From NCBI RefSeq assembly GCF_000380505.1, contig NZ_AQYH01000006.1, positions 248,001-312,000 on the forward strand: a DNA stretch of 64,000 nucleotides, given 5' to 3'. This stretch comes from Kaistia granuli DSM 23481 (GTDB lineage: Bacteria; Pseudomonadota; Alphaproteobacteria; Rhizobiales; Kaistiaceae). Within the stretch, counting starts at the first letter, position 1. Every line of letters starts with the position of its first letter. Under the pieces are notes generated by a model. It searched no databases, was not told the origin of the DNA, and saw only the letters and a program-made list of their open reading frames with translations. Shown here piece by piece: positions 1-64,000 of this stretch. The position numbers were made by a program, and so were the translations under genes.

Positions 1-464
1 CCAACCCGGATGTCGGGATCGAGTGCGTCGAAGCCGATGCCGAGCAGGATGTTTCGCGCCGTGTCGGTGGCGGACTTCGCGTCGAAGCGGCCGCGCCGGC
101 CGGGCTCGGAGCCGAGCACGATGTTCTCAGCGACCGTCAGCCCGTCGACGACGCTCAACTCCTGGAAGATGAAGGCGAGGCCGAGTTCCTTGGCGTCGCG
201 CGGGCCATGCATTTCCGCTTTCGTTCCACGCACGAAGATCTCGCCGCTATCCGGCTGGATCGCGCCGGCGAGGATCTTGACGAAGGTAGACTTTCCGGCG
301 CCGTTCTCGCCGATCAGGCAATGCACCTCGCCGCGCATCAGGTCGAAGTCGATGCCGGCGAGCGCGCGCACACCCGGATATTGTTTGGAGAGCCCGAAGG
401 CCTGGAGAACAGGGCGTCCCGCCTCGGTCTTCGGCGCGGGCTCCGCCAGATCCATCGACGACAT
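1..464 (-). CDS. CUT2-family sugar ABC transporter ATP-binding protein (partial)
   Basis: N-terminal part of an RbsA/MglA-type ATPase that would energise uptake of a monosaccharide; the gene runs off the left edge of the window. Visible are a Walker A motif (GENGAGKST, about residue 50), a Q-loop (FIFQEL) and the stretch VVDGLTVAENI typical of this family. The ATG at 464 is preceded by AAGGA seven bases upstream. It lies 72 bases after the binding-protein gene on the same strand, so the two are one operon; permeases are expected beyond the edge. Substrate unknown. Confidence 0.93.
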   Translation of the reverse strand, partial: MSSMDLAEPAPKTEAGRPVLQAFGLSKQYPGVRALAGIDFDLMRGEVHCLIGENGAGKSTFVKILAGAIQPDSGEIFVRGTKAEMHGPRDAKELGLAFIFQELSVVDGLTVAENIVLGSEPGRRGRFDAKSATDTARNILLGIGFDALDPDIRV

Positions 465-496
465 CAGGCATTCCTTGAGCGGCGTGACAGGGAGGA

Positions 497-523
497 CGCG
501 GCGGCGGATGCACCACCGCCGCG
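497..523 (-). terminator. Intercistronic GC-rich hairpin after binding-protein gene
   Basis: Perfect 8-bp inverted repeat CGCGGCGG / CCGCCGCG with an 11-base loop, between the stop of the binding-protein gene and the start of its ATPase. No T-run follows, so it more likely protects the upstream mRNA or partially attenuates than fully terminates. Confidence 0.6.
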
Positions 524-535
524 CCGGAGAGACGG

Positions 536-1669
536 TCAGCGCGGATATTGCTGCGTCAGCCAGGCCTTGATGCCCTCTTCCGTCGGATTGATCGGCGGGT
601 AGCCGACGACAACCTGGGTGTTCGGGTTCGTCTTGCCCTCGACGGTGGCGCCGAGAAGGTTGAACGTCGCGAGGCTGAAGTCATAGGGCGGGTAGCCGCT
701 CTCGGCCTTCAGCGGCGAGGCATCGCTGCCGAGCTCGGCCATCACCGGCTCGGAGCCGTCGACCGACGCGACGACGCCCCAGTCCGGCGAGTAGGAATCG
801 GCCGCCTTCATCGCGGCGATGGCGCCGAGCGACGAGTCGTTGTTGATGCCGAAGATGACGTTCAGCTCGGGATTGCCCTGCAGCAGGTCGGCCGCTGCCG
901 GGTTGGCCTTATCGATGACGCCGCCGCCATCGACCGACTGCGCGACCACGGCGGTCGGGATCAGCGACTTGAAGCCGTAAAGGAAGCCGTTCTTGCGGTC
1001 CTGAACCTGCGGCAGCTGCGGCAGGTCGACGATGCCGATGATGGCCGGCTTGTCGCCGAACTTCGCCTTGTAGTAGCGGGCGGCGTTGCAGCCGACGAGG
1101 CGCGGGCCGTCGAAATCATTGGCGAAGACGCGCGGTGCGACGACCTCGGTCGGCTGGACGTTGTAGGTCACGACCTTCAGCCCAGCGTCGAGCATGCGCT
1201 TGACCTGCGGCACGGCGGCGCCGCTATCGAGCGGCGCGAAGGCGACCGCGTCGGGCGCGTCCGAGATGATGTCATCGACGAGCTTCTGCACCGTGCCGGC
1301 GTCGAAGCGGCCGTCATAGACCTTCAGGTCGAACTTATACTTGGCCGCCAGCTGCTCCCAGTGGCCCTTGATCGCCAAGAAATAGGGCTGGCCGAGGCCC
1401 ATGACCGAGAGCGCGACGCGCTTGCCGGTCAGCGCGCTGGCGGCGGGCTGCTCAAGCCATGTGCCGGGCTCGGAAGCATAGCCGGTGAAGCCCGAAACGG
1501 CGGCCGGGATGTCCTTCACCGCCGCCGGATCGGACGGCTCGCAGAGTTCCGTCGAGAACGAAGCACCGGCGATCGCGACCGGCCCGTCGGCAGCGTTCGC
1601 CGCAACGGCCGAAAGCGCCAGCAGCGCGCCGGCGGCGACACCCAGGCTGAGTGATTTCAGAATAGTCAA
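536..1669 (-). CDS. Sugar ABC transporter periplasmic substrate-binding protein (TTG start)
   Basis: A 377-residue periplasmic binding protein of the LacI/RbsB fold (peripla_BP_4 type) that would deliver a sugar or sugar-like ligand to the ATPase/permease encoded downstream. The N-terminus (LKSLSLGVAAGALLALSAV, then ANA|AD) is a Sec signal peptide. The start chosen is TTG at 1669, because GGGAGG lies five bases upstream; a longer frame to 1942 exists but lacks a ribosome site and reads through the promoter region. The mature part has an unusually long segment before the usual binding-protein start (around residues 25-80, with a Cys), resembling TorT-like relatives rather than RbsB. Substrate not predictable. 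Confidence 0.9.
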   Translation of the reverse strand: MTILKSLSLGVAAGALLALSAVAANAADGPVAIAGASFSTELCEPSDPAAVKDIPAAVSGFTGYASEPGTWLEQPAASALTGKRVALSVMGLGQPYFLAIKGHWEQLAAKYKFDLKVYDGRFDAGTVQKLVDDIISDAPDAVAFAPLDSGAAVPQVKRMLDAGLKVVTYNVQPTEVVAPRVFANDFDGPRLVGCNAARYYKAKFGDKPAIIGIVDLPQLPQVQDRKNGFLYGFKSLIPTAVVAQSVDGGGVIDKANPAAADLLQGNPELNVIFGINNDSSLGAIAAMKAADSYSPDWGVVASVDGSEPVMAELGSDASPLKAESGYPPYDFSLATFNLLGATVEGKTNPNTQVVVGYPPINPTEEGIKAWLTQQYPR

Positions 1670-2053
1670 ATTCACCTCCCATGATTGACTGGTCAACCGG
1701 TTATCATACGTCATGTCATCAGACAAGTATGGGACGAGCAGAACGCGACGGCAATCGCACGGCGATCGTTGGATTTCGACGTCTGGGTTTCGGCAGGGGT
1801 AGAGGGAGAAGGCCCAGCGCAGATCTGACCGGGCTTCGGAGGTTATAGAAAGGGCTGTGCCGCGTGTCCGCGCGACAGCCCTGGGTCGATGGCCGAGAAT
1901 GCTCGGCTCGATCGAGGCAGCCGGCCAAGCCGGATTGCGCAACGCGGAGCAGCATCGCCACGATGGCGTCAGGGCACGCCCCCCGAGTGGGGACTACCGT
2001 CCCCTTGCAGGAACCGCTCCGATGCTGGAGCGGTTCCGCTTGTCGAGAAAAAC
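1670..2053. promoter_or_regulatory. Gene-free promoter region with overlapping palindromes at 1685-1702
   Basis: This 384-base gap separates the upstream minus-strand aldo/keto reductase from the binding-protein gene. Sixteen bases before the TTG start lies TTGAC-TG-GTCAA (1685-1696), overlapped by AACCGGTT (1695-1702). Centred CpG palindromes of the AACCGGTT kind are common for LacI-family repressors, which often control CUT2 operons; no LacI gene is in the window. The rest of the gap contains only the hairpin at 2010-2037 and no convincing gene. Confidence 0.5.
2010..2037 (-). terminator. Terminator-like hairpin after aldo/keto reductase gene
   Basis: Perfect 11-bp stem GGAACCGCTCC / GGAGCGGTTCC with a 6-base loop, 17 bases past the stop of the minus-strand aldo/keto reductase. 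There is no clear T-run, so termination efficiency is uncertain. It fits the end of the galactofuranose-type operon. Confidence 0.6.
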
Positions 2054-3082
2054 TCAGAGCGCCGGGATCAGGCCCTCGGCCTCGAGCGTCGTCCAGAGCT
2101 CTTCCGGGATGTCGCGCTCGAACCACTCCACATTGCCGTTGACCTGCGCCGCCGTCTTGGCGCCGATGACGACGACGGTGGCGGCCGGATGGCGCAGCGG
2201 ATACTGGATCGCGGCGGCCGGCAGCGGCACGTCGAAGCGGCGGCAGACGGCCTCCAGCTTCTCGACCTTGGCGAGCACCTCGGCCGGCGCGTCGACATAG
2301 TTGAACTTCTTGCGGCCCGAGGTCGACGCCAGGATGCCGGAGTTGAACACGCCGCCGATGACAAGATCGACATCGTGCTTCTTGGCCAGCGGCAGGAAGG
2401 TCTCGGCGGCATCGCCGTCCAGCAGTGTATAGCGGCCGGCGAGCAGGCAGACGTCGAGATCGGCCTCCTGCATGGCGTCACGGATGACCTGCCACTCGTT
2501 GACGCCGAGGCCGAAGCCGGCAATCAGCCCGGCCGCCTTCAGCTCGGCCAGTGCCTTGAAGCCGCCGCCCTTGGTCAGCGCGCCCCAGTGGTGGTCGTGC
2601 AACTCGCCGTGCGTGACGCGGCCGATGTCGTGCAGGAACAGGATATCGAGGCGGCCGAGGCCGGTGCGCTGACGGCTGTCGTCATAGGAGCGCAGGATCG
2701 CGTCGTAGGAATAATCGAACACTTCGCGGAACGGCAGGCCGTTGCTCCAACCGGAATCGAACTCGTTCTTCGGCGCTTCCGGCGGCAGGACACGGCCCGG
2801 GCGCTCGAAGCTCATGAGACGGCCGACCTTGGTCGAGACGCGGAAGGCGTCCGGATCCTGCTCGCGCAGGAAATGCCCCATCAGATGCTCGGCCCGACCG
2901 AGGCCATACATCGGCGCGCTGTCGAAATAGCGCAATCCGGCGTCCCAGGCGGCGCGCATCGCACCCTCGGCATCCGACAGGGCAACCGGCGCATACAGGC
3001 CGCCGAACGGTGCGGTGCCGAGACCGAGCAGGGTCAGTTCGATATTCGAACGCTTGAGGAGCTTCTTGTCAGAGGCTTTCAT
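2054..3082 (-). CDS. Aldo/keto reductase (aldose dehydrogenase-like)
   Basis: A 342-residue cytoplasmic NAD(P)-dependent aldo/keto reductase. The catalytic tetrad is visible: Asp and Tyr in FDSAPMYGLG, Lys in STKVGR, His in LFLHDI; the C-terminal cofactor site reads VVVIGAKTAAQV. The sequence is of the D-threo-aldose 1-dehydrogenase / L-fucose dehydrogenase / pyridoxal 4-dehydrogenase group. It is the last gene of a sugar uptake operon directly after an aldose 1-epimerase, so oxidation of an imported aldose to its lactone is the likely job. The ATG at 3082 is chosen with GGATGAG eight bases upstream; GTG at 3091 is an alternative. Confidence 0.88.
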   Translation of the reverse strand: MKASDKKLLKRSNIELTLLGLGTAPFGGLYAPVALSDAEGAMRAAWDAGLRYFDSAPMYGLGRAEHLMGHFLREQDPDAFRVSTKVGRLMSFERPGRVLPPEAPKNEFDSGWSNGLPFREVFDYSYDAILRSYDDSRQRTGLGRLDILFLHDIGRVTHGELHDHHWGALTKGGGFKALAELKAAGLIAGFGLGVNEWQVIRDAMQEADLDVCLLAGRYTLLDGDAAETFLPLAKKHDVDLVIGGVFNSGILASTSGRKKFNYVDAPAEVLAKVEKLEAVCRRFDVPLPAAAIQYPLRHPAATVVVIGAKTAAQVNGNVEWFERDIPEELWTTLEAEGLIPAL

Positions 3083-3298
3083 CGAGATCACTCATCCGGT
3101 GTTGAGGTGGGTGTGAATTCGCGGCGCGCCATCCCACGCGCATGACGGCAAGATCAAGAGAAACGCCCGCACGGCCTGGCGCACCGAATCGGGCGAGCCG
3201 GCAGGCGTTGCAACTCGGGATGGGACGCGAGAAACCGCACGCCCACAAGAGCGGACATGACGTTTACGACAACCAGGGAGCACAGTGTCCCCTGCCCG

Positions 3299-4354
3299 CT
3301 ACTCGACGAACAGCCGGATCGACATCCGGTGATCGTAGACCTCGCCGGGCAGCACGGTCGTGCTCGGGAAGTGGGCGAAATTCGGGGTGTCGGGGAACTT
3401 CTGCGTCTCGAACGTGTAGCCGGCGAAACGGCAATAGGGCGTGTTGGACTTGCCGATCACCGTCTCGTTCAGATAGCCGCCGGTATAAAACTGCACGCCG
3501 GGCTCGGTGGTGTGCAACTCGAGGCCACGACCCGAGGCGGGGTCGACGACGCGGGCGCACAGCCGGAGATCGTCAGCCTCCCCCTTCAGGCACCAGTTGT
3601 GATCGTAGCCGCCGCCGACGAGATGGCCGGTACCGACATCGGCCAGCGCATCGATGTCGGCGCCGATCGGCTTCGGAACACTGAAGTCGAACGGCGTGCC
3701 GGCGACCGCAAGGATCTCGCCGGTGGTCAGGAGTTCGGCGTCGATCGGCGTGTAGAAATCGGAATTGAGAACGAGCACCTGGTCGCGGACATCGCCGGAG
3801 CCGTGGCCGGCCAGGTTCCAGTAGGTGTGGTGCACGGCGTTCAGGATCGTCGGCCGATCCGTCATGCCGCGAATGGCGATCTCCAGCCGATTGTCGTCGG
3901 TCAACCGATAGCTCGACGAGAGGTGCACGGTGCCGGGATACCCCTCTTCGCCATGCGGCGCTACCGTCGAGAAGGTGACCGTATTGGTCGCCTCGTCGAC
4001 GGTCGCGTCCCAATTCTTGCGGTCAAAGCCGGCGATGCCGCCGTGCAGGTGGTTGGCGCCCTCGTTCAGCGAAAGCTGGAACGCCTCACCGCCGAGCGAG
4101 AAGCGCCCGTCGCGGATGCGGTTGCCATAGCGACCGCAGGTGGCGCCGAAATAGGTGTCGGTGGCGACATAGGAAGCGACGTCGTCGAAGCCGAGCACGA
4201 TGTCGGCCATCTCCCCGGAACGGTCCGGCGCATGGAGTTCGGTCAGCCGCGCACCATAGGTGATCAGCTTGGCGGACAGGCCGTTGCGATTGCGCAGGAC
4301 GAAGCCGCGGACGACTTCCCCGTCCAGATGTCCGAACACGAAGCTCTCGATCAT
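3299..4354 (-). CDS. galM: Aldose 1-epimerase (mutarotase)
   Basis: A 351-residue galactose mutarotase-fold enzyme that interconverts alpha and beta anomers of an aldose in the cytoplasm. Family hallmarks are the CGRYGNRI segment, the sugar-binding NHLHGG motif, the catalytic-His stretch VHHTYWNLAGHG and a C-terminal EPGVQFYTGG with the catalytic Glu. Length matches the family. It sits between the YjfF-like permease and the aldo/keto reductase on the same strand, which supports a pathway import, epimerisation, oxidation. The exact sugar is inferred to be galactose, arabinose or a related aldose. Confidence 0.95.
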   Translation of the reverse strand: MIESFVFGHLDGEVVRGFVLRNRNGLSAKLITYGARLTELHAPDRSGEMADIVLGFDDVASYVATDTYFGATCGRYGNRIRDGRFSLGGEAFQLSLNEGANHLHGGIAGFDRKNWDATVDEATNTVTFSTVAPHGEEGYPGTVHLSSSYRLTDDNRLEIAIRGMTDRPTILNAVHHTYWNLAGHGSGDVRDQVLVLNSDFYTPIDAELLTTGEILAVAGTPFDFSVPKPIGADIDALADVGTGHLVGGGYDHNWCLKGEADDLRLCARVVDPASGRGLELHTTEPGVQFYTGGYLNETVIGKSNTPYCRFAGYTFETQKFPDTPNFAHFPSTTVLPGEVYDHRMSIRLFVE

Positions 4355-4463
4355 TGTCGCTCTCCCCCGAGCCTGGTTGCCGCCTCGCTTCGGCGCGAGG
4401 GCATGGTGATGGACGCCCGCGTCAGGCAGGCTCCGGTCTATGGACCGCCACGAACGCAGCGCG

Positions 4464-5519
4464 TCAGCTCTTGGTGTTCTTCATGAAGCTTGCCTGGACG
4501 ATGACGACGACCAGCAGAAACGCGCCCCGGACGACCGACTGCCAGTAGGCGGAGAGCGAGATCCAGCCCATGCCATTCTCGAAGTTGAGGATAGTGTAGA
4601 TCAGCCCAAGCAGCAGCGACCCGGCGAGCGTCGCAACGATCGAGCCCTTGCCGCCGGTGAGCAGTGTGCCGCCGACCACCACCGAGGCGATGGCGAACAA
4701 TTCCCACCCGGCGCCCTCGACCGGCTGGCCGGCGCCGAACTGGGCGGCGAGGATGACCCCGGCGAGCCCGGCCAGGCTGCCCGAGATCAGATAGACGATG
4801 AAGACCGTGCGGCCGACCGGCAGCCCCATCAGCAGGGCCGCTTCCTCGCCGCCGCCGACGGCGAGAACGTGGCGGCCGAAGGCGCGCCAGCGCATGACGA
4901 TGGCGCCGAGCACATAGGCGGCGAGCGCGATCCAGGCCGGAGTCGGGAAGCCGAACAGCAATCCAAGCGGCCCGGCGAACCAGTTGGCATCCTCGGCGTC
5001 GATCCATTCGGGACGTAGCGGCGCCAGCAAATCGCCCTGGCCGAGCGTCATGAACGCCGTTTCATAGGAGACGGAGACCGACTGGTTGCCGGCGAGCAGC
5101 AGCGCCGTGCCGCTGGCCGCCAGCATGACGGCGAGCGTGGCGATGAACGGCAGGATCTTGAGGCGCGTGATGATCAGGCCGTTGATCGCGCCCGCCGCCG
5201 CCCCGACCAGCAGGCCGCCGGCTAGGCCCGGCAGCAGGCCGTAGGGGCTGAGCATCGCCGAGACGACCGAGCCGAGCGCTGCGACCGAACCGACAGACAG
5301 ATCGATGCCGCCGGTCATGATGACGAAGCACATGCCGAGCGAGACGAGCGCGAACATCGAGGAATAGCGCAGCACCGACAGCACGTTATAGCTGCCGAGA
5401 AAGCCTTCGTAGCGCCAGCCGCCAAAGGCCACCAGCGCCAGCAGGAGCAGGACGACGCCGAGCCCCTGGGGGAAGCGGAACTCGCGCGTCGCGCCGCGGA
5501 AGGTGGCGATCGAGGTCAT
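4464..5519 (-). CDS. yjfF: CUT2 sugar ABC permease, YjfF-like
   Basis: A 351-residue inner-membrane permease of the BPD_transp_2 family with about ten hydrophobic segments and the signature [15 protein letters not shown] near residue 75. It pairs with the neighbouring YtfT-like permease; a CUT2 system with two different permeases after one fused ATPase is the arrangement of the E. coli YtfQRT-YjfF galactofuranose importer. The ATG at 5519 overlaps the stop of the upstream permease by four bases (ATGA), indicating translational coupling; a longer frame to 5801 is only a shadow inside that gene. Confidence 0.9.
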   Translation of the reverse strand: MTSIATFRGATREFRFPQGLGVVLLLLALVAFGGWRYEGFLGSYNVLSVLRYSSMFALVSLGMCFVIMTGGIDLSVGSVAALGSVVSAMLSPYGLLPGLAGGLLVGAAAGAINGLIITRLKILPFIATLAVMLAASGTALLLAGNQSVSVSYETAFMTLGQGDLLAPLRPEWIDAEDANWFAGPLGLLFGFPTPAWIALAAYVLGAIVMRWRAFGRHVLAVGGGEEAALLMGLPVGRTVFIVYLISGSLAGLAGVILAAQFGAGQPVEGAGWELFAIASVVVGGTLLTGGKGSIVATLAGSLLLGLIYTILNFENGMGWISLSAYWQSVVRGAFLLVVVIVQASFMKNTKS

Positions 5520-6472
5520 GCCCTGTCCTGTCGCTGCAGCCAGACGGCCAGGATGATCAACCCGGCCTTGACGATGAGGGCCGCCGAGTCCGGCACGCCA
5601 TTGGCGAGCAGGGTGTAGCGGACGAGCTGGATGATCAGCGCGCCGATCAGCGTGCCGAGGATGGTCGCGCGGCCGCCGGTCAGCAGCGTGCCGCCGACCG
5701 CCACTGCCGCGATGGCGTCGAGCTCGATGCCGAGGCCGATCAGATTGGCGTCGGCGGCCGAGTTCATGGCGATGACGATGAGGCCGGCAATGCCGCTGCA
5801 AACCCCGGAGACGACGTAGACGATGGTCTTGACCCGCGCGACCGGGACGCCGGCAAGCCGCGCCGCCGCCTCATTGCCGCCGATCGCCAGCACCTGGCGG
5901 CCGAACACCGTCTTGCGCAGCGTCCAGGTGGCGGCGATCACGATCACCGCCATGATCCAGACCTGGAACGGCACGCCGAGCAGCCGGCCGATGGCGATCT
6001 GCTGGAACTCCGGCACCTTGAACACCTGCAAATCGCCATTGGTCCAGACCTGCGCGATGCCACGCCCGGCGATGAACAGGACCAGGGTGGCGATGATCGG
6101 CTGGATCGAGAAGCGGGTGATCAGCCAGCCGTTGAAATAGCCGAACATGCCGGCCACCATGACCGGCAATACGATGCCGAGTGCGATGCCGACATAGAGG
6201 TTGGGCACCGGAAACAGCTGCCCGGTGAAAATCATCGGCGAGAGGGCGCCGGCGATCGCCATCAGCGAGCCGACCGAAAGATCGATGCCGCCGGTCGCGA
6301 TGACCAGCGTCATGCCGACGCCGACCACCATGACCACCGCGACCTGCGTCAGGTTGATGGCGAGCGTCTGGGTGGTGGCGAAGTGGGGCGTGAAGGCCAG
6401 GTTGAAAAGGATCAGCAGCACAAGCGCCAGCACCGCGCCCCAGCGTTTGAGAAAGACCGATATGTCAGACAA
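5516..6472 (-). CDS. ytfT: CUT2 sugar ABC permease, YtfT-like (TTG start)
   Basis: A 318-residue membrane permease with the motif [20 protein letters not shown] near residue 60 and a C-terminal GADxN-like [17 protein letters not shown] segment that recalls E. coli YtfT. The chosen start is TTG at 6472, overlapping the end of the ATPase gene by eight bases and preceded by AAGGGGG; the reading frame to 6526 lies wholly inside the ATPase gene. It forms half of a heteromeric channel with the next permease. Confidence 0.88.
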
Positions 6473-8027
6473 AGGCCGCCCCCTTCGGGGACGTCGCATC
6501 GGCGTCGCCGCCATGCGCCATCGCATTCATCAGCGCGGACTCGCTGATCTGGTCCTTGTCGAATTCCTCGACGGTGCGCCCCTCGCGCAGCACGAAGACG
6601 CGGTCGGCGCCCTCGACGATCTCTTCGAGCTCCGAAGAGATCATCAGCACGCCCAGGCCCCGCTCGGCGAAGGAACGGATCAGGCGCTGGATCTCGGCCT
6701 TGGCGCCGACATCGATGCCGCGCGTCGGCTCGTCGAGAATCAACAGCTTCGGATCCATGCAGAGCCAGCGCGCCAGCAGCACCTTCTGCTGGTTGCCCCC
6801 GGAGAGCTCGCGGATCTTCTGCTCCGGGCTGGAGCATTTGATGCCGATCTCGGTGATGAAGCGTTTGACGATTTCGGCCTGGCGGGCCTCGTCGACGATG
6901 CCGGAACGGGCCAGCGCCGGCAGCAACGCCAGCGTCATGTTCTCGCGCACCGACATTTCCGGAACGATGCCGTCGATCTTGCGATCCTCCGTGCAGAAGC
7001 CGAGGCCGGCGGCGATTGCCTCGCGCGGCGAAGCGAAATCGGCCTTCCGGCCGGCAAAGCGAACCTCGCCGGCCCGATGCGGCTCGGCGCCGAAGACGGC
7101 GCGCGCCGTTTCCGAGCGTCCCGAGCCTAGCAATCCCGCCAGTCCGACGATCTCGCCGCTGCGCACGGCGATATCGGCCGACTGCACCCGGCGGCCGACC
7201 GCGAGACCGCTCGTTGCCAGCAGTTCGCCGCCGATCGCCTGACCGCCCTCGCCGAAGGCGGTCGAACCTGCCTTGCGGATTTCTGCGAGATCGCGGCCGA
7301 GCATCGCCGCGACCAGTTGCAGCTTGCCCATATCCGCCATGTTGGCGACGGCGACGGTGCGACCGTCGCGCATGATCGTCACCCGGTCGCAGACGGCATA
7401 AAGCTCGTCCAACTTATGGCTGACGAAGACGACGGCGACGCCCTGCGCCTTCAATTGCCGGATGGTCTGAAACAGGATCTGCACCTCGGCCTCGTCGAGC
7501 GACGAGGTCGGTTCGTCCATAATCACCAGGCGCGCCTCGAACGAGACGGCGCGAGCGATCGCCACCATCTGCCGGATGGCGGTCGAGAAATTCATCAGGG
7601 GCTCCCGCACATCGACAAAGACGTCGAAACGCGCCAGGAGGCCGCGCGCGCCCTCGTGCATGGCGCGCCAATCAAGGAAGCCGAAGCGAGACTTGATCTC
7701 GCGGCCGAGATAGATGTTCTCCGTCACCGACCGGAAGGCGATCAGGTTGATCTCCTGGAAGATCGTCGAGATGCCGCCACGCTGCGCCGCCTGCGGCGAA
7801 TTTGCCGTCCAGGGCGCGCCGGCGAAGGTGATCGCGCCGCCATCGCTGGCGACGGCGCCGTTGAGGATCTTGATCATGGTCGACTTGCCGGCACCGTTCT
7901 GGCCGATCAGGGCCATGACTTCGGCCGGTGCCACCTCAAGCGATGCGCCTGTCAGCGCCGGAACGCCACCAAAGCTCTTGTCGATGCCCTGCATAGAAAG
8001 CAGCGGCACCTGAGATGCTGTATCCAT
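6465..8027 (-). CDS. ytfR: CUT2 sugar ABC ATPase with two ATP-binding domains, YtfR-like
   Basis: A 520-residue fusion of two ABC domains, as in RbsA, MglA and YtfR. The first domain has Walker [10 protein letters not shown] (about residue 37) and a Walker [10 protein letters not shown]. The second has a degenerate Walker A ([10 protein letters not shown]) but intact LSGGNQQK signature and DEPTRGID, the usual asymmetry of this family. It follows the binding-protein gene after a hairpin, with AAGG six bases before the ATG. It hydrolyses ATP at the cytoplasmic face to drive the two permeases. Confidence 0.94.
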
Positions 8028-8088
8028 GTGTGACCTTGGAGGACTGTCGCGGAAATCTGGGGAATGGCGAGCATCCCCGACCGAAAGC

Positions 8089-8116
8089 GGGGCGCCGCCG
8101 CGAAGGACGGCGCCCC
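8089..8116 (-). terminator. Intercistronic GC-rich hairpin after ytfQ-like gene
   Basis: Perfect 9-bp stem GGGGCGCCG / CGGCGCCCC with a 10-base loop in the 102-base gap between the binding-protein and ATPase genes. No T-run, so it likely sets relative expression or mRNA stability. Confidence 0.65.
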
Positions 8117-8129
8117 TCGTTCCTGTCGA

Positions 8130-9113
8130 TCAATACGCTTCCGGCATGTACCCGGCCGCGTTCTCCTTGGTGAAGACGCGGTCGTCGTTGACGAGCCAGG
8201 TATCGATGGTCTCGCCGCGGCCATAACGCTCGACGGCGTCGAATGCCTTCGGTCCGAACTTCGGATTGCACTCGACCACGACATAGACCTTGCCGTCGAT
8301 CAGCGCCTGCGTCGCGTCCTTGGTGCCGTCGATCGAGGCGATGATCAGGTCCTTGCCGGGAACCTTGCCGGCCGCTTCCATCGCCGCGATAGCGCCCATG
8401 GTCATCTCGTCATTGTGCGAGTAGAGCGCGGTGGCGTCCGGATGGGCCTGGTAGAGCGTCTCGAACACCTGGCGGCCCTTGTCGCGCGCGAAGTCGCCGG
8501 ACTGCGACGCGATGATCTGCATGCCGGGGTGGTCCTTGATGTAGTCGGCGAAGCCCTTCATGCGGTCGTTCGCCGGCGACGAACCGGTGCTGCCCTGCAG
8601 CTCGATGATCTTCGCCTGGCCGTTGACCGCCTTGGTCAGCGCCTCGGCGGCCTGGTGGCCTTCCTTGACGAAGTCCGAGCCGATGAAGGCGACATAGTCC
8701 TTGCCGGCGGTCGCCAGCGTCGCGTCGACATTGCGGTCGATGAGGAAGAGCGGAATGCCCGCCTTCTTCGCTTCCATGACGGCCGGGATGAGCGGCTTCT
8801 CTTCGCGCGGCGCCAGCAGGATGACGTCGACCTTCTGAGCGATCATCGAGCGAACGTCGGCGACCTGCTTGGCGGCCGAACCGGCGGCGTCGGTATAGAC
8901 CAACTGCCAGCCGCGCTTCGCAGCTTCGTCTTTCATGCTCGCGGTCTGCGCGAGGCGCCACGGATTGTTGCTCTCCGTCTGCGCGAAGCCGATCTTGTAG
9001 CTGTCCTTCTGCTTCAGCTTGGCGAGATCGGCGAGTGCCGCCCGTCCGCCGAGCCCGGCCAGAACCAGTCCGCCGGCCGAAGCCGTCAGCAATGTACGTC
9101 TCGTAATCAACAT
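8130..9113 (-). CDS. ytfQ: Galactofuranose/galactose-type periplasmic binding protein, YtfQ-like
   Basis: A 327-residue sugar-binding protein. The N-terminus MLITRRTLLTASAGGL has a twin-arginine pair and ends with an Ala-rich cleavage site (AALA|D), so Tat export is plausible. Matching E. coli YtfQ are the stretches IIASQSGDFARDKGRQV, DRMKGFADYIK, HNDEMTMGAI and a Gly-Pro-Phe-Asp-Ala C-terminal block. Start ATG 9113 has GGGAGGAGAG just upstream; the GTG at 9128 lies in that ribosome site. First gene of the operon with galM and a dehydrogenase, so the ligand is probably galactofuranose, galactose or arabinose. Confidence 0.9.
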   Translation of the reverse strand: MLITRRTLLTASAGGLVLAGLGGRAALADLAKLKQKDSYKIGFAQTESNNPWRLAQTASMKDEAAKRGWQLVYTDAAGSAAKQVADVRSMIAQKVDVILLAPREEKPLIPAVMEAKKAGIPLFLIDRNVDATLATAGKDYVAFIGSDFVKEGHQAAEALTKAVNGQAKIIELQGSTGSSPANDRMKGFADYIKDHPGMQIIASQSGDFARDKGRQVFETLYQAHPDATALYSHNDEMTMGAIAAMEAAGKVPGKDLIIASIDGTKDATQALIDGKVYVVVECNPKFGPKAFDAVERYGRGETIDTWLVNDDRVFTKENAAGYMPEAY

Positions 9114-9184
9114 GGCCTCTCCTCCCACTTTCTTCCCTGAAACCGGCGGCTGCTGTTGCAGTTCCTAACCGGGCCTTATTGTTC

Positions 9185-9219
9185 TGTAATACGATACAAT
9201 ATTTTGTATAGACATTACA
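9185..9219 (-). promoter_or_regulatory. Nested inverted repeat, probable operator of the ytfQ-like operon
   Basis: An AT-rich palindrome in an otherwise GC-rich gap: TGTAAT-N3-ATACAA-N4-TTGTAT-N4-ATTACA. The inner arms are perfect and the outer arms are perfect, offset by one base. It lies 72-106 bases before the ATG at 9113. The inner half-sites resemble those bound by GntR-family (FadR-type) or LacI-type repressors; no candidate regulator is adjacent. The remaining gap 9114-9465 otherwise holds only the terminator at 9377-9410 and no gene. Confidence 0.6.
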
Positions 9220-9376
9220 TTTCCACTACGTCACCCAAATGTCAATCGACACTCTTCCGCAGGGTCAGACAGGATAAACGTTGTGGTGAGAGGCGTATTC
9301 GCCGTGTTGCTCCGGCGCGGGATGGCGGCGCGCGTGGAAGGTCGCGGTGAGGCGGCAGAACCGCATCCGGACATAG

Positions 9377-9410
9377 AAAAAGCCCGGGGATCGTAACCGA
9401 TCCTCGGGCT
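9377..9410 (-). terminator. Rho-independent terminator
   Basis: On the minus strand a 13-bp stem with one G-T pair (AGCCCGAGGATCG / CGATCCCCGGGCT), a 4-base loop and a run of five T. It ends the transcript of the CUT1 operon whose last gene stops at 9466. This is the only hairpin in the window with a clear T-run. Confidence 0.85.
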
Positions 9411-9465
9411 CTTGCTTGGTCTGGTCAGCACGCGTCGGCGCCGACCATTGGCAGCTGGGAGCTGG

Positions 9466-10893
9466 CTATTTTGCCGCCAGCAGGCAGCTTTCTCCGCAGA
9501 GCTTCTCCAGCGCCGCCTGGCCCTGAGCGGCCGCTTCTTCCGGCGTCAGAATGCCGAGGCCGACCTTCTGCACGACGTCGGACAGCACATCGATGATCTG
9601 GAAATAGTTCGGCATCGGCGGCTTCGAGCGCGACACTTCCAGGCTCGACTTCATGGCGGTCAGGAGCGTCGGATTGCTCTTCTCAAGCGAACCGAGATGC
9701 CCCCACGAGCTGACACGGATCGGCACGCCGCCATTGCCGGCCTCGAGCAGGGCCTGCTGCTGCTGCTTGTCGACCAGCCATTGCTGGAACAGGAACGTCG
9801 CCTCCGGCTTCTCGCTGAACCGGCTGATGACGATCATCGACGGTTCGGATTCGATCGAACGCTTGCTGGCGTCGACGCCTTCCTTGACCGGCGGCGCCGC
9901 ATACAGGAACTGACCATGCAGCGGCGAGCTGCCTTCCTTGTCGATGCCGAGCACGAAGTCGGAATAGGCGAGCGACTGCGCCGCAATGCCGTTGCCCATC
10001 ACCGTCGGCACGTCGACGACCGAGTATTCGGCGGTTCCCGGCGGCGCGTACTTCCAGAGTTCCGCCCACAATTTGAGCGCGTCGATCACGACGGGCGTGT
10101 TGAAGGTCGGCTTGCCCTGCGCATCGACGATGTCGCCGCCGAAATTGTGCAGGAGATTGCCGATAAACAGCGACACGGAGGTCTGGCCCTTCAGGCCCTC
10201 CAGCACGATGCCGTAGAAATCGCTGTCGAGCGGCTGGCCCTTGAGGTTCTCGCCCTTCTTGCGGGTGAAGAATTCCGACATGTCGCGCAGCTGTTCGAGC
10301 GTCTTGGCCGGAGCCAGCGCATAGCCGTACTTCTTTTCGAAGTCGGCCTTCTCTGTCGCGTCGTTCATCAGATCGGCGCGGGTCCAGTAGACGTAATTGT
10401 AGTTCCAGTTGAGGAAGCCGTATTGCTTGTCGCCGAAGAAGGCGAGCGTCTTGAACGGCGTCTGGATGAAGTCGGCCGGGTCGAGATTGGGATTGCTGAT
10501 CGCCGGATTGGCCATCAGATCATTGATCGGCAGGATCGCGTCGGCTTCCAGCATCGGGCCCATCTGGAACCCGTGCAGCATGACGCCATCATAGTTGCCG
10601 CGGCCGGACAGCATGTCCGCCTGGCCCTTGTTGATGACGTCGAGATGGCTCAGCAGCTCGTACTCGACCTTGATGCCCGTCTCTTCGGTGAACTTGGGCA
10701 CCAGGGTGGCGAGCGTCTCCTGCAGTGGCGTGACTTCGTCCAGCACCTTGATCGTCGTGCCGGCATAGGGCTTGGCCGCCTCCTTGTAGGAGAACGTCCC
10801 CTCCGCGCTGGCCGATCCGACCGCGAAGGACATCGCCGCTAGGATGGCCGCGGCCGCCGTCGTTCCCCTCAGAACCCGTAAAGAGTATCCCAT
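9466..10893 (-). CDS. CUT1-type ABC transporter solute-binding protein
   Basis: A 475-residue extracellular solute-binding protein of family 1 (MalE superfamily), exported by a Sec signal peptide (hydrophobic AAAAILAAMSFAVG, cleavage near ASA|E). AGGAGA precedes the ATG. It carries the usual FTEETGIKVEYE motif and a C-terminal Cys pair (LCGESC) that could form a disulphide. It is the last gene of a long same-strand block with two permeases and two ATPases plus alcohol, aldehyde and amide enzymes, and is followed by a strong terminator. Ligand unknown; the enzymes suggest an alcohol, polyol or amide rather than a plain sugar. Confidence 0.9.
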   Translation of the reverse strand: MGYSLRVLRGTTAAAAILAAMSFAVGSASAEGTFSYKEAAKPYAGTTIKVLDEVTPLQETLATLVPKFTEETGIKVEYELLSHLDVINKGQADMLSGRGNYDGVMLHGFQMGPMLEADAILPINDLMANPAISNPNLDPADFIQTPFKTLAFFGDKQYGFLNWNYNYVYWTRADLMNDATEKADFEKKYGYALAPAKTLEQLRDMSEFFTRKKGENLKGQPLDSDFYGIVLEGLKGQTSVSLFIGNLLHNFGGDIVDAQGKPTFNTPVVIDALKLWAELWKYAPPGTAEYSVVDVPTVMGNGIAAQSLAYSDFVLGIDKEGSSPLHGQFLYAAPPVKEGVDASKRSIESEPSMIVISRFSEKPEATFLFQQWLVDKQQQQALLEAGNGGVPIRVSSWGHLGSLEKSNPTLLTAMKSSLEVSRSKPPMPNYFQIIDVLSDVVQKVGLGILTPEEAAAQGQAALEKLCGESCLLAAK

Positions 10894-11042
10894 GTCGAAC
10901 TCTCCTGTTTGTTTTGGTCTTGTTGTCCCTGCTGTCGATTTTCTTGCTCTTCCGCGCCATCAGCCCGCAGTCTTGGCCTTGGCGCGGTGGGCGTCTCGTC
11001 TTCGTCCCGTATCCCGGGCGTTCGCCGTGCCGGCTCTTTCGG

Positions 11043-12518
11043 CTAGACGCCGAAATCCCTCTGGCCGAGTTGCACGGTGATCCACTTGATCTCGGTCAGT
11101 TCTTCCCAGGAGAACTTCCCGCCTTCGCGACCGAAGCCGCTGTCCTTGACGCCGCCGAACGGCACGTGCGGCTCGTCGGAAATGGTCGTGTCGTTGACGT
11201 GGACCATTCCGGATTCGAGACGCAGCGAGAAATCGAGCGCCTTTTGCATGTCGTTGGTGATGACCGCCGCCGAGAGGCCGTAGCGCGTATCGTTGGCGAT
11301 GCGCAGCGCCTCTTCCGAGTCCTCCGCCTGGATCACCGAGACAACCGGGCCAAAGCTCTCCTCGTGGTAGATCCGCATGTCGCTGTTCACATCGCGCAGC
11401 ACGGTCGGCTGGAAGAACCTGTCCTCGAAGGTGCCGCCTGTCAGCACGACGGCGCCCTTCTCCCGTGCGTCCTCCAGCTGGCCGGCGATGAAATCGCATT
11501 GCGTCCGGCGGATGAGCGGGCCGATGAAGGTCTTGGTGTCATGCGGGTCGCCGACGACGAGCGTGGCCGCCTTGGCAGCGAAACGCTTGCAGAATTCCTC
11601 GAACAGCGGCGCCTCGACGACCACCTTCGAGCTCGCCATGCAGACCTGGCCCTGGTGCAGGAAGGCGCCGAAGGTGGCGACATTGACCGCATAGTCGAGA
11701 TCGGCATCCCGCAGCACGACGAGCGGGCTCTTGCCGCCCATTTCAAGCGTGAACTTCTTGAGATGCTTCGCCGCCTCAACCGCCAGATAGCGGCCGGTCC
11801 GGGTCGATCCGGTGAAGGTGATCAGCCGCACCCGCGGGTCGGAGATCAGCAATTTTCCGACCTCGTCCGGCACGCCCGGCACGACGTTCAGCACACCGGC
11901 CGGCAGACCGGCCTCCTGGAACAGATCGGCGATCAGCGCGCCGGAGATCGGCGTTTCCTCCGACGGCTTCAGCACGAAAGTGTTGCCGGCCGCGAGCGCG
12001 AAGGCGATCTTCTTCATCGACAGCAGGAAGGGCGAATTGAACGGCGCGATGCCCGCCACCACGCCGAGCGGGCGGCGGACCGACATGGAGAGCTGCCCCG
12101 GAATGGTGACCGGCATCGTCTCGCCCATGACATGCCGCACATCGCCGGCGGCGCTGCGCAGCAGGTCGGTCACATAGTCGATCTCCCACATCGCCTTGTT
12201 CGACACGGACCCGCATTCGTTGATCAGCATGTCGCGGATCTCTTCGGTGCGGCGCGCGATCACGTCGCCGGTGCGCAGCAGCATCTGCTCGCGCTCACTG
12301 GCCACACTCTTTCCCCAGGTGGCGTTCGCCTTCTCGGCCGCGTCGATGGCGCTCAGGACTTCCTCGGCGCCGGCCTGGTGCGTGCGGGCGAAGACCTTGC
12401 CGGTCGCCGGGTTGAGGCTGTCGGCGAGCTGGTTGCGCGACGAGGCGACCCAGCTGCCATTGATGAACAGCTTGTAGGTACGGATGCCGTCCGTCGTCTC
12501 ATATGAATTCGGATTCAT
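11043..12518 (-). CDS. NAD(P)-dependent aldehyde dehydrogenase
   Basis: A 491-residue ALDH-superfamily enzyme that oxidises an aldehyde to an acid. Key residues are present: Asn161 in PFNSPF, Glu259 in LEMGGKSP, and the nucleophile Cys293 in HQGQVCMAS. The pattern SMSVRRPLGVVAGIAPFN resembles benzaldehyde/vanillin/salicylaldehyde dehydrogenases. Start ATG 12518 is chosen because GGGGGAT lies just upstream; ATG 12566 would add 16 residues. With the aryl-alcohol-type dehydrogenase at the operon's other end it gives an alcohol to aldehyde to acid route. Confidence 0.92.
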   Translation of the reverse strand: MNPNSYETTDGIRTYKLFINGSWVASSRNQLADSLNPATGKVFARTHQAGAEEVLSAIDAAEKANATWGKSVASEREQMLLRTGDVIARRTEEIRDMLINECGSVSNKAMWEIDYVTDLLRSAAGDVRHVMGETMPVTIPGQLSMSVRRPLGVVAGIAPFNSPFLLSMKKIAFALAAGNTFVLKPSEETPISGALIADLFQEAGLPAGVLNVVPGVPDEVGKLLISDPRVRLITFTGSTRTGRYLAVEAAKHLKKFTLEMGGKSPLVVLRDADLDYAVNVATFGAFLHQGQVCMASSKVVVEAPLFEEFCKRFAAKAATLVVGDPHDTKTFIGPLIRRTQCDFIAGQLEDAREKGAVVLTGGTFEDRFFQPTVLRDVNSDMRIYHEESFGPVVSVIQAEDSEEALRIANDTRYGLSAAVITNDMQKALDFSLRLESGMVHVNDTTISDEPHVPFGGVKDSGFGREGGKFSWEELTEIKWITVQLGQRDFGV

Positions 12519-12611
12519 CCCGAGATCCCCCGTAATGCCGGCCTCAGCCGTCTGTTGTCGCTGCATGCCTGCGCCCGCCGCACGTTCGTTCCGCGCGGCG
12601 ACGCTGTCGTC

Positions 12612-13571
12612 TCAGTTGCCGCCAGGTCTTGCCGGCAGGTTTTTCTTGGCAATGACGCAGTGAACGCCCTTCTCCTGATCGACGGTCTGCGTGATCCGCA
12701 GATCGGCGGCGATCGAACAGAGCGTGTAGGCGTCCTGCGGCGACAGGCCGGAGAGCTCGCCGATCAGCGAGATCATCTCGCGCAGCGCCTGCTTGGCGGC
12801 GTCATCGAGATCGGGGTCGAACCCCATGGTGATCCAGGTTTCGGCGGTCTCGGCGCGCGGCGCCTTCAGCGACCTGCCCTTGTGCAGGACGAAGCGGAAC
12901 GACCCACGCAGCGCCGTCTCGATGGCGCTGAGGCAGACCTCGCCATCACCCTGAAGGGCATGGCCATCGCCGACCGAGAACAGGGCTCCCGGCCGGAACA
13001 CCGGAAAATAGATGGTCGTACCGGCGCCCAGTTCCTTGTTGTCCATGTTGCCGCCGAAGGCGCGCGGCTGGACCGAGGAAAGGCGGCCATGCGCCAGCGG
13101 TGGCGCGACGCCGATATTGCCGAAGAACGGCGCGAGCGCGAGCGTCTGGCCCCAGGGCATGGCCACCTCGCCCCGATCCATGTCGATCGGCACATGCAGG
13201 CGGCGCAGTTCCGGAAAATCCTCCGGAAGCGTGCCATGCAGCGGCAGCTGCACGTTCCAGCCCCAATCCTGCAGATAGTCTATGCTCTCGACGAGAACCT
13301 CGAGGACATCACCCGGCTCGGCCCCTTCGATGGCGATCGGTCCGGTCAGGAAATGCGGACCGCTTCCCCTCGCGCCCTTGTCCAGCACCGCCCGATGCGC
13401 ATCGAGGATCGTGAAGCCCAGCGCCGCGTCCGGCATGTCCTCCGGCTCGCCCGATACGGTATCGATGACGACCCGGTCGCCGGACGCGATGGTCAGGACC
13501 GGCGCCAGGCTACCGTCCCAGTATCCCCATCGCACGGTCTCGGGTGTTGCTTCGAGTTTATGGTCTGCCAC
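12612..13571 (-). CDS. Acetamidase/formamidase family protein
   Basis: A 319-residue FmdA/AmdA-family amidohydrolase; relatives hydrolyse formamide or acetamide to the acid and ammonia in the cytoplasm. Visible family features are the GPIAIEGAEPGDVLEV and FGGNMDNKELGAGTT segments and a LSPQDAYTLCSIAADLRI C-terminus. The start is GTG at 13571 with GGGGAGG eight bases upstream. It lies between the second permease and the aldehyde dehydrogenase of the CUT1 operon, so an amide may be the transported compound or a product of it. Substrate is inference only. Confidence 0.9.
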   Translation of the reverse strand: MADHKLEATPETVRWGYWDGSLAPVLTIASGDRVVIDTVSGEPEDMPDAALGFTILDAHRAVLDKGARGSGPHFLTGPIAIEGAEPGDVLEVLVESIDYLQDWGWNVQLPLHGTLPEDFPELRRLHVPIDMDRGEVAMPWGQTLALAPFFGNIGVAPPLAHGRLSSVQPRAFGGNMDNKELGAGTTIYFPVFRPGALFSVGDGHALQGDGEVCLSAIETALRGSFRFVLHKGRSLKAPRAETAETWITMGFDPDLDDAAKQALREMISLIGELSGLSPQDAYTLCSIAADLRITQTVDQEKGVHCVIAKKNLPARPGGN

Positions 13572-13599
13572 CGATGTGCCCTCCCCTGGCTTCGATCGC

Positions 13600-14424
13600 T
13601 CAGCCCTTGACCGCGCCCATGGTCAGGCCGCGCACGATGTGACGCTGAAGCAGGACGACGACGGCCAGCACCGGGGCCAGCGAGACGACGCCGACGACGG
13701 CGACCTCGCCCCAGCGCACGCCTTGCGCGGTAATCAGCTTTGGAATGGCGACCGGAAGGGTCTGAACCGAACTTCCGCCCAGCATGAAAGCGAAGAGGAA
13801 CTCGTTCCAGGCGAAGATGAAGCAGAGCACCGAGGTCGCGACGATGCCGTTCCGAAGCAACGGGAAGACAACGCGCCAGAACACCTGCGGCTTCGACCAG
13901 CCTTCCAGGATCGCCGCTTCTTCCAGCTCCACGGGCAGATCGCGGCAGAAGCTGCGTAGCACCCAGACGTAGAAGGACAGATTGAACGTCATATAGGCCA
14001 GGCTGAGGCCAACAAACGTGTCGAGCAGGCCGATCTTCGCGTAGATCAGATAGAAGGGAATGACCAGACAGACGGGCGGCGCCATGCGGCTCGCCAGGAT
14101 GAACAGGAACAGATCGTCCTTCTTCTTCATTTCGAATCGGGCGAAGGCGTAGGCGGCCGGCGTGCCGATCACCACCACCATCGCCGTCGAGATGACACCC
14201 AGCAGCAGCGAGGTCACCAGATTGCTCAGGAAGCCCTGCGCGATCACGTAGTCGAAATTGGCGAGCGTCGGCGAGAAGAAGAATTGCGTCGGCCGCGCGA
14301 ACATGACGTCCGCCGGCTTGAACATCATCGAGACCATCCAGATGACCGGAAACAGGATGGTCAGGGCGCAAATGACGGCGATCGCTGTTCTGAAGAACGT
14401 TCCGAGCGGAGTGCTGTTGTTCAT
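13600..14424 (-). CDS. CUT1 ABC permease, MalG-like
   Basis: A 274-residue inner-membrane permease with about six transmembrane helices. The EAA loop that docks on the ATPase reads VELEEAAILEGWSKPQVFWR, and the protein ends HIVRGLTMGAVKG, as is typical of MalG-type subunits. ATG 14424 has AAGGAAA upstream and lies 11 bases after the MalF-like gene; the longer frame to 15294 is a shadow within that gene. Confidence 0.93.
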   Translation of the reverse strand: MNNSTPLGTFFRTAIAVICALTILFPVIWMVSMMFKPADVMFARPTQFFFSPTLANFDYVIAQGFLSNLVTSLLLGVISTAMVVVIGTPAAYAFARFEMKKKDDLFLFILASRMAPPVCLVIPFYLIYAKIGLLDTFVGLSLAYMTFNLSFYVWVLRSFCRDLPVELEEAAILEGWSKPQVFWRVVFPLLRNGIVATSVLCFIFAWNEFLFAFMLGGSSVQTLPVAIPKLITAQGVRWGEVAVVGVVSLAPVLAVVVLLQRHIVRGLTMGAVKG

Positions 14425-14435
14425 GGTCGTTTCCT

Positions 14436-15344
14436 TCAGAACGCGTTCAGTTTCTTTTTGGCAATCTGATAGAAGACGTTGCAGGCGATGAAGAAGATCA
14501 GCCAGACGAATACCGCCAGCGCCGAGGCTTCGCCGATGTTCCAGAAGTCGAACGTCATCTTGTAGGCAAGCAGGCTGGGCGACTCCGTCGCCGTGCCGGG
14601 CCCGCCGCGGGTCAAGATGAAGATCGTGTCGAACACCTTGAAGGCATCGATGAAGCGCAGCAGCCCGATGACGAACAGCAGCGGCGCCATCAGCGGCATC
14701 GTCAGGCGGAAGAAGATCTGGAACGCGCCGGCGCCGTCGACGGCCGCCGCCCGGTAGGGCCCCTGCGGCAAGGCCTGAAGGCCAGCGAAGAACGCCAGCA
14801 TCATGAACGGCGTCCACTGCCAGATGTCGATGAAGATCAGGGCGTAGAGCGCGTATTGCTCGGAGGCGAAGATCGACGTCCCGCTGACAATGTTGAAGCG
14901 CTCGATGACATTGTAGGAGAGCACGCCCCACGAGCCGGCGAGCATGATCTTCCAGAGCAGGCCGACCACGATGGGAGCCATCATCGTCGGGATGAACAGC
15001 AGCGGCACCAAGATCGAGCGGCCTTTGACACCCTTGCTGAGGACCAGCGCGCCGGCCATGCCGAGCATGAATTCGATCGGCACCGCGATGGCGACGAAGA
15101 TGCCGGCGACATACATCGAATTCCAGAAATCGGGATTCGAGATCAGCGCCTTGTAGTTGTCGAACCAGATGAAGTCGGTCACGCGCCCGTATTTGGCGCT
15201 GTGGAAGCTCAGATAGACCGCATAGATGAAGGGAACGAGCGAGACGACGCAGAGCGTTATCATCGTCGGCGCGATCAGCAGATATGGATACCACGACGCC
15301 CGCTTCGGTCTCGCCGCCACATCACCGGTAATGGTCAAGGTCAC
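14436..15344 (-). CDS. CUT1 ABC permease, MalF-like
   Basis: A 302-residue permease with six predicted membrane helices and an EAA loop GPYRAAAVDGAGAFQIFFR. The start is taken as GTG at 15344 with GGAGG five bases upstream; ATG 15383 would add 13 residues without a ribosome site. It pairs with the MalG-like gene downstream. Confidence 0.92.
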   Translation of the reverse strand: MTLTITGDVAARPKRASWYPYLLIAPTMITLCVVSLVPFIYAVYLSFHSAKYGRVTDFIWFDNYKALISNPDFWNSMYVAGIFVAIAVPIEFMLGMAGALVLSKGVKGRSILVPLLFIPTMMAPIVVGLLWKIMLAGSWGVLSYNVIERFNIVSGTSIFASEQYALYALIFIDIWQWTPFMMLAFFAGLQALPQGPYRAAAVDGAGAFQIFFRLTMPLMAPLLFVIGLLRFIDAFKVFDTIFILTRGGPGTATESPSLLAYKMTFDFWNIGEASALAVFVWLIFFIACNVFYQIAKKKLNAF

Positions 15345-15420
15345 CGTCGCCTCCAGTTCCAAAACACGCCCAAGGCGCGCCAATATTCATCGAGCTGCGC
15401 CATGCGACGCCCGAGCATTT

Positions 15421-16563
15421 CTAGGTCGTCAGCGATCCGGTCTTCCCATCGAACAGGAAGAACTCGCCGGCGCCGTACAGGAAGCTGACCGGCGCGCCGA
15501 GTGTCAGCGCGACGTGGTCCTTCTGCTTGATCTTGACGAGGTCGCCGGCGCCGGTGCGCAGGGTCACGATCGAGTGCTTGCCGAAGGCTTCGTTCGAATA
15601 GACCTGGGCCGGCACTCCGGCCGGCGCACCGACCTCGGCGAGCGTCAGGGCGCCCGGCCGCACGCCGAGATAGACCCCGCGATCGGCACCGGACTTGGCC
15701 CTCGCCGCCAGCGAAGGTGGCAGCTCGATCGAGACTTCCGGACCGCGGAAGAAGCTCATCTCGCCCTGCGAGTGCAGTTCGCCCTTCAGGACGTTCATCG
15801 GCGGATCGCCGAACAGCTTCGCCACCTTGATGCTGGCCGGCCGCAGCCAGATATCCTCGGGCGTGCCGATCTGCTCGATCCGCCCTTCGGCCAGGACCGC
15901 GACCCGGTCGCCGACCGACAATCCTTCCAGCCCATCCGGGGTGGACCAGATAGAGGGATGGTCCTTGCCGCTCAGCCGGCGCCGGATTTCGCCGCGCAGC
16001 TTGTGCCGGAGCTTGGCATCGAGATGGGAGATCGGCTCGTCAAGCAGCAGTGCGCTCGGGTTCTGCACCAGGGCGCGGGCGAGTGCCACGCGCTGCTTCT
16101 GGCCGCCGGACAGGGCAACCGGCTGCCGGTCGCCGAGATGGGCGATCTCGAGCAGCGTCAGCAGCTGGTCGACGGCCTCCTTCACGCCCTCGGCCAACCG
16201 GCCCCTGGAGCGCGCCTGCAAAGGCGATGTGATGTTCTCCCGCACCGTCAGATGCGGGTAGAGCGCATAGGATTCGAACATCAGGGCGACGCGGCGGTCG
16301 CCCGGCGCGACCGCGCCGACATCCTGGCCCGCCAGATGGCACGAACCCCGATCCGGCGATTCCAGACCGGCGATCATCCGGCACAAGGTCGTCTTGCCGG
16401 CGCCGGACGGCCCGACCAGGGCCAGCACCTCGCCCGGAGCCACGGCAAGGCTTACGTTCTGGATGACCTCGTTGCCGCCGAACCGCTTGCTGAGCCCGGC
16501 CACGGCGAGGCCATCACGCGGCCGCCGGTCGATCGTCGGAAATGAAGTCGCCATCGCGGTCAC
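15421..16563 (-). CDS. CUT1 ABC ATPase with degenerate catalytic loops
   Basis: A 380-residue MalK/UgpC-type ATPase with an OB-fold regulatory tail. Walker A GPSGAGKT (51-58), signature LSGGQ (151-155) and Walker B with catalytic Glu176 are intact. Two conserved positions differ: the Q-loop reads F-E97-S instead of F-Q, and the H-loop reads S-T-P209-D where a His is normal. It therefore probably forms an asymmetric heterodimer with the ATPase encoded just upstream. Start GTG 16563 overlaps the upstream stop by four bases (GTGA); ATG 16554 is possible. Confidence 0.92.
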   Translation of the reverse strand: MTAMATSFPTIDRRPRDGLAVAGLSKRFGGNEVIQNVSLAVAPGEVLALVGPSGAGKTTLCRMIAGLESPDRGSCHLAGQDVGAVAPGDRRVALMFESYALYPHLTVRENITSPLQARSRGRLAEGVKEAVDQLLTLLEIAHLGDRQPVALSGGQKQRVALARALVQNPSALLLDEPISHLDAKLRHKLRGEIRRRLSGKDHPSIWSTPDGLEGLSVGDRVAVLAEGRIEQIGTPEDIWLRPASIKVAKLFGDPPMNVLKGELHSQGEMSFFRGPEVSIELPPSLAARAKSGADRGVYLGVRPGALTLAEVGAPAGVPAQVYSNEAFGKHSIVTLRTGAGDLVKIKQKDHVALTLGAPVSFLYGAGEFFLFDGKTGSLTT

Positions 16564-17672
16564 TTATCCAGCTCCAGGTTGAACTCCGTATCCGCGTCGA
16601 ACAGGTGCATCCGCTCGGCTGGGATGCGCAGATGGACACCGTCGCCGGCCCGGAACAGCGTCGGACCCGGCAGTTCGGCGACCAGCGTGTCGCCGCTCCG
16701 ATTGAGGATTTCGAGAACCAGTGAATCCGCGTCGCCGCGCGGTTCGCGGTAGCGGATGATCGCGTTCACCGACCGATCAGCCGAGACCGTTTCGACGATC
16801 AGATGCTCGGGCCGCAGGCCGACGACCAGATCGCGCGTCTGCCGCGCCTCCAGCATCCGGCGACGCTCGTCGCCGACCGCGATGGTGGCCGCGAGAATGG
16901 GAACATCGATGTGGCCGACGACGGCCGAGACCGAGGCGGGAAAGAGGTTCATCGGCGGCTCGCCAATGAAGTTGGCGACGAAAATATTGGCTGGGCGCTC
17001 ATAGAGCCGGGAGGGTGGCGCCACCTGCTGCAGCACGCCGCCGCGCATGATCGCGATGCGATCGGCCATCGCCGTTGCCTCGGTCTGGTCATGTGTGACC
17101 AGGATGGAGGTGACCCCTCTCGACTTCTGCAGCCGGGAGATCTCCGCCCGCAGATGGATCTTCTGCTCGCCATCCAGATGCGAGAGCGGTTCGTCGAACA
17201 GGATCAAGGCTGGATCGCGCACCACGGCGCGGCCGATGGCAATGCGCTGCTGGGCGCCGCCGGAGAGATCATGCACCTTGCGGTCCGCCATGTCGGTCAG
17301 GCCGAGCATGGCAAGAACCTCGTCGACGCGCTCCTTGCGCACGGCCTTGCTGTAGCCCCGCACGGAAAGGGGAAAATCGATGTTCTCGGCGATCGTGAGG
17401 TTCGGGTAGAGGCAGTAATCCTCGAACACCATCGCGATATTGCGCTGGCCGGCCGGCAGCCGCGAAACCGGAACGCCGCCGAACAGGATCTCGCCCTCGG
17501 TCAGTTCCTCCAGGCCGGCTGCCATCTTCAGGGTCGAACTCTTGCCGCAGCCGGACGGCCCCAGCAGGGCCAGCATCTCGCCTTCCTGACAGACCAGGTT
17601 GAGGTCGATGACCGCCATCGGCGTGCCGGGCTGGTACCGCTTCGAAACGGACTGGAATTCAACCGTCGCCAT
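16560..17672 (-). CDS. CUT1 ABC ATPase, partner of the degenerate subunit
   Basis: A 370-residue MalK-like ATPase. Walker A GPSGCGKS, signature LSGGA (136-140), Walker B LFDEP with Glu161 and H-loop His194 (VTHDQTEA) are all present, but the Q-loop again has Glu (F-E84-D). Start ATG 17672 has GGGAGA nine bases upstream; TTG 17681 is less likely. First gene of the transporter block after a 215-base gap that follows the alcohol dehydrogenase gene. Two ATPase genes in one CUT1 operon also occur in glycerol-type systems of rhizobia. Confidence 0.92.
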   Translation of the reverse strand: MATVEFQSVSKRYQPGTPMAVIDLNLVCQEGEMLALLGPSGCGKSSTLKMAAGLEELTEGEILFGGVPVSRLPAGQRNIAMVFEDYCLYPNLTIAENIDFPLSVRGYSKAVRKERVDEVLAMLGLTDMADRKVHDLSGGAQQRIAIGRAVVRDPALILFDEPLSHLDGEQKIHLRAEISRLQKSRGVTSILVTHDQTEATAMADRIAIMRGGVLQQVAPPSRLYERPANIFVANFIGEPPMNLFPASVSAVVGHIDVPILAATIAVGDERRRMLEARQTRDLVVGLRPEHLIVETVSADRSVNAIIRYREPRGDADSLVLEILNRSGDTLVAELPGPTLFRAGDGVHLRIPAERMHLFDADTEFNLELDK

Positions 17673-17831
17673 AAAAGCCAATCTCCCTACCTAGACAAAT
17701 GCCGAGCAGCAAAACTCATGCCATCTTAGTAAAAACCGTACCAATTCAGTCGAAGAAGCTTGTCCTGCCCGCAATCGCGCCAGGCGATGCCCTGATTGTA
17801 GACAGCATTAAATATCAATGACTTGCATGAG

Positions 17832-17878
17832 CCCGGACAGACCGGGATTGCCAGGCAGGCGGCTAGGCCGCCCACCTG
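17832..17878 (-). terminator. Two hairpins after the alcohol dehydrogenase gene
   Basis: Hairpin one pairs CAGGCAGGCGGC with GCCGCCCACCTG around a 3-base loop (17852-17878, two mismatches); hairpin two is CCCGG-N5-CCGGG at 17832-17846. They start about ten bases past the stop codon and may end or attenuate transcription before the ATPase genes. Confidence 0.5.
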
Positions 17879-17887
17879 CCGACGACG

Positions 17888-19003
17888 CTAGGCGGCCGCG
17901 CGTGACGTCGTGACGATCGGCTTGACCACCTCGCCGCTCTCGGCGGCGTGGACGGCCTCATTGATCTCGCTGAGATCGTAGAGCTTGGTGAGGCGGTCGA
18001 ACGGGAACAGGCCCGCACGCCAGAACTCGATCAGTTTCGGAACGAAGACATCGGCCACGCAGTCGCCCTGCATGATGCCCTTGATCGTGCGCCCGAACAG
18101 GATCTTGCTCATCTCGAGATTGACCTCGACGCCCAACGCCGCCGCCCCGATCAGGCCGCAGGTGCCGGGGATCCGCAGGCAGTCGACCGCCTGGCGGAAT
18201 ACGCGCGGCACGGACGTGCACTCCAGCGAGTACTGCGCGCCGCCATCGGTGATCGCCTGGATCTCCTTGACCGCATCGACCTTCGCGCCGTTGACGACAT
18301 GCGTGGCGCCCAGTTCGCGGGCCAGCTGGAGACGACCCTCATTGAGGTCGATCGCGATGATGGTGGTGCAGCCGACGATCTTCGCCGCCATGACCGCCGA
18401 GAGCCCCACGGCTCCCGCGCCGAAAATCGCGATGCTCGACCCGGCCCGCGGCGCCAGCGAATTGATCACCGCCCCGGCCCCGGTCTGGATGCCGCAACCA
18501 AGCGGCCCCATGATCTCGATCGGGACATCCTTGCGGATCTTCACGACATTGCGCTCGGAGGCGATCGCCTTGTCGGCAAAGGACGACTGGCAGAAGAAGC
18601 AGCCGCTGATGACATGGCCGTCGGCGATGATCGGCGAGGTTCCGTCGACCCGCGCGCCGCTCAGATTGCGCGCATAGAATTCGACGCAGAAGCCGGGCTG
18701 CCCCTGCTGGCAGTTCTCGCAACGGCCGCAAAAATCATAGGTGACGATGACATGATCACCGGGGACGACCTTGGTGACATTCCGGCCGACCTTCTCGACG
18801 ATACCAGCCCCCTCATGCCCAAGAACGGCCGGCAGCGGCACAGGATAGCTCTGGTTGCGAACGCCGATATCCGTATGGCAAACGCCGGTGGCCAGTATCT
18901 TGACCAGAACTTCATCATCGCGCGGCTCCGCCAGGTCAACCATCTCGACGACGAAAGGACCCGACTTCTTCTTTACCAGCGCAGCCCTGATACGATAGCT
19001 CAT
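17888..19003 (-). CDS. Zinc-dependent aryl/benzyl-alcohol-type dehydrogenase
   Basis: A 371-residue medium-chain zinc alcohol dehydrogenase. Catalytic zinc ligands appear in GVCHTD and GHEGAG, structural zinc Cys in the DFCGRCENCQQGQPGFC stretch, and the NAD site as IFGAGAVGLSAV. The overall pattern resembles aryl-alcohol dehydrogenases (XylB/AreB group), which oxidise benzyl-type alcohols to aldehydes. ATG 19003 has GGGGAG upstream and is preferred to 19042. It would feed the aldehyde dehydrogenase at 11043-12518; whether it shares that transcript is uncertain because hairpins follow it. Confidence 0.92.
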   Translation of the reverse strand: MSYRIRAALVKKKSGPFVVEMVDLAEPRDDEVLVKILATGVCHTDIGVRNQSYPVPLPAVLGHEGAGIVEKVGRNVTKVVPGDHVIVTYDFCGRCENCQQGQPGFCVEFYARNLSGARVDGTSPIIADGHVISGCFFCQSSFADKAIASERNVVKIRKDVPIEIMGPLGCGIQTGAGAVINSLAPRAGSSIAIFGAGAVGLSAVMAAKIVGCTTIIAIDLNEGRLQLARELGATHVVNGAKVDAVKEIQAITDGGAQYSLECTSVPRVFRQAVDCLRIPGTCGLIGAAALGVEVNLEMSKILFGRTIKGIMQGDCVADVFVPKLIEFWRAGLFPFDRLTKLYDLSEINEAVHAAESGEVVKPIVTTSRAAA

Positions 19004-19177
19004 GCTCCCCCACTTAAGCTTGATGCAGGCTTCTCCGGACAAGCCAGGCAGAGCCGTTCACCACGAATGATCTATGCAATTCGCGCCAGCTTATAACGCC
19101 AGCTGCTCCCCGATTGAGCTGACGATACGTACGGCACCTCGATCCGTCAATCTATCATCCCAATAATAGAATCAATA

Positions 19178-19507
19178 ATGGGGCACGCTTTCCCTCGGGA
19201 GGTGTCCTCCGGCGAGATCCACATTGCCGGCGAACGATGCGACCACCTGCTGCCGTCCTCGCGCGGTATGGCGATGGTGTTCCAGTGCTATGCGCTCTAC
19301 CCGCATAGGAGCGTCTACGAGAATCTCCGGTTCGCGCGGCTGAAGTCAGGCGAGAGGATCACCGGCTCGTTCCGCGGCATCCTCGACCTCGCCGACGATT
19401 CGGCGACCGGATATGCGGCGGAGGCGGAATACGTCCACCTGTTCGACGAAGACGGACTGGCGCTGCCGGCGCTGCAGGACTGGCACGGGGACTATGGCGT
19501 CGCCTAG
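19178..19507 (+). pseudogene. Relic of a CUT1 ABC ATPase (both ends kept, core deleted)
   Basis: An open frame of 109 residues made of two separated parts of a MalK/UgpC-type ATPase: REVSSGEIHIAG through VFQCYALYPHRSVYENLRFA (the Q-loop region) and then GERITGSFRG through AEYVHLFDEDGLAL (the end of the regulatory domain). Walker A, signature, Walker B and H-loop are all missing, so it cannot bind ATP. The frame survived an internal deletion of roughly 200 codons. It faces opposite to its neighbours. Confidence 0.85.
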
Positions 19508-19517
19508 CCGATGAAGA

Positions 19518-20117
19518 TCATTTCTGCCGTTGGGGATAGATCGTCTCGCCGCGCTTCAGCATGGCGACGAAGCCCTCGATCTTCTTCCGGCGACCGGCCT
19601 CAGTCTTCATGTCATGTATGCGGAAGGCGAGCGCGAAGCGGTTCTGCTCGCTGAGCCTCGCCAGCATCGCGCTGGCCTCGGGTTCGGCATCGATCGCCGC
19701 CTGCAGATCGTCGGGGATTTTCAGGTTGCGACCGCTTGGATAGGCGCGATCCCATCGGCCGTCGGCCTTGGCGGCTTCGACGTGGCGAAGTCCGAACTCG
19801 GTCATCCGGCCTTCAGCGATCAACCGGCCGACATTGTCGACATTGATCTGGCTCCAGATGCTGCGCCTGCCGCGCGGCGTATAGCGCTGCAGATAGCTGC
19901 GATCATCGAGCGATTTGCGCACCGCGTCGATCCAGCCCCAGCAGAGCGCAGCGTCGATCGCCTCCTTCGGCGTGATCGACTTCAGGCCGGAGCCGACCTT
20001 GTGGATCTTGATCCAGACCTCGTCCGCCTCGGCATGATGGCGGCCGAGCCATTGATAGAACCCGTCAAGGTCCTGGAATTCATGGACCTTGTCCGGATCG
20101 ACCTTCACCGGTGCCAT
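19518..20117 (-). CDS. YdeI/OmpD-associated family protein
   Basis: A 199-residue soluble protein of the bacteriocin-protection YdeI/OmpD-associated family. Characteristic stretches are WLGRHHAEADEVWIKIHK, ALCWGWIDAVRKSLDDRSY and a C-terminal RFALAFRIHDMKTEAGRRKKI. Family members have been linked to stress or antimicrobial peptide resistance, but no activity is established. Start ATG 20117 is chosen; ATG 20141 is an alternative. It stands alone, tail to tail with the ABC relic. Confidence 0.88.
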   Translation of the reverse strand: MAPVKVDPDKVHEFQDLDGFYQWLGRHHAEADEVWIKIHKVGSGLKSITPKEAIDAALCWGWIDAVRKSLDDRSYLQRYTPRGRRSIWSQINVDNVGRLIAEGRMTEFGLRHVEAAKADGRWDRAYPSGRNLKIPDDLQAAIDAEPEASAMLARLSEQNRFALAFRIHDMKTEAGRRKKIEGFVAMLKRGETIYPQRQK

Positions 20118-20162
20118 CGATCGCGCCCCTTCCGCCGCCATGCAAGCCGACGGCGAACCGAC

Positions 20163-20192
20163 GGCCCCGAAACGGCACGGAGTTTCGGGGCC
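20163..20192 (-). terminator. Terminator-like hairpin after SDR gene
   Basis: Perfect 11-bp stem GGCCCCGAAAC / GTTTCGGGGCC with an 8-base loop, 14 bases past the SDR stop. No T-run. It marks the end of the xylose/fructose-type operon. Confidence 0.65.
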
Positions 20193-20206
20193 CTTGGCCG
20201 ACAGCG

Positions 20207-20971
20207 CTAGTGGAAAATGATGCCGCCGCAGACGTTCAGCGCCTGTCCTGTGATGAACGATGCGTCGTCGGAGGCGAAAAAGGCGACGGCACCGACGACA
20301 TCGTCCGGATAGCCGAGACGGCCCATCGCGGTCTTGTCCTTGACCGCCTGCAGGGCCGCGGCATCGCGATAATTGTTCCGGCCCATATCGGTGTCGATGA
20401 TGCCGGGACAGACAGCGTTGACGGTGATGCCGTCCTTGGCCACTTCCTGCGCCAGGATGTGGGTGAAGCCGATGACGGCGGCCTTGGACGAGCAGTAGTG
20501 CGCCTGCAGCGGCGCACCGCGCTTGCCGCCGATCGAGGCGATGTTGACGATGCGGCCCTTGCCGGCCTCGCGGAACTGGTCAAGCAGCGCCTTGCAGACC
20601 AGGAACGTGCCCTTGGTGTTGACGTCGTACATGCGGTCCCATTCATCGGGCTCGATGTCGTCGACCTTGGCCAGCGACAGCACGCCGGCATTGTTGACCA
20701 GCACGTCGATATGGCCGGCAAGCGCCCTCGCCTCGCCGACGAACGACTTGACCGATTCCGGATTGCTGACATCGCCGAAGACGAGATCGCATTTGCCGCC
20801 ATCCTTGCGGATCAGGTCCTGGACCTCCTTGATCTCGCCTTCCTGACGGGGAATGTCCATCGCCACGACATGGTAGCCTTCGGCTGCGAAGCGCAGCGCG
20901 ATCGCGCGGCCGATGCCACGCGATGCACCTGTGATCAGAACGGCCTGGCCTTCGCCTCTCCTGGGAATCAC
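20207..20971 (-). CDS. Short-chain dehydrogenase/reductase (sugar alcohol or aldose type)
   Basis: A 254-residue classical SDR. The Rossmann motif TGASRGIG (about residue 13), NNAG, catalytic Ser in IASIGG and the YCSSK active-site Tyr/Lys are present, and the C-terminal FITGQALNVCGG is typical. It oxidises a hydroxyl of a sugar, polyol or sugar acid with NAD(P). The GTG at 20971 is preferred because AAGGAAAA lies upstream. Last gene of the CUT2 operon, so it probably acts on the imported sugar. Confidence 0.9.
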   Translation of the reverse strand: MIPRRGEGQAVLITGASRGIGRAIALRFAAEGYHVVAMDIPRQEGEIKEVQDLIRKDGGKCDLVFGDVSNPESVKSFVGEARALAGHIDVLVNNAGVLSLAKVDDIEPDEWDRMYDVNTKGTFLVCKALLDQFREAGKGRIVNIASIGGKRGAPLQAHYCSSKAAVIGFTHILAQEVAKDGITVNAVCPGIIDTDMGRNNYRDAAALQAVKDKTAMGRLGYPDDVVGAVAFFASDDASFITGQALNVCGGIIFH

Positions 20972-21128
20972 GATCGTTTTCCTTCTTGCAGATTTTGAAT
21001 GAGCGGGAGGGACCAGTCCTGGAGATGACTGGCATGGGGACAGCAACCAGCGCGCCGCGACGCGTCGGCGGCGACGGAGCTTTCAAAGGATGGGCGCCGG
21101 CTTGGCCGCCGGCACCCACGGGGCCGGA

Positions 21129-22388
21129 TCAGGCGCGGCCGTGGCTGACGCGGGACCTGCGGGCGAGCGAGTCGACGATCACAGCGATGGCGAGCACGCC
21201 GCCGGTGATCATGTATCGAAGCGACGACGACAGATCGAGCAAGGTCAGGCCGCTCGAGATCGACTGGATGACGATGATGCCGAGCAGGGCCGAATAGGCG
21301 CTGCCGCGTCCGCCGAACAGGCTGGTGCCGCCGATGACCGCCGCCGCGATGGCGTTCAGATTGACATCACCGGTGCCGGCCTGCTGGCTCGACGAGGCAA
21401 GCCGCGACGCCGCCATGACGCCACCGAAGGCCGCCAGCGTTGAACAGCAGACGAAGGCGCTGGTGTAGATCGCCCGGACATTGATGCCGGCGCGCCGTGC
21501 CGCCTCGCGATTGCCGCCGACGGCGAACATCGACCGGCCCCAGCGCGTGCGGGTCAGGGCGTATTGCATCGCCAGGACGAGGCCGACGAACAGGCCGAAC
21601 ATCCACGGCACGCCGCGGCCCTGGTTGAGGTAGGCGACGACCAGTTCCGCCACCACCGTCACGGCGACGGCGCGCGTGATGATTCCGGTCGACGACTGCG
21701 AGGAAAGACCGGCGGCCCGGCGGCGGGCGGCGGTGCGGTAGCCTGTATAGAGCATCACCACGCCCGGCACGGCGGCCAGGATGACGGAGACGATGGCCGG
21801 CATCACCATCAGCTGGCCGAAGCGGACCAGCGGCGAGCCATAGGGCAGGTTGATCGAGCCCGTCGTGCCGAGCAGATAGAGCTGCAGGCCGAGAAAGGTC
21901 AGAAGGCCAGCCAAAGTCGCCACGAAGCTCGGCATGCCGAAGCGATTGAAGAGCTGCGCATAGAGGAAGCCGATCAGGGCGCCGGCGGCGACCGCCGCCA
22001 GGATGGCGAAGCCGGCCGGAACGCCCTGGTTGACCCACAGCACGCCGAGGATCGCCGACGCGACGCCGCTGACGGAACCGACCGACAAGTCGATCTCGCC
22101 GACCATCAGCATGCAGACGATGCCGAGCGAAATGATGCCGACCGTCGAGGAATCGAATAGCAGGTTGACCAGGTTGTTCGGCGTCAGGAAGACGGGGTTG
22201 AGGATCGAGAACACCGTCCAGATGATGACGAGGCCGACGATGACCGGCAGCATGCCGAGATCGCCGGAACGGATCCGGTCGAGAAAGGCGCGGATGCTGT
22301 CGCCGATGCTGGCGGAATGGGCGACACGCTCGTCGCGGCGGTCGAGCATCGGGGCTGCGGGAGCGCCGGATTTGCTGTTGTCGGTCAT
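21129..22388 (-). CDS. xylH: CUT2 sugar ABC permease, XylH-like
   Basis: A 419-residue permease with ten or more hydrophobic segments. CMLMVGEIDLSVGSVSGV (about residue 95) and the late GRGSAYSALLGIIVIQSI block are typical of xylose permeases, and its extra length matches XylH rather than RbsC. The ATG overlaps the ATPase stop by four bases (ATGA). It forms a homodimeric channel with the ATPase and binding protein of the same operon. Confidence 0.9.
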   Translation of the reverse strand: MTDNSKSGAPAAPMLDRRDERVAHSASIGDSIRAFLDRIRSGDLGMLPVIVGLVIIWTVFSILNPVFLTPNNLVNLLFDSSTVGIISLGIVCMLMVGEIDLSVGSVSGVASAILGVLWVNQGVPAGFAILAAVAAGALIGFLYAQLFNRFGMPSFVATLAGLLTFLGLQLYLLGTTGSINLPYGSPLVRFGQLMVMPAIVSVILAAVPGVVMLYTGYRTAARRRAAGLSSQSSTGIITRAVAVTVVAELVVAYLNQGRGVPWMFGLFVGLVLAMQYALTRTRWGRSMFAVGGNREAARRAGINVRAIYTSAFVCCSTLAAFGGVMAASRLASSSQQAGTGDVNLNAIAAAVIGGTSLFGGRGSAYSALLGIIVIQSISSGLTLLDLSSSLRYMITGGVLAIAVIVDSLARRSRVSHGRA

Positions 22389-23206
22389 TGGCCGCTCTCC
22401 GGATGCTGGGCGGCCTGGGCCTGCCGTCGACCGGCGCGCCTGGAAACCGAGTTGTTCGATGCGCCGGTGATGGCGCTCACCAGCGCCTCGTTCGAGGCAT
22501 CCGGCGTGAACTCGCCATTGTTCTTGCCGAGCCGCAGGACGACGATCCGGTCGGCGACGGCGCGCACATCTTCCATGTTGTGGCTGATCATCACCACGGC
22601 GAGGCCGCGATCGCGCACACGCTCGATGAGGTCGAGCACCTCGGCCGTCTGGGCAACGCCGAGCGCCGCCGTCGGCTCATCGAGCAGGATCAGCTTCGGA
22701 TCGAGCAGCAGCGAGCGGGCGATGGCGACGGTCTGGCGCTGGCCGCCCGAAAGCGAGGCCACCGCGACCCGCACGCTCGGGATGCGCGCCGACAATTCAT
22801 TCAGCAGCGTCCAGGATCGGGTCTCCATGGAGACCTCGTCCATCTGCAACGGATTGAGCTCCTTGCCGAGGAAGATGTTGGCGACGACGTCGAGGTTCTC
22901 GCAGAGCGCGAGGTCCTGGAACACGGTGGCGATGCCAAGCGACAACGCCGCGCTCGGATCGTCCAGCGTCACCGTCTCGCCCTGGAAGCGGATCGTGCCG
23001 GCGCTCGGCTGGTGCACGCCGGAAAGGATCTTGACCAGCGTCGACTTGCCGGCGCCGTTGTCGCCGACCAGCGCCACGACCTCGCCCGCATGTACGTCGA
23101 GATCGATATCGGTAAGCGCCGAGACGGCGCCGAAATGCTTTGAAATGCCCCTGAGGCTGAGAACCGGCTCGCCGGTGGCAGGGGCGCCTTGCAGTCTGTC
23201 TGTCAT
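22385..23206 (-). CDS. CUT2 sugar ABC ATPase, single-domain
   Basis: A 273-residue ATPase with one ABC domain only: Walker A GDNGAGKST, signature LSGGQRQ, Walker B LLDEPTAALG, H-loop ISHN. Most CUT2 ATPases carry two fused domains of about 500 residues; the half-size form is that of FrcA, the rhizobial fructose importer ATPase. Start ATG 23206 is preferred to 23245. It follows the binding-protein gene after a hairpin. Confidence 0.9.
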   Translation of the reverse strand: MTDRLQGAPATGEPVLSLRGISKHFGAVSALTDIDLDVHAGEVVALVGDNGAGKSTLVKILSGVHQPSAGTIRFQGETVTLDDPSAALSLGIATVFQDLALCENLDVVANIFLGKELNPLQMDEVSMETRSWTLLNELSARIPSVRVAVASLSGGQRQTVAIARSLLLDPKLILLDEPTAALGVAQTAEVLDLIERVRDRGLAVVMISHNMEDVRAVADRIVVLRLGKNNGEFTPDASNEALVSAITGASNNSVSRRAGRRQAQAAQHPESGQ

Positions 23207-23250
23207 GCCTTGGCAAGCCTCTTCAGGAAACGCGCAACGCTGCATGAGGT

Positions 23251-23276
23251 CGCCCGGCCTCCGGAGAAGCCGGGCG
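23251..23276 (-). terminator. Intercistronic hairpin after xylF-like gene
   Basis: Perfect 8-bp stem CGCCCGGC / GCCGGGCG with a 10-base loop, eight bases past the binding-protein stop and before the ATPase start. No T-run. Confidence 0.65.
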
Positions 23277-23283
23277 CATCCCC

Positions 23284-24354
23284 TTACTTCACGATACCCA
23301 GTTCCTTGCAGCCGTCGACATAGCGATCGACGCAGAGCACTTCGGCCGGGGTGATGTTCTTGTCGATGATCTCGGCCTTCAGGTTCTTCTTGGTCACGAC
23401 CGCCGGGGTGAAGAGCTGCGACGGCGTGTTGTAGAGTTCCATCTCGGCCTTCGGCGTCTCGCCCTTCAGGAGCTGCATGACCACGTTGGCGGCGGCGGCG
23501 GCCACGATCTCGCTCGGCTTGGAGATCGTGTTGAACTGGTCGCCGGCGATGATCAGCTGCAGGGCAGCGATCGTCGCGTCATTGCCTGTGACGGGCGGCA
23601 GCGGATCGACGCCGGCAGCCTTGAGGGCCGCGATGGCGCCGCCGCCGGTGCCGTCATTGGCAGCGACGATGCCGACGATCTTGTCGCCAAAGCGGGTCAC
23701 CTGACCGCTCGCCCATTCCTGTGCCTTGGCCGGCGTCCAGTCCGGCGTGTCGTATTCGGCCAGGATCTTGTAGCCGCTGTTGTCGAGGCCGGAATGGATG
23801 CCCTTCTTGATCAGGCCGGCCGCCGCGTCGGTGGGCGAGCCGTTGATCTGCAGCACGCCGCCGGCGTCCGCCGGGACGTTGCGCGCCTTGAGTTCGTCGA
23901 CCAGCGATTCCGCGATCGCCTTGCCGATGCCCTCATTGTTGAAGGAGACGTAGAAGTCGGCCTTGGCGTCAGGGATCGGGCGGTCATAGGCGACGACCTT
24001 GATGCCCTGGCTCTGGGCGAGCTGCACCAGCGAGGCGGCGGCGGCCGAGTCGACCGGATCGAGCACGATCGCCTTGGCGCCCTGCGAGATGACCGAGTTG
24101 AACTGCTGCTGCTGGCGCGTCGCGTCGGCGCCGGCGTTCAGATAGATCACCTTGCAGTCGGGGCAGAGCTTGGCCATCTCGGCCTTGAAGCCCGGATAGT
24201 CGTGCTCCTCATAGCGGGTCGAGCCCTGGTCGGGCATCAGGAACGCGACGGTCGCGTCGGTGACTTCGGCGGCCTGAACCAGGGTGGCGGCGCCGCCGAG
24301 CAAGCTGGCCGCGAGCGCCAGAGCGCCGGCTCGTTTCCAAGCGAAATGGGTCAT
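23284..24354 (-). CDS. xylF: Xylose-type periplasmic sugar-binding protein
   Basis: A 356-residue binding protein with a Sec signal peptide (GALALAASLLGGAATL, cleavage near VQA|A). Sequence features shared with XylF are GIKVVAYDRPI, FYVSFNNEGIGK, NGSPTDAAA, ANDGTGGGAIAAL and the P-S-Q-L-F-T-P block. A Cys pair near the N-terminus (LCPDC) and another near the C-terminus are present. ATG 24354 has AAGGGAGA upstream; the longer frame to 24636 is not used. Ligand xylose or a related aldose or ketose. Confidence 0.9.
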   Translation of the reverse strand: MTHFAWKRAGALALAASLLGGAATLVQAAEVTDATVAFLMPDQGSTRYEEHDYPGFKAEMAKLCPDCKVIYLNAGADATRQQQQFNSVISQGAKAIVLDPVDSAAAASLVQLAQSQGIKVVAYDRPIPDAKADFYVSFNNEGIGKAIAESLVDELKARNVPADAGGVLQINGSPTDAAAGLIKKGIHSGLDNSGYKILAEYDTPDWTPAKAQEWASGQVTRFGDKIVGIVAANDGTGGGAIAALKAAGVDPLPPVTGNDATIAALQLIIAGDQFNTISKPSEIVAAAAANVVMQLLKGETPKAEMELYNTPSQLFTPAVVTKKNLKAEIIDKNITPAEVLCVDRYVDGCKELGIVK

Positions 24355-24601
24355 TCGGTCTTCTCCCTTTGAAAAATCTTGGTTATGGGAAGCTGTCAGC
24401 GCAGAGGTCCGCGAAGATCGACTTTTCGGCAGTCCGACGCCGGTCCCAGTCCGGTCCGGTCGTTTGCAGAGCGCCGTTTGTCGTTTCGCCTTGCCCCGCT
24501 TCCTTCTTGAATTTTTGAACAAGCGTCCCCGGCGGCGAAGCGGGCAGACGCCTCGCCTTGGGCCTTCGTCAATGATGGGTTCCTCCCTGCTCCTCCGCTG
24601 C

Positions 24602-25486
24602 TCAGGCGGCCTGTGCCACCTTTGAATTCTCCGCAAGCAACGTCCTGAAGCGCGAGGGCGGCATGCCCTTCTGCGCCAGGAACTGGCGATTGAAGTTGGA
24701 CAGATTGTTGAATCCGACCGCGTAGCAGATCTCGGTGATCGGTTGCGCCGCGTTGCTCATCAGCAGCTGACAGGCGAGGTTGATCCGCAGGCGGTTCACG
24801 AACTGCACCAGCGCCATGCCGGTATGCCGCCGGAAGCTGCGCGAAAAGGCGCTCGGGCTCTGGCCGGCGATCGCGGCGAGATCGGTCTCGTTGAAGGGCT
24901 CGGTCAGATGTTCGCCGACATAGGCGAGCGCCTTGTTGATGCCGACCGACATGTAGCCGGAGGGGTCCGGCAGATAGTGCGAACTGGCCAGCGGCCGCAT
25001 GTCGGGCGACCGGCTCAGTATGCCCATCAGGCTGACGAACAGCTCGATCCGGCGGATGCCCTGCGCTTCGGTCATTTCCTTGATCAGCGGCGCGACCTCG
25101 GCCGCCGTCTCCGTCGAGAACAGGGCGCCGCGCCGGCTCATCTCGAGCACGCGGTCGAAGGCCGACAGTTCCGGCAGCAGATTGATCAGGCTGCCGATGA
25201 GTTCCTGGGAGAACAGGACCATGCGGCAGCGCAGAGGCACCGTCGCGCCTTCCGGCAGATCGCTGATCCAGTTGTGCGGCAGGTTCGGCCCCGTCAGCAC
25301 CAGATTTCCCGGCTCGAACTCGCCGATGAAATCACCGACGAAATAGCGGCCGCGCGTCGCCACGACGTGATGCAGTTCGTATTCGGGATGAAAATGCCAG
25401 CGAACGGTACGAAACGGATAGCCGTGCGACCAGGCCTTGAAGGACTCGCCGCGACAGATTTGTACAACTTCCAGATCAGGCGTCAT
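24602..25486 (-). CDS. AraC-family transcriptional regulator
   Basis: A 294-residue regulator with an N-terminal cupin-like sensing domain (HFHPEYELHHVVATRG) and a C-terminal pair of helix-turn-helix units (about residues 190-285: TDLAAIAGQSPSAFSRSFRR and ICYAVGFNNLSNFNRQFLAQ). Start ATG 25486 has GGGGAGG seven bases upstream. It lies 247 bases ahead of the xylF-like operon on the same strand and probably controls it in response to the sugar. Confidence 0.92.
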   Translation of the reverse strand: MTPDLEVVQICRGESFKAWSHGYPFRTVRWHFHPEYELHHVVATRGRYFVGDFIGEFEPGNLVLTGPNLPHNWISDLPEGATVPLRCRMVLFSQELIGSLINLLPELSAFDRVLEMSRRGALFSTETAAEVAPLIKEMTEAQGIRRIELFVSLMGILSRSPDMRPLASSHYLPDPSGYMSVGINKALAYVGEHLTEPFNETDLAAIAGQSPSAFSRSFRRHTGMALVQFVNRLRINLACQLLMSNAAQPITEICYAVGFNNLSNFNRQFLAQKGMPPSRFRTLLAENSKVAQAA

Positions 25487-25864
25487 GGCGGACCTCCCCA
25501 CCCAAAACCGCTACATGCCGGGTCTTCGCCGGTCTTGTCTCGGAACTCCCAGCAGGCCAGCTTTATGTGGTTCTCTGCATGCCCTGACCGTAGGGAGCTA
25601 TGAAGCCCCATGCTACCAAACCGGCATCATCTGACTGATACTTTTTTGATGTGCCTCGCCTTTTCAGGCGCAATTCGAGCCGACCGGCTGCGATCGCCAA
25701 TGTGATAGCCACGACGGAACCATCGCTTCCGCCACCCACCGACGCTGCCATCGGGCCGTTTCGGCCAGCCCTCGCCGCCATCGCGTCGATACCGGCTGCG
25801 GACTCGCATCATTACGCCGAAATGGTATTGACCCGTAATTAGGCGCCATACTATATGCCGCCAC
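25487..25864. promoter_or_regulatory. Divergent promoter region between AraC and MarR genes
   Basis: This 378-base gap has no convincing gene. On the plus strand TTGACC (25828-25833) and TATATG (25852-25857) are spaced 18 bases and would start transcription within a few bases of the MarR ATG at 25865, which has no ribosome site. That suggests a leaderless message, or initiation at the second ATG (25871). Nothing specific was recognised in the AraC half. Confidence 0.45.
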
Positions 25865-26398
25865 ATGACCATGCTCGAACAAAAGCATCTCGCCCTGCTG
25901 GACGAAGTCCAACGTCGGAAACAGCCGGAAGCCGGCAGCATCCAGCTCTGCTTCGAATTGCTGGGGCTCGCCTCCGCGATCGACCGCGATTGCGCCGCGC
26001 GTCTCGCCCCGTATCGATTGTCCGAGGGCAAGTTCGTGCTGCTGTTCCTGCTGCACGACCAGGCGGGCGGCCTGTCCCCGCATGAACTGGCCGAACGGGC
26101 CGGCGTCACCCGCGCGACGATCACCGGACTTCTCGACGGACTGGAGCGGGACGGCTTCCTGGCACGGCACGACGACCGCGAAGATCGCCGCAAGGTAGTT
26201 GTCCGGCTGACCGCAAAAGGCCTTTCGACGGCCGGCGAGCTGTTTCGCGAACACACGCAGTGGATCGGATCACTCTTCGCCGGTCTCGACGCCGAGGAGC
26301 GGCAGGTCCTGAGCCAGCTGCTTCGGCGCGTCTGGCAGAATACCGACGCCGCGGCCAATGCGGCAGCAGCCGACACTACCGTCGGACGCCCTTCATGA
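25865..26398 (+). CDS. MarR-family transcriptional regulator
   Basis: A 177-residue MarR-type winged-helix repressor. The DNA-binding part reads LSPHELAERAGVTRATITGLLDGLERDGFLARHDDREDRR (recognition helix and wing, about residues 70-110), flanked by dimerisation helices. It overlaps the next gene by four bases (ATGA), so the two are co-translated; the usual model is self-repression relieved by a small molecule. ATG 25871 is an alternative start. Confidence 0.92.
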   Translation: MTMLEQKHLALLDEVQRRKQPEAGSIQLCFELLGLASAIDRDCAARLAPYRLSEGKFVLLFLLHDQAGGLSPHELAERAGVTRATITGLLDGLERDGFLARHDDREDRRKVVVRLTAKGLSTAGELFREHTQWIGSLFAGLDAEERQVLSQLLRRVWQNTDAAANAAAADTTVGRPS

Positions 26399-27159
26399 AC
26401 GGCCGGCGCGTCGCCGATATCAAGCCCGACCGTCTTGCCGAGCTCAGTTCGGGCAGGTTCGAAACCACCACCCTGACCGAATGCCTCGCCGTCGATTTCG
26501 CCGTGCTGATGCGAGCGGCCCTGCCCGAAATGGGCGAAGAGGCTGCCGCGCACATGAGGGAGCAGTCAGGTGCCGGCATTTCCCGGCGCATGGCCCTCGC
26601 CGGCCGGCTGATCCGGGAAAGGCTGGCCGAAGCCACCATCGAGGCTTTGCGTCATCATCCCTCCGACACGGTCCGAGGATGGGCCTGCTTTGCGATCGGG
26701 GACAGGGCCGGCCTGACCCTCGCCGATCGGCTGGACGGGATCCGCCCCCTCGCTGACGATGTTCATTTCGGTGTGCGGGAATGGTCCTGGATGGCGGTGC
26801 GCCCCCATCTGACGGCCGATCTCGACGAGGCGATCGCCAGGCTCGTGCCATGGACGAGCGATCCCTCCGAACGGCTGAGGCGTTTCGCCTGCGAGGCGAT
26901 CCGGCCGCGCGGCGTCTGGTGCGCGCATATCGGCACCCTGAAGCAGCGGCCGGAACAAGCCCTGCCGGTCCTGGAAGCGCTGCGCTCGGACCCGGCGGCC
27001 TATGTGCAGGATTCAGTCGGCAACTGGCTGAACGACGCGGCCAAGGACCAGCCGGACTGGGTCCGAGATCTCTGCGCCCGCTGGTCGCGGGAAAGCCCGA
27101 CTGCCGCGACCGCGCGCATCTGCCGACGAGCGCAGCGCTCGATCGGTTCCAAGACCTGA
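26395..27159 (+). CDS. HEAT-repeat protein, probable DNA alkylation repair (AlkD/AlkC-like)
   Basis: A 254-residue all-helical protein built of HEAT-like repeats; the stretches SDTVRGWACFAIGDRAGLTL, HFGVREWSWMAVRPHLTADL and SERLRRFACEAIRPRGVWCA show the Trp/Arg-rich pattern of AlkD/AlkC base-excision glycosylases, with the C-terminal QDSVGNWLNDAAKDQPDWV also typical. Such enzymes remove bulky or positively charged alkylated bases. Coupled to the MarR gene by a four-base overlap. Confidence 0.75.
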   Translation: MNGRRVADIKPDRLAELSSGRFETTTLTECLAVDFAVLMRAALPEMGEEAAAHMREQSGAGISRRMALAGRLIRERLAEATIEALRHHPSDTVRGWACFAIGDRAGLTLADRLDGIRPLADDVHFGVREWSWMAVRPHLTADLDEAIARLVPWTSDPSERLRRFACEAIRPRGVWCAHIGTLKQRPEQALPVLEALRSDPAAYVQDSVGNWLNDAAKDQPDWVRDLCARWSRESPTAATARICRRAQRSIGSKT

Positions 27160-27180
27160 AAAACTGCCAAAGGACACCGC

Positions 27181-27519
27181 ATGTCGCACTATCTCGCCGA
27201 GCTCTACACTCCGAAGCCTGCCTGGCTGGCGCTCGATCCGATCGATCGCAACCAGTTCTTCGAAGCGGTCAGCGCCGGGATGGCCGAGCTGTCGGCGCTC
27301 GGCGTCGAGGCCATAGCCCTCGGCGAAACGGATGCAACGAAGCTTCACCCGGCGCCACAGCGGTTCTTCGCGATCTGGCGCTTTCCAGACGAGGCGGCGC
27401 TCGATGCGCTGCTCTCGGGAATTGCCGCGTCCGGATGGCACGACTATTTCGAGACGATCAACGCGGCCGGCCTCGGCACCGACCTGCCGGGCCATCTCGC
27501 TCAGCTCGCGGCCGTCTAG
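27181..27519 (+). CDS. Small conserved protein of unknown function (DUF6616-like)
   Basis: A 112-residue soluble protein with no signal peptide. AAAGGA lies seven bases before the ATG. It starts SHYLAELYTPKPAWLAL and has a central FFAIWRFPDEAALDALL segment, compatible with an alpha/beta-barrel-type small domain and reminiscent of the DUF6616 group, but no function is known. It follows the HEAT-repeat gene by 21 bases, so it may belong to that operon. Its stop overlaps the stop of the convergent MFS gene by four bases. Confidence 0.75.
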   Translation: MSHYLAELYTPKPAWLALDPIDRNQFFEAVSAGMAELSALGVEAIALGETDATKLHPAPQRFFAIWRFPDEAALDALLSGIAASGWHDYFETINAAGLGTDLPGHLAQLAAV

Positions 27520-28730
27520 ACGGCCTTTGCCTCGGCGGACCCGGCAACGCGCATGGAAGTCGCATAGCCCTCCGGCGCGAGGCGAACCACGAGGACGGCG
27601 ACCAGCGCCGCGCAACCGAGATGCAGGAACCATCCCGCCGCGAAGCTGCCGGTCAGATCATGCGCCACGGCGACGATCCAGGGCGGGATCGCGGCGATCA
27701 GGAATCCGCCTCCCTGCATCAGGGCCGAGAGGGCGCCGGCCTGCGCCGGATCGCGCAGATGGTCCAGCGCAACCACCATCAACAGCGCAAAGCCACTGCC
27801 GAGGCCGGCGCCGACCAGCACCGCCCAGAGCACCGGCGCCGCCACCGGCCATAGGCCGAGGCCGGCGAAGCCAGCGATCTGCATGGACAGCGCCAGCCAA
27901 ATCCAGGGACGGCGATCCAAGCCGCGCGCGGCCAGCATCGGCACCAGCAGCGCCGCGACGGCCTGGCTCGCGGCCATGATCGCCATCAGCCCGCCGCTCG
28001 CCGCGCCAGACCAGCCGGCCTCCTGATAGGCGGGCGCCAGCCAGGCGACGATCGAGGAATAGCCACCATTCACCAGACCGAAGCACGCCATCAGCAGCCA
28101 GGTTCGCGGCCGCTTCAAGAGCGTCGAGATCGGCTGTTGCAACGGCCGCTCCGTCGGGTCGCGCGGCAGCAGGCGCGCCGCCATGGCGATCGCGACGACC
28201 GCCGGCAGCGCGATCCACGCCAGGCCGACTCGCCAGCTGCCCGAGACGGTCGCAACGATTGGCGCGATCTGCGCACCGAGCGCCCCGCCGACCATCAGCA
28301 TCGAGGAATAGAGCCCCGTCACGGCTGTGACGCGCTGCGGAAACTGCTGCTTGATGATGCCCGGAAACACCGCCTGCACGATGGCGACGCCGAGGCCGCA
28401 CAGCGCCGCCGTCCCGAGCAGCGCCGCGCCGGTGCCGGCGAACAGGCGCAGCAGCGAGCCGACACCAAGGATGGCGAGGGCGACAAGGACAGCGCGGCGC
28501 GCGCCGAGAATGCGCTGCAGATACGGGCCGGCGAACGCAAAGACACCCATCAGCAGCATCGGCACCAACGTCAGCAGCGCCATGCCCTGCAGGTCAAGGC
28601 CGGTGTCGTGGCGGATGCCGGAGGCTAGCGGGCCGACCGCGGTGAGAAAGGGCCGCAGATTGAGGCCGACCATGGCAACCGCGCCGAGCAGGAGCCACCC
28701 GGCAAGCTTCGGGCTTTCGATCCGGGTCAC
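27516..28730 (-). CDS. MFS transporter of the CynX/NimT family
   Basis: A 404-residue, twelve-helix major facilitator protein of the cyanate/2-nitroimidazole group (CynX/NimT), recognisable from LNLRPFLTAVGPLASGI at the N-terminus. Start GTG 28730 lies three bases after the deaminase stop, so the two genes form an operon. Direction and substrate are unknown; the deaminase neighbour suggests a purine, pterin or similar nitrogen heterocycle, or a deaminated drug-like compound. Confidence 0.88.
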   Translation of the reverse strand: MTRIESPKLAGWLLLGAVAMVGLNLRPFLTAVGPLASGIRHDTGLDLQGMALLTLVPMLLMGVFAFAGPYLQRILGARRAVLVALAILGVGSLLRLFAGTGAALLGTAALCGLGVAIVQAVFPGIIKQQFPQRVTAVTGLYSSMLMVGGALGAQIAPIVATVSGSWRVGLAWIALPAVVAIAMAARLLPRDPTERPLQQPISTLLKRPRTWLLMACFGLVNGGYSSIVAWLAPAYQEAGWSGAASGGLMAIMAASQAVAALLVPMLAARGLDRRPWIWLALSMQIAGFAGLGLWPVAAPVLWAVLVGAGLGSGFALLMVVALDHLRDPAQAGALSALMQGGGFLIAAIPPWIVAVAHDLTGSFAAGWFLHLGCAALVAVLVVRLAPEGYATSMRVAGSAEAKAV

Positions 28731-28733
28731 GAT

Positions 28734-29207
28734 CTAGGCTTGCCCGCCCTGTTTCCGCTTCCAGTCCGCATAGAGCTCCGGCCGAGCCTCCAACCGGGTC
28801 GGGACGTGGCGGATCCGCATGGATTGCTCGGCGAAGGGCTTGGCGAGATCGGCATAGATTGCCGCCGTGGACAGGCCAAAGGGAGCACCGTCCTCGTTCG
28901 AATGGGCGTAGTAGACCTCCCGGACCCCGGCCAGGCGCATCGCGGCCATGCACATCGGACAAGGATGGCCACTGGCATAGACGACGCAGCCGTCGAGATT
29001 GGGCGAACCGAGTTTCCGGCTCGCGGCGCGGATCGCCATCAGCTCGGCATGCGCGGTCGGATCGTGGCTCTCAATGACCTCGTTCACCCCGGTGGCGACG
29101 ATCTCGCCTTCCCTGACGACGACGGCGCCAAAAGGGCGGCCGCCCTTTTCGACATTGTCATAGGCGAGTTCGATCGCGTCGCAGAGGAAGCGCTGCGTGT
29201 CGGTCAT
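28734..29207 (-). CDS. Nucleobase deaminase (GuaD/TadA-like cytidine deaminase fold)
   Basis: A 157-residue zinc hydrolase of the cytidine/deoxycytidylate deaminase superfamily. The zinc site is complete: HAELMAIRAA with catalytic Glu, and PCPMCMAAM. The GGRPFGAVVV N-terminus and NEDGAPFGLS segment match guanine deaminases of the Bacillus GuaD type rather than tRNA-specific TadA. It would deaminate guanine or a related base to release ammonia. AAAGGAAC precedes the ATG. Confidence 0.88.
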   Translation of the reverse strand: MTDTQRFLCDAIELAYDNVEKGGRPFGAVVVREGEIVATGVNEVIESHDPTAHAELMAIRAASRKLGSPNLDGCVVYASGHPCPMCMAAMRLAGVREVYYAHSNEDGAPFGLSTAAIYADLAKPFAEQSMRIRHVPTRLEARPELYADWKRKQGGQA

Positions 29208-29221
29208 GGTCTTAGTTCCTT

Positions 29222-29893
29222 TCAGCGGGCGCCCGCCGCGACGAGAAGGGTCTCGATGGTTCCAAACCCGCGGTCGCGCGCATGGCGAAGGGGAGAGACA
29301 CCCTCGCGGTCGGCCAGATTGGGGTCGGCGCCGGCCGCCAGCAGAAGCCGGACGATCTGCTGGTGGCGCTCGCCACCGTCTCCAAGGATGATCGCCTCCA
29401 GAAGGGCCGTCCAACCGAGATTGTTGACATGATCGATCTCGGTACCCGCCTCGACCAGCGTGCGCACGGTTTCGACATGTCCGCGCTCCGAGGCGGGAAT
29501 GATCGCCGTGCCGCCATAGCGATTGGTGCTTTTGAGATCGGCGCCATGCTCCAGCGTCATCTTCAGGATCTCGAGATGGCCGCGCGCGCCGGCGTAGAGA
29601 TACGGGCTATCCTGGATATTGTCCTTGGCATTGACGTCAGCGCCGGCCTCGATCAGCGCCTTCGCCGCCTGGATCTTGTTGCCGTGGGTGGCAACCAGCA
29701 GCGCGGTGCGTCCGTTCTCGTCGCGCGCGTCGATCGCCGCCGACCCGGCCAATAGCTCGCGAATTTTCGCGGCATCATCCTTCGCCGCCGCCGCATGCAG
29801 ACTGATTTCTTGCATTTCCTGTCCAGACGCCGTCAGGGGAAAAATGGCGATCGCCAGAAAGGCGAAAGCGACGAGGATGGAAGTCTTCAACAT
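29222..29893 (-). CDS. Secreted ankyrin-repeat protein
   Basis: A 223-residue protein with a signal peptide (ILVAFAFLAIAIFPLTASG|Q) followed by about five ankyrin repeats (for example DENGRTALLVATHGNKIQAA, NLGWTALLEAI). It is probably periplasmic and mediates protein contacts, similar to small AnkB-like proteins that support catalase or stress functions; nothing here names a partner. Start ATG 29893 has GAGG upstream. The deaminase gene follows 14 bases later. Confidence 0.88.
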   Translation of the reverse strand: MLKTSILVAFAFLAIAIFPLTASGQEMQEISLHAAAAKDDAAKIRELLAGSAAIDARDENGRTALLVATHGNKIQAAKALIEAGADVNAKDNIQDSPYLYAGARGHLEILKMTLEHGADLKSTNRYGGTAIIPASERGHVETVRTLVEAGTEIDHVNNLGWTALLEAIILGDGGERHQQIVRLLLAAGADPNLADREGVSPLRHARDRGFGTIETLLVAAGAR

Positions 29894-30140
29894 GATCACC
29901 TCTGCGAGGGATTGATAGCAGCATGCGACCGCGCAGCGCGCATATCCGAACTGTCCGCGGTCCGCGCAAGGGCGTCGAGGCGAAGGCCGCGCCGACGCGA
30001 CGCCGACTTCGTAGCAAATCGGATCAATATTCAGAAATTAAATGTCCTGATAGTCTTCATTATGGATATGAATGTCTGCTTTGGAGCGCAGCGTCCGGCT
30101 ACGCCGGATGGAGCGCGGATTGTCCCGGAGATGATCGCCC

Positions 30141-30995
30141 ATGCTGGATCCCCGCCTGCTGCGCGCCTTCGTGGCGATCGCCGACACCGGCAGCTTCACG
30201 CAGGCCGCCGATCGGCTGCACATGACGCAATCGACCATCAGCCAGCAGCTCGGCCGCCTGGAACAGGCGATCGGCAGGGACCTGATCGATCGCACGGCGA
30301 GGCCCGTCCAGCCGACCGCCTCCGGCGAGCGGCTGCTTGGCCATGCGCGTCGGATCCTGTCGCTGCAGCAGGAGGCGGAAGTCCTGCTCGCCGACCCGGT
30401 CGGCACGGCAGCCATCCGCATCGGCGTTCCCGACGACGTCGTGACCCTGGCGATGACCCGAACCTTCGCGAGCTTCTCCGAACAGCACCGGGAAATGCGC
30501 CTGGACGTCACGACCGGCCTCAGCCGCGATCTGACCCGGCGCTTCCGAAACGGCGAATTCGACATCATCATCGTCAAGGAACCGACCGCCAGCGCCGATC
30601 ATCGGGCGACGTTTCCGGAGGCGATCGGCTGGTTCGAAAGCAGCGACAACTCCCGCCCCTGGCCCGATCCCGTGCCGCTGGTGGCCTTTCCGCCCGGGGG
30701 CCTCTATCGCGAAACGATGTTCGAACGGATCGAGCGCGAGCAGCGCGGCTGGTACATCGCCTTCACCGCCAGCAGCCTGCAGAGTGTCGTCGTCGCGGTC
30801 GAGGCAGGGCTGGGCTTGTCGCTGCTGCCGATCGGCGCGACGGCGGGCCGACGCGTCAGGAGGCTCGCCGGCTTCGACCAGGAACCCGCCATGGTGGTCT
30901 CGCTCTATTCCTGGGAACGATCCGGAGCGGTCGAAGCGCTGGTGGCGGCAATGACAGCGGTCCTCGCCGACCGCTTCCAGCACGCCGGCGCATAG
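30141..30995 (+). CDS. LysR-family transcriptional regulator
   Basis: A 284-residue LysR regulator: N-terminal winged helix (LRAFVAIADTGSFTQAADRL, MTQSTISQQLGRLE) and a C-terminal effector domain. It is divergent from the ankyrin, deaminase and MFS genes across a 247-base gap and may regulate them. It is convergent with ccoS, with only 12 bases between stops. Confidence 0.92.
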   Translation: MLDPRLLRAFVAIADTGSFTQAADRLHMTQSTISQQLGRLEQAIGRDLIDRTARPVQPTASGERLLGHARRILSLQQEAEVLLADPVGTAAIRIGVPDDVVTLAMTRTFASFSEQHREMRLDVTTGLSRDLTRRFRNGEFDIIIVKEPTASADHRATFPEAIGWFESSDNSRPWPDPVPLVAFPPGGLYRETMFERIEREQRGWYIAFTASSLQSVVVAVEAGLGLSLLPIGATAGRRVRRLAGFDQEPAMVVSLYSWERSGAVEALVAAMTAVLADRFQHAGA

Positions 30996-31007
30996 GCCAG
31001 CATCCGG

Positions 31008-31157
31008 TCAGGCGTCGTCTTCGTCATCCAGCAGGATGCGTTCGGCGGCGCCGTCGAGATCCTCGTACTGGTCGCTGCGCAGCGACCAGAAGAAGATCCC
31101 GAGCGCCACCACGCCGAAGACCAATGCCAGCGGGATGAGGAAGACCAGACTGTCCAT
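31008..31157 (-). CDS. ccoS: cbb3 oxidase maturation protein CcoS
   Basis: A 49-residue membrane protein: one hydrophobic helix (LVFLIPLALVFGVVALGIFF) followed by WSLRSDQYEDLDGAAERIL, the hallmark of CcoS/FixS. It is needed for cofactor insertion into cbb3 oxidase in other bacteria. It begins two bases after the ccoI stop. Confidence 0.95.
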   Translation of the reverse strand: MDSLVFLIPLALVFGVVALGIFFWSLRSDQYEDLDGAAERILLDDEDDA

Positions 31158-31159
31158 GG

Positions 31160-33433
31160 CTAGCGCGATCCGGCCGGGATGGCCCGAGTGTCGGCCTGGG
31201 CGGCCGGCAACGCCGGCGACCGCGATGCCTTCCGGCGGTCCTCGCGCCCGGCCTTGAGACGCAGGGCGTTCGCCACCACGACGATCGACGACAGCGACAT
31301 AGCCAGCGAGGCGATCAGCGGCGTCACGAAGCCGGCTATGGCGATCGGCAACGCGATCAGATTGTAGAGGATGGCGAGGCCGAAATTCTGCTGGATGAGC
31401 CGGCCGGCCTCCCTGGAGACGGCCAGCGCCAGCGGCACCGCGCCGAGGCCGGCGCGCAGGAAGACGAAATCGGCGGCGTTGCGGCCGATATCGGCGGCGG
31501 TCGCCGGCGCCATCGAGACATGGGCGGCCGCCAGCACCGGCGCATCATTGAGGCCGTCGCCGACCATCAGGGTCTTGTGGCCAGCCGCGGCGAGCGCGGT
31601 GACCCGCGCCAGTTTTTCGGCCGGCAGCACGGAGGCGGCATAGTCGCCGATGCCGAGATCGCGGGCGACGGCGGCGACCGCCGGCGGCTGATCACCGGAG
31701 AGAATGAGCGTGGCGATCCCTTGCTGGCGCAGGTCGGCGACCGCCTCCCGGGCTTCCGGGCGCAGATCGTCGCGGAAAGCGAAGGCCGCGAGCGCCTGAC
31801 CATCGCGGCTCAGCACCGTGCCCTCGCCCGGCCTGCCTGCCGCGCCGAGCGCCCAGTCGGCACGGCCGAGCCGATAGACGGCGCCATCGGCTTCCGCCTC
31901 GATGCCCTGGCCCGGGATTTCCGCCAGCCGCGTGAAATGCAGTCCGGCCGCGCCGGCGCCGTAACGAGCGGCAATTGCCCGCGAGACAGGATGGTTCGAT
32001 GTCGCGGCGAGCGACGCGGCGATCGCGGCGGCGGCCGGATCGATCGCCCCGCCCGCTTCCAGCCGGAGGCGGCCAAGCGTCAGCGTGCCGGTCTTGTCGA
32101 AGGCGACGGTGTCGATCTCGGCCATGCGCTCCATCGCCGAACCGTCCTTGACCATGATGCCGTTCTCGAACAGGCGCCGCGCGGCGACGACCTGGACGAT
32201 CGGAACGGCGAGGCCGAGAGCGCAGGGACAGGTGATGATGAGCACCGCGATGGCAATGCCGATCGACCGGTGCCAGTCGCCGGTCATCGCCAACCAGCCG
32301 ATGAAGGTCAGCAAGGCCGTCGCATGGATGACCGGCGAATAGAGCTGCGCCGCGCGATCGGCGAGCTGCCGGTAGCGCGCCTTGCCGCCCTCAGCAACTT
32401 CCATCAGCCGGACCATCTCGGCGAGGAAGGAGTTCTCGCTGCGGGCGGTCGCGACCATGGTCAGGCCGCCGGTCAGGTTCAGCATGCCGGCCTTGAGTTC
32501 GGAGCCGGCCCCAACCGGCTGCGGCATGCTCTCGCCGGTGACGACCGAACAGTCCAGCTCGGAGGCGCCGCTGGCGACCGTTCCGTCGACCGGCACGCGG
32601 TCGCCCGCGGCAACCATGAGGGCCATGCCCGGCTCGATCTCGCCGACCGGCAGATAATCCCGACTGCCATCCTCGCGAAGCACGGTGGCGCCGCGCGGCG
32701 CCAGCCGCACGAGACCGCTAACCGCCTTCCGCGCCTTCTCGCGCATCATGTGGTCGAGCACGCGGCCGATCAGCAGGAAGAACAGCAGCGAGGTCGCGGC
32801 GTCGAAATAGGCATGCGGGCCGTTCTGGTAGGTGTCGTAGACGCTGATGCCGAAGGCGAGCAGAACGCCGATCGAGATCGGCACGTCCATGTTGGAACGG
32901 CCGTGGCGGAGCGCGCTCCAGGCCGAACGGAAGAACACCTGCCCGGAATAGACCAGCGCCGGCAGCGCCAGCAGCGCGGAGATCCAGTGGAAGGCCTGCC
33001 TCGTGCCGGGATCGGCGCCCGACCATACCGACACCGAAAGCAGCATGATGTTCATCGACGAGAAGCCGGCGACCGCCAACGCGCGCAGCAGGAAGGCGAG
33101 CTGCGGATCGCCTTCCTCCGCGCCCATGTCGAACAGATGCGCCGCATAACCGAGGCCTTCCAGCGTCTCGATCAGCGGCGGCGCCTCGCCGCTCCATTTG
33201 ACGCTGGCGCGGCGGGTCGAGAGGTTGACCCGGGCGTAGGTGACGCCGGGAACCGCGGCGAGGCCGCGCTCGATCTTGCGTATGCAATCGGCGCAATGCA
33301 TTTCCGGCACGGCGAGATCGACCTGCCGCACCCCGTCGCCCAGGTCGCGGCTGGCCAGCAGCAGCTCCTCCCGGGAAACGGCGGCGTTGACCGGCCGGGC
33401 GGCGGCCGCCGCATCGGCCGCGCAGCAGCTCAT
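31160..33433 (-). CDS. ccoI: Copper-transporting P-type ATPase CcoI (FixI)
   Basis: A 757-residue P1B-type ATPase that supplies copper for the CuB site of cbb3 oxidase. An N-terminal metal-binding domain carries C47-A-D-C50; transmembrane motif C402-P-C404; phosphorylation Asp446 in DKTGTLT; then MVGDGLNDAP. A further Cys cluster, MSCC, begins the protein. The ATG overlaps the upstream DUF2189 gene stop by four bases, and ccoS follows directly. Confidence 0.96.
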   Translation of the reverse strand: MSCCAADAAAAARPVNAAVSREELLLASRDLGDGVRQVDLAVPEMHCADCIRKIERGLAAVPGVTYARVNLSTRRASVKWSGEAPPLIETLEGLGYAAHLFDMGAEEGDPQLAFLLRALAVAGFSSMNIMLLSVSVWSGADPGTRQAFHWISALLALPALVYSGQVFFRSAWSALRHGRSNMDVPISIGVLLAFGISVYDTYQNGPHAYFDAATSLLFFLLIGRVLDHMMREKARKAVSGLVRLAPRGATVLREDGSRDYLPVGEIEPGMALMVAAGDRVPVDGTVASGASELDCSVVTGESMPQPVGAGSELKAGMLNLTGGLTMVATARSENSFLAEMVRLMEVAEGGKARYRQLADRAAQLYSPVIHATALLTFIGWLAMTGDWHRSIGIAIAVLIITCPCALGLAVPIVQVVAARRLFENGIMVKDGSAMERMAEIDTVAFDKTGTLTLGRLRLEAGGAIDPAAAAIAASLAATSNHPVSRAIAARYGAGAAGLHFTRLAEIPGQGIEAEADGAVYRLGRADWALGAAGRPGEGTVLSRDGQALAAFAFRDDLRPEAREAVADLRQQGIATLILSGDQPPAVAAVARDLGIGDYAASVLPAEKLARVTALAAAGHKTLMVGDGLNDAPVLAAAHVSMAPATAADIGRNAADFVFLRAGLGAVPLALAVSREAGRLIQQNFGLAILYNLIALPIAIAGFVTPLIASLAMSLSSIVVVANALRLKAGREDRRKASRSPALPAAQADTRAIPAGSR

Positions 33434-34215
33434 TTCATCGCCTCGTAGCTATGCCAGGTGGCATGTCCGAGCAGCGGGAACACGACGATCAGGCCGATCA
33501 GCCCGGTCGCCACGCAAAGCACGAACAGCGCCAGCACGATGGCGCCCCAGGCCAGCATGACGGACAGATTGTTCCAAACGAGCGAAATGCTCGTCCCCAT
33601 CGCCGTGAAGGCGTCCGTCTTCTCGTCCAGCAGCATCGGAATGGCGAAGGTGCTGATGGCGAAGGAGAAGGCGGCGAACAGACCACCGACCACGGTGCCG
33701 ACCAGAAGCATCGCCAGTCCTACCGGCGTGGTGAACAGCATGGAGGCGACATGGTCGAGGCCCGGGAACGGGCGCAGCCCGAAGAACAGGGCGTAGATGA
33801 TGACGGCGGCGCGCATCCAGACCAGCATCAGCAGGCAGAGGATGGCTCCGGTGAACAGGACCTGCCCGCCCGAGCGCGCCTTGACGAACAGCATCCCGGC
33901 CAGCGTGATGCGCTCGCCCCTTGCGATGGCCCGACTCTTGGCATAGAGCCCGATGGCGACCAGCGGCCCGACCACCATGAAGCCGGCCAGCGCCGGGAAG
34001 AGGATGTAGTCGAGATTGAGCGCGAACAGGCTCCAGATCACGACGACCGAGACGATGAAGACGACCAACCCGTAGATCAGGCTGTCGAGGGGACGGACGA
34101 GCAAGTCGCGCCAGCCGGCGGCGAGCCAGCCGAACGCGGCGCTGGGAGCGAGGCCGCGCCGCCGTGCCTCGGCGAGCGGGCGCGGGATCGCTTCGGATGC
34201 CTTTGTGATAGCCAT
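33430..34215 (-). CDS. DUF2189 integral membrane protein in the cco cluster
   Basis: A 261-residue protein with about six transmembrane helices, matching the DUF2189 family (WRDLLVRPLDSLIYGLVVFI, ISLVWNNLSVMLAWGAIV, LLGHATWHSYEAM at the end). Its function is unknown; placement between ccoP and ccoI with a four-base overlap to ccoI suggests a role in oxidase assembly or in respiratory membranes. ATG 34215 has AGGAGA upstream; longer frames are shadows. Confidence 0.88.
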   Translation of the reverse strand: MAITKASEAIPRPLAEARRRGLAPSAAFGWLAAGWRDLLVRPLDSLIYGLVVFIVSVVVIWSLFALNLDYILFPALAGFMVVGPLVAIGLYAKSRAIARGERITLAGMLFVKARSGGQVLFTGAILCLLMLVWMRAAVIIYALFFGLRPFPGLDHVASMLFTTPVGLAMLLVGTVVGGLFAAFSFAISTFAIPMLLDEKTDAFTAMGTSISLVWNNLSVMLAWGAIVLALFVLCVATGLIGLIVVFPLLGHATWHSYEAMK

Positions 34216-34229
34216 GAGCTTCTCCTGCC

Positions 34230-34442
34230 TCAGCACGCAGATTTCGCGGCGCGGAAGACGTCGCCGGAACCGTCGGCCGCCTTCGCGTGCGGGACGCATT
34301 CCGGCTGCGATTCCAGCGCGACATAGACGAGGTGCGCGTTCGCCCCGAGCAGGAACACGACGCCGACCGCCGCGATGGCGACCGAGATCCACTTCCAGTT
34401 CAACGGCCGCCCGCGCCCGGGCATCGATCGCGTGAGGCTCAT
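34230..34442 (-). CDS. Small single-pass membrane protein, in the usual position of ccoH
   Basis: A 70-residue protein with one membrane helix (ISVAIAAVGVVFLLGANAHLV) followed by a short outer tail with two Cys (SQPECVPH and a C-terminal AKSAC). The ATG overlaps the ccoP stop by four bases, so it is translated with ccoP. CcoH/FixH proteins are about 150 residues and occupy this position elsewhere; this one is too short to be a full CcoH. It may be a reduced form or an unrelated factor. Confidence 0.75.
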   Translation of the reverse strand: MSLTRSMPGRGRPLNWKWISVAIAAVGVVFLLGANAHLVYVALESQPECVPHAKAADGSGDVFRAAKSAC

Positions 34443-35320
34443 TTTGCCGCTCCATCGAGCGATTGCACATAGAGCGCGAGCACCTTGACGTCGATCGGCG
34501 TCAGGCGATCCTTCCAGTGCGGCATGTGGCCCTGACGACCGCCATAGACGGTGTTGAAGACCGACTGCGTATCACTGCCATAGATCCATTTCGCATCGGT
34601 CAGGTCCGGCGCGCCGACCTCGACATTGCCCTTGCCGGTGTCGCCATGGCAGGCGACGCAATTGGCGGCGAACACCTCGCGCCCGGCCTCGATGCGCCCG
34701 GCATTGTCGCCGGTGGCAGCCTCTGCCCCGGACAGCGAGCGCACATAGGCCACGACGTCGTTGATCTGCTTGCGATCGAGCACGCCGTCGCGACCGAACG
34801 CCATCATCTGCGAGACCCTTGTATCCGGGTGTCCCGAATTGATGCCGAACTCGATCGTCTGGGTGATCTGCTCGGGCGAACCGCCCCAGAGCCAGGCCTT
34901 GGCGGTGAGATCCGGGAAGCCCGGTCCGCCCTTGGCGTCGACGCCGTGGCAGACGGCGCAATTGTCGGCGAACAGGGTCCGGCCGGTCTCGCGGACCGAA
35001 CGCATCAGCCCCTCATCCGCCTGGATCGCCGGGAAGTCCATCGACGCGACCTTGTCGGTCCAGGCGGCGCGCTCGAGCGTTGCGTCGCTGACGGCGCTCG
35101 CCACCACCTGACGGTCGTCGAAGCCGAGCAGACCCTTGGTATAGGTCACGCCGAGCGGCCAGGCCGGCATCAGCACCCAGTAGACGACCGAGAAGAGGAT
35201 CGTGACAAAGAGGAAGAACAGGACCACGCGCGGCACGGGCGTATCGAGTTCCTCGATGCCGTTCCACTCATGTCCGGTCGTCGTCTTGCCGGTAACGGGA
35301 TCGCGCTTGCCTATTTCCAC
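34439..35320 (-). CDS. ccoP: cbb3 cytochrome oxidase dihaem subunit CcoP
   Basis: A 293-residue membrane-anchored dihaem cytochrome c that passes electrons to CcoO. One helix near residues 33-50, then two haem sites, C121-A-V-C-H125 and C221-V-A-C-H225, with candidate Met ligands in SQMMAFG and QGHMPHW. Start GTG 35320 overlaps the ccoQ stop by ten bases. Motif HEWNGIEELDTPVPRV is the usual CcoP N-terminus. Confidence 0.96.
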   Translation of the reverse strand: MEIGKRDPVTGKTTTGHEWNGIEELDTPVPRVVLFFLFVTILFSVVYWVLMPAWPLGVTYTKGLLGFDDRQVVASAVSDATLERAAWTDKVASMDFPAIQADEGLMRSVRETGRTLFADNCAVCHGVDAKGGPGFPDLTAKAWLWGGSPEQITQTIEFGINSGHPDTRVSQMMAFGRDGVLDRKQINDVVAYVRSLSGAEAATGDNAGRIEAGREVFAANCVACHGDTGKGNVEVGAPDLTDAKWIYGSDTQSVFNTVYGGRQGHMPHWKDRLTPIDVKVLALYVQSLDGAAK

Positions 35321-35481
35321 GGCTTGTCGTCCTTGTCGAGAATGCTCTCCTTGGCCCGGTCGAAGCGTTTCTTGTTCCTGGGGCAGAAGGTGTATGCCAG
35401 CACGCCGATGGCGAGCGCGATCAGGTAGAACAGCCCCCAACTCTTCGAGAAGGCGACCACGGTTCCATAATCGAGGTCCAT
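35311..35481 (-). CDS. ccoQ: cbb3 oxidase small subunit CcoQ
   Basis: A 56-residue single-helix protein (FYLIALAIGVLAYTFCPRNK) of the CcoQ/FixQ family that stabilises the oxidase. It starts four bases after the ccoO stop and overlaps ccoP by ten bases. Confidence 0.95.
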   Translation of the reverse strand: MDLDYGTVVAFSKSWGLFYLIALAIGVLAYTFCPRNKKRFDRAKESILDKDDKPWK

Positions 35482-35485
35482 CGCA

Positions 35486-36217
35486 TCACTCCTTTGCCGC
35501 GACAGCCGGCGCCGTGGCGACGTCCGTCAGCTTGCCCAGGATCTGCAGGTAGGCGACCAGCGCATCCATTTCCGTCACCCGGGACGGATCGCCGTCGAAG
35601 GCGCGGATATTGGTCGCCTCGCCGTAGCGCTCGCTCACGCCGGCAGCCCGGTCGGTGTCCGGCGTCGCCTGGCCGTAGGCGTCGGCCGGGGCGTTGTCGA
35701 TCATCGCCTGCGTGTAGGGGACGCCGACCCGACGCATCGCCAGGAGGTGATCGCCGAGATCCTCGGTCTTGAGCGTGTTGTCCTCGAGCCAGCGATAGGC
35801 CGGCATGACCGACACCGGCACGACATCGCGGGGATTGCGCAGATGCGCGACCTGCCAGGCGTCCGAATACTTGCCGCCGACGCGGGCGAGATCCGGGCCG
35901 GTCCGCTTCGAGCCCCACAGCATCGGATGGTCGTACTGGGATTCGACCGCCAGCGAGTACGGGCCGTAGCGCTCGACCTCGTCCCGCAGCGTCCGGATCA
36001 TCTGCGAATGGCAGGCATAGCAACCCTCGCGGAGGTAGATGTTGCGGCCGGCCAGCTCGAGCGGCGTGTAGACCCGCATGTCGGGCGCCTTCTCGACCGT
36101 CTCGTCGATCGTGAAGAGCGGCGCGATCTCGACGAAACCACCGATCGAGGCGACCACGATGATGGCCAGAACGAAGCCGATGGCGCTGCGTTCGAGCTTG
36201 CGATGAAAGTTCGGCAT
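35486..36217 (-). CDS. ccoO: cbb3 cytochrome oxidase monohaem subunit CcoO
   Basis: A 243-residue membrane-anchored cytochrome c. One N-terminal helix (FVLAIIVVASIGGFVEIAPL), then the haem motif C66-Y-A-C-H70 followed by SQMIRTLRDEVERYGPYSLA, an invariant CcoO stretch. Receives electrons from CcoP and feeds CcoN. It begins six bases after ccoN. Confidence 0.97.
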   Translation of the reverse strand: MPNFHRKLERSAIGFVLAIIVVASIGGFVEIAPLFTIDETVEKAPDMRVYTPLELAGRNIYLREGCYACHSQMIRTLRDEVERYGPYSLAVESQYDHPMLWGSKRTGPDLARVGGKYSDAWQVAHLRNPRDVVPVSVMPAYRWLEDNTLKTEDLGDHLLAMRRVGVPYTQAMIDNAPADAYGQATPDTDRAAGVSERYGEATNIRAFDGDPSRVTEMDALVAYLQILGKLTDVATAPAVAAKE

Positions 36218-36223
36218 GGTCGG

Positions 36224-37882
36224 CTACTCTCCGGCCTGAAGTGCGGTTGAGGTCGCAAGCGCCGGTTCGTCCACCTCACTGCCCTCGGCGGCGAGGCTGG
36301 TTCCGGGCTGCCGGATCGTCATCCAGATATTGTAGCAACCGACCATCGCGCCGAGCAGGAACAGGAGCCCACCCAGAGTCCGCGCGATGTAATAGGGATG
36401 CATCGCTACCAGCGAGTCGATGAACGAGTAGGCGAGCGTTCCGCTTTCATTGTAGGTGCGCCACATCAGGCCCTGGATGATGCCCGAGTTCCACATCGCG
36501 AAGACGTAGACGACGGTTCCGGAGAGCGCCAACCAGAAGTGGACCTCGACGAGACGGGACGAATACATGCGCTCGCGCTTCCACATCCACGGCACCAGCG
36601 CGTAGATCGAACCGAAGGAGATCATCGCCACCCAGCCGAGCGCGCCGGCATGGACGTGACCGACGGTCCAGTCGGTATAGTGGCTGAGCGAATTGACCGC
36701 CCGGATCGCCATGAACGAACCTTCGAAGGTCGAGAGGCCGTAGAAGACAGCGGCGACCATCATGAAGCGCAGCGTGGCGTCGTCGCGAACCTTGTGCCAG
36801 GCGCCGTTCAGCGTCGCCAGCGCATTGCCGGCGGAGGCCCAGGACGGCACCAGCAGGACGACCGAGAAGGTCATGCCGAGCGTCTGCACCCATTGCGGCA
36901 GCGCCGTGTAGTGCAGGTGGTGCGAGCCCGCCCACATGTACATGAAGACGATGCCCCAGAAGCTGATGATCGACAGCCGGTAGGAGAAGATCGGGCGTCC
37001 GGCGCGCTTCGGCAGGTAGTAGTACATCATGCCGAGGAAGCCGGCGGTCAGGAAGAAGGCGACGGCGTTATGGCCGTACCACCACTGCGTCATCGCATCC
37101 TGGACGCCGGAGAACAGCGAATAGCTCTTGGCGCTGCCGAAGGAGACGGGCACGGCCAGGTTGTTAACGATATGCAGGATCGCCACGACCAGGATGAAGG
37201 CCATGTAGTACCAGTTGGCGACATAGATGTGCGGTTCCTTCCGCCGCGCCAGGGTACGGATATAGATCAGGAAGTAGACCACCCAGACGATGACCAGCCA
37301 GATGTCGGCATACCATTCCGGCTCGGCATATTCCTTCGACTGGGTGAGCCCCATGAAGTAGCCGCTCACTGCAAGAACGCAGAAGAGGTTGTAGCCGAGC
37401 AGCACGAACCAGGGGCTGAACTGATCGGGGAGCCGCGCGCGGGTCGTGCGCTGCAGCACATGCAGCGAGGTCGCGATGAGCGCGTTGCCGCCGAAGCCGA
37501 AGATGACGCTGGTGGTGTGAACCGGGCGGATACGTCCGAAGCTGGACCAGGCCGCGTCGAAGGTCAGATCGGGCCAGGCGAGCAGCGCCGCGACCCAGAC
37601 GCCGAAGAACAGGCCGAAGACGGCCCAGGCCATGGCCAGGATGATGCCGACCTTGGTGGGATCGTCATAATATCGGGACAGACGCTCCTTGTCGGGTTCG
37701 GGCGCGTAGTAGCCCGCCATCACCACGAACATCAGCCCGACGGCGGACAACAGGATGACGAAGCCGTGCGTACCGATCGGATCGTTACGCCCTGCGGCGG
37801 CAAATGCCAGGCCGCATAGGGCCAGCACGGTCAAGACGGCAAGCGAAAGCTGCCGCTCCAGTTTCGTCAATCCCGCAATCAT
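36224..37882 (-). CDS. ccoN: cbb3 cytochrome oxidase catalytic subunit CcoN
   Basis: A 552-residue haem-copper oxidase subunit I of the C family with about twelve membrane helices. Haem and copper ligands are visible: His in HTTSVIFGFGGNAL, WWYGHNAVAFFLT (CuB and cross-linked Tyr region), GSHHLHYTALP, and the pair in TVGHVHAGALGW. It reduces oxygen at very low concentration and pumps protons. First gene of the operon; a FixK/FNR-type box lies about 100 bases upstream. Confidence 0.98.
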   Translation of the reverse strand: MIAGLTKLERQLSLAVLTVLALCGLAFAAAGRNDPIGTHGFVILLSAVGLMFVVMAGYYAPEPDKERLSRYYDDPTKVGIILAMAWAVFGLFFGVWVAALLAWPDLTFDAAWSSFGRIRPVHTTSVIFGFGGNALIATSLHVLQRTTRARLPDQFSPWFVLLGYNLFCVLAVSGYFMGLTQSKEYAEPEWYADIWLVIVWVVYFLIYIRTLARRKEPHIYVANWYYMAFILVVAILHIVNNLAVPVSFGSAKSYSLFSGVQDAMTQWWYGHNAVAFFLTAGFLGMMYYYLPKRAGRPIFSYRLSIISFWGIVFMYMWAGSHHLHYTALPQWVQTLGMTFSVVLLVPSWASAGNALATLNGAWHKVRDDATLRFMMVAAVFYGLSTFEGSFMAIRAVNSLSHYTDWTVGHVHAGALGWVAMISFGSIYALVPWMWKRERMYSSRLVEVHFWLALSGTVVYVFAMWNSGIIQGLMWRTYNESGTLAYSFIDSLVAMHPYYIARTLGGLLFLLGAMVGCYNIWMTIRQPGTSLAAEGSEVDEPALATSTALQAGE

Positions 37883-37976
37883 GCTGGGGAGCCCCTATCT
37901 GTTCACGCAGTAGCCCTTCAGCGTCTTGCGACGACAAAGTGCCGCCCTTTGGTGAACGATAATCTCGAGGCTGTAT

Positions 37977-37990
37977 TTGTTCTAGATCAA
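37977..37990 (-). promoter_or_regulatory. FixK/FNR-type box (anaerobox) upstream of ccoN
   Basis: TTGTT-CTAG-ATCAA matches the consensus TTGAT-N4-ATCAA with one change. It is centred 101 bases before the ccoN ATG in the gap after the Crp/Fnr regulator gene, the position where FixK or FNR activates cbb3 genes at low oxygen. Confidence 0.8.
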
Positions 37991-38058
37991 AGAAGGGCGT
38001 GATTGCGGCGGCAGGCGACGTCCCGATGCCGCCGAAGCGTTCGGCCGAGGCACCCGTT

Positions 38059-38763
38059 TCAGGTCGAGGCGGCGCGCCCCTCGGCGAGCGACTGCAGCCT
38101 GCCGGCTTCGACGACCGTGACCCGCTGCCTGCCGCTCTTGACGAGGCCCTTCGCTTCCCAGGCCGCCAGCAGGCGGCTGACCGTATGCAGGGTCGTGCCG
38201 GTCATCTCGGCGATATCCTGCCGGGAAATCGGAAAGTCGATCTCGACCCCCTCCCCGGTCTTGCGGCCGTTCTGCTCGGCCAGGCGCAGCACGACGCGGG
38301 CCACCCGCTGCTCGACCTGCTCGGTCGACATCTCGACGAGGCGGGCCTGCACGTCCTGCAGGCGGCTGCCGACGGTCTGGTAGGTCGTCTCGCCAAAGCC
38401 GGGGATCTGGGCCATGAATTCCGGCCACATCGCGCTGGGCCAGGCGAGGACGACGCAATCGACCGCCGCGACGGCGCTGGCGGGATAGGTGGTTCTCCCC
38501 ATCGCGTGGGCGATGCCGATGAGCTCGCCGGCGCTGATGTAACGGACAATCACCTGGTCACCGCCGGGCGTGGTCTTGACCACGCGGACATGCCCGTCGA
38601 GCAGCAGGAAGAACGAATGTCCCTCGGCTTCCTCCTCGAAGATGGTGGTGTCCTTGGCGACCCGCAGCGAGCGGGCGCTCGACAGGACGCGATCGAGATC
38701 CTCCGGCTTCGCCGTCCGGAACAGCGGCAGGCCGGCGATGAGAGAACGATCAAGCTGGCTCAC
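38059..38763 (-). CDS. nnrR: Crp/Fnr-family regulator, probably NnrR-like
   Basis: A 234-residue regulator with an N-terminal cyclic-nucleotide-binding-like beta barrel and a C-terminal winged helix (ISRQDIAEMTGTTLHTVSRL, about residues 175-195). It lacks the Cys cluster of FNR and so is not an iron-sulphur oxygen sensor. The recognition helix has H-T-V-S-R where FNR has E-T-I-S-R, consistent with a different half-site. Two TTTGCG-type boxes in front of pseudoazurin and nirK make an NnrR-like nitric oxide response role likely. Start GTG 38763 has GGGAGG four bases upstream. Confidence 0.7.
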   Translation of the reverse strand: MSQLDRSLIAGLPLFRTAKPEDLDRVLSSARSLRVAKDTTIFEEEAEGHSFFLLLDGHVRVVKTTPGGDQVIVRYISAGELIGIAHAMGRTTYPASAVAAVDCVVLAWPSAMWPEFMAQIPGFGETTYQTVGSRLQDVQARLVEMSTEQVEQRVARVVLRLAEQNGRKTGEGVEIDFPISRQDIAEMTGTTLHTVSRLLAAWEAKGLVKSGRQRVTVVEAGRLQSLAEGRAAST

Positions 38764-38901
38764 GCTGCCTCCCGTTCGATCGAATTTCCGGCTCCGCCGG
38801 GTGACAGGCGGCGGGCGCTCCCCGCCTCGGGCACATTCGGATCCCGGTTCATCGGCTCTCGCATGGGCTGACGTCTATCCTGGTCCAGTTTGCAGCGTCT
38901 G

Positions 38902-38917
38902 TTTGCGCCAGCGCAAA
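38902..38917 (+). promoter_or_regulatory. NnrR-type palindrome before pseudoazurin gene
   Basis: Perfect inverted repeat TTTGCG-CCAG-CGCAAA, matching the TTGCG-N4-CGCAA form described for NnrR in alphaproteobacteria. TATAAG at 38939-38944 would be a -10 box, putting the palindrome about 41 bases before the start of transcription, the usual activator position. Confidence 0.75.
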
Positions 38918-38987
38918 TTCGATCGCTGTTTCTCTGCCTATAAGCAGAGCGATGACGGATGTCATTGGCTTGAGGTGAAGGAAAAGC

Positions 38988-39437
38988 ATGATGATACGGA
39001 TAGCGGTGGTCGCGATGGCACTGGCGGCGCTCGTGACGACGGGAGCCGCGCAGGCAGCGGACCACGAGGTCAAGATGCTCAACAAGGGCGCCAAGGGGGC
39101 CATGGTATTCGAGCCCGATTTCATCCAGGCCTCCGTAGGCGACACCGTGACGTTCCTGCCGACCGACAAGTCGCACGATGCCGAATCCGTCAAGGGCATG
39201 GCGCCGGAGGGGACGCAGCCCTTCAAGGGCAAGATCAGCGAGAAGGTCACCGTCACGATTGATGCCGAGGGCGTCTATGGCGTGAAATGCACGCCGCACT
39301 ACGGCATGGGCATGGTCGCGCTGATCGTGGCCGGCAATCCGGTCAATCTGGACGCGGCCAAGAACGTGAAGCATCCGGGCAAGGCCAAGAAGGCCTTCGA
39401 AGCGCTGCTGACCCAGGCCGCCGCCGGCGCTCAGTAA
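38988..39437 (+). CDS. paz: Pseudoazurin
   Basis: A 149-residue periplasmic blue copper protein, signal peptide cleaved near AQA|AD. Type 1 copper ligands His63 (DKSHDAES), Cys101, His104 and Met109 (CTPHYGMGM) are all present. It donates electrons to copper nitrite reductase. A spacing-optimal GAAGGAAAAG precedes the ATG. It heads the paz-nnrS-nirK block under its own NnrR-type box. Confidence 0.96.
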   Translation: MMIRIAVVAMALAALVTTGAAQAADHEVKMLNKGAKGAMVFEPDFIQASVGDTVTFLPTDKSHDAESVKGMAPEGTQPFKGKISEKVTVTIDAEGVYGVKCTPHYGMGMVALIVAGNPVNLDAAKNVKHPGKAKKAFEALLTQAAAGAQ

Positions 39438-39500
39438 CCCGCCCAATCGGCATTCGCAGGCGATCACGGACCGTTCCGGACGATAGCTGGGATCAATGAC

Positions 39501-40685
39501 ATGGCCATCCCCCGCACGCGTCCCGATCGCCTGCCTGCCATCCTCTCCTACGGATTTCGTCCGTTCTTCCTGCTCGGCTCGCTCTATGCGGGCGTGACCA
39601 TCCTGATCTGGCTGCCGCTGCTGCAAGGCCGGCTGGAAACGACCAGCGTCTTCTCCCCCGTCGACTGGCACGTGCACGAGATGCTGTTCGGCTATCTCGC
39701 CGCCGTCCTGACGGGGTTCCTGCTGACGGCGATCCCCAACTGGACCGGCCGCCTGCCGGTGCAAGGATGGCCGCTGCTCGGGCTGGTCCTGCTCTGGCTT
39801 GCCGGGCGGATTGCCGTATTCTGTTCGGCGGACATCGGCTGGATCGCCGCGGCGTTGATCGATTGCGCCTTCCTGCTGGCAGTGGCCGCCGCCGCGGGGA
39901 TCGAGATCATCGCCGGCCGCAACTGGCGCAACCTCAAGGTCCTGATCCCGGTCATCGTGTTCGGCGCGGCGAACATCGCCTACCATGTCGAAGTGCACGC
40001 CCTCGGCACGTCCGACATCGCCCGGCGGCTCGGCATCGGCACCGCCATAGTGCTGATCGCGTTGATTGGCGGCCGCATCATCCCGAGCTTCACCCGCAAC
40101 TGGCTCGCCCGCGAAAATCCGGGCCGCCTGCCGGTGCCGGTCGGCCGTTTCGACATGGCGACCATCGCCATCTCGGCGCTCGCCCTACTGGGCTGGTCCT
40201 TCGCCCCCGACGCCGCAGCGACGGCCATGGCCCTGATCCTCGCCGCCAGCCTCAACACCCTGCGGCTGGCGCGCTGGGCCGGTGACCGTACCTGGCGCGA
40301 TCCGCTCGTGCTGATCCTGCATGTCGCCTACGCCTTCCTGCCGATCGGCATGCTGCTGGCCGCCCTAGCGGTCCTGGCGCCCGACGCGGTCGGCCCGGCC
40401 GCAGCCGTGCATGCCTTCGGGGTCGGCGCCATCGGCACGATGACGCTGGCCGTCATGGTACGCGCCACGCTCGGCCATACGGGCCAACCTTTGCAGGCGG
40501 GAAAGGCCGGCTGCTTCGTGTTCGCAGCCATTCTCATCGCCGCCTGCGCGCGCATCGCCGCCGCGCTGGGCCTGCCGGGCGGCTGGCTCCTCGATCTCGC
40601 CGCCGGAGCCTGGACAGCCGGCTTCCTCGGCTTCGCCCTGCTCTACGGAGCCATGCTGCTGCAGCCGCGCCTGCGCCGCGGCTAG
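39501..40685 (+). CDS. nnrS: NnrS haem-copper membrane protein
   Basis: A 394-residue protein with about twelve membrane helices. The conserved SYGFRPFFLLGSLYA, VDWHVHEMLFGYL and LTAIPNWTGRLP stretches identify NnrS, which contains haem and copper and helps cells cope with nitric oxide during denitrification. It starts 63 bases after pseudoazurin and probably shares its transcript. Confidence 0.95.
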   Translation: MAIPRTRPDRLPAILSYGFRPFFLLGSLYAGVTILIWLPLLQGRLETTSVFSPVDWHVHEMLFGYLAAVLTGFLLTAIPNWTGRLPVQGWPLLGLVLLWLAGRIAVFCSADIGWIAAALIDCAFLLAVAAAAGIEIIAGRNWRNLKVLIPVIVFGAANIAYHVEVHALGTSDIARRLGIGTAIVLIALIGGRIIPSFTRNWLARENPGRLPVPVGRFDMATIAISALALLGWSFAPDAAATAMALILAASLNTLRLARWAGDRTWRDPLVLILHVAYAFLPIGMLLAALAVLAPDAVGPAAAVHAFGVGAIGTMTLAVMVRATLGHTGQPLQAGKAGCFVFAAILIAACARIAAALGLPGGWLLDLAAGAWTAGFLGFALLYGAMLLQPRLRRG

Positions 40686-40707
40686 GCGATCCGCCATCCG
40701 AGTTTAC

Positions 40708-40723
40708 TTTGCGTTGCAGCAAA
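40708..40723 (+). promoter_or_regulatory. NnrR-type palindrome before nirK
   Basis: TTTGCG-TTGC-AGCAAA, extended to the perfect outer arms CTTTGC / GCAAAG (40707-40724). It is centred 75 bases before the nirK ATG, almost the same spacing as the box before pseudoazurin (79 bases). Confidence 0.75.
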
Positions 40724-40789
40724 GAGCGCCGCAACCGGGGCCGCTAGCTTGACGATGTCAAGTTTTGCAGAGCAACGGCGGAGTGATCC

Positions 40790-42349
40790 ATGCTCAGAAA
40801 GACCCAAACGCGTCCCGGCGGAGGACGCGATACTCATCCGGATGGCCCCCTACCTTTAACCGCGTGGCTGCAGAAGGGCAGGCTCCTCGCCGCCGCCGTC
40901 GCCCTGCTGTCGAGCCTTGCCCTGACGCCGGCCTTCGCCCAGTCGCACCAGCACGGCCAGACGGCGCCGAATGCCCCCGCCGCGCAAGCAGAGCCGGCCA
41001 AGCCGGCGATCGAACCGGCCGCGACGGACGTCAAGACGGCAGCATCCGCGCCGATCGTCAGCTACCACGCCCCGATGACCTTCACCCTGAAGACGGGCAT
41101 CGCCACCGGGCGCATGGTCTATATCGGCGTCGGTGGCACCATCGACGGCAAGATCAACCCGACGCTGATGGTGCATGAGGGCGAACTCATCCAGATCAAC
41201 CTGATCAATGGCGAGGGCGCGGAACATGACGTCGTCGTCGACCAATATCCGGCGCGCTCCGCCGTGGTGGTCGGCAAGAACGCCTCCACGACGATTTCCT
41301 TCCTGGCGAGCAAGGTCGGCGAATTCGCCTATTTCTGCTCGATCGCCGGACATCGCCAGGCTGGCATGGAAGGCCTGATCCAGGTCATGGCAGGCCCGCG
41401 CGAGGCGATGGCGAGCGACGCCGCCGACGTCGTACGCGATCCGGCCGACCTGCCGGGTCCGATCGGCCAGCGGCCACCCAAGGTGGTCAAGGTCGACCTC
41501 GAGACGGTCGAGCTGGTGGGACGTCTCGACGACGGCACGACCTATACCTACTGGACCTTCAATTCGAAGGTGCCGGGCCCGTTCCTGCGCGTGCGGGTCG
41601 GCGACACGGTCGAGGTGCACGTCAAGAACCCCGCCGACAGCGTCATGGCCCATTCGGTCGATTTCCATGCCGCGACCGGTCCCGGCGGCGGCGCCCACAC
41701 GACCCAGACCGACCCGGGCGCCGAAACCGTCGTGACGTTCAAGGCGCTGAAGCCGGGCATCTTCGTCTATCACTGCGCCACGCCGAGCGTCGCCCACCAC
41801 ATCACCAGCGGCATGTACGGCCTGATCCTCGTCGAGCCGGAGGGCGGACTGCCGCAGGTCGACCGCGAGTTCTACGTGATGCAGGGCGAGCTCTACACCG
41901 TCGAGCCGTTCGGTACGAACGGCGTGCAGGAGATGGACTATGACAAGCTGATCTCCGAGCGGCCGGAATACTTCCTGTTCAACGGCGCCGTCGGCTCGCT
42001 GACCAAGACCCATCCGCTCTATGCCAATGTCGGCGAGACGGTGCGCATCTTCTTCGGCGTCGGCGGACCGAACTTCACGTCCTCCTTCCACGTCATCGGC
42101 GAGATCTTCGACAACGTCTATTCCATGGGCAGCGTCACCTCCCCGCCGATCACGGGCGTGCAGACGGTCACCGTTGCCCCGGGCGGCGCGACGATCGTCG
42201 ACTTCAAGCTCGATCGCGGCGGCAACTACGTGCTCGTCGACCACGCCCTGTCCCGCGCCGAGCGGGGCCTCGCCGGCCACCTGATCGTAGACGGTCCGGA
42301 AAACGACGCGATCATGCATGCGGGCCCGGCCGACGCCCCCGCGGAGTAA
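40790..42349 (+). CDS. nirK: Three-domain copper nitrite reductase NirK with extra N-terminal cupredoxin
   Basis: A 519-residue periplasmic enzyme reducing nitrite to nitric oxide; ordinary NirK has about 360-380. After a long signal region (hydrophobic LLAAAVALLSSLAL, cleavage near AFA|Q) and a Pro/Ala linker comes a separate cupredoxin domain (about 95-200) with its own type 1 copper ligands His146, Cys183, His188, Met193. The catalytic part (about 230-505) has type 1 ligands His288, Cys329, His337, Met342; type 2 ligands His293, His328, His434; and catalytic Asp291 and His408. The spacing C-ATPSVAH-H is that of class II NirK. The layout matches the Hyphomicrobium denitrificans type. Confidence 0.95.
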   Translation: MLRKTQTRPGGGRDTHPDGPLPLTAWLQKGRLLAAAVALLSSLALTPAFAQSHQHGQTAPNAPAAQAEPAKPAIEPAATDVKTAASAPIVSYHAPMTFTLKTGIATGRMVYIGVGGTIDGKINPTLMVHEGELIQINLINGEGAEHDVVVDQYPARSAVVVGKNASTTISFLASKVGEFAYFCSIAGHRQAGMEGLIQVMAGPREAMASDAADVVRDPADLPGPIGQRPPKVVKVDLETVELVGRLDDGTTYTYWTFNSKVPGPFLRVRVGDTVEVHVKNPADSVMAHSVDFHAATGPGGGAHTTQTDPGAETVVTFKALKPGIFVYHCATPSVAHHITSGMYGLILVEPEGGLPQVDREFYVMQGELYTVEPFGTNGVQEMDYDKLISERPEYFLFNGAVGSLTKTHPLYANVGETVRIFFGVGGPNFTSSFHVIGEIFDNVYSMGSVTSPPITGVQTVTVAPGGATIVDFKLDRGGNYVLVDHALSRAERGLAGHLIVDGPENDAIMHAGPADAPAE

Positions 42350-42362
42350 CCCAGCAAGATCC

Positions 42363-42386
42363 GGCGCCGCGTTCCCGCGCGGCGCC
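42363..42386. terminator. Hairpin between convergent nirK and PAS genes
   Basis: Perfect 9-bp stem GGCGCCGCG / CGCGGCGCC with a 6-base loop, 13 bases after the nirK stop and just before the PAS gene stop on the other strand. It may serve both strands. Confidence 0.6.
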
Positions 42387-42388
42387 GC

Positions 42389-42856
42389 TCAGCTACCCAG
42401 TACTTCCGGGCGCTGCGCAGCCAACTGGCGACGCAGCACCTTGATCGTTTCGAAGCGTTCCGTGACATCCCGCATCACCGCGGCCATACCTGTGACCCCG
42501 CCCTCGCCGTCACGCAGCAGAACAATCGTGAACTCGACCGAGATCCGCCGCCCGTCGGCGGCGAGCGCCGGCACGGCGAGGAGATCGCCCGCGACATAGC
42601 GGCTCTGCCCGGTCCGCATCACGGTGTCGTAGCCCTGCCAGTGCCGGGCGCGCTGGTTTTCCGGGATGATCAGGTCGAGCGACTGGCCGACAGCCTCGGC
42701 CGCGTCGAAGCCGAAAATGCGGGCGGCGCCCGGGTTCCAGAAGGTGATCCGCCCTTCCCGATCGGTCGCAACGATGGCATCGGCGATGCTGTCGAGCAGC
42801 GCCCCGGCCAGGGCCGAGCGCAAGGTATCCGGCGCCTCCAGCGTTTCAGGGTTCAC
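42389..42856 (-). CDS. Small PAS-domain sensor protein
   Basis: A 155-residue protein that is almost only one PAS domain (about residues 12-135: DSIADAIVATDREGRITFWN, GRRISVEFTIVLLRDGEGGV, MAAVMRDVTER) with a short helical tail and no output domain. Start GTG 42856 has GGAGG nine bases upstream and overlaps the end of metB by eleven bases. Small PAS proteins next to nirK may sense redox or ligand state; the partner is not identifiable here. Confidence 0.85.
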   Translation of the reverse strand: MNPETLEAPDTLRSALAGALLDSIADAIVATDREGRITFWNPGAARIFGFDAAEAVGQSLDLIIPENQRARHWQGYDTVMRTGQSRYVAGDLLAVPALAADGRRISVEFTIVLLRDGEGGVTGMAAVMRDVTERFETIKVLRRQLAAQRPEVLGS

Positions 42857-44012
42857 GATCGGCAGCCTCCAGTGCCTGTTGCAGATCATCGAGCAGGTCC
42901 TGTTCGCCCTCGAGACCGATCGAGAGCCGCATCAACGTATCCTTGATGCCGGCGGCATGCCGCGCCTCCGGCCCCATGCCGGCATGGGTCATGGTAGCCG
43001 GATGGGCGGCGAGGCTTTCCATGCCGCCGAGCGATTCCGCCAGCGTGAAGATCCGGAGCGCCTCGGCAAAACGCCGGACCTCTCCCATGCCACCCTCGAT
43101 CTCGAAGCTCAGCATCGCACCAAAACCGTCCTGCTGGCGCCGCGCCAGCTCGTGGCCCGGATGCTTGGGCAGGCCCGGAAAATGGACGCGGGCGACGCGG
43201 GGATGCGCGTCCAAGAATTGCGCGACCGCCATCGCATTCCGCTGCTGCCGCTCAAGCCGCGGGAACAGCGTCCGCAGGCCGCGCAGCGTCTGGTAGGAAT
43301 CGAAGGGCGCTCCGGTGACGCCGGTGATGTTCGCCCACTCGGCGAGCTCTTCCAGACGCGCCGCCGACGCGGCGACCACGGCACCACCGACCATGTCGGA
43401 ATGGCCGTTCAGATATTTGGTCGTCGAGTGGATGACGAAATCGGCGCCGAGGCCGATCGGCCGCTGCACGGCCGGCGACAGGAAGGTGTTGTCGACCGCG
43501 ACCGCGGCGCTGATCGTCCGGGCACGACGAACGATCCCGGCGATGTCGACGACCCGCATCAGCGGATTGCTCGGCGTCTCCACCAGCACCAGCATCGGCA
43601 TACGCTCGAAGGCGAGATCGAGCGCGCGCGGATCGGTCTGGTCGACGAAAGCTACCTTGAACTGACGCTTGGTCGCCCGGCGCTGCAGCAGGCGGAACGT
43701 GCCGCCATAGCAATCATGCGGCGCCAGCACGAGGTCGTCGGGCTCCAGACGGGAGAGCACCAGATCAACGGCGGCCATGCCGCTCGATGTGATCACCGCG
43801 CCGGCGCCGCCTTCGAGCTTCGCCAGCGTGTCGGCGAGCTGGTCGCGGGTCGGGTTGCGGGTGCGGGAGTATTCATAGTCCCCGGGCTGCTCGAAGCCGC
43901 GGAACCGATAGGCGCTGGAGAGGTAGAGCGGGGGAACCACCGCACCGAAGGCGGCATCCTGGCCGATGCCATTGGCGGCGGCGATGGTCTCAGGCGATTT
44001 GCAGTCGGTCAT
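42846..44012 (-). CDS. metB: Cystathionine gamma-synthase
   Basis: A 388-residue PLP-dependent trans-sulphuration enzyme, close in length and sequence to E. coli MetB (386). Motifs YSRTRNPTRD, LVAP-like LAPHDCYGGTF, VDNTFLSPA, the PLP-Lys in STTKYLNGHSDMVGG, and TLAESLGGMESL are visible. It joins an activated homoserine with cysteine to give cystathionine in methionine synthesis, although cystathionine lyase activity is possible in this family. ATG 44012 matches the E. coli start; ATG 44036 is an alternative. Divergent from the following LysR gene. Confidence 0.9.
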   Translation of the reverse strand: MTDCKSPETIAAANGIGQDAAFGAVVPPLYLSSAYRFRGFEQPGDYEYSRTRNPTRDQLADTLAKLEGGAGAVITSSGMAAVDLVLSRLEPDDLVLAPHDCYGGTFRLLQRRATKRQFKVAFVDQTDPRALDLAFERMPMLVLVETPSNPLMRVVDIAGIVRRARTISAAVAVDNTFLSPAVQRPIGLGADFVIHSTTKYLNGHSDMVGGAVVAASAARLEELAEWANITGVTGAPFDSYQTLRGLRTLFPRLERQQRNAMAVAQFLDAHPRVARVHFPGLPKHPGHELARRQQDGFGAMLSFEIEGGMGEVRRFAEALRIFTLAESLGGMESLAAHPATMTHAGMGPEARHAAGIKDTLMRLSIGLEGEQDLLDDLQQALEAADREP

Positions 44013-44201
44013 GACGAAATGAAGGTCTCGATGCATGGGCCGGCCCGGCCGGCAACTGGTGGGGACCGACCCGAGCGTCCCGACGCCGAGCCGACGCGCA
44101 GGGCACCGTGCCGGCCTGTCGCCTTTCAGGCTGCCAGCCCCGTTTTCACCAGACAAACGCATTTTGATTGCATTTGCCGGCAATTATTTTCATATGAAAT
44201 C

Positions 44202-45050
44202 ATGGACGTCGCCCTCGCCCGCACCTTTCTCGAAGTCGCCGCGAGCGGCAGCTTCGTCGCCGCCGCCGAACGGCTCAACCTGACCCAGACCGCCGTCAGC
44301 GCGCGCATTCGCGTGCTCGAGGAGCAACTCGGGCGCCGCCTCTTCGTGCGCAACAAGGCCGGCGCCCGCCTGACCCCGGCCGGCGAAAGGCTGGTCCGGC
44401 ACGCAACGACGCTGGTCCAGGTCTGGGAGCGCGCTCGCCAGGAGGTCGCCTTACCGCCCGGCCGCGAAGAGGGCGTCAGCCTCGGCTGCGAGCCGAGCCT
44501 GTGGCAGCCGCTCTTCGCCGACTGGCTGGTCTGGCTGCACCATCACTGCCCGGACCTGGCGCTCAAGGCCGAGATCGAGACGCCGGCGCGGCTGGTCGAC
44601 CGCGTGATCGAGGGATCGCTCGACCTCGCCCTCGTCTACAACCCGCCGCAGCGCCCCGGACTGGTCGCCGAGCCAATCGCGGAGGAGAAGCTGGTCTTCG
44701 TGACGACGGCGCCGGATGGCGCGCTGCTTCGAGATCGCTATGTCTATGTCGACTGGGGGCCGCGTTTCGCGGTCGATCACCGCGCCGCCTATCCGGAACT
44801 CGCCAATCCGGCGATTTCGATCGGCTTCGGCCCGCTGGCGCTCAGCCACATCCTCGCGGTCGGCGGTTGCGGCTATTTCCGCGTCGGCACCGTGCGGCCC
44901 TATCTCGATGACGGACGCGTCCATCGCGTCGCGGATGCGCCGGAGTTCTCGCATGCCGCCCATGTGGTTCACGCCCGGCGCGACGACGGCGCGCTGATGA
45001 ACCGGGTTCGGAACGGCCTCCGGGAGGTCGCGCGGCGAAAGGCGGAATGA
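44202..45050 (+). CDS. LysR-family transcriptional regulator
   Basis: A 282-residue LysR regulator: winged helix in ARTFLEVAASGSFVAAAERL and LTQTAVSARIRVLEEQLGRR, then an effector domain. It is transcribed away from metB across 189 bases and may control metB. No strong Shine-Dalgarno sequence precedes the ATG, which is chosen by alignment with the family. Confidence 0.92.
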   Translation: MDVALARTFLEVAASGSFVAAAERLNLTQTAVSARIRVLEEQLGRRLFVRNKAGARLTPAGERLVRHATTLVQVWERARQEVALPPGREEGVSLGCEPSLWQPLFADWLVWLHHHCPDLALKAEIETPARLVDRVIEGSLDLALVYNPPQRPGLVAEPIAEEKLVFVTTAPDGALLRDRYVYVDWGPRFAVDHRAAYPELANPAISIGFGPLALSHILAVGGCGYFRVGTVRPYLDDGRVHRVADAPEFSHAAHVVHARRDDGALMNRVRNGLREVARRKAE

Positions 45051-45062
45051 TCGAAGAAAGCT

Positions 45063-45094
45063 CGCGGGCCACGTCGCTCCGGACGCGGCCCGCG
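45063..45094. terminator. Strong bidirectional hairpin between LysR and ThuA-like genes
   Basis: Stem CGCGGGCC / GGCCCGCG continued after one mismatch by CGTC / GACG around a 6-base loop, lying 12 bases after the LysR stop and 14 before the convergent ThuA-like stop. Confidence 0.7.
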
Positions 45095-45107
45095 GATGAG
45101 ACTTATA

Positions 45108-45752
45108 TCAGCGCGCGGCCCAGAGCAGGCCGCGGCGCATGATGGTGTTCATCTCGGGGACCTGAAACTCGCTCGCGACATGGCCGAGCGCGGAATAGAA
45201 CACCCGCCCCTCACCATGCTTGCGCTTCCAGACCACCGGCATGACGACGCCGTCGATCCAGTAGGCGTGGTCGCCCTTGAAGGTGGTCGTCGCCAGCACC
45301 TCGTTCGAGGGGTCGACATGCATGTAATACTGCTCGGAGCGGTACGGGAACCGCGTCGGCAGGCCTTCCATCAGCGGATCGTCGGGCCGGGTCACGTCGA
45401 CATGGTAATCGATGATGTTGCCGGGGTGTGCCACCCACTGGCCGCCGACCATGAACTGGTATTCGACCGCCTCGCGGAACGCGTCGCCCATGCCGCCGTG
45501 ATAGCCGGCGAGGCCGACGCCGCCCTGCACCGCCTTGGTCAGATTGAGAAGCTCCTCCTTCTCGATCTTCGACATGGTGTAGATCGGCACGATCAGGCTC
45601 ATGTCGGCGATCGCCGGGTCGGCGAAGGCCTCGGTCGAATTCTCGACATAGACCTTGAAGCCTTCCTCCTCCAGCATGCCCGCGATGATGTTGGCGCCCT
45701 GCTCCGGCTCGTGGCCGCTCCAGCCGCCCCAGACAATCAATGCCTCGCGCAT
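45108..45752 (-). CDS. ThuA-like domain protein
   Basis: A 214-residue protein of the ThuA family (class I glutamine amidotransferase-like fold): VWGGWSGHEPEQGA near the start, GYHGGMGDAF, and a C-terminal KHGEGRVFYSALGH stretch. ThuA acts with the oxidoreductase ThuB in catabolism of trehalose and related disaccharides through keto-sugars in rhizobia. It follows the GFO/IDH/MocA gene, as thuA accompanies thuB, so a similar sugar pathway is likely. Confidence 0.9.
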   Translation of the reverse strand: MREALIVWGGWSGHEPEQGANIIAGMLEEEGFKVYVENSTEAFADPAIADMSLIVPIYTMSKIEKEELLNLTKAVQGGVGLAGYHGGMGDAFREAVEYQFMVGGQWVAHPGNIIDYHVDVTRPDDPLMEGLPTRFPYRSEQYYMHVDPSNEVLATTTFKGDHAYWIDGVVMPVVWKRKHGEGRVFYSALGHVASEFQVPEMNTIMRRGLLWAAR

Positions 45753-45777
45753 CGTCTCTCTCCCTTATGTTCTATTC

Positions 45778-46875
45778 TCAGAGCGCGCCGATGACTGTGC
45801 CGACCGCCAGGGCGGCGGGCCGTTCGGGCCGGCTCTCGATCGTGACGTGCTCGCCCGTGTCGGACGAACGCTGGAACGCCTCCATGACCTCCAGCGCGTG
45901 GAAGGCCAGATCGCCGCTGGCGCGGTGCGGCCTTCCCTGCCGGATCGCCTCGGCCATGTCGGCGACGCCGATGACGCGGAAATTGCCGTCGGCATAGCCA
46001 TGCTCGGTCGGCACGGCGTGCCAGTCGTCGGAGGCCGTCGCCAGTTTGATCTCGCCGCCAAAATGGTTCGGATCGGGCACGAGGATCGAGCCGGCCGAGC
46101 CATAAAGTTCGATCGGGCTGTGCTGGTGGCGCGGCACGTCGAAGCTCATCGCGATGGTGACGACGGCGCCGGAGACGAATTGCAGCGTGCCGGCGACATG
46201 GGTCGCCACCTCGACCGGGATCTTGGTGCCGTTCAGCGGCTCGCTGGTGACCAGGCGCTCGTCGCGCAGCTTGGTGGCGACGCCGGCGACGCGCGCGACC
46301 GGACCGAGCAGGTTGACGAGATCGGTCACGTAATAGGGGCCCATGTCGAGCATGGGTCCGCCGCCGTCGAGATAGTAGAAACCGGGATTGGGGTGCCAGC
46401 GCTCGTGGCCCGGGCACATGAAGAAGGCGGTGCCGGCGATCGGCGTGCCGATGGCGCCCTCGTCGACCAGCTTGCGGCTGGTCTGGTGGGCGCCGCCGAG
46501 GAAGGTATCGGGTGCGCTGCCGAGCCGGACACCCTTCGCCTTCGCGGCGGCGACCAGCTTGCGCGCCTCGGCCGTCGAGATACCGAGCGGCTTCTCGGAA
46601 TGGACATGCTTGCCGGCGGCGACGGCCTTGAGGCCGACCTCGACATGCGCCTTCGGGATGGTGAGATTGACGATGATTTCGATCGAGGGGTCTGCCAGCA
46701 TCGCGTCGATCGACACGGCGTTGAGGCCGAACTCGCTCGCCCGGGCGCGCGCCGCATCCTCGTTCAGGTCGGCGACGCCGCGAATATCGAGGATGGGGAA
46801 TCCCGCCGCCGCCTTCAGATAGGCCGCGCTGATATTGCCGCAGCCGATAAATCCAATTCCTACCCGCTCAACCAT
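45778..46875 (-). CDS. GFO/IDH/MocA-family oxidoreductase (ThuB-like)
   Basis: A 365-residue NAD(P)-dependent sugar dehydrogenase. Rossmann motif GFIGCGNISAAYL at the start, the EKPLG motif (SEKPLGIS, about residue 95) with the conserved Lys, and DGGGPMLDMGPYYVTDLVNL in the catalytic part. It likely oxidises a sugar hydroxyl or handles a 3-keto-sugar with the ThuA-like protein. ATG 46875 has GGGAG upstream. Between the ROK gene and the ThuA-like gene on the same strand. Confidence 0.92.
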   Translation of the reverse strand: MVERVGIGFIGCGNISAAYLKAAAGFPILDIRGVADLNEDAARARASEFGLNAVSIDAMLADPSIEIIVNLTIPKAHVEVGLKAVAAGKHVHSEKPLGISTAEARKLVAAAKAKGVRLGSAPDTFLGGAHQTSRKLVDEGAIGTPIAGTAFFMCPGHERWHPNPGFYYLDGGGPMLDMGPYYVTDLVNLLGPVARVAGVATKLRDERLVTSEPLNGTKIPVEVATHVAGTLQFVSGAVVTIAMSFDVPRHQHSPIELYGSAGSILVPDPNHFGGEIKLATASDDWHAVPTEHGYADGNFRVIGVADMAEAIRQGRPHRASGDLAFHALEVMEAFQRSSDTGEHVTIESRPERPAALAVGTVIGAL

Positions 46876-46921
46876 CTCGCGCTCACTCCCAGATGCGATT
46901 GATTTCTTGTTCGGCCGTCGG

Positions 46922-48154
46922 TCAGCGATGGACGACTGGCCCCGTGGTGTTCCAAGGCGCGCCATAGAGGTCGCGCAATGTCATGGCCGCGGCGCCCCGG
47001 GCCCAGATGTCGTCACTCCAATGGTGAACGACGATCTCGGAAACATCGGCCAGGCTCGGCGGCAGCAGCTCGGCAACGGTGCGCCGGATCGGCCCGACCA
47101 GGGCCTCGCCAGCCTCGAGCGCGGCGCCGGCCAGGATGACCTTGGGCGGGGCGAACAGCGTGATCAGATTTGCGATGGCAAAGCCGAGCGAACCGCCGGC
47201 CCGTTCGAGCAGATCGAGAATGCGCGGCTCGCCTCCGGCGGCGAGTTGCAGGATCTTCTCCATGCCGCGACCGAGGCGAAAGGCGTGCGCATGCTCGCCG
47301 CCGGCGAGGATTTCCTGCGCTTCCGCCAGGATGCTGGCCTCGGAGGCGGCCTCGGCGAGCCGCGTCGAGCCGTTGCCGTTCGGCGGCCGTACCATCAGGT
47401 CGCCGAGATCCGGGCTCAGGCCGTTGGCGCCACGGAACAATTCGCCATTGTGCATGATGCCAAGGCCGAGGCCGAGCTCGACCGAAATGACGAGAAAATC
47501 ATCAAGGCCGCGCGCTTCGCCGAACCAGTGCTCGGCCAGCGTGACCAGGTTGACGTCGCTGTCGATCGTCGCCGCGACCCCGCTCAGCCGCGTCGTCAGT
47601 TCCGCCGCGAAGGGTACGTCGCGCTCGCCGAAGATCGGGCTCGCCCGGCAGACGCCGGCGATGCGCTCGACGACGCCGGGCAGGCCGACGCAGACGCCCG
47701 AAACCTGCTCGATGGTGAGGCCCGCATCGGCGATCGAGCGGCGAATGCCGTCCTCGACCAGATCAGCGATGACGGATACCGGCTGCCGCTGCAGGCGGAT
47801 CGGCAGGACCAGGCTCGACAGCAGATCGGCGCGGAAATTGGTCGTCGCAACGGTGATCTGGTCGAGCGCGAGCTTGACGCCGACAACATAGGCGGCGGCC
47901 GGATTGAGCTCCAGCATGACGCGGGGCCGCCCCCGGGCCGCGTCGCGAATGCCGCCGAGCTGATGCGTGATGATCAGCTGATCGTCGAGCAGCGCGCCGG
48001 TGATCGCCGACACCGTCGTCGCTGAGAGTTGCGTGCGATCCGAGATCTCGACGCGCGAGATCGGACCGAACCTCCGGATCGCGTCCATCACGTGGAAGCG
48101 ATTGATGGCACGCATCAATTCTGGATCGGCTGTCTTCATTTGCAGGGGAACCAT
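46922..48154 (-). CDS. ROK-family transcriptional repressor lacking the zinc-site motif
   Basis: A 410-residue regulator: N-terminal winged helix (GPISRVEISDRTQLSATTVSAITGALL) and a C-terminal ROK sugar-kinase-like domain with ATP-fold motif IDSDVNLVTLAEHWFGEA. The usual ROK zinc motif (GEIGH ... CxCGxxGC) is replaced by LSPDLGDLMVRPPNG with no Cys, so metal binding is probably lost. It is divergent from the CUT1 sugar genes and faces an operator typical of ROK repressors; probably relieved by the imported sugar. ATG 48139 is an alternative start. Confidence 0.9.
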   Translation of the reverse strand: MVPLQMKTADPELMRAINRFHVMDAIRRFGPISRVEISDRTQLSATTVSAITGALLDDQLIITHQLGGIRDAARGRPRVMLELNPAAAYVVGVKLALDQITVATTNFRADLLSSLVLPIRLQRQPVSVIADLVEDGIRRSIADAGLTIEQVSGVCVGLPGVVERIAGVCRASPIFGERDVPFAAELTTRLSGVAATIDSDVNLVTLAEHWFGEARGLDDFLVISVELGLGLGIMHNGELFRGANGLSPDLGDLMVRPPNGNGSTRLAEAASEASILAEAQEILAGGEHAHAFRLGRGMEKILQLAAGGEPRILDLLERAGGSLGFAIANLITLFAPPKVILAGAALEAGEALVGPIRRTVAELLPPSLADVSEIVVHHWSDDIWARGAAAMTLRDLYGAPWNTTGPVVHR

Positions 48155-48242
48155 TTATTCCGGGTCAGGCAGTTATTCACGCCGGAACAGGTGTCTGTCA
48201 ACGCCGGATTCCGCGCTGCACCGCAGCAATTATGAGCTTCCC

Positions 48243-48296
48243 TTGACAGCGCCCCCAGAACGGGAACAGATTTAATCCGCATTGTTTATTAAACAA
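48243..48296 (+). promoter_or_regulatory. Promoter and ROK-type operator of the ThuE-like operon
   Basis: TTGACA at 48243-48248 gives a consensus -35; a weak -10 (CAGATT, 48267-48272) follows after 18 bases. Just downstream is a perfect palindrome TTGTTTA-T-TAAACAA (48282-48296), the form known for XylR/Mlc-like ROK repressors. Binding there would block the promoter of the binding-protein gene. Confidence 0.75.
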
Positions 48297-48342
48297 GCGC
48301 CGGTGGGAGGAACCAGCCGGCGGCCGTCTGGGAGGACAATCG

Positions 48343-49608
48343 ATGAAGTTCAGAACGCTCTTCGGCGCGGCCATCGGGCTTGCGCTCTCCGCCACCACGG
48401 CACTGGCCGACGTCACGGTAAAATGGCTGCATCTGGAAACCGACCCGGTCACGCTGTCGGCCTGGGACGACATCATCAAGCAGTTCGAAGTGTCGCATCC
48501 GGGCGTCAAGGTGCAGACCCAGTTCCTCGAGAACGAGGCCTTCAAGGCCAAGCTGCCCACCTTGCTGCAGTCGAAGGATGCGCCGCATCTGTTCTTCTCC
48601 TGGGCGGGTGGCGTGCTGAAGGCGCAGTCGGAGACGGGCGCCATACAGGACCTGACTGCGCTGATGCAGGCCGAAGACGGCAAGTGGCAGAAGAGCTACA
48701 ACCCGGCATCGGTCGCCGGCCTGACCTTCGACGATAAGATCTGGGCCGTCCCCTACAAGATGGGCACCGTCTCGTTCTTCTATAACAAGGAACTGTTCCA
48801 GAAGGCCGGCGTCGACGCGGACAAGATCCAGACCTGGGACGACTTCCTGGCCGCCGTGAAGACGCTCAAGGACGCCGGCATCGTGCCGATCGCCGGCGGC
48901 GGCGGCGAGAAGTGGCCCCTGCACTTCTACTGGAGCTACCTCGCCATGCGAAATGGCGGCCAGGAAGCCTTCAACGCGGCCAAGGCCGGCGAAGGCGACG
49001 GCTTCAAGTCCGAGCCCTTCGTCAAGGCCGGCGAGCAGCTGAAGGCGCTCGGCGCGCTCGAGCCGTTCCAGCCGGGCTATCTCGGCACCAAGTGGCCGCA
49101 GGCGCTGGGCGCGTTCGCCGACGGCAAGGCCGCGATGATCCTCGGCTTCGAGGCGACCGAGAAGAATCAGGCCAACCAGGCAGCCGACGGCAAGGGAATC
49201 GCCACCGCCAATCTCGGCCGCTTCCCCTTCCCCGCCGTCGTGGGCGGCGCCGGCAAGGTCACCGACACGCTGGGTGGCCTCAACGCCTGGGTCATCAGCA
49301 AGGACGCGCCGAAGGAGGCCGTCGAGTTCGCCGCCTTCCTGACCAATGCCGACAATGAGCGCCTGCAGGCCGAGAAGGGCATCATGATCCCGGTCGCCAT
49401 CGGTTCCGAGGACGGCGTCAAGGATCCGCTGGTCGCCCAGTCGGCCAAGCAGCTCGCCGCCTCGACCTGGCATCAGAACTACCTCGACCAGGATCTCGGC
49501 CCGGCCGTCGGCCGCGTCGTCAACGACGTCTCGGTGGAAATCGTCTCCGGCCAGATGTCGGCGGAAGACGCCGCCCAGCAGATCCAGGACGCCTGGGAAC
49601 TCGAATAG
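48343..49608 (+). CDS. CUT1 sugar-binding protein (ThuE-like)
   Basis: A 421-residue family 1 solute-binding protein with a Sec signal peptide (LFGAAIGLALSATTALA|D). Family motifs WDDIIKQFEVSHPGVKV, PHLFFSWAGG, FFYNKELFQKAGV and DTLGGLNAWVIS are present. It captures a sugar, probably a di- or oligosaccharide, for the two permeases that follow. GGGAGGA is found upstream of the ATG within the leader. Confidence 0.93.
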   Translation: MKFRTLFGAAIGLALSATTALADVTVKWLHLETDPVTLSAWDDIIKQFEVSHPGVKVQTQFLENEAFKAKLPTLLQSKDAPHLFFSWAGGVLKAQSETGAIQDLTALMQAEDGKWQKSYNPASVAGLTFDDKIWAVPYKMGTVSFFYNKELFQKAGVDADKIQTWDDFLAAVKTLKDAGIVPIAGGGGEKWPLHFYWSYLAMRNGGQEAFNAAKAGEGDGFKSEPFVKAGEQLKALGALEPFQPGYLGTKWPQALGAFADGKAAMILGFEATEKNQANQAADGKGIATANLGRFPFPAVVGGAGKVTDTLGGLNAWVISKDAPKEAVEFAAFLTNADNERLQAEKGIMIPVAIGSEDGVKDPLVAQSAKQLAASTWHQNYLDQDLGPAVGRVVNDVSVEIVSGQMSAEDAAQQIQDAWELE

Positions 49609-49628
49609 CGGTCCCGCGCCTTCTTGCG

Positions 49629-49654
49629 CCGCCGCGGCTTGCTTGCCGCGGCGG
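49629..49654 (+). terminator. Intercistronic hairpin after thuE-like gene
   Basis: Perfect 9-bp stem CCGCCGCGG / CCGCGGCGG with an 8-base loop in the gap between binding-protein and permease genes. No T-run. Confidence 0.65.
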
Positions 49655-49685
49655 TCGATCCTTTCCAGTCGGAGATATCGGGCCG

Positions 49686-50600
49686 ATGAGCCAGACGATG
49701 ATCGGCGCGCGCGCGCAAGGCCGCGGCGGACACAACAGGATCGGCGGCACGCTGCCTGTCCTGATCCTGTTCCTGCCACCTGCGCTGCTGGTATTCACCC
49801 TCTTCGTCATCCTGCCGATGGGCGAGGCCGCCTGGTACAGTCTCTATGACTGGAACGGCTACGGCCTGCCCGAGAAGTTCATCGGCCTGAAGAATTTCGA
49901 GCTTCTGTTCCGCAATGGCGCGTTCCGCCAGGCGCTGGCGAACAACGCGCTGATCATCGTCATCTCGCTCGCCATCCAGCTGCCGCTGGCGCTGTGGCTG
50001 GCGACCATGGTCTCGCACCGCATTCCGGGCGCCGTGTCGTTCCGGCTGATCTTCTTCATGCCATATGTGCTGGCGGACGTGGCGGCCGGCCTGATCTGGC
50101 GCTTCGTCTATGACGGCGACTACGGCCTGTTCGCCGCGATCGCCTCGTTCTTCAGCGTCGCCTCGCCCTATGTGCTGGCCGACAAGAACCTCGCCATCTA
50201 CGCCGTGCTCGGCGTCATCGTCTGGAAGTATTTCGGCTTCCACATGATGCTCTTCATCGCTGGCCTGCAGTCGATCGACAAAAGCTATTACGAGGCGGCC
50301 GAGATGGACGGCGCGACGCGCTGGCAGCGCTTCCGCAACATCACGCTACCGCTGCTAGCGCCGACGATCCGCCTCTCGGTCTTCTTCTCGGTGATCGGCT
50401 CGCTGCAGCTCTTCGACATGATCATGCCGCTGACCGGCGGCGGCCCGTCGAACAGCACCCAGACCATGGTCACCTTCCTCTATTCCTACGGCATCACGCG
50501 GATGAAGGTCGGCTTCGGAAGCGCCGTCGGCGTCGTCCTGTTCATCATCTGCGTCACGCTCGCCTTCGGCTACAAACGGATTTTCATGCGCAATGACTGA
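49686..50600 (+). CDS. CUT1 sugar ABC permease, MalF-like (ThuF-like)
   Basis: A 304-residue permease with six membrane helices and an EAA loop SYYEAAEMDGATRWQRFRNI. The family stretch PLTGGGPSNSTQTMVTFLYSYG follows. GGAGAT lies upstream of the ATG. It overlaps the next permease by eight bases. Confidence 0.93.
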   Translation: MSQTMIGARAQGRGGHNRIGGTLPVLILFLPPALLVFTLFVILPMGEAAWYSLYDWNGYGLPEKFIGLKNFELLFRNGAFRQALANNALIIVISLAIQLPLALWLATMVSHRIPGAVSFRLIFFMPYVLADVAAGLIWRFVYDGDYGLFAAIASFFSVASPYVLADKNLAIYAVLGVIVWKYFGFHMMLFIAGLQSIDKSYYEAAEMDGATRWQRFRNITLPLLAPTIRLSVFFSVIGSLQLFDMIMPLTGGGPSNSTQTMVTFLYSYGITRMKVGFGSAVGVVLFIICVTLAFGYKRIFMRND

Positions 50601-51492
50601 GCAAACCCTCGTCGTCGCAAAGCCCGCCGCCGTCCGGCGCGCGCGCCGGGACATCTTCTCGAAGCACAGGATGAGCTTCGTCACCTGGCTCTATCTCTAT
50701 GCGAGCCTGTTCCTCGTCGCGGCGGTCGTCCTGCTGCCGCTTCTCACCACCGGACTGGGCGGCTTCAAGACGCTCGGCGACCTTCGCGTCAACCCGTTCG
50801 GCCTGCCGGCGCAATGGATCTGGAGCAACTATCTCGATATTCTCGGCAGCACCCGCTACTGGCAGATGCTGGCCAATTCGCTGATCATCGCCGTGCTGAC
50901 CGTGGTGCTGACGCTCGCCGTCGCCGCCATGGCGGCCTTCACCTTCGCCCATGTGAAGTTCTTCGGCTCGGGCTTCCTGCTCAACTATTTTCTGATCGGC
51001 CTGATGTTCCCGGTCGCCACCGCCATCCTGCCGCTCTTCATCCGCATCCGCGATCTCGGCCTGCTCGATACCTATTGGGGCGTCGTGCTGCCGCAGGTAG
51101 CCTTCGGGCTCGGCATGAGCATCATGCTGTTCCGCAAGTTCTTCCAGAACGTGCCGCATGAATTGTTCGACGCGGCGCTGGTCGATGGCTGCGGCTACAT
51201 CCGCTATTTCTGGCACATCACCCTGCCGCTCTCGCGGCCGATTCTGGCCACGGTCGGCATCGTCGCTTTCGTCAACTCCTGGAACAGCTATCTGCTGCCG
51301 CTGATCCTGCTCAACACCGAGGGAAAATATCCCTGGCCGCTCGGCATCATGGTCTATCAGGGCGAATATTCGACCGACTGGCAGCTGGTGCTCGCCTTTA
51401 TCACACTCACCATCCTGCCGACGATCATCGTCTTCTTCGCCGCCCAGAAGCACATCGTCGCCGGCCTGACGGCGGGCGCGGTTAAGGGCTGA
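50593..51492 (+). CDS. CUT1 sugar ABC permease, MalG-like (ThuG-like)
   Basis: A 299-residue permease: six helices, EAA loop HELFDAALVDGCGYIRYFWH, and a C-terminus HIVAGLTAGAVKG. It completes the membrane channel; no ATPase gene follows, so a shared MsiK/UgpC-type ATPase encoded elsewhere must power it. A terminator follows 16 bases later. Confidence 0.93.
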   Translation: MTEQTLVVAKPAAVRRARRDIFSKHRMSFVTWLYLYASLFLVAAVVLLPLLTTGLGGFKTLGDLRVNPFGLPAQWIWSNYLDILGSTRYWQMLANSLIIAVLTVVLTLAVAAMAAFTFAHVKFFGSGFLLNYFLIGLMFPVATAILPLFIRIRDLGLLDTYWGVVLPQVAFGLGMSIMLFRKFFQNVPHELFDAALVDGCGYIRYFWHITLPLSRPILATVGIVAFVNSWNSYLLPLILLNTEGKYPWPLGIMVYQGEYSTDWQLVLAFITLTILPTIIVFFAAQKHIVAGLTAGAVKG

Positions 51493-51507
51493 ACGACCGA
51501 CAAGCAG

Positions 51508-51536
51508 AGGGCGCGCCGGATATCCCGGCGGGCCCT
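51508..51536. terminator. Terminator after the ThuEFG-like operon
   Basis: Stem AGGGCGCGCCGG / CCGGCGGGCCCT (one mismatch), 5-base loop, followed by TTGAT on the plus strand. It sits between convergent permease and MFS genes and may act on both. Confidence 0.7.
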
Positions 51537-51540
51537 TTGA

Positions 51541-53055
51541 TCAATGTCCGACGGCGACGCCCCCCGCTCCGGCGGTCCCCTCGTTGCGCAGGGCCACGAA
51601 GACCACGACGGACAGTGCCGCGATCAGCGCCGCCGTCACCATCAGAACCGAGGCATGGGCGCTGGCGAAGGCCGTCCGCGCCGTCTGGGCGATCATTTCG
51701 CCCTCCGCGCCGCCGATCTTCTGCGCCACCACCATCGCCTCGCCGATCGAGTGGGCGGCGACGCCCGCCTCCCCCGCGAGGCCAAGGCCGAAATTGCTGC
51801 GGTAGATTGCGCTCAGCAGCACACCGAAGAAGGTGATGCCGAGACCGGCGCCGAGTTCGTAGCCGGTGGCCTCGAGCGATCCGGCGGCACCGGCCTTGTC
51901 GACCGGCGCGGCGCCCATGATGGCGGCAGACGACGCCAGCAGGCCGACGCCGAGCGCGAAGCCGAGCAGCGCCATCAGGCAAGCAATGACCACGTCGTCG
52001 CCGCCAATGTTCGACTGACTGATGCCGAACAACGCCAGGGATGCGGCGGCGAGACCGACCGTGCCGAGCCAGCGCAGACCGAAGCGGCCGGCCAGCTTGC
52101 CGGCGATCGGCCCGGCAATGGCCGAGGCGACGACGAGCGGCATCATGAACAGGCCGGCCTGCAGCGGCGTCCGGCCATAGACATATTGCAGCTCCTGCGC
52201 CAGCAGCAGCTCGAAGCCGGCGAGCGAGCCGGATGCGACGAAGGCCATCAGCATGCCGACCGAAATGGCCGGCTTGCGGAACAGCGTCAGGTCGAGCAGC
52301 GGCTCGGCGGCCGCGACCTGCAACCGGCCGAACCAGGCCATCAGGCCCAGTCCCAGCGCAAGGAAGCCGAAGACCCAGACCGAAGGTCCCGCCTTGAAGC
52401 CGGACTTTACCGCGTAGACCGTCGCGATCAGGCCGGCGATCAGCAGCAGGGCATGGCCGATCTTCCAGCTGCCCTGCGCCGCGACCGGACGGTTCGGGAT
52501 GAGAAAGTACACCGCCGGTAGCACGACCAGCATGACAGGCACATTGATGAGGAACACTGACCCCCACCAGAAATGCTCGAGCAGGAAACCGCCCGCCAGC
52601 GGACCGATGGCAGCGCCAGCCGAGGCGACCGTGGTCCAGACGCCGAGCGCAAGGGCCCTTTCCTTCGGATCGTCGAAGGCTTGCCGGATGAGCGCCAGCA
52701 CGCTTGGAATGATCATTGACGACCCGATGGCGAGCAGGACGCGCGCCAGGATCAGCATCATCGCGGTCTGAGAGAAGGCGGCGCAGACCGAGGCGGTGCC
52801 GAAGATCGCCAGTCCGGTCAGCATCAGCCGGCGATGACCGACGCGGTCGCCGAGCGTGCCCATCGGCACCAGCAGACCCGCCATGATCAGCGGATAGATG
52901 TCGATGATCCAGAGGATTTCCGTGCCGCTCGCCCCCAGGGCGACGGTCAGAGACGGGACGGCGATATGCAGGATCGTCATGTCGACGACGACTGGCAGGA
53001 ACGCCAGGATCACCGCGGTCAGTACCAGCCAGCGATTGCGCGGCGCGATGGACAT
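51541..53055 (-). CDS. MFS multidrug efflux transporter, QacA/SmvA type (14 helices)
   Basis: A 504-residue DHA2-family drug/proton antiporter. Motifs PVVVDMTILHIAVPSL (helix 1), GDRVGHRRLMLTG (loop 2-3), ASAGAAIGPLAGGFL (motif C of exporters) are visible; the pattern is close to SmvA/QacA exporters of cationic biocides. ATG 53055 has AAAGGAGA upstream; a longer frame to 53493 crosses the divergent promoter and is rejected. Divergent from the TetR gene that probably represses it. Confidence 0.92.
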   Translation of the reverse strand: MSIAPRNRWLVLTAVILAFLPVVVDMTILHIAVPSLTVALGASGTEILWIIDIYPLIMAGLLVPMGTLGDRVGHRRLMLTGLAIFGTASVCAAFSQTAMMLILARVLLAIGSSMIIPSVLALIRQAFDDPKERALALGVWTTVASAGAAIGPLAGGFLLEHFWWGSVFLINVPVMLVVLPAVYFLIPNRPVAAQGSWKIGHALLLIAGLIATVYAVKSGFKAGPSVWVFGFLALGLGLMAWFGRLQVAAAEPLLDLTLFRKPAISVGMLMAFVASGSLAGFELLLAQELQYVYGRTPLQAGLFMMPLVVASAIAGPIAGKLAGRFGLRWLGTVGLAAASLALFGISQSNIGGDDVVIACLMALLGFALGVGLLASSAAIMGAAPVDKAGAAGSLEATGYELGAGLGITFFGVLLSAIYRSNFGLGLAGEAGVAAHSIGEAMVVAQKIGGAEGEMIAQTARTAFASAHASVLMVTAALIAALSVVVFVALRNEGTAGAGGVAVGH

Positions 53056-53112
53056 TGTCTTCTCCTTTCCGGGCCGCAGGGATTGCCGGCGCGCGGGCGC
53101 GGAGATATATAT

Positions 53113-53124
53113 CCGTCCAGACGG
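53113..53124. promoter_or_regulatory. Palindrome CCGTC-CA-GACGG between MFS and TetR genes
   Basis: A perfect 5-2-5 inverted repeat inside an AT-rich 87-base divergent promoter region, 19 bases before the TetR start. It is the natural candidate operator for the TetR-family repressor, covering both promoters. Confidence 0.6.
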
Positions 53125-53142
53125 TATTAAAAGAGAAAAATC

Positions 53143-53685
53143 ATGGGCAGACGACCAACCATCGATCGCGAGGCACTGCTGGACGCCGCGGACCGGGTGA
53201 TCGCCAAGGTAGGCGTCATCAACCTGACGATCGACGCCGTCGCCCGCGAGGCCGGGGTCAGCAAGGGCGGCGTGCTCTATTCCTTCGGCACCAAGGACGC
53301 CCTCATCGAGGCGATGCTGCAGCGGGCCGGCGCGTCGTATGAGGGTCTCGTCGCCGACTATATGGCGGGCCGCGGCGACGAGCCCTTCGTGGCCGCGTCG
53401 GCCCATATCGACGCCAGCCATCGCGAAGACAGGATGGCGGGCGCCCGCGCCAGCGCCCTGCTCGCCAGCCTCGTGCGGTCGCCGGACTACCAAGGCGAGA
53501 TCCAGGGTTCCTACAAGGAACTGTTCGGCAAGATCGATACCGGCACGGCCGAGGGACGCAGGGCCCTGACCGCGGTGCTAGCGGCCGAGGGAGCCTTCCT
53601 GCTGCGCGGTCTGGGTCTGGTCGACATCGAGAACGACGATTGGGACGCCATCTTCGCGGACATCAAGGCGATCATGCCGCGCTGA
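53143..53685 (+). CDS. TetR-family transcriptional regulator
   Basis: A 180-residue repressor with the N-terminal helix-turn-helix DREALLDAADRVIAKVGVIN-type start and INLTIDAVAREAGVSKGGVL recognition region (about residues 27-46), followed by a helical ligand domain. It probably represses the divergent exporter gene and itself and is released by exporter substrates. Confidence 0.93.
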   Translation: MGRRPTIDREALLDAADRVIAKVGVINLTIDAVAREAGVSKGGVLYSFGTKDALIEAMLQRAGASYEGLVADYMAGRGDEPFVAASAHIDASHREDRMAGARASALLASLVRSPDYQGEIQGSYKELFGKIDTGTAEGRRALTAVLAAEGAFLLRGLGLVDIENDDWDAIFADIKAIMPR

Positions 53686-53689
53686 AAGC

Positions 53690-53717
53690 GAAGGGCCCGC
53701 GCGATGGCAGGCCCTTC
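53690..53717. terminator. Hairpin between convergent TetR and DUF2171 genes
   Basis: Perfect 8-bp stem GAAGGGCC / GGCCCTTC with a 12-base loop, five bases after the TetR stop. Confidence 0.6.
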
Positions 53718-53741
53718 CCGACTGGTTCGAAATCGAAAGCG

Positions 53742-54002
53742 CTACTCGGTGGAAGCGCCGCCCTGCTCTTCCTCGAAGGTCACGGCGACATCGGCATTGG
53801 CGGAAAGCCGAACCCGGCCGTTCTCGATATCCGCCACCAGCGCCAGCGGAATGAAGTGATGGTGGCCGGCATGCGAACCCTCGCCGCTATCGCGCTTGGT
53901 CAGCTTGATCCGGTCGCCCTCGACACCGTCGACCGTCCCGACATGGACGCCGTCGGCTCCGATGATGTCCGCATGTTCCTTGATCCGTGCTGCATCGAAC
54001 AT
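53742..54002 (-). CDS. DUF2171-domain protein
   Basis: An 86-residue soluble protein: ARIKEHADIIGADGVHVGTVDGVEGDRI then KLTKRDSGEGSHAGHHHFIP, the pattern of DUF2171 (PRC-barrel-like) proteins, many of which occur next to stress genes. A His triplet and acidic C-terminus (EEEQ) are visible. Function unknown. The glutamine-rich neighbourhood gives no clue; it ends convergently with TetR. Confidence 0.85.
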   Translation of the reverse strand: MFDAARIKEHADIIGADGVHVGTVDGVEGDRIKLTKRDSGEGSHAGHHHFIPLALVADIENGRVRLSANADVAVTFEEEQGGASTE

Positions 54003-54094
54003 TGGATACTCCTCTGTTGCGAAGGACAACGCGGAAGTCGGCGCTTGGATGCGCATGGAGGGCGGCATTCCACCCCGCTCGCGCGCCTCACATG

Positions 54095-54898
54095 TCAGCG
54101 CACCAGGAATTGCCGGAAACGTTCGGACCGGCTGCCGCCGAAGACGTCGTCGGGCGAACCCTCCTCCTCGACGACACCCTTGTGCAGGAACACCACCTTG
54201 TTGGAGACGTCGCGAGCGAAGCCCATCTCGTGCGTCACAACGAGCATGGTCCGCCCCTCCTCCGCCAGCGCCCGCATCACGCGCAGCACTTCCCCGACCA
54301 GCTCCGGATCGAGGGCCGATGTCGGCTCGTCGAACAGCATGACGCGCGGCCGCTGGGCCAGGGCGCGGGCGATAGCGGCGCGCTGCTGCTGACCGCCGGA
54401 AAGATGCGCCGGATAGTGGTCGGCCTTGTCGGCGATCCCGACCTTGGCCAACAGCTCCCTCGCCTCCTCGATACACTCGGCCTTCGGGCGTTTCTGGACA
54501 TGCACCGGTGCCTCGATGACGTTTTCCAGGATCGTCATGTGCGACCAGAGATTGAAGCTCTGGAACACCATGCCGATGCGCGAGCGCAGCCGGTCGACCT
54601 GGAGACGATCCGCGGGTTGCGGGCCGGTGCGCGTCTCCTTCAGGCGAATGACCTCGCCGCCAATGGCGATCTCGCCGCCATTCGGCACTTCCAGCATGTT
54701 GATGCAGCGCAACATGGTCGACTTGCCGGAGCCGGACGAACCGAGAATGGAGACGACGTCGCCGTCATGTGCGTCCAGCGAGACGCCCTTGAGCACCTCC
54801 AGCGCGCCGTAGCTCTTGCGCAACTGGCTGACGCGGACGGCCGGCACGCTTTCGGCGACCGGGGCGAGGGAAGCGTTCTGCGACTGCAACATGTTCAT
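54095..54898 (-). CDS. Polar amino acid/opine ABC ATPase (HisP/OccP-like)
   Basis: A 267-residue ATPase: Walker [12 protein letters not shown]-loop [24 protein letters not shown] (shared with OccP and NocP), signature LSGGQQQR, Walker [14 protein letters not shown]-loop VTHEM. It drives uptake of basic amino acids or opines. ATG overlaps the permease stop by four bases (ATGA). The matching binding protein is not here but at 61973-62833. Confidence 0.94.
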
Positions 54899-55617
54899 GC
54901 CGGGCCTCCTTGCTCGACGACGGCCGGCGCGGGCGCGGACCTCAGATGCGGCGTCAGCCAGTGCTCGAGAGCCTGGATGATCCGCGTGATGACGAAATTG
55001 ATGATGAGGTAGATGGCGCCGGCGACGATGAAGACCTCGATGGCGCGATAGGTCTCGGAAATCAGCTTGGCGGCGAGACCCGTCACTTCCATCAGCGTAA
55101 TGACGGAAGCGAGCGCCGTCGCCTTCACCATCAGGATTACCTCGTTGCCATATCCCGGCAGCGCCTGGCGGATCGCCAGCGGCAGCACGATGCGACGGAA
55201 GACCTGAAACCGGCTCATGCCGCAAGCCCGCGCCGCCTCGATCTGCCCGGCGGGCACCGATTGCAGGCCGCCGCGGATGATCTCGCTGCCATAGGCGGCC
55301 GTGTTGAGCGTCAACGCGATCACCGCGCACCAATAGGGCTCGCGCAGGATCGGCCAGAGCACGCTATGGCGAAGGGCCGGGAACTGGCCGAGGCCGTAAT
55401 AGATCAGGAAGATCTGCACCAGAAGCGGTGTCGAGCGGAAGACGAACACGTAGACCCGCGAGATCCAGGCCAGCGGCCGGATGCCCGACAGGCGCGCTAG
55501 CGCCAGCAGCAGCGCCAGGAAGACGCCGAGTACCACCGAGGACAGCGCCAGCTTAAGGGTCAAGGGAACGCCGGGCAGCAGCGTCAGCAGGGTCTGACAG
55601 AGGAAGGGAAAATCCAT
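54895..55617 (-). CDS. Polar amino acid/opine ABC permease (HisM/OccM-like)
   Basis: A 240-residue permease with about five membrane helices and the EAA loop [38 protein letters not shown] is the typical HisM motif. It overlaps the HisQ-like stop by one base (TGATG). Longer upstream frame is a shadow in the HisQ-like gene. Confidence 0.92.
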
Positions 55618-56336
55618 CACACTCTCCTCAGGCCGCGCGTGAAGCGCTGTTCGGCACGCTGCAAGGTCCAGCCAGAGACCGACGAGATGACCAGATAGAG
55701 GATCGCGGCGGCGAGGAAGAAGGTGAAGGGCTGGCGCGTCGAACCGGCGCCGATCTGCGCCTGACGCAGGATCTCGACCAGGCCGGTGACCGAGATGAGT
55801 GCCGATTCCTTGAGCACCAGCTGCCAGACATTGCCGAGCCCCGGCAGCGCGAAGCGCAGCGACAGCGGCACGATGATGCGGCGGAACACCAGCGCCCGCG
55901 ACATGCCGATGGCGACGGCCGCTTCGATCTCGCCGCGCGACACAGAGCGATAGGCGCCGCGGAAGACTTCGGTGTGATAGGCGCCGGAGACGATGCCGAT
56001 TGCCAGCGCACCTGCCAGAAATCCGGGCAGGCTGAGAAAGCCCGTCGCACCGAACATCCGGCCGATCGGCGTCAGCACGGCGCTTGATCCGAAATAGAAG
56101 AGATAGATGACGAGAAGGTCGGGAATGCCGCGCAGGACCGTGGTGTAGCCATCGGCGATGCCGCGCGTGATCCGGCCGCCGGCGATCTTCGCCCAGGCGC
56201 CCAGCGCGCCGACCATGGCACCGAAGACGAAGCCTGTCAGCGCGACGGCGATGGTCATCGCCGCCGCCTTGAACATGGCCGGCCCCCATCCGCCGGGACC
56301 GAAACTGAAGACGGTCAGTAATCCAAACTCGTTCAT
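55617..56336 (-). CDS. Polar amino acid/opine ABC permease (HisQ/OccQ-like)
   Basis: A 239-residue permease with five helices. Motif VLRGIPDLLVIYLFYFGSS and EAA loop GEIEAAVAIGMSRALVFRRI identify HisQ-type subunits. ATG 56336 is chosen with GGAA upstream; ATG 56360 would add eight residues. First gene of the transporter part; a palindrome lies 84 bases upstream. Confidence 0.9.
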   Translation of the reverse strand: MNEFGLLTVFSFGPGGWGPAMFKAAAMTIAVALTGFVFGAMVGALGAWAKIAGGRITRGIADGYTTVLRGIPDLLVIYLFYFGSSAVLTPIGRMFGATGFLSLPGFLAGALAIGIVSGAYHTEVFRGAYRSVSRGEIEAAVAIGMSRALVFRRIIVPLSLRFALPGLGNVWQLVLKESALISVTGLVEILRQAQIGAGSTRQPFTFFLAAAILYLVISSVSGWTLQRAEQRFTRGLRRV

Positions 56337-56684
56337 GTCGTGTTCCAGTGGTGGAGGCATCCGGCCGGAGCGGCGGCAACCCAGCGGGGTCGAGCTCCGA
56401 GACAGTCCGATCGCGGCAAGCGGAATGTCATTCCGCCGGCATCGCGCCGATTGCCGAACCCGGCAGGCGTCGCATCCTCGGACGCGCCGCGGCCGTTTTC
56501 TCGGCTATGGTCATCACACCCGTTTCCCTGTTGTTTCGAGCCGCGCAGCAGACGACCATTCTTCGGAATGAACCATCCGGTTTCACCCAAGGCAAGGTTC
56601 AGGCCATTCGCCGCCCCCTCCTCTTGCCACTGCCTCCTGTCCAATGCCCCGCCCTCCCCGGCAGTCGATACGTGAAACCGCGTC
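56337..56684. promoter_or_regulatory. Promoter region of the HisQMP-like operon, palindrome at 56420-56436
   Basis: This 348-base gap follows the MATE gene and contains no convincing gene. It holds a perfect inverted repeat GCGGAATG-T-CATTCCGC (56420-56436), 84 bases before the HisQ-like start, a likely operator for a regulator such as the Lrp- or LysR-type proteins of the same region. Confidence 0.5.
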
Positions 56685-58154
56685 TCAGTTCGCCTCGGCG
56701 GGCGCGACGCTCGCCCCTTCGCCAAATGGCCCGACGATCGCAGCGCCTTCGCGGTCGCCGGCCGCGCGCAGCCGCCTGGCAAGGCTCGCCCAGCGCAGGC
56801 CCATCAGGACCGCGACGACGCCGAGACCGAGCGCCAGCCCCATCCAAACGCCCTTGCCCTGCAGGCCGAAAACGAAACCGAGGATCAGGCCGGCCGGCAG
56901 CCCCAGCCCCCAATAGCCGAGCGCTGCCAACAGCATCGGAATGCGGGTGTCGTGCATGCCGCGCAGCATGCCCGCCAGGACGCCCTGCGCGGCATCGGCG
57001 ATCTGGAACAGTCCGGCATAAAAAAGGAACTGGGTGGCATAAAAGATCACGCCGACGCTCGCCGCCGCGTCCGAGCCAAGGAAAATCCGAGCGATGGTAG
57101 CCGGGATCGACACCAGCATCGCGGCCGTGCCGACCGCGAACACCAGCGCCATTCCAAGCGCCGTCCAGCCGGCGCGCGCTGCCCCCTCGGCATCGCCGGC
57201 GCCACGGGCCCTGGCAATCCGGATCGTCGCCGCCTGCCCCAGTCCGATCGGCACCTTGAAGGCGAGCGACACAACCTGCATCGCGATCGAATGCGCCGCC
57301 AGCTGCTCGACACCGAACCGGCCGACCGCCAGCAACGCCGCATAAAAGATGCCGGCCTCGAAGAAGATGGTAAGGCCGATCGGCACGCTCATCTGCCAGA
57401 AGGCGCCGAAGCCCTGCGTGTCGAAGCGCCACGAGCGCTTGCTCCAGGCGATGCGCCGCGTTCTCCTGTCGGCTCGCACCACGCCATACATGCCGGCGAG
57501 CAGCACGATCGAACCGCAGAAGGTCGCCGCACCCACACCCGAAAGACCGAGCGCAGGCAAGCCGTAGCGGCCCGGGATCAGCAGCCAGCCGACGCCCGCA
57601 TTCACCGCCACGCCCAGCGCGACGACCATCAGCGTCGAGGCATTGCGGCCGGTCGAGCCGACAAAGGCCCGGATCAGGCGAAACGCCAGATAGGGCAGCA
57701 GCGACCACATCAGCGGCCGCATCACCGACTGGGCGGCGTCGGCCACCGCCGCCTCCTGCCCGAACATCAGCGCAATCGCATGGACGTTCCAGAGGATCGG
57801 CCAGACCACCAGGCTGCAGAGCAGGATACTGAGAAAGCCATGATCGAGCACACGACGGATCGCCCGGACGTTCGAACGCCGGCCGCCGATCGCGCTGCTG
57901 ATCAGGGCCATCGCCGCCGCGTCCAGCCCGCCCAGCACGCTCATCGCCAGCGTCACCATGCCGATCGACAGCGCCGCGCCCGCCAGCTCGACGGCGCCGA
58001 TCTGGCCGACCAGCGTCAGATTGGTGACGGCGAAGGCGTTCGGCGCGATGTTGGTGAGCATCAGCGGAACGGCCAGCTGAGCCGTCGCGACGACGTCGCG
58101 CCACGCCGAACGCGGCACCGCTCCTGCAAGGCTCGAGGGTGGCGCCATGTTCAC
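56685..58154 (-). CDS. MATE-family efflux transporter (NorM-like)
   Basis: A 489-residue, twelve-helix sodium- or proton-driven multidrug exporter. The N-terminal lobe reads PLMLTNIAPNAFAVTNLTLV; second-lobe repeat PIGLTIFFEAGIFYAALLAV. GTG 58154 overlaps the ornithine cyclodeaminase stop by four bases (GTGA); ATG 58148 is an alternative. Its place inside an arginine/ornithine operon suggests export of a pathway by-product or protection from a toxic analogue; that is inference. Confidence 0.9.
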   Translation of the reverse strand: MNMAPPSSLAGAVPRSAWRDVVATAQLAVPLMLTNIAPNAFAVTNLTLVGQIGAVELAGAALSIGMVTLAMSVLGGLDAAAMALISSAIGGRRSNVRAIRRVLDHGFLSILLCSLVVWPILWNVHAIALMFGQEAAVADAAQSVMRPLMWSLLPYLAFRLIRAFVGSTGRNASTLMVVALGVAVNAGVGWLLIPGRYGLPALGLSGVGAATFCGSIVLLAGMYGVVRADRRTRRIAWSKRSWRFDTQGFGAFWQMSVPIGLTIFFEAGIFYAALLAVGRFGVEQLAAHSIAMQVVSLAFKVPIGLGQAATIRIARARGAGDAEGAARAGWTALGMALVFAVGTAAMLVSIPATIARIFLGSDAAASVGVIFYATQFLFYAGLFQIADAAQGVLAGMLRGMHDTRIPMLLAALGYWGLGLPAGLILGFVFGLQGKGVWMGLALGLGVVAVLMGLRWASLARRLRAAGDREGAAIVGPFGEGASVAPAEAN

Positions 58155-59221
58155 GTCGCGGCGGCAGCCATGCCGCCGGCGGCCAGCGGCGAGGATCGCA
58201 TCAGCATGCCGAAGAGATCCCTGGGGTCGTCGGGATCCGCGATGAGGTCGAGTTCGTCATAGGCGCCCGTGTGCAAGATCTGCTGCTGCACATAGCGCAG
58301 AGCCGAGAAGTCCTCGATGGCAAAGCCAACGGAATCGAACAGGGTGATTTGCCGGTCGTCGCGCCGCCCTTCGGCCGAGCCGGCGATGACCTGCCAAAGC
58401 TCCTGTACCGGATGATTGCCGGCAAGTTGTTGGATTTCGCCTTCAACCCGTGTCTGCGGCGGATACTCCACAAAAATATCGGAGCGGACAAGGATGTCGC
58501 GATGCAGTTCGGTCTTGCCGGGGCAATCGCCGCCGACCGCGTTGATGTGGACGCCGGCGCCGATCATGTTGTCCGACAGAATAGTCGCATACTGCTTGTC
58601 GGCGGTCGCGGTCGTGATGATCTGCGCTCCCTCGACAGCGACAGCGGACGATTCGCAGGTCGTGACCGTGAAGCCGCGGGCCCGCAGATTCGCGGCGCAT
58701 TTCGCGGTGGCGGTGGTGTCGATATCGAACAGGCGGACCCGCTCGATTCCGAGCAACGCCTTGAAGGCGAGCGCCTGGAATTCCGATTGCGCGCCATTGC
58801 CGATGATCGCCATGCAGGCGGCGTTCCTCGGCGCCAGATACTTCGCCGCGACGGCCGAGGTCGCGGCGGTCCTAAGCGCTGTCAGGATGGTCATTTCGGA
58901 CAGAAGGACCGGATAGCCCGTGGCGACATCGGACAGCAGGCCAAAGGCCGTCACCGTCTGCAGTCCCTCGCCCGTGTTCCCGGGGTGGCCATTGACGTAT
59001 TTGAAGCCGTACAGCGTTCCGTCGCTCGTCGGCATCAGTTCGATCACGCCCTCGACGCTATGGGCGGCGATGCGCGGCGTCTTGTCGAAGCTCGGCCAGC
59101 GGCGGAAGTCCGCCTCGATCGTCGCCGCCAGCTCCACCAGGAAGCGCTCGACCCCGATGGCATGAACCAGCTTCATCATGCGATCGACGCTGACGAACGG
59201 CACGACGTTGAGTTTGCTCAT
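58151..59221 (-). CDS. Ornithine cyclodeaminase
   Basis: A 356-residue enzyme of the OCD/mu-crystallin family that converts ornithine to proline with loss of ammonia, using bound NAD. Rossmann motif IIGNGAQSEFQALAF (about residue 140), the catalytic Asp stretch AVGGDCPGKTELHRDIL and GTLYGFKYVNGHPGNT substrate region are typical of true ornithine cyclodeaminases of rhizobia and agrobacteria. Begins five bases after the arginase stop. Confidence 0.93.
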   Translation of the reverse strand: MSKLNVVPFVSVDRMMKLVHAIGVERFLVELAATIEADFRRWPSFDKTPRIAAHSVEGVIELMPTSDGTLYGFKYVNGHPGNTGEGLQTVTAFGLLSDVATGYPVLLSEMTILTALRTAATSAVAAKYLAPRNAACMAIIGNGAQSEFQALAFKALLGIERVRLFDIDTTATAKCAANLRARGFTVTTCESSAVAVEGAQIITTATADKQYATILSDNMIGAGVHINAVGGDCPGKTELHRDILVRSDIFVEYPPQTRVEGEIQQLAGNHPVQELWQVIAGSAEGRRDDRQITLFDSVGFAIEDFSALRYVQQQILHTGAYDELDLIADPDDPRDLFGMLMRSSPLAAGGMAAAAT

Positions 59222-59226
59222 CGGGA

Positions 59227-60147
59227 TCAGCCTGCCTTGAGGGAAAGGGGAAGGATACGCCGGCCGAACAGGCTCGCGGCGAGGTCGACGACGAGGGAGG
59301 CCGTGCGGCCGTCGACATCGAGATCGGGATTGAGCTCGACGAGGTCGAGGCTGGTGACCAGCCCGCTCTCGAACAGGAGCTCCATGACGAGATGCGCCTC
59401 CCGGTAGGTCGCGCCGCCCGGCACCGGTGTGCCGACAGCCGGCGCGATCGCGGGCTCGAGAAAATCGACGTCGAAGCTGACATGCAGCAGCCCGTCCGCC
59501 GCCCGAACCCGGTCCAGGAACGCCTCGAGCAGCACGGCCATGCCGCGCCGGTCGATCTCGCTCATGTCATGGATCGTCACACCGCTGGCACCGAGCGCCC
59601 TCGCCTCGGCCGGGTCGACGCTGCGAATGCCCAGCGCGCAGATCCGCGCCGGATCGACCGGCGTCGCAAGCGGCGGAAAATACCCCTCGAAGCCCGGCAG
59701 CCCGCAGGCATAGGCAAGCGGGACCCCGTGCAGATTGCCGCTCTCGGTGGTGTCCAGCGTGTGGAAATCCGGATGGGCATCGAGCCAGAGGACGAAGAGC
59801 GGACGACCGCTTTCGGCGGCGCGCCGCGACAGTCCGGTAAGCGTGCCCGCCGCGACGCTGTGATCGCCGCCGATGAAGACGGGAAAGCCCGTCTCGCTCG
59901 CCGCATGCGCGGCGGCGGCGATGGCGGCGGTCCAGGCGCTCAGCTCGGCCAGCTTCCGCACCGCCGGATTGGCATGGGCGATCGCCGGCAGCGGTCCCGG
60001 CCGCACAACGCCGCCATCCAGAACCTGATGCCCGAGGCTCGCCAGCGCCTGCGCCAGCCCGGCCGCTTCCAGAGCCTCCGCGCCGCGGGCACACCCCTCG
60101 CGGCCCGTTCCCTCATGCACGGGAACCTTGATTATCTTGCACTGCAT
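59227..60147 (-). CDS. Arginase
   Basis: A 306-residue ureohydrolase-family enzyme that splits arginine to ornithine and urea. The dimanganese site is complete: His in GGDHSVAAG, Asp-Ala-His-Pro-Asp-Phe-His in LDAHPDFHT, and Asp pair in SFDVDFLEP; substrate Glu in LVELNPDLD. Length and the REGCARG-type N-terminus match true arginases. GAGG lies five bases before ATG 60147; ATG 60150 is an alternative. With the next gene it gives arginine to ornithine to proline. Confidence 0.94.
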   Translation of the reverse strand: MQCKIIKVPVHEGTGREGCARGAEALEAAGLAQALASLGHQVLDGGVVRPGPLPAIAHANPAVRKLAELSAWTAAIAAAAHAASETGFPVFIGGDHSVAAGTLTGLSRRAAESGRPLFVLWLDAHPDFHTLDTTESGNLHGVPLAYACGLPGFEGYFPPLATPVDPARICALGIRSVDPAEARALGASGVTIHDMSEIDRRGMAVLLEAFLDRVRAADGLLHVSFDVDFLEPAIAPAVGTPVPGGATYREAHLVMELLFESGLVTSLDLVELNPDLDVDGRTASLVVDLAASLFGRRILPLSLKAG

Positions 60148-60268
60148 CATCGCCTCGCTTCGTCCGACAAGGAGGATCCTCGCGATTCGCGGCAGGCGAA
60201 AGCAGGCAAATTGCATTATTTGCAGAGAGTATTTATCATTATGGCAAGTCAGATTATCCGAATTGGCA

Positions 60269-60709
60269 ATGATGGATACGATCGATCATCAACTCATCAC
60301 CCGGCTCCGCCATGACGGCCGGCGCAGCATCTCGGATCTGGCCGACGATCTCGGCCTCACGCGCGCCACGGTTCGCTCACGGCTCGACCGACTGGTGAAG
60401 TCCGGCGAGATCATCGGCTTCACGGTGATCCTGCGATCGGATGCCGTGGACCTGCCGGTGCGCGGCATCATGCTGATCGAGATCGGCGGCCAGATCACCG
60501 ATACCGTCATCGCGGCGCTAAGCGGCTTTCCGGAGATTTCGAGCGTCCACACCACCAATGGCAAATGGGACCTGGTGGTCGAGATGGGCACGTCGGATCT
60601 GATCGAATTCGACAAGCTGCTGCGCCAGATCCGCCTCATCCCCGGCATCATCGGCAGCGAGACCAATCTGCTGCTGGCGACACCGCGCAGCGTCAAGGCG
60701 CGGCTCTAG
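60269..60709 (+). CDS. Lrp/AsnC-family transcriptional regulator
   Basis: A 146-residue regulator: N-terminal helix-turn-helix (SISDLADDLGLTRATVRSRL, about residues 20-40) and a C-terminal RAM ligand domain (GFPEISSVHTTNGKWDLVVE). It is divergent from arginase across 121 bases and probably controls it according to an amino acid such as arginine or ornithine. Its stop codon lies inside the intergenic repeat. Confidence 0.92.
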   Translation: MMDTIDHQLITRLRHDGRRSISDLADDLGLTRATVRSRLDRLVKSGEIIGFTVILRSDAVDLPVRGIMLIEIGGQITDTVIAALSGFPEISSVHTTNGKWDLVVEMGTSDLIEFDKLLRQIRLIPGIIGSETNLLLATPRSVKARL

Positions 60710-60810
60710 ATCATGTCATCATCCTGGAAACGCTGAAATGATCTAGCTGTCGTGTGTGGTCGCGCTTTCTTCACGCGAACCGGTGTCCACTTCGCTCGAA
60801 AGCGCTCTAG
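60706..60810. repeat. CTAG-bounded mosaic intergenic repeat
   Basis: A composite palindromic element of the type often seen between genes of rhizobia. Part one: CTAGATCAT (60706-60714) with ATGATCTAG (60738-60746). Part two: GCGCTTTC (60762-60769) with GAAAGCGC (60798-60805), with CGCGAACCGG and TCCACTTCGC inside the loop. Both outer ends are CTAG and they contribute the TAG stop codons of the convergent Lrp and LysR genes. Possibly a bidirectional terminator. Confidence 0.8.
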
Positions 60811-61694
60811 GCGAACTGCTCTTCGAGATAGAGCCGCAGCTCCAGCTCGAAACGCTGCTGCAGCAGCGACGAGACATGCGACCGGCTGCGCGTCAGATAG
60901 ACATGGCAGGGCACGCGCGGCTCGAACGGCCGGATGGCGATCAGGCCGCGCCAGCGCTCCGCTGCGAACGGATCGACGATCGAGATGCCGAGCCCCTCGG
61001 CAACCAGCGCGCAGGCCGAATCGCCGAAATGCGCCTCGAAGCGCGGCTCGACCCGAACTCCGGCCTCGTCGAGGCTGCGCTCCACCGCCTGGCGCGAGCC
61101 GTCCTCCCGCCCCATCGCGATGAAGGTTTCGTCGCCGATATCCGCCGCCTCGATCCTGTCTTTCTGGGCGAGCGGATGCTGCAGCGGCAGCACGCAGACG
61201 GACGCCGTCTCGAAGATCAGATCACAGCTCGTCGCCGGGTCAATCACCGGCATCGCCATCAGCCCGATGTCGACCTGCTTGCTGGCGGCAAGCTCCGCGA
61301 TGCGCACAGAGGCCTCCGGCATCAGCGCCAGGCGAAGCTTGGGATGGCGGCCGGCAAAGCCGCTGATGAAGCGGGGCAGCACGATGCTAGAGAGCGCGGG
61401 ATAGGCGCCAACGATCAGCCGGCCGGCCTCCAATTGCTGGATGTCGCCGGCAAGCCGCCGCAGCCGCATCATCCCCTTGACGATCTGGCCGGCCTCCTCG
61501 TGCAGCAATTGCGCCTCGGCGGTCGGCACCAGCCGCCCCCTGCGGCGGACGAACAGCTGGATCTTGAGCGTGTGCTCGAGATTGGTGATGTGGGCGCTGA
61601 CAGAGGGCTGCGAGATACGCAGGAGGTGGCTGGCCCCGATGACGGTGCCGGCTTCCATCACGGCCCGAAACGCTTCCAGCTGCCTGTAGTTCAT
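60807..61694 (-). CDS. LysR-family regulator, OccR/NocR-like
   Basis: A 295-residue LysR regulator: QLEAFRAVMEAGTVIGASHL and SQPSVSAHITNLEHTLKIQL as winged helix, then a periplasmic-binding-like effector domain. The RQLEAFRAVME start and LVPTAEAQLLHEEA linker resemble OccR/NocR, the octopine and nopaline catabolism activators. It is divergent from a NocT-like binding-protein gene and has a LysR box in front, so it likely activates uptake when the opine or arginine derivative is present. Confidence 0.9.
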   Translation of the reverse strand: MNYRQLEAFRAVMEAGTVIGASHLLRISQPSVSAHITNLEHTLKIQLFVRRRGRLVPTAEAQLLHEEAGQIVKGMMRLRRLAGDIQQLEAGRLIVGAYPALSSIVLPRFISGFAGRHPKLRLALMPEASVRIAELAASKQVDIGLMAMPVIDPATSCDLIFETASVCVLPLQHPLAQKDRIEAADIGDETFIAMGREDGSRQAVERSLDEAGVRVEPRFEAHFGDSACALVAEGLGISIVDPFAAERWRGLIAIRPFEPRVPCHVYLTRSRSHVSSLLQQRFELELRLYLEEQFA

Positions 61695-61723
61695 GAACCG
61701 CGATCCCCGTTCGCATCGAAGCT

Positions 61724-61738
61724 ATAGGATAAAGCTAT
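61724..61738. promoter_or_regulatory. LysR-type box ATAG-N7-CTAT
   Basis: A 15-base palindrome containing the T-N11-A core of LysR-family sites, 30 bases before the LysR gene start in the 278-base divergent region. OccR recognises the related ATAA-N7-TTAT form, supporting autoregulation and control of the divergent operon. The rest of the region shows no gene. Confidence 0.65.
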
Positions 61739-61972
61739 CAACTGCGAAGCTTTTCATATTTGTCAGCGGCGCTGGAATGCGCTTGGATCGCCGGTGTTGT
61801 GCAGGACTTCCAGCCGACCGACGCGGTGATCGGCCACCGCTTCACCACAACGAATGCAGCTCGCAGGCAGAGCGCGGGGACCATCGATCGCTGTCGGCGC
61901 AAAGCGTCGACCAAGCCAGGAAACCTGACCGCGCGCCGGCGAATTCATCAAAAACGAGACCAGAGGGTTCTG

Positions 61973-62833
61973 ATGAAGATCGTAAAATGGACGGGCCTCG
62001 CGGCCGGTATCGTCATGATGCTGACGGGCGCGGCCAGCGCCGACGACGCCGCGCAATGGGGCAAGATCCGCATTGCCACGGAAGGTGCCTATGAGCCGTG
62101 GAACTACACTTCGCCCGACGGCAAGCTGATCGGGTACGAGCTCGACCTGGCGGAAGAGCTCTGCCGCCGGATGCAGTCGGAATGCGAGATCGTCGCCCAG
62201 GATTGGGACGGCATGCTGCCCGCCCTCAATGCCGGCAAGTTCGACGCCATCATGGCCTCGATGGGCGTCACGCCGGAGCGCCAGAAGGTCGCGGCCTTCT
62301 CAGAATCCTACACCAAGGCGCCCAACACCTTCATGACGCTGAAGGACAGCCCGATCGCGACCGCGCTCGGCGCCCAGATCGACTACAATCTGCGCAAGGA
62401 CCCCGAGGGCGCGCAGAAGGCGATCAACGCGATGGCCGAGCCGCTCAAGGGCAAGATCCTCGGCGTCCAGGGCTCCTCGACGGCCGCCGCCTTCGCCAAT
62501 GCGATGCTGAAGGACGTCGTCGAGATCCGCGAATACAAGACCGTCGACCAGCACAATCTCGATCTCGTCGCAGGCCGCATCGACATGGTGATGGCGAACA
62601 TCACCGTCCTGAAGGCGTCGATGAAGCAGCCGGACCTCGCCGACGCGACGCTGGCCGGCCCGACCTTCGTCGAGGGCGTTCTCGGCAGCGGCACGGCCAA
62701 TGTCGCCATGCGCCTGGACGACGTCGCCCTCAAGGCGAAGTTCGACAAGGCGATCCAGGAGGTCAATGCCGACGGCTTCAACAAGAAGCTGACCGAAAAG
62801 TGGTTCGGCGCCGACATCACCCCCAAGGACTGA
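61973..62833 (+). CDS. Opine/basic amino acid periplasmic binding protein (NocT/OccJ-like)
   Basis: A 286-residue family 3 solute-binding protein with a signal peptide cleaved near ASA|DD. ATEGAYEPWNYTSPDGKLIG, DWDGMLPALNAGKFDAIMAS and the C-terminal LTEKWFGADITPKD match NocT and OccJ, the nopaline and octopine binding proteins. It should serve the HisQMP-like transporter at 54095-56336. Cys pair at LCRRMQSEC typical of this family. Confidence 0.92.
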   Translation: MKIVKWTGLAAGIVMMLTGAASADDAAQWGKIRIATEGAYEPWNYTSPDGKLIGYELDLAEELCRRMQSECEIVAQDWDGMLPALNAGKFDAIMASMGVTPERQKVAAFSESYTKAPNTFMTLKDSPIATALGAQIDYNLRKDPEGAQKAINAMAEPLKGKILGVQGSSTAAAFANAMLKDVVEIREYKTVDQHNLDLVAGRIDMVMANITVLKASMKQPDLADATLAGPTFVEGVLGSGTANVAMRLDDVALKAKFDKAIQEVNADGFNKKLTEKWFGADITPKD

Positions 62834-62859
62834 GTACGATAGCGACGAAGCCCTGATCC

Positions 62860-62885
62860 GGCGGGCGGAGCCACCTCCGTCCGCC
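62860..62885 (+). terminator. Intercistronic hairpin after the NocT-like gene
   Basis: Stem GGCGGGCGGAG / CTCCGTCCGCC (11 bp, one G-T pair) with a 4-base loop, between the binding-protein gene and the oxidase gene. No T-run. Confidence 0.65.
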
Positions 62886-62913
62886 CCTCCCTACCATCGG
62901 AAAATTTGATAGC

Positions 62914-64000
62914 ATGACCCGCTTCATCGTCGTCGGCGCCGGCATCATCGGCGTATCCATCGCCTATCGTCTGGCCGCGGCCGGCAACGCCGTCACGATC
63001 CTCGAGCGCGATCATATCGGCGCTGGCACCAGCGGCACGAGCTTCGCCTGGACCAATTCGAACGAGAAGACGCCGCACAACTACCAGCAGCTCAACGTCT
63101 TCGGATTGCGCGCCCACCGGGCCCTGGAAAACGAGTTCGGCGCCCGCCCCTGGTATCATGGCGGCGGCGCCGTCGAATGGCGCACCGACGCGAAGGAAGC
63201 GGCGGAACTCAGCGAGCGCGTCGAGCGCCTGGTCGGCTGGGACTATCCGGCCGAATGGATCTCGACGGCCGAGCTGCATCGTCTGGAGCCGGCCCTGGCG
63301 GCCGATGCGACCGGCGACGCCAGGATCGCCTATTTCCCAGAAGAGGGCTGGGTCGATCCGCTGGTCTATGCCGAGTACTTCGTCGAGAAGGCACGCGCCC
63401 TCGGCGCCAAGGTCCGCCGCGCCGAAGTCACGGGCGTCGTTCTCGAGGGCACCACGGTCAAGGGCGTGACCACGGCGGCCGGCGAAACGATCGAGGCCGA
63501 TTTCGTCGTCAACTGCACCGGCCGCTGGGCGAGCGACCTCTCCAGCGACAAGCGGCTGCAGATTCCACTGGCGCCGACCATCGGCCTTCTCGTCGTCACC
63601 AAGCCTGCTGCCGCCGGCGTCAAGCGCGTCATTCGCACCTCGGGCGTCAATTTCCGTCCCGACGGCGCCGGCCGGCTGATGCTGCAGAGCGAGCATGACG
63701 AGCCGAAATTCACCCTCGACAGCCGCCCCGACGAGACCTACCCGGTCGCCGTCGAAATGATCGAGCGCGCCGCGAAGCTCTATCCCGACCTCGCCGGCGT
63801 CAAGCCGGAGGCAATGCGGCTGGCGTTGCGGGCGATCCCCGCCGACCAGGTCAGTGCGGTCGGCCCGGTCCCCGAGATCAGCGGCTACTACGCCGCCGTC
63901 ACCCATAGCGGCGTCACGCTCGCGCCCTGGCTCGGCCAGGTCGTCGCCGAGGAGCTCACGGGCGGCAAGAAGACGGCCATTCTCGAGCACTTCCGGCCCG
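62914..64000 (+). CDS. FAD-dependent D-amino acid/opine oxidoreductase (partial)
   Basis: First 362 residues of a DAO-family flavoenzyme that runs off the right edge. FAD site IVVGAGIIGVSIAYRLAAAG at the N-terminus, then GTSFAWTNSNEKTPHNYQQL and the late THSGVTLAPWLGQVVAEEL that closes the fold. Relatives include DadA and the beta subunits of octopine and nopaline oxidases, which release arginine from opines. Its position after the NocT-like gene and near arginase and cyclodeaminase favours opine or N-substituted arginine oxidation. Confidence 0.9.
   Translation, partial: MTRFIVVGAGIIGVSIAYRLAAAGNAVTILERDHIGAGTSGTSFAWTNSNEKTPHNYQQLNVFGLRAHRALENEFGARPWYHGGGAVEWRTDAKEAAELSERVERLVGWDYPAEWISTAELHRLEPALAADATGDARIAYFPEEGWVDPLVYAEYFVEKARALGAKVRRAEVTGVVLEGTTVKGVTTAAGETIEADFVVNCTGRWASDLSSDKRLQIPLAPTIGLLVVTKPAAAGVKRVIRTSGVNFRPDGAGRLMLQSEHDEPKFTLDSRPDETYPVAVEMIERAAKLYPDLAGVKPEAMRLALRAIPADQVSAVGPVPEISGYYAAVTHSGVTLAPWLGQVVAEELTGGKKTAILEHFRP

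Follow-up and report, generated by a model that had tools for sequence, protein, structure and literature searches.

The window analysed here, a 64,000-nucleotide stretch of Kaistia granuli DSM 23481, contains on its forward strand a reading frame, nirK (40790..42349), which the frame itself together with profile and structure–sequence matches identifies as a three-domain copper nitrite reductase of 519 amino acids. The frame has no internal stops, and a GGAG ends 6 nt 5′ of its ATG. The product begins with a probable Sec signal peptide (residues 1–50, 40790..40939), recognised by eye from its AFA/Q site, lacking a twin arginine and coinciding with a helix at residues 24–45 in the structure model, followed by a peptide that alignments show to be fast-evolving (residues 51–94, 40940..41071) and that ends near His93. 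A cupredoxin domain placed by Pfam, alignment and model (domain I, residues 95–200, 41072..41389) carries a type 1 copper site, T1Cu-N (His146/Cys183/His188/Met193), and is joined by a linker, whose boundaries are approximate and come from alignments (residues 201–216, 41390..41437), to the catalytic NirK core (residues 217–515, 41438..42334), delimited by TIGR02376 and alignments and holding the type 1 and type 2 copper ligands, Asp291 and His434. An antisense open reading frame (40856-42319) was taken to be a high-GC shadow of nirK.

The fusion of an extra cupredoxin to a full NirK, proposed in an initial annotation of this DNA, is real. Residues 119–188 match Pfam Cupredoxin_1 (35.7 bits against a cut-off of 27), the protein scores 349.4 bits with the NCBIfam model of copper nitrite reductases, TIGR02376 (cut-off 296.3; best stretch 212–512), and phmmer aligns residues 68–514 to PDB ID 6tfd (784 bits) and 82–514 to PDB ID 2dv6 (771 bits), covering the N-terminal domain in both cases. 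These two structures are from Hyphomicrobium denitrificans, whose layout the annotation had recognised; domain order is shared, the proteins are colinear across all three domains, and identity is 74–75% with the extra domain counted. Kaistia NirK falls in a clade with 9 other members (support 100/93), and the search for the fused architecture that had been advised finds it in all nine as well as in the two solved structures. As nine of nine clade relatives carry the same fused frame, the joining of two genes by a sequencing error, which had been raised as a danger to the annotation, is not credible, and an assembly or sequencing artefact can be dismissed with near certainty. Kaistia NirK is confirmed as an ordinary representative of a class already known from two crystal structures.

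Two complete sets of type 1 ligands had been claimed, and alignment confirms them: the T1Cu-N ligands and those of the core (His288/Cys329/His337/Met342) are all present, and along with the type 2 ligands (His293/His328/His485) and the catalytic aspartate Asp291, likewise claimed, they are invariant in the 20 fused proteins aligned. The assignment of the catalytic histidine to His408, however, was wrong. We classed by motif 78 proteins, the window's and those of 77 of 81 related loci (L072, L077, L078 and L079, with cut or broken frames, were left out beforehand), and the position of His408 is occupied by H in 31, by K in 31 and by another residue in 16, whereas that of His434, in the sequence SSFHV, is H in 78 of 78. 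This motif is described as the location of the active-site His (PMC4770552), and His434 is the counterpart of His368, given as the catalytic histidine of the 1NES1 enzyme in PMC7201279. Residue counterparts follow the phmmer alignment, where Kaistia NirK and 6tfd are offset by 66; His27, Thr36 and Glu76 of 6tfd correspond to His93, Thr102 and Glu142.

That domain I folds as a cupredoxin, a point the annotation had left to structure prediction, is supported by homology to 2dv6 and 6tfd, and the predicted structure (from an alignment of 20 rows; mean pLDDT 68) shows seven strands between residues 96 and 200, with block pLDDT there of 36–89 and weak stretches inside the domain (105–120). The placement of domain I against the core in the model is unreliable (rmsd 18 Å) and was therefore not used. 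Compared with 8 relatives, domain I has 80–93% amino acid identity against 46–79% at fourfold sites, and the core 83–100% against 52–87%; amino acid identity thus lies above fourfold-site identity, and both parts are under purifying selection. Towards Kaistia adipata, divergence is concentrated in residues 1–90, that is, in the signal and flexible peptide. Because the core matches that of K. adipata exactly over 303 columns while the aligned whole is 90% identical, we considered whether domain I had been exchanged recently, but this was ruled out: domain I is 93% identical, and fourfold-site identities of 79% and 87% show no sharp difference. Among the 25 proteins with a cupredoxin–core layout, His146 is conserved in all 25, and it lies outside the motif by which they were classed, into which the Cys, His and Met ligands are built. 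The Glu142 position is acidic (E or D) in 24 of the 25, and G or N in 9/9 of the proteins in which a cupredoxin with Asp for its copper Cys precedes a haem domain; His93 is present in 9 of the 25 (the window's and L003–L008, L021 and L053).

The genes ahead of nirK are arranged as a divergent Crp/Fnr-family regulator (38059..38763, reverse strand; profile matches), a pseudoazurin gene (38988..39437, forward; TIGR02375, 167.2 bits against a cut-off of 109.85) and, between it and nirK, nnrS (39501..40685, forward; PF05940, 366.8 bits). The separate pseudoazurin 1.8 kb away had been noted correctly: its gene begins 1.80 kb before nirK does, and it is the single copy in the genome. The cluster is adjoined by the cbb3 oxidase genes ccoNOP (34439-37882, reverse; profile matches), an order that Kaistia adipata and K. 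terrae share. Directly downstream of nirK lies a gene for a PAS-domain protein (42389-42889, reverse), a 64% identical match to which occurs within 0.6 kb of an unfused nirK in Azospirillum agricola (L057).

Matches to the Fnr/Nnr-like consensus TTGN8CAA stand, all on the forward strand, 5′ of nirK (TTGCGTTGCAGCAA, 40709..40722), 5′ of the pseudoazurin gene (TTGCGCCAGCGCAA, 38903..38916) and upstream of ccoN (TTGTTCTAGATCAA, 37977-37990). These are 3 of 7 such boxes in the whole window, all of them consensus matches only, against 5.8 expected by chance; with a count so close to chance, the argument is their position and not their number. Pseudoazurin and nnrS lie upstream, with a Crp-like gene divergent, in six of the nine clade relatives (L003 and L021 from Kaistia, L004 from Aminobacter, L005 from Camelimonas, L006 from Nitratireductor and L053 from Mesorhizobium), and pseudoazurin and nirK stand together in 7 of 10 clade members, window counted. 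Boxes of the form TTGCG...CAA precede pseudoazurin, by 71–87 nt, in all 7 loci that have it (the window again counted), and precede nirK in 7 of the 10 clade loci, the stretches scanned in L005, L008 and L009 containing none. Pseudoazurin was not found in the locus DNA examined near the fused nirK of L007, L008 and L009, and therefore it is not always a linked donor.

This linkage, and the boxes before both genes, suggest that pseudoazurin and nirK share one program rather than forming condition-specific routes. The annotation had proposed that two electron routes, one through the tethered domain and one through free pseudoazurin, might compete or operate under different conditions, and it is true that both carriers are encoded and that no linked pseudoazurin accompanies the fusion in L007, L008 and L009; linkage in 7 of 10 clade members and the similar boxes point instead to joint expression, and we consider separate competing routes quite improbable. 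The coexistence of pseudoazurin with a fused NirK is itself not new, since H. denitrificans is also described as carrying pseudoazurin/cupredoxin genes (PMC12423496).

What else pseudoazurin might serve can be judged partly from the genome. NapA is over its cut-off (1576.5 bits), while in the same genome no NarG exceeds its own, nor does any NosZ with TIGR04244, the sole NosZ model applied. Four PF00115 matches comprise the window's CcoN, two aa3-type oxidases and one weak match outside the NCBIfam families; no NO reductase was seen among them in a search run without a NorB-positive control genome. A second NirK match in the genome (28%, residues 228–356) is a multicopper oxidase-like protein. 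The genome is possibly that of a partial denitrifier, with NapA and NirK present. Given one pseudoazurin, NapA, and no NarG or NosZ over cut-off, the pseudoazurin could plausibly serve NirK, and the adjoining cbb3 oxidase is another candidate. Cytochrome c550 is the donor of the H. denitrificans enzyme, which fits an arrangement where a c-type cytochrome would feed NirK and pseudoazurin would serve another enzyme such as this oxidase. In the window the ccoNOP genes adjoin the cluster, and in L003, L004, L005 and L021 they fall inside the locus; cupredoxins are described as able to serve cytochrome oxidases (PMC12423496). However, pseudoazurin keeps its place by nnrS and nirK where the cco genes are on the other side (L004, L005) and also in L006, where cco genes were not found in the locus DNA examined; we regard this arrangement as unlikely.

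Of 297 genomes from the order, that of the window counted, 187 give some match, and among the matches listed two extend into the N-terminal domain, namely the window's and one from genome G261, of the same family. The latter lies in a 692-codon open frame at locus L090, which encodes a haem–cupredoxin–NirK protein (L090:5465-7528), a four-domain layout with a cytochrome c domain preceding the cupredoxin; close relatives of the window's organism are thus set apart by an entire redox domain. The six further Kaistia genomes in this sample give weak matches at most (best E 1.3e-17), and the fused nirK is therefore patchy in the genus sample.

Published work on enzymes of the HdNiR class is split over what the extra domain does, with electron entry, assembly and substrate anchoring all proposed (PMC7201279, PMC4770552, PMC9358711). 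The class is described as a hexamer of two trimers whose N-terminal domains meet head to head, in both solved cases with about 24 Å between T1Cu-N and the core type 1 copper (PMC7201279). In favour of electron entry, the same source reports from pulse radiolysis that the electron reaches T1Cu-N first and that an enzyme without the core type 1 copper retains significant activity, and it proposes a tunnelling path along a strand via Glu76 and Thr36. The built-in electron entry domain of the initial annotation can rely on the first two of these results, but the 24 Å distance and a T1Cu-N mutant reported as more active than wild type, in a paper that terms the function of the domain unknown (PMC4770552), count against it; with the evidence so divided it is one of several readings and not a fact. 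These same two observations favour a mainly structural domain I, which would assemble the hexamer and bring the peptide bearing His93 to the active site; the copper of domain I would then lie off the physiological electron path, and pseudoazurin or a cytochrome c would feed the core type 1 copper directly. His27 is reported to anchor nitrite in the 1NES1 enzyme (PMC7201279), cores stripped of the N-terminal domain are described as trimers, and the long Cu–Cu distances of the full protein as consistent with a hexamer (PMC9358711). A structural role is harder to reconcile with the early reduction of T1Cu-N and with His146 in 25 of 25 cupredoxin–core proteins, and we lean slightly against it as the main function while giving it serious weight.

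We consider it probable that Kaistia NirK is a pseudoazurin-fed hexamer of the HdNiR class in which domain I serves both assembly and electron relay, the whole being expressed as one program. By analogy with the two solved orthologues, the protein would form a dimer of trimers via its N-terminal domains, and nitrite would bind, assisted by His93, at the type 2 copper between subunits and be converted to NO. Electrons would most likely pass from the adjoining pseudoazurin to the core type 1 copper. Domain I, with its own copper, would contribute to assembly and serve as a further relay without replacing the external donor, and pseudoazurin and tethered domain would work in a single program that the neighbouring Crp/Fnr regulator probably governs.

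Further evidence on the role of the tether comes from Chloroflexi. The hexameric Hyphomicrobium enzyme has been placed in NirK clade 1e, described as rich in Chloroflexi (PMC10999283), and Kaistia NirK is 54–70% identical, over the best segment, to proteins from Chloroflexi loci L011-L042 and others. Beside the 25 cupredoxin–core proteins, the 78 comprise 24 without a recognised extra domain, one haem–cupredoxin–core protein, nine in which a Cys>Asp cupredoxin precedes a haem domain and the core (L028, L030–L034, L036, L037 and L040), eight, plus L016 (where an overlapping second motif match was dropped), in which it precedes a second cupredoxin and the core, and five haem–core proteins, of which L044 is spurious, its CxxCH lying upstream of the likely start. 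Tethered domains were scanned with Pfam in L090, L030, L019 and L012, and all other domain classes are motif matches; the Chloroflexi haem domains are thus CxxCH motifs, with Pfam checked for one such protein, L030, whose haem domain reaches 21.4 bits against 21.3 at one cut-off and stays under another, and whose outer cupredoxin is under its cut-off. In the long N-termini of L014, L017 and L029, no outer cupredoxin came up in the motif search. Five of the 78, from Acidobacteriota (L061, L063–L066), have a C-terminal extension of NirK of 281–286 residues without CxxCH or type 1 motif.

All 18 Cys>Asp cupredoxins are from Chloroflexi (L012, L013, L015, L016, L019, L023, L028, L030–L034, L036, L037, L040, L041, L070 and L076) and form one group (support 100/93) in a tree leaving out L044 and L080–L082, with the nine of the haem proteins nested inside it at 95/92. 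In each of them Asp replaces the copper Cys, the search having permitted Asp or Glu and having the following His and Met as part of its motif; the first-ligand His is found in 14 of 18 by a script pattern and in 18 of 18 by eye. With His, His and Met kept, they resemble the engineered C112D azurin, and these natural variants may bind copper in another way. As cupredoxins retained without a normal type 1 site, they speak for a mainly structural domain; the swap of copper for haem next to the core speaks against it. Behind one orthologous outer domain, the slot adjacent to the core holds either copper or haem, which favours an electron-carrier role for this slot and is our best evolutionary argument. 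The cupredoxin–cytochrome–NirK form was earlier described from a few identical MAGs and suspected of being an assembly artefact (PMC8756737); we find it on nine non-identical contigs from different Chloroflexi MAGs, in addition to four haem–core forms. One may tentatively picture an interchangeable relay slot filled by copper (Kaistia, Hyphomicrobium and many Chloroflexi) or by c-type haem (other Chloroflexi), with the Cys>Asp outer domain as a scaffold or altered copper site; in Kaistia and its kin, co-expressed pseudoazurin would then supply the slot in series and not as a competitor. Counting against this idea, the core tree (without L080–L082, and with L044 not counted as haem) does not place the haem forms as sisters of the double-cupredoxin forms, plain cupredoxin–core proteins standing between them, though several forks are weak; a minimum of 6 changes between copper, haem and neither is required, and hence more than one gain or loss. 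On balance we find the interchangeable slot possible but rather doubtful.

Taken by itself, Kaistia NirK adds one more protein to a class with two crystal structures, and its possible importance lies in the role of the N-terminal copper domain, a question common to the whole class. The conserved pseudoazurin–NirK pair in culturable Kaistia offers natural variants for direct tests of electron entry, and the copper-or-haem alternatives of Chloroflexi offer a further set. Several known enzymes allow comparison. Those of Ralstonia pickettii and Pseudoalteromonas haloplanktis (cytochrome c) and Thermus scotoductus (cupredoxin) have, like Kaistia NirK, one tethered redox domain, but are described as trimers with a C-terminal tether whose site lies 10–14 Å from the core type 1 copper (PMC7201279). 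The haem–cupredoxin–CuNiR of Bradyrhizobium sp. ORS 375 has a core (PDB ID: 6the) 65% identical to that of Kaistia and, going by the title of 6the and by PMC7775769, likewise has a cupredoxin before it, but bears an extra c-type haem domain that Kaistia NirK lacks: no CxxCH haem motif occurs in its 519 residues, and it is L090 that shares the four-domain layout. The cupredoxin–cytochrome–NirK proteins of Chloroflexi (PMC8756737) resemble Kaistia NirK in their N-terminal tethers and related core, and differ in that haem replaces the live cupredoxin and the outer cupredoxin has Asp for Cys. Closest are the H. denitrificans enzymes (PDB IDs: 6tfd; 2dv6), with the same three domains, order and ligands; the Kaistia sequence differs from theirs, and the His27 of HdNiR and its Glu76/Thr36 bridge have their counterparts in His93, Glu142 and Thr102.
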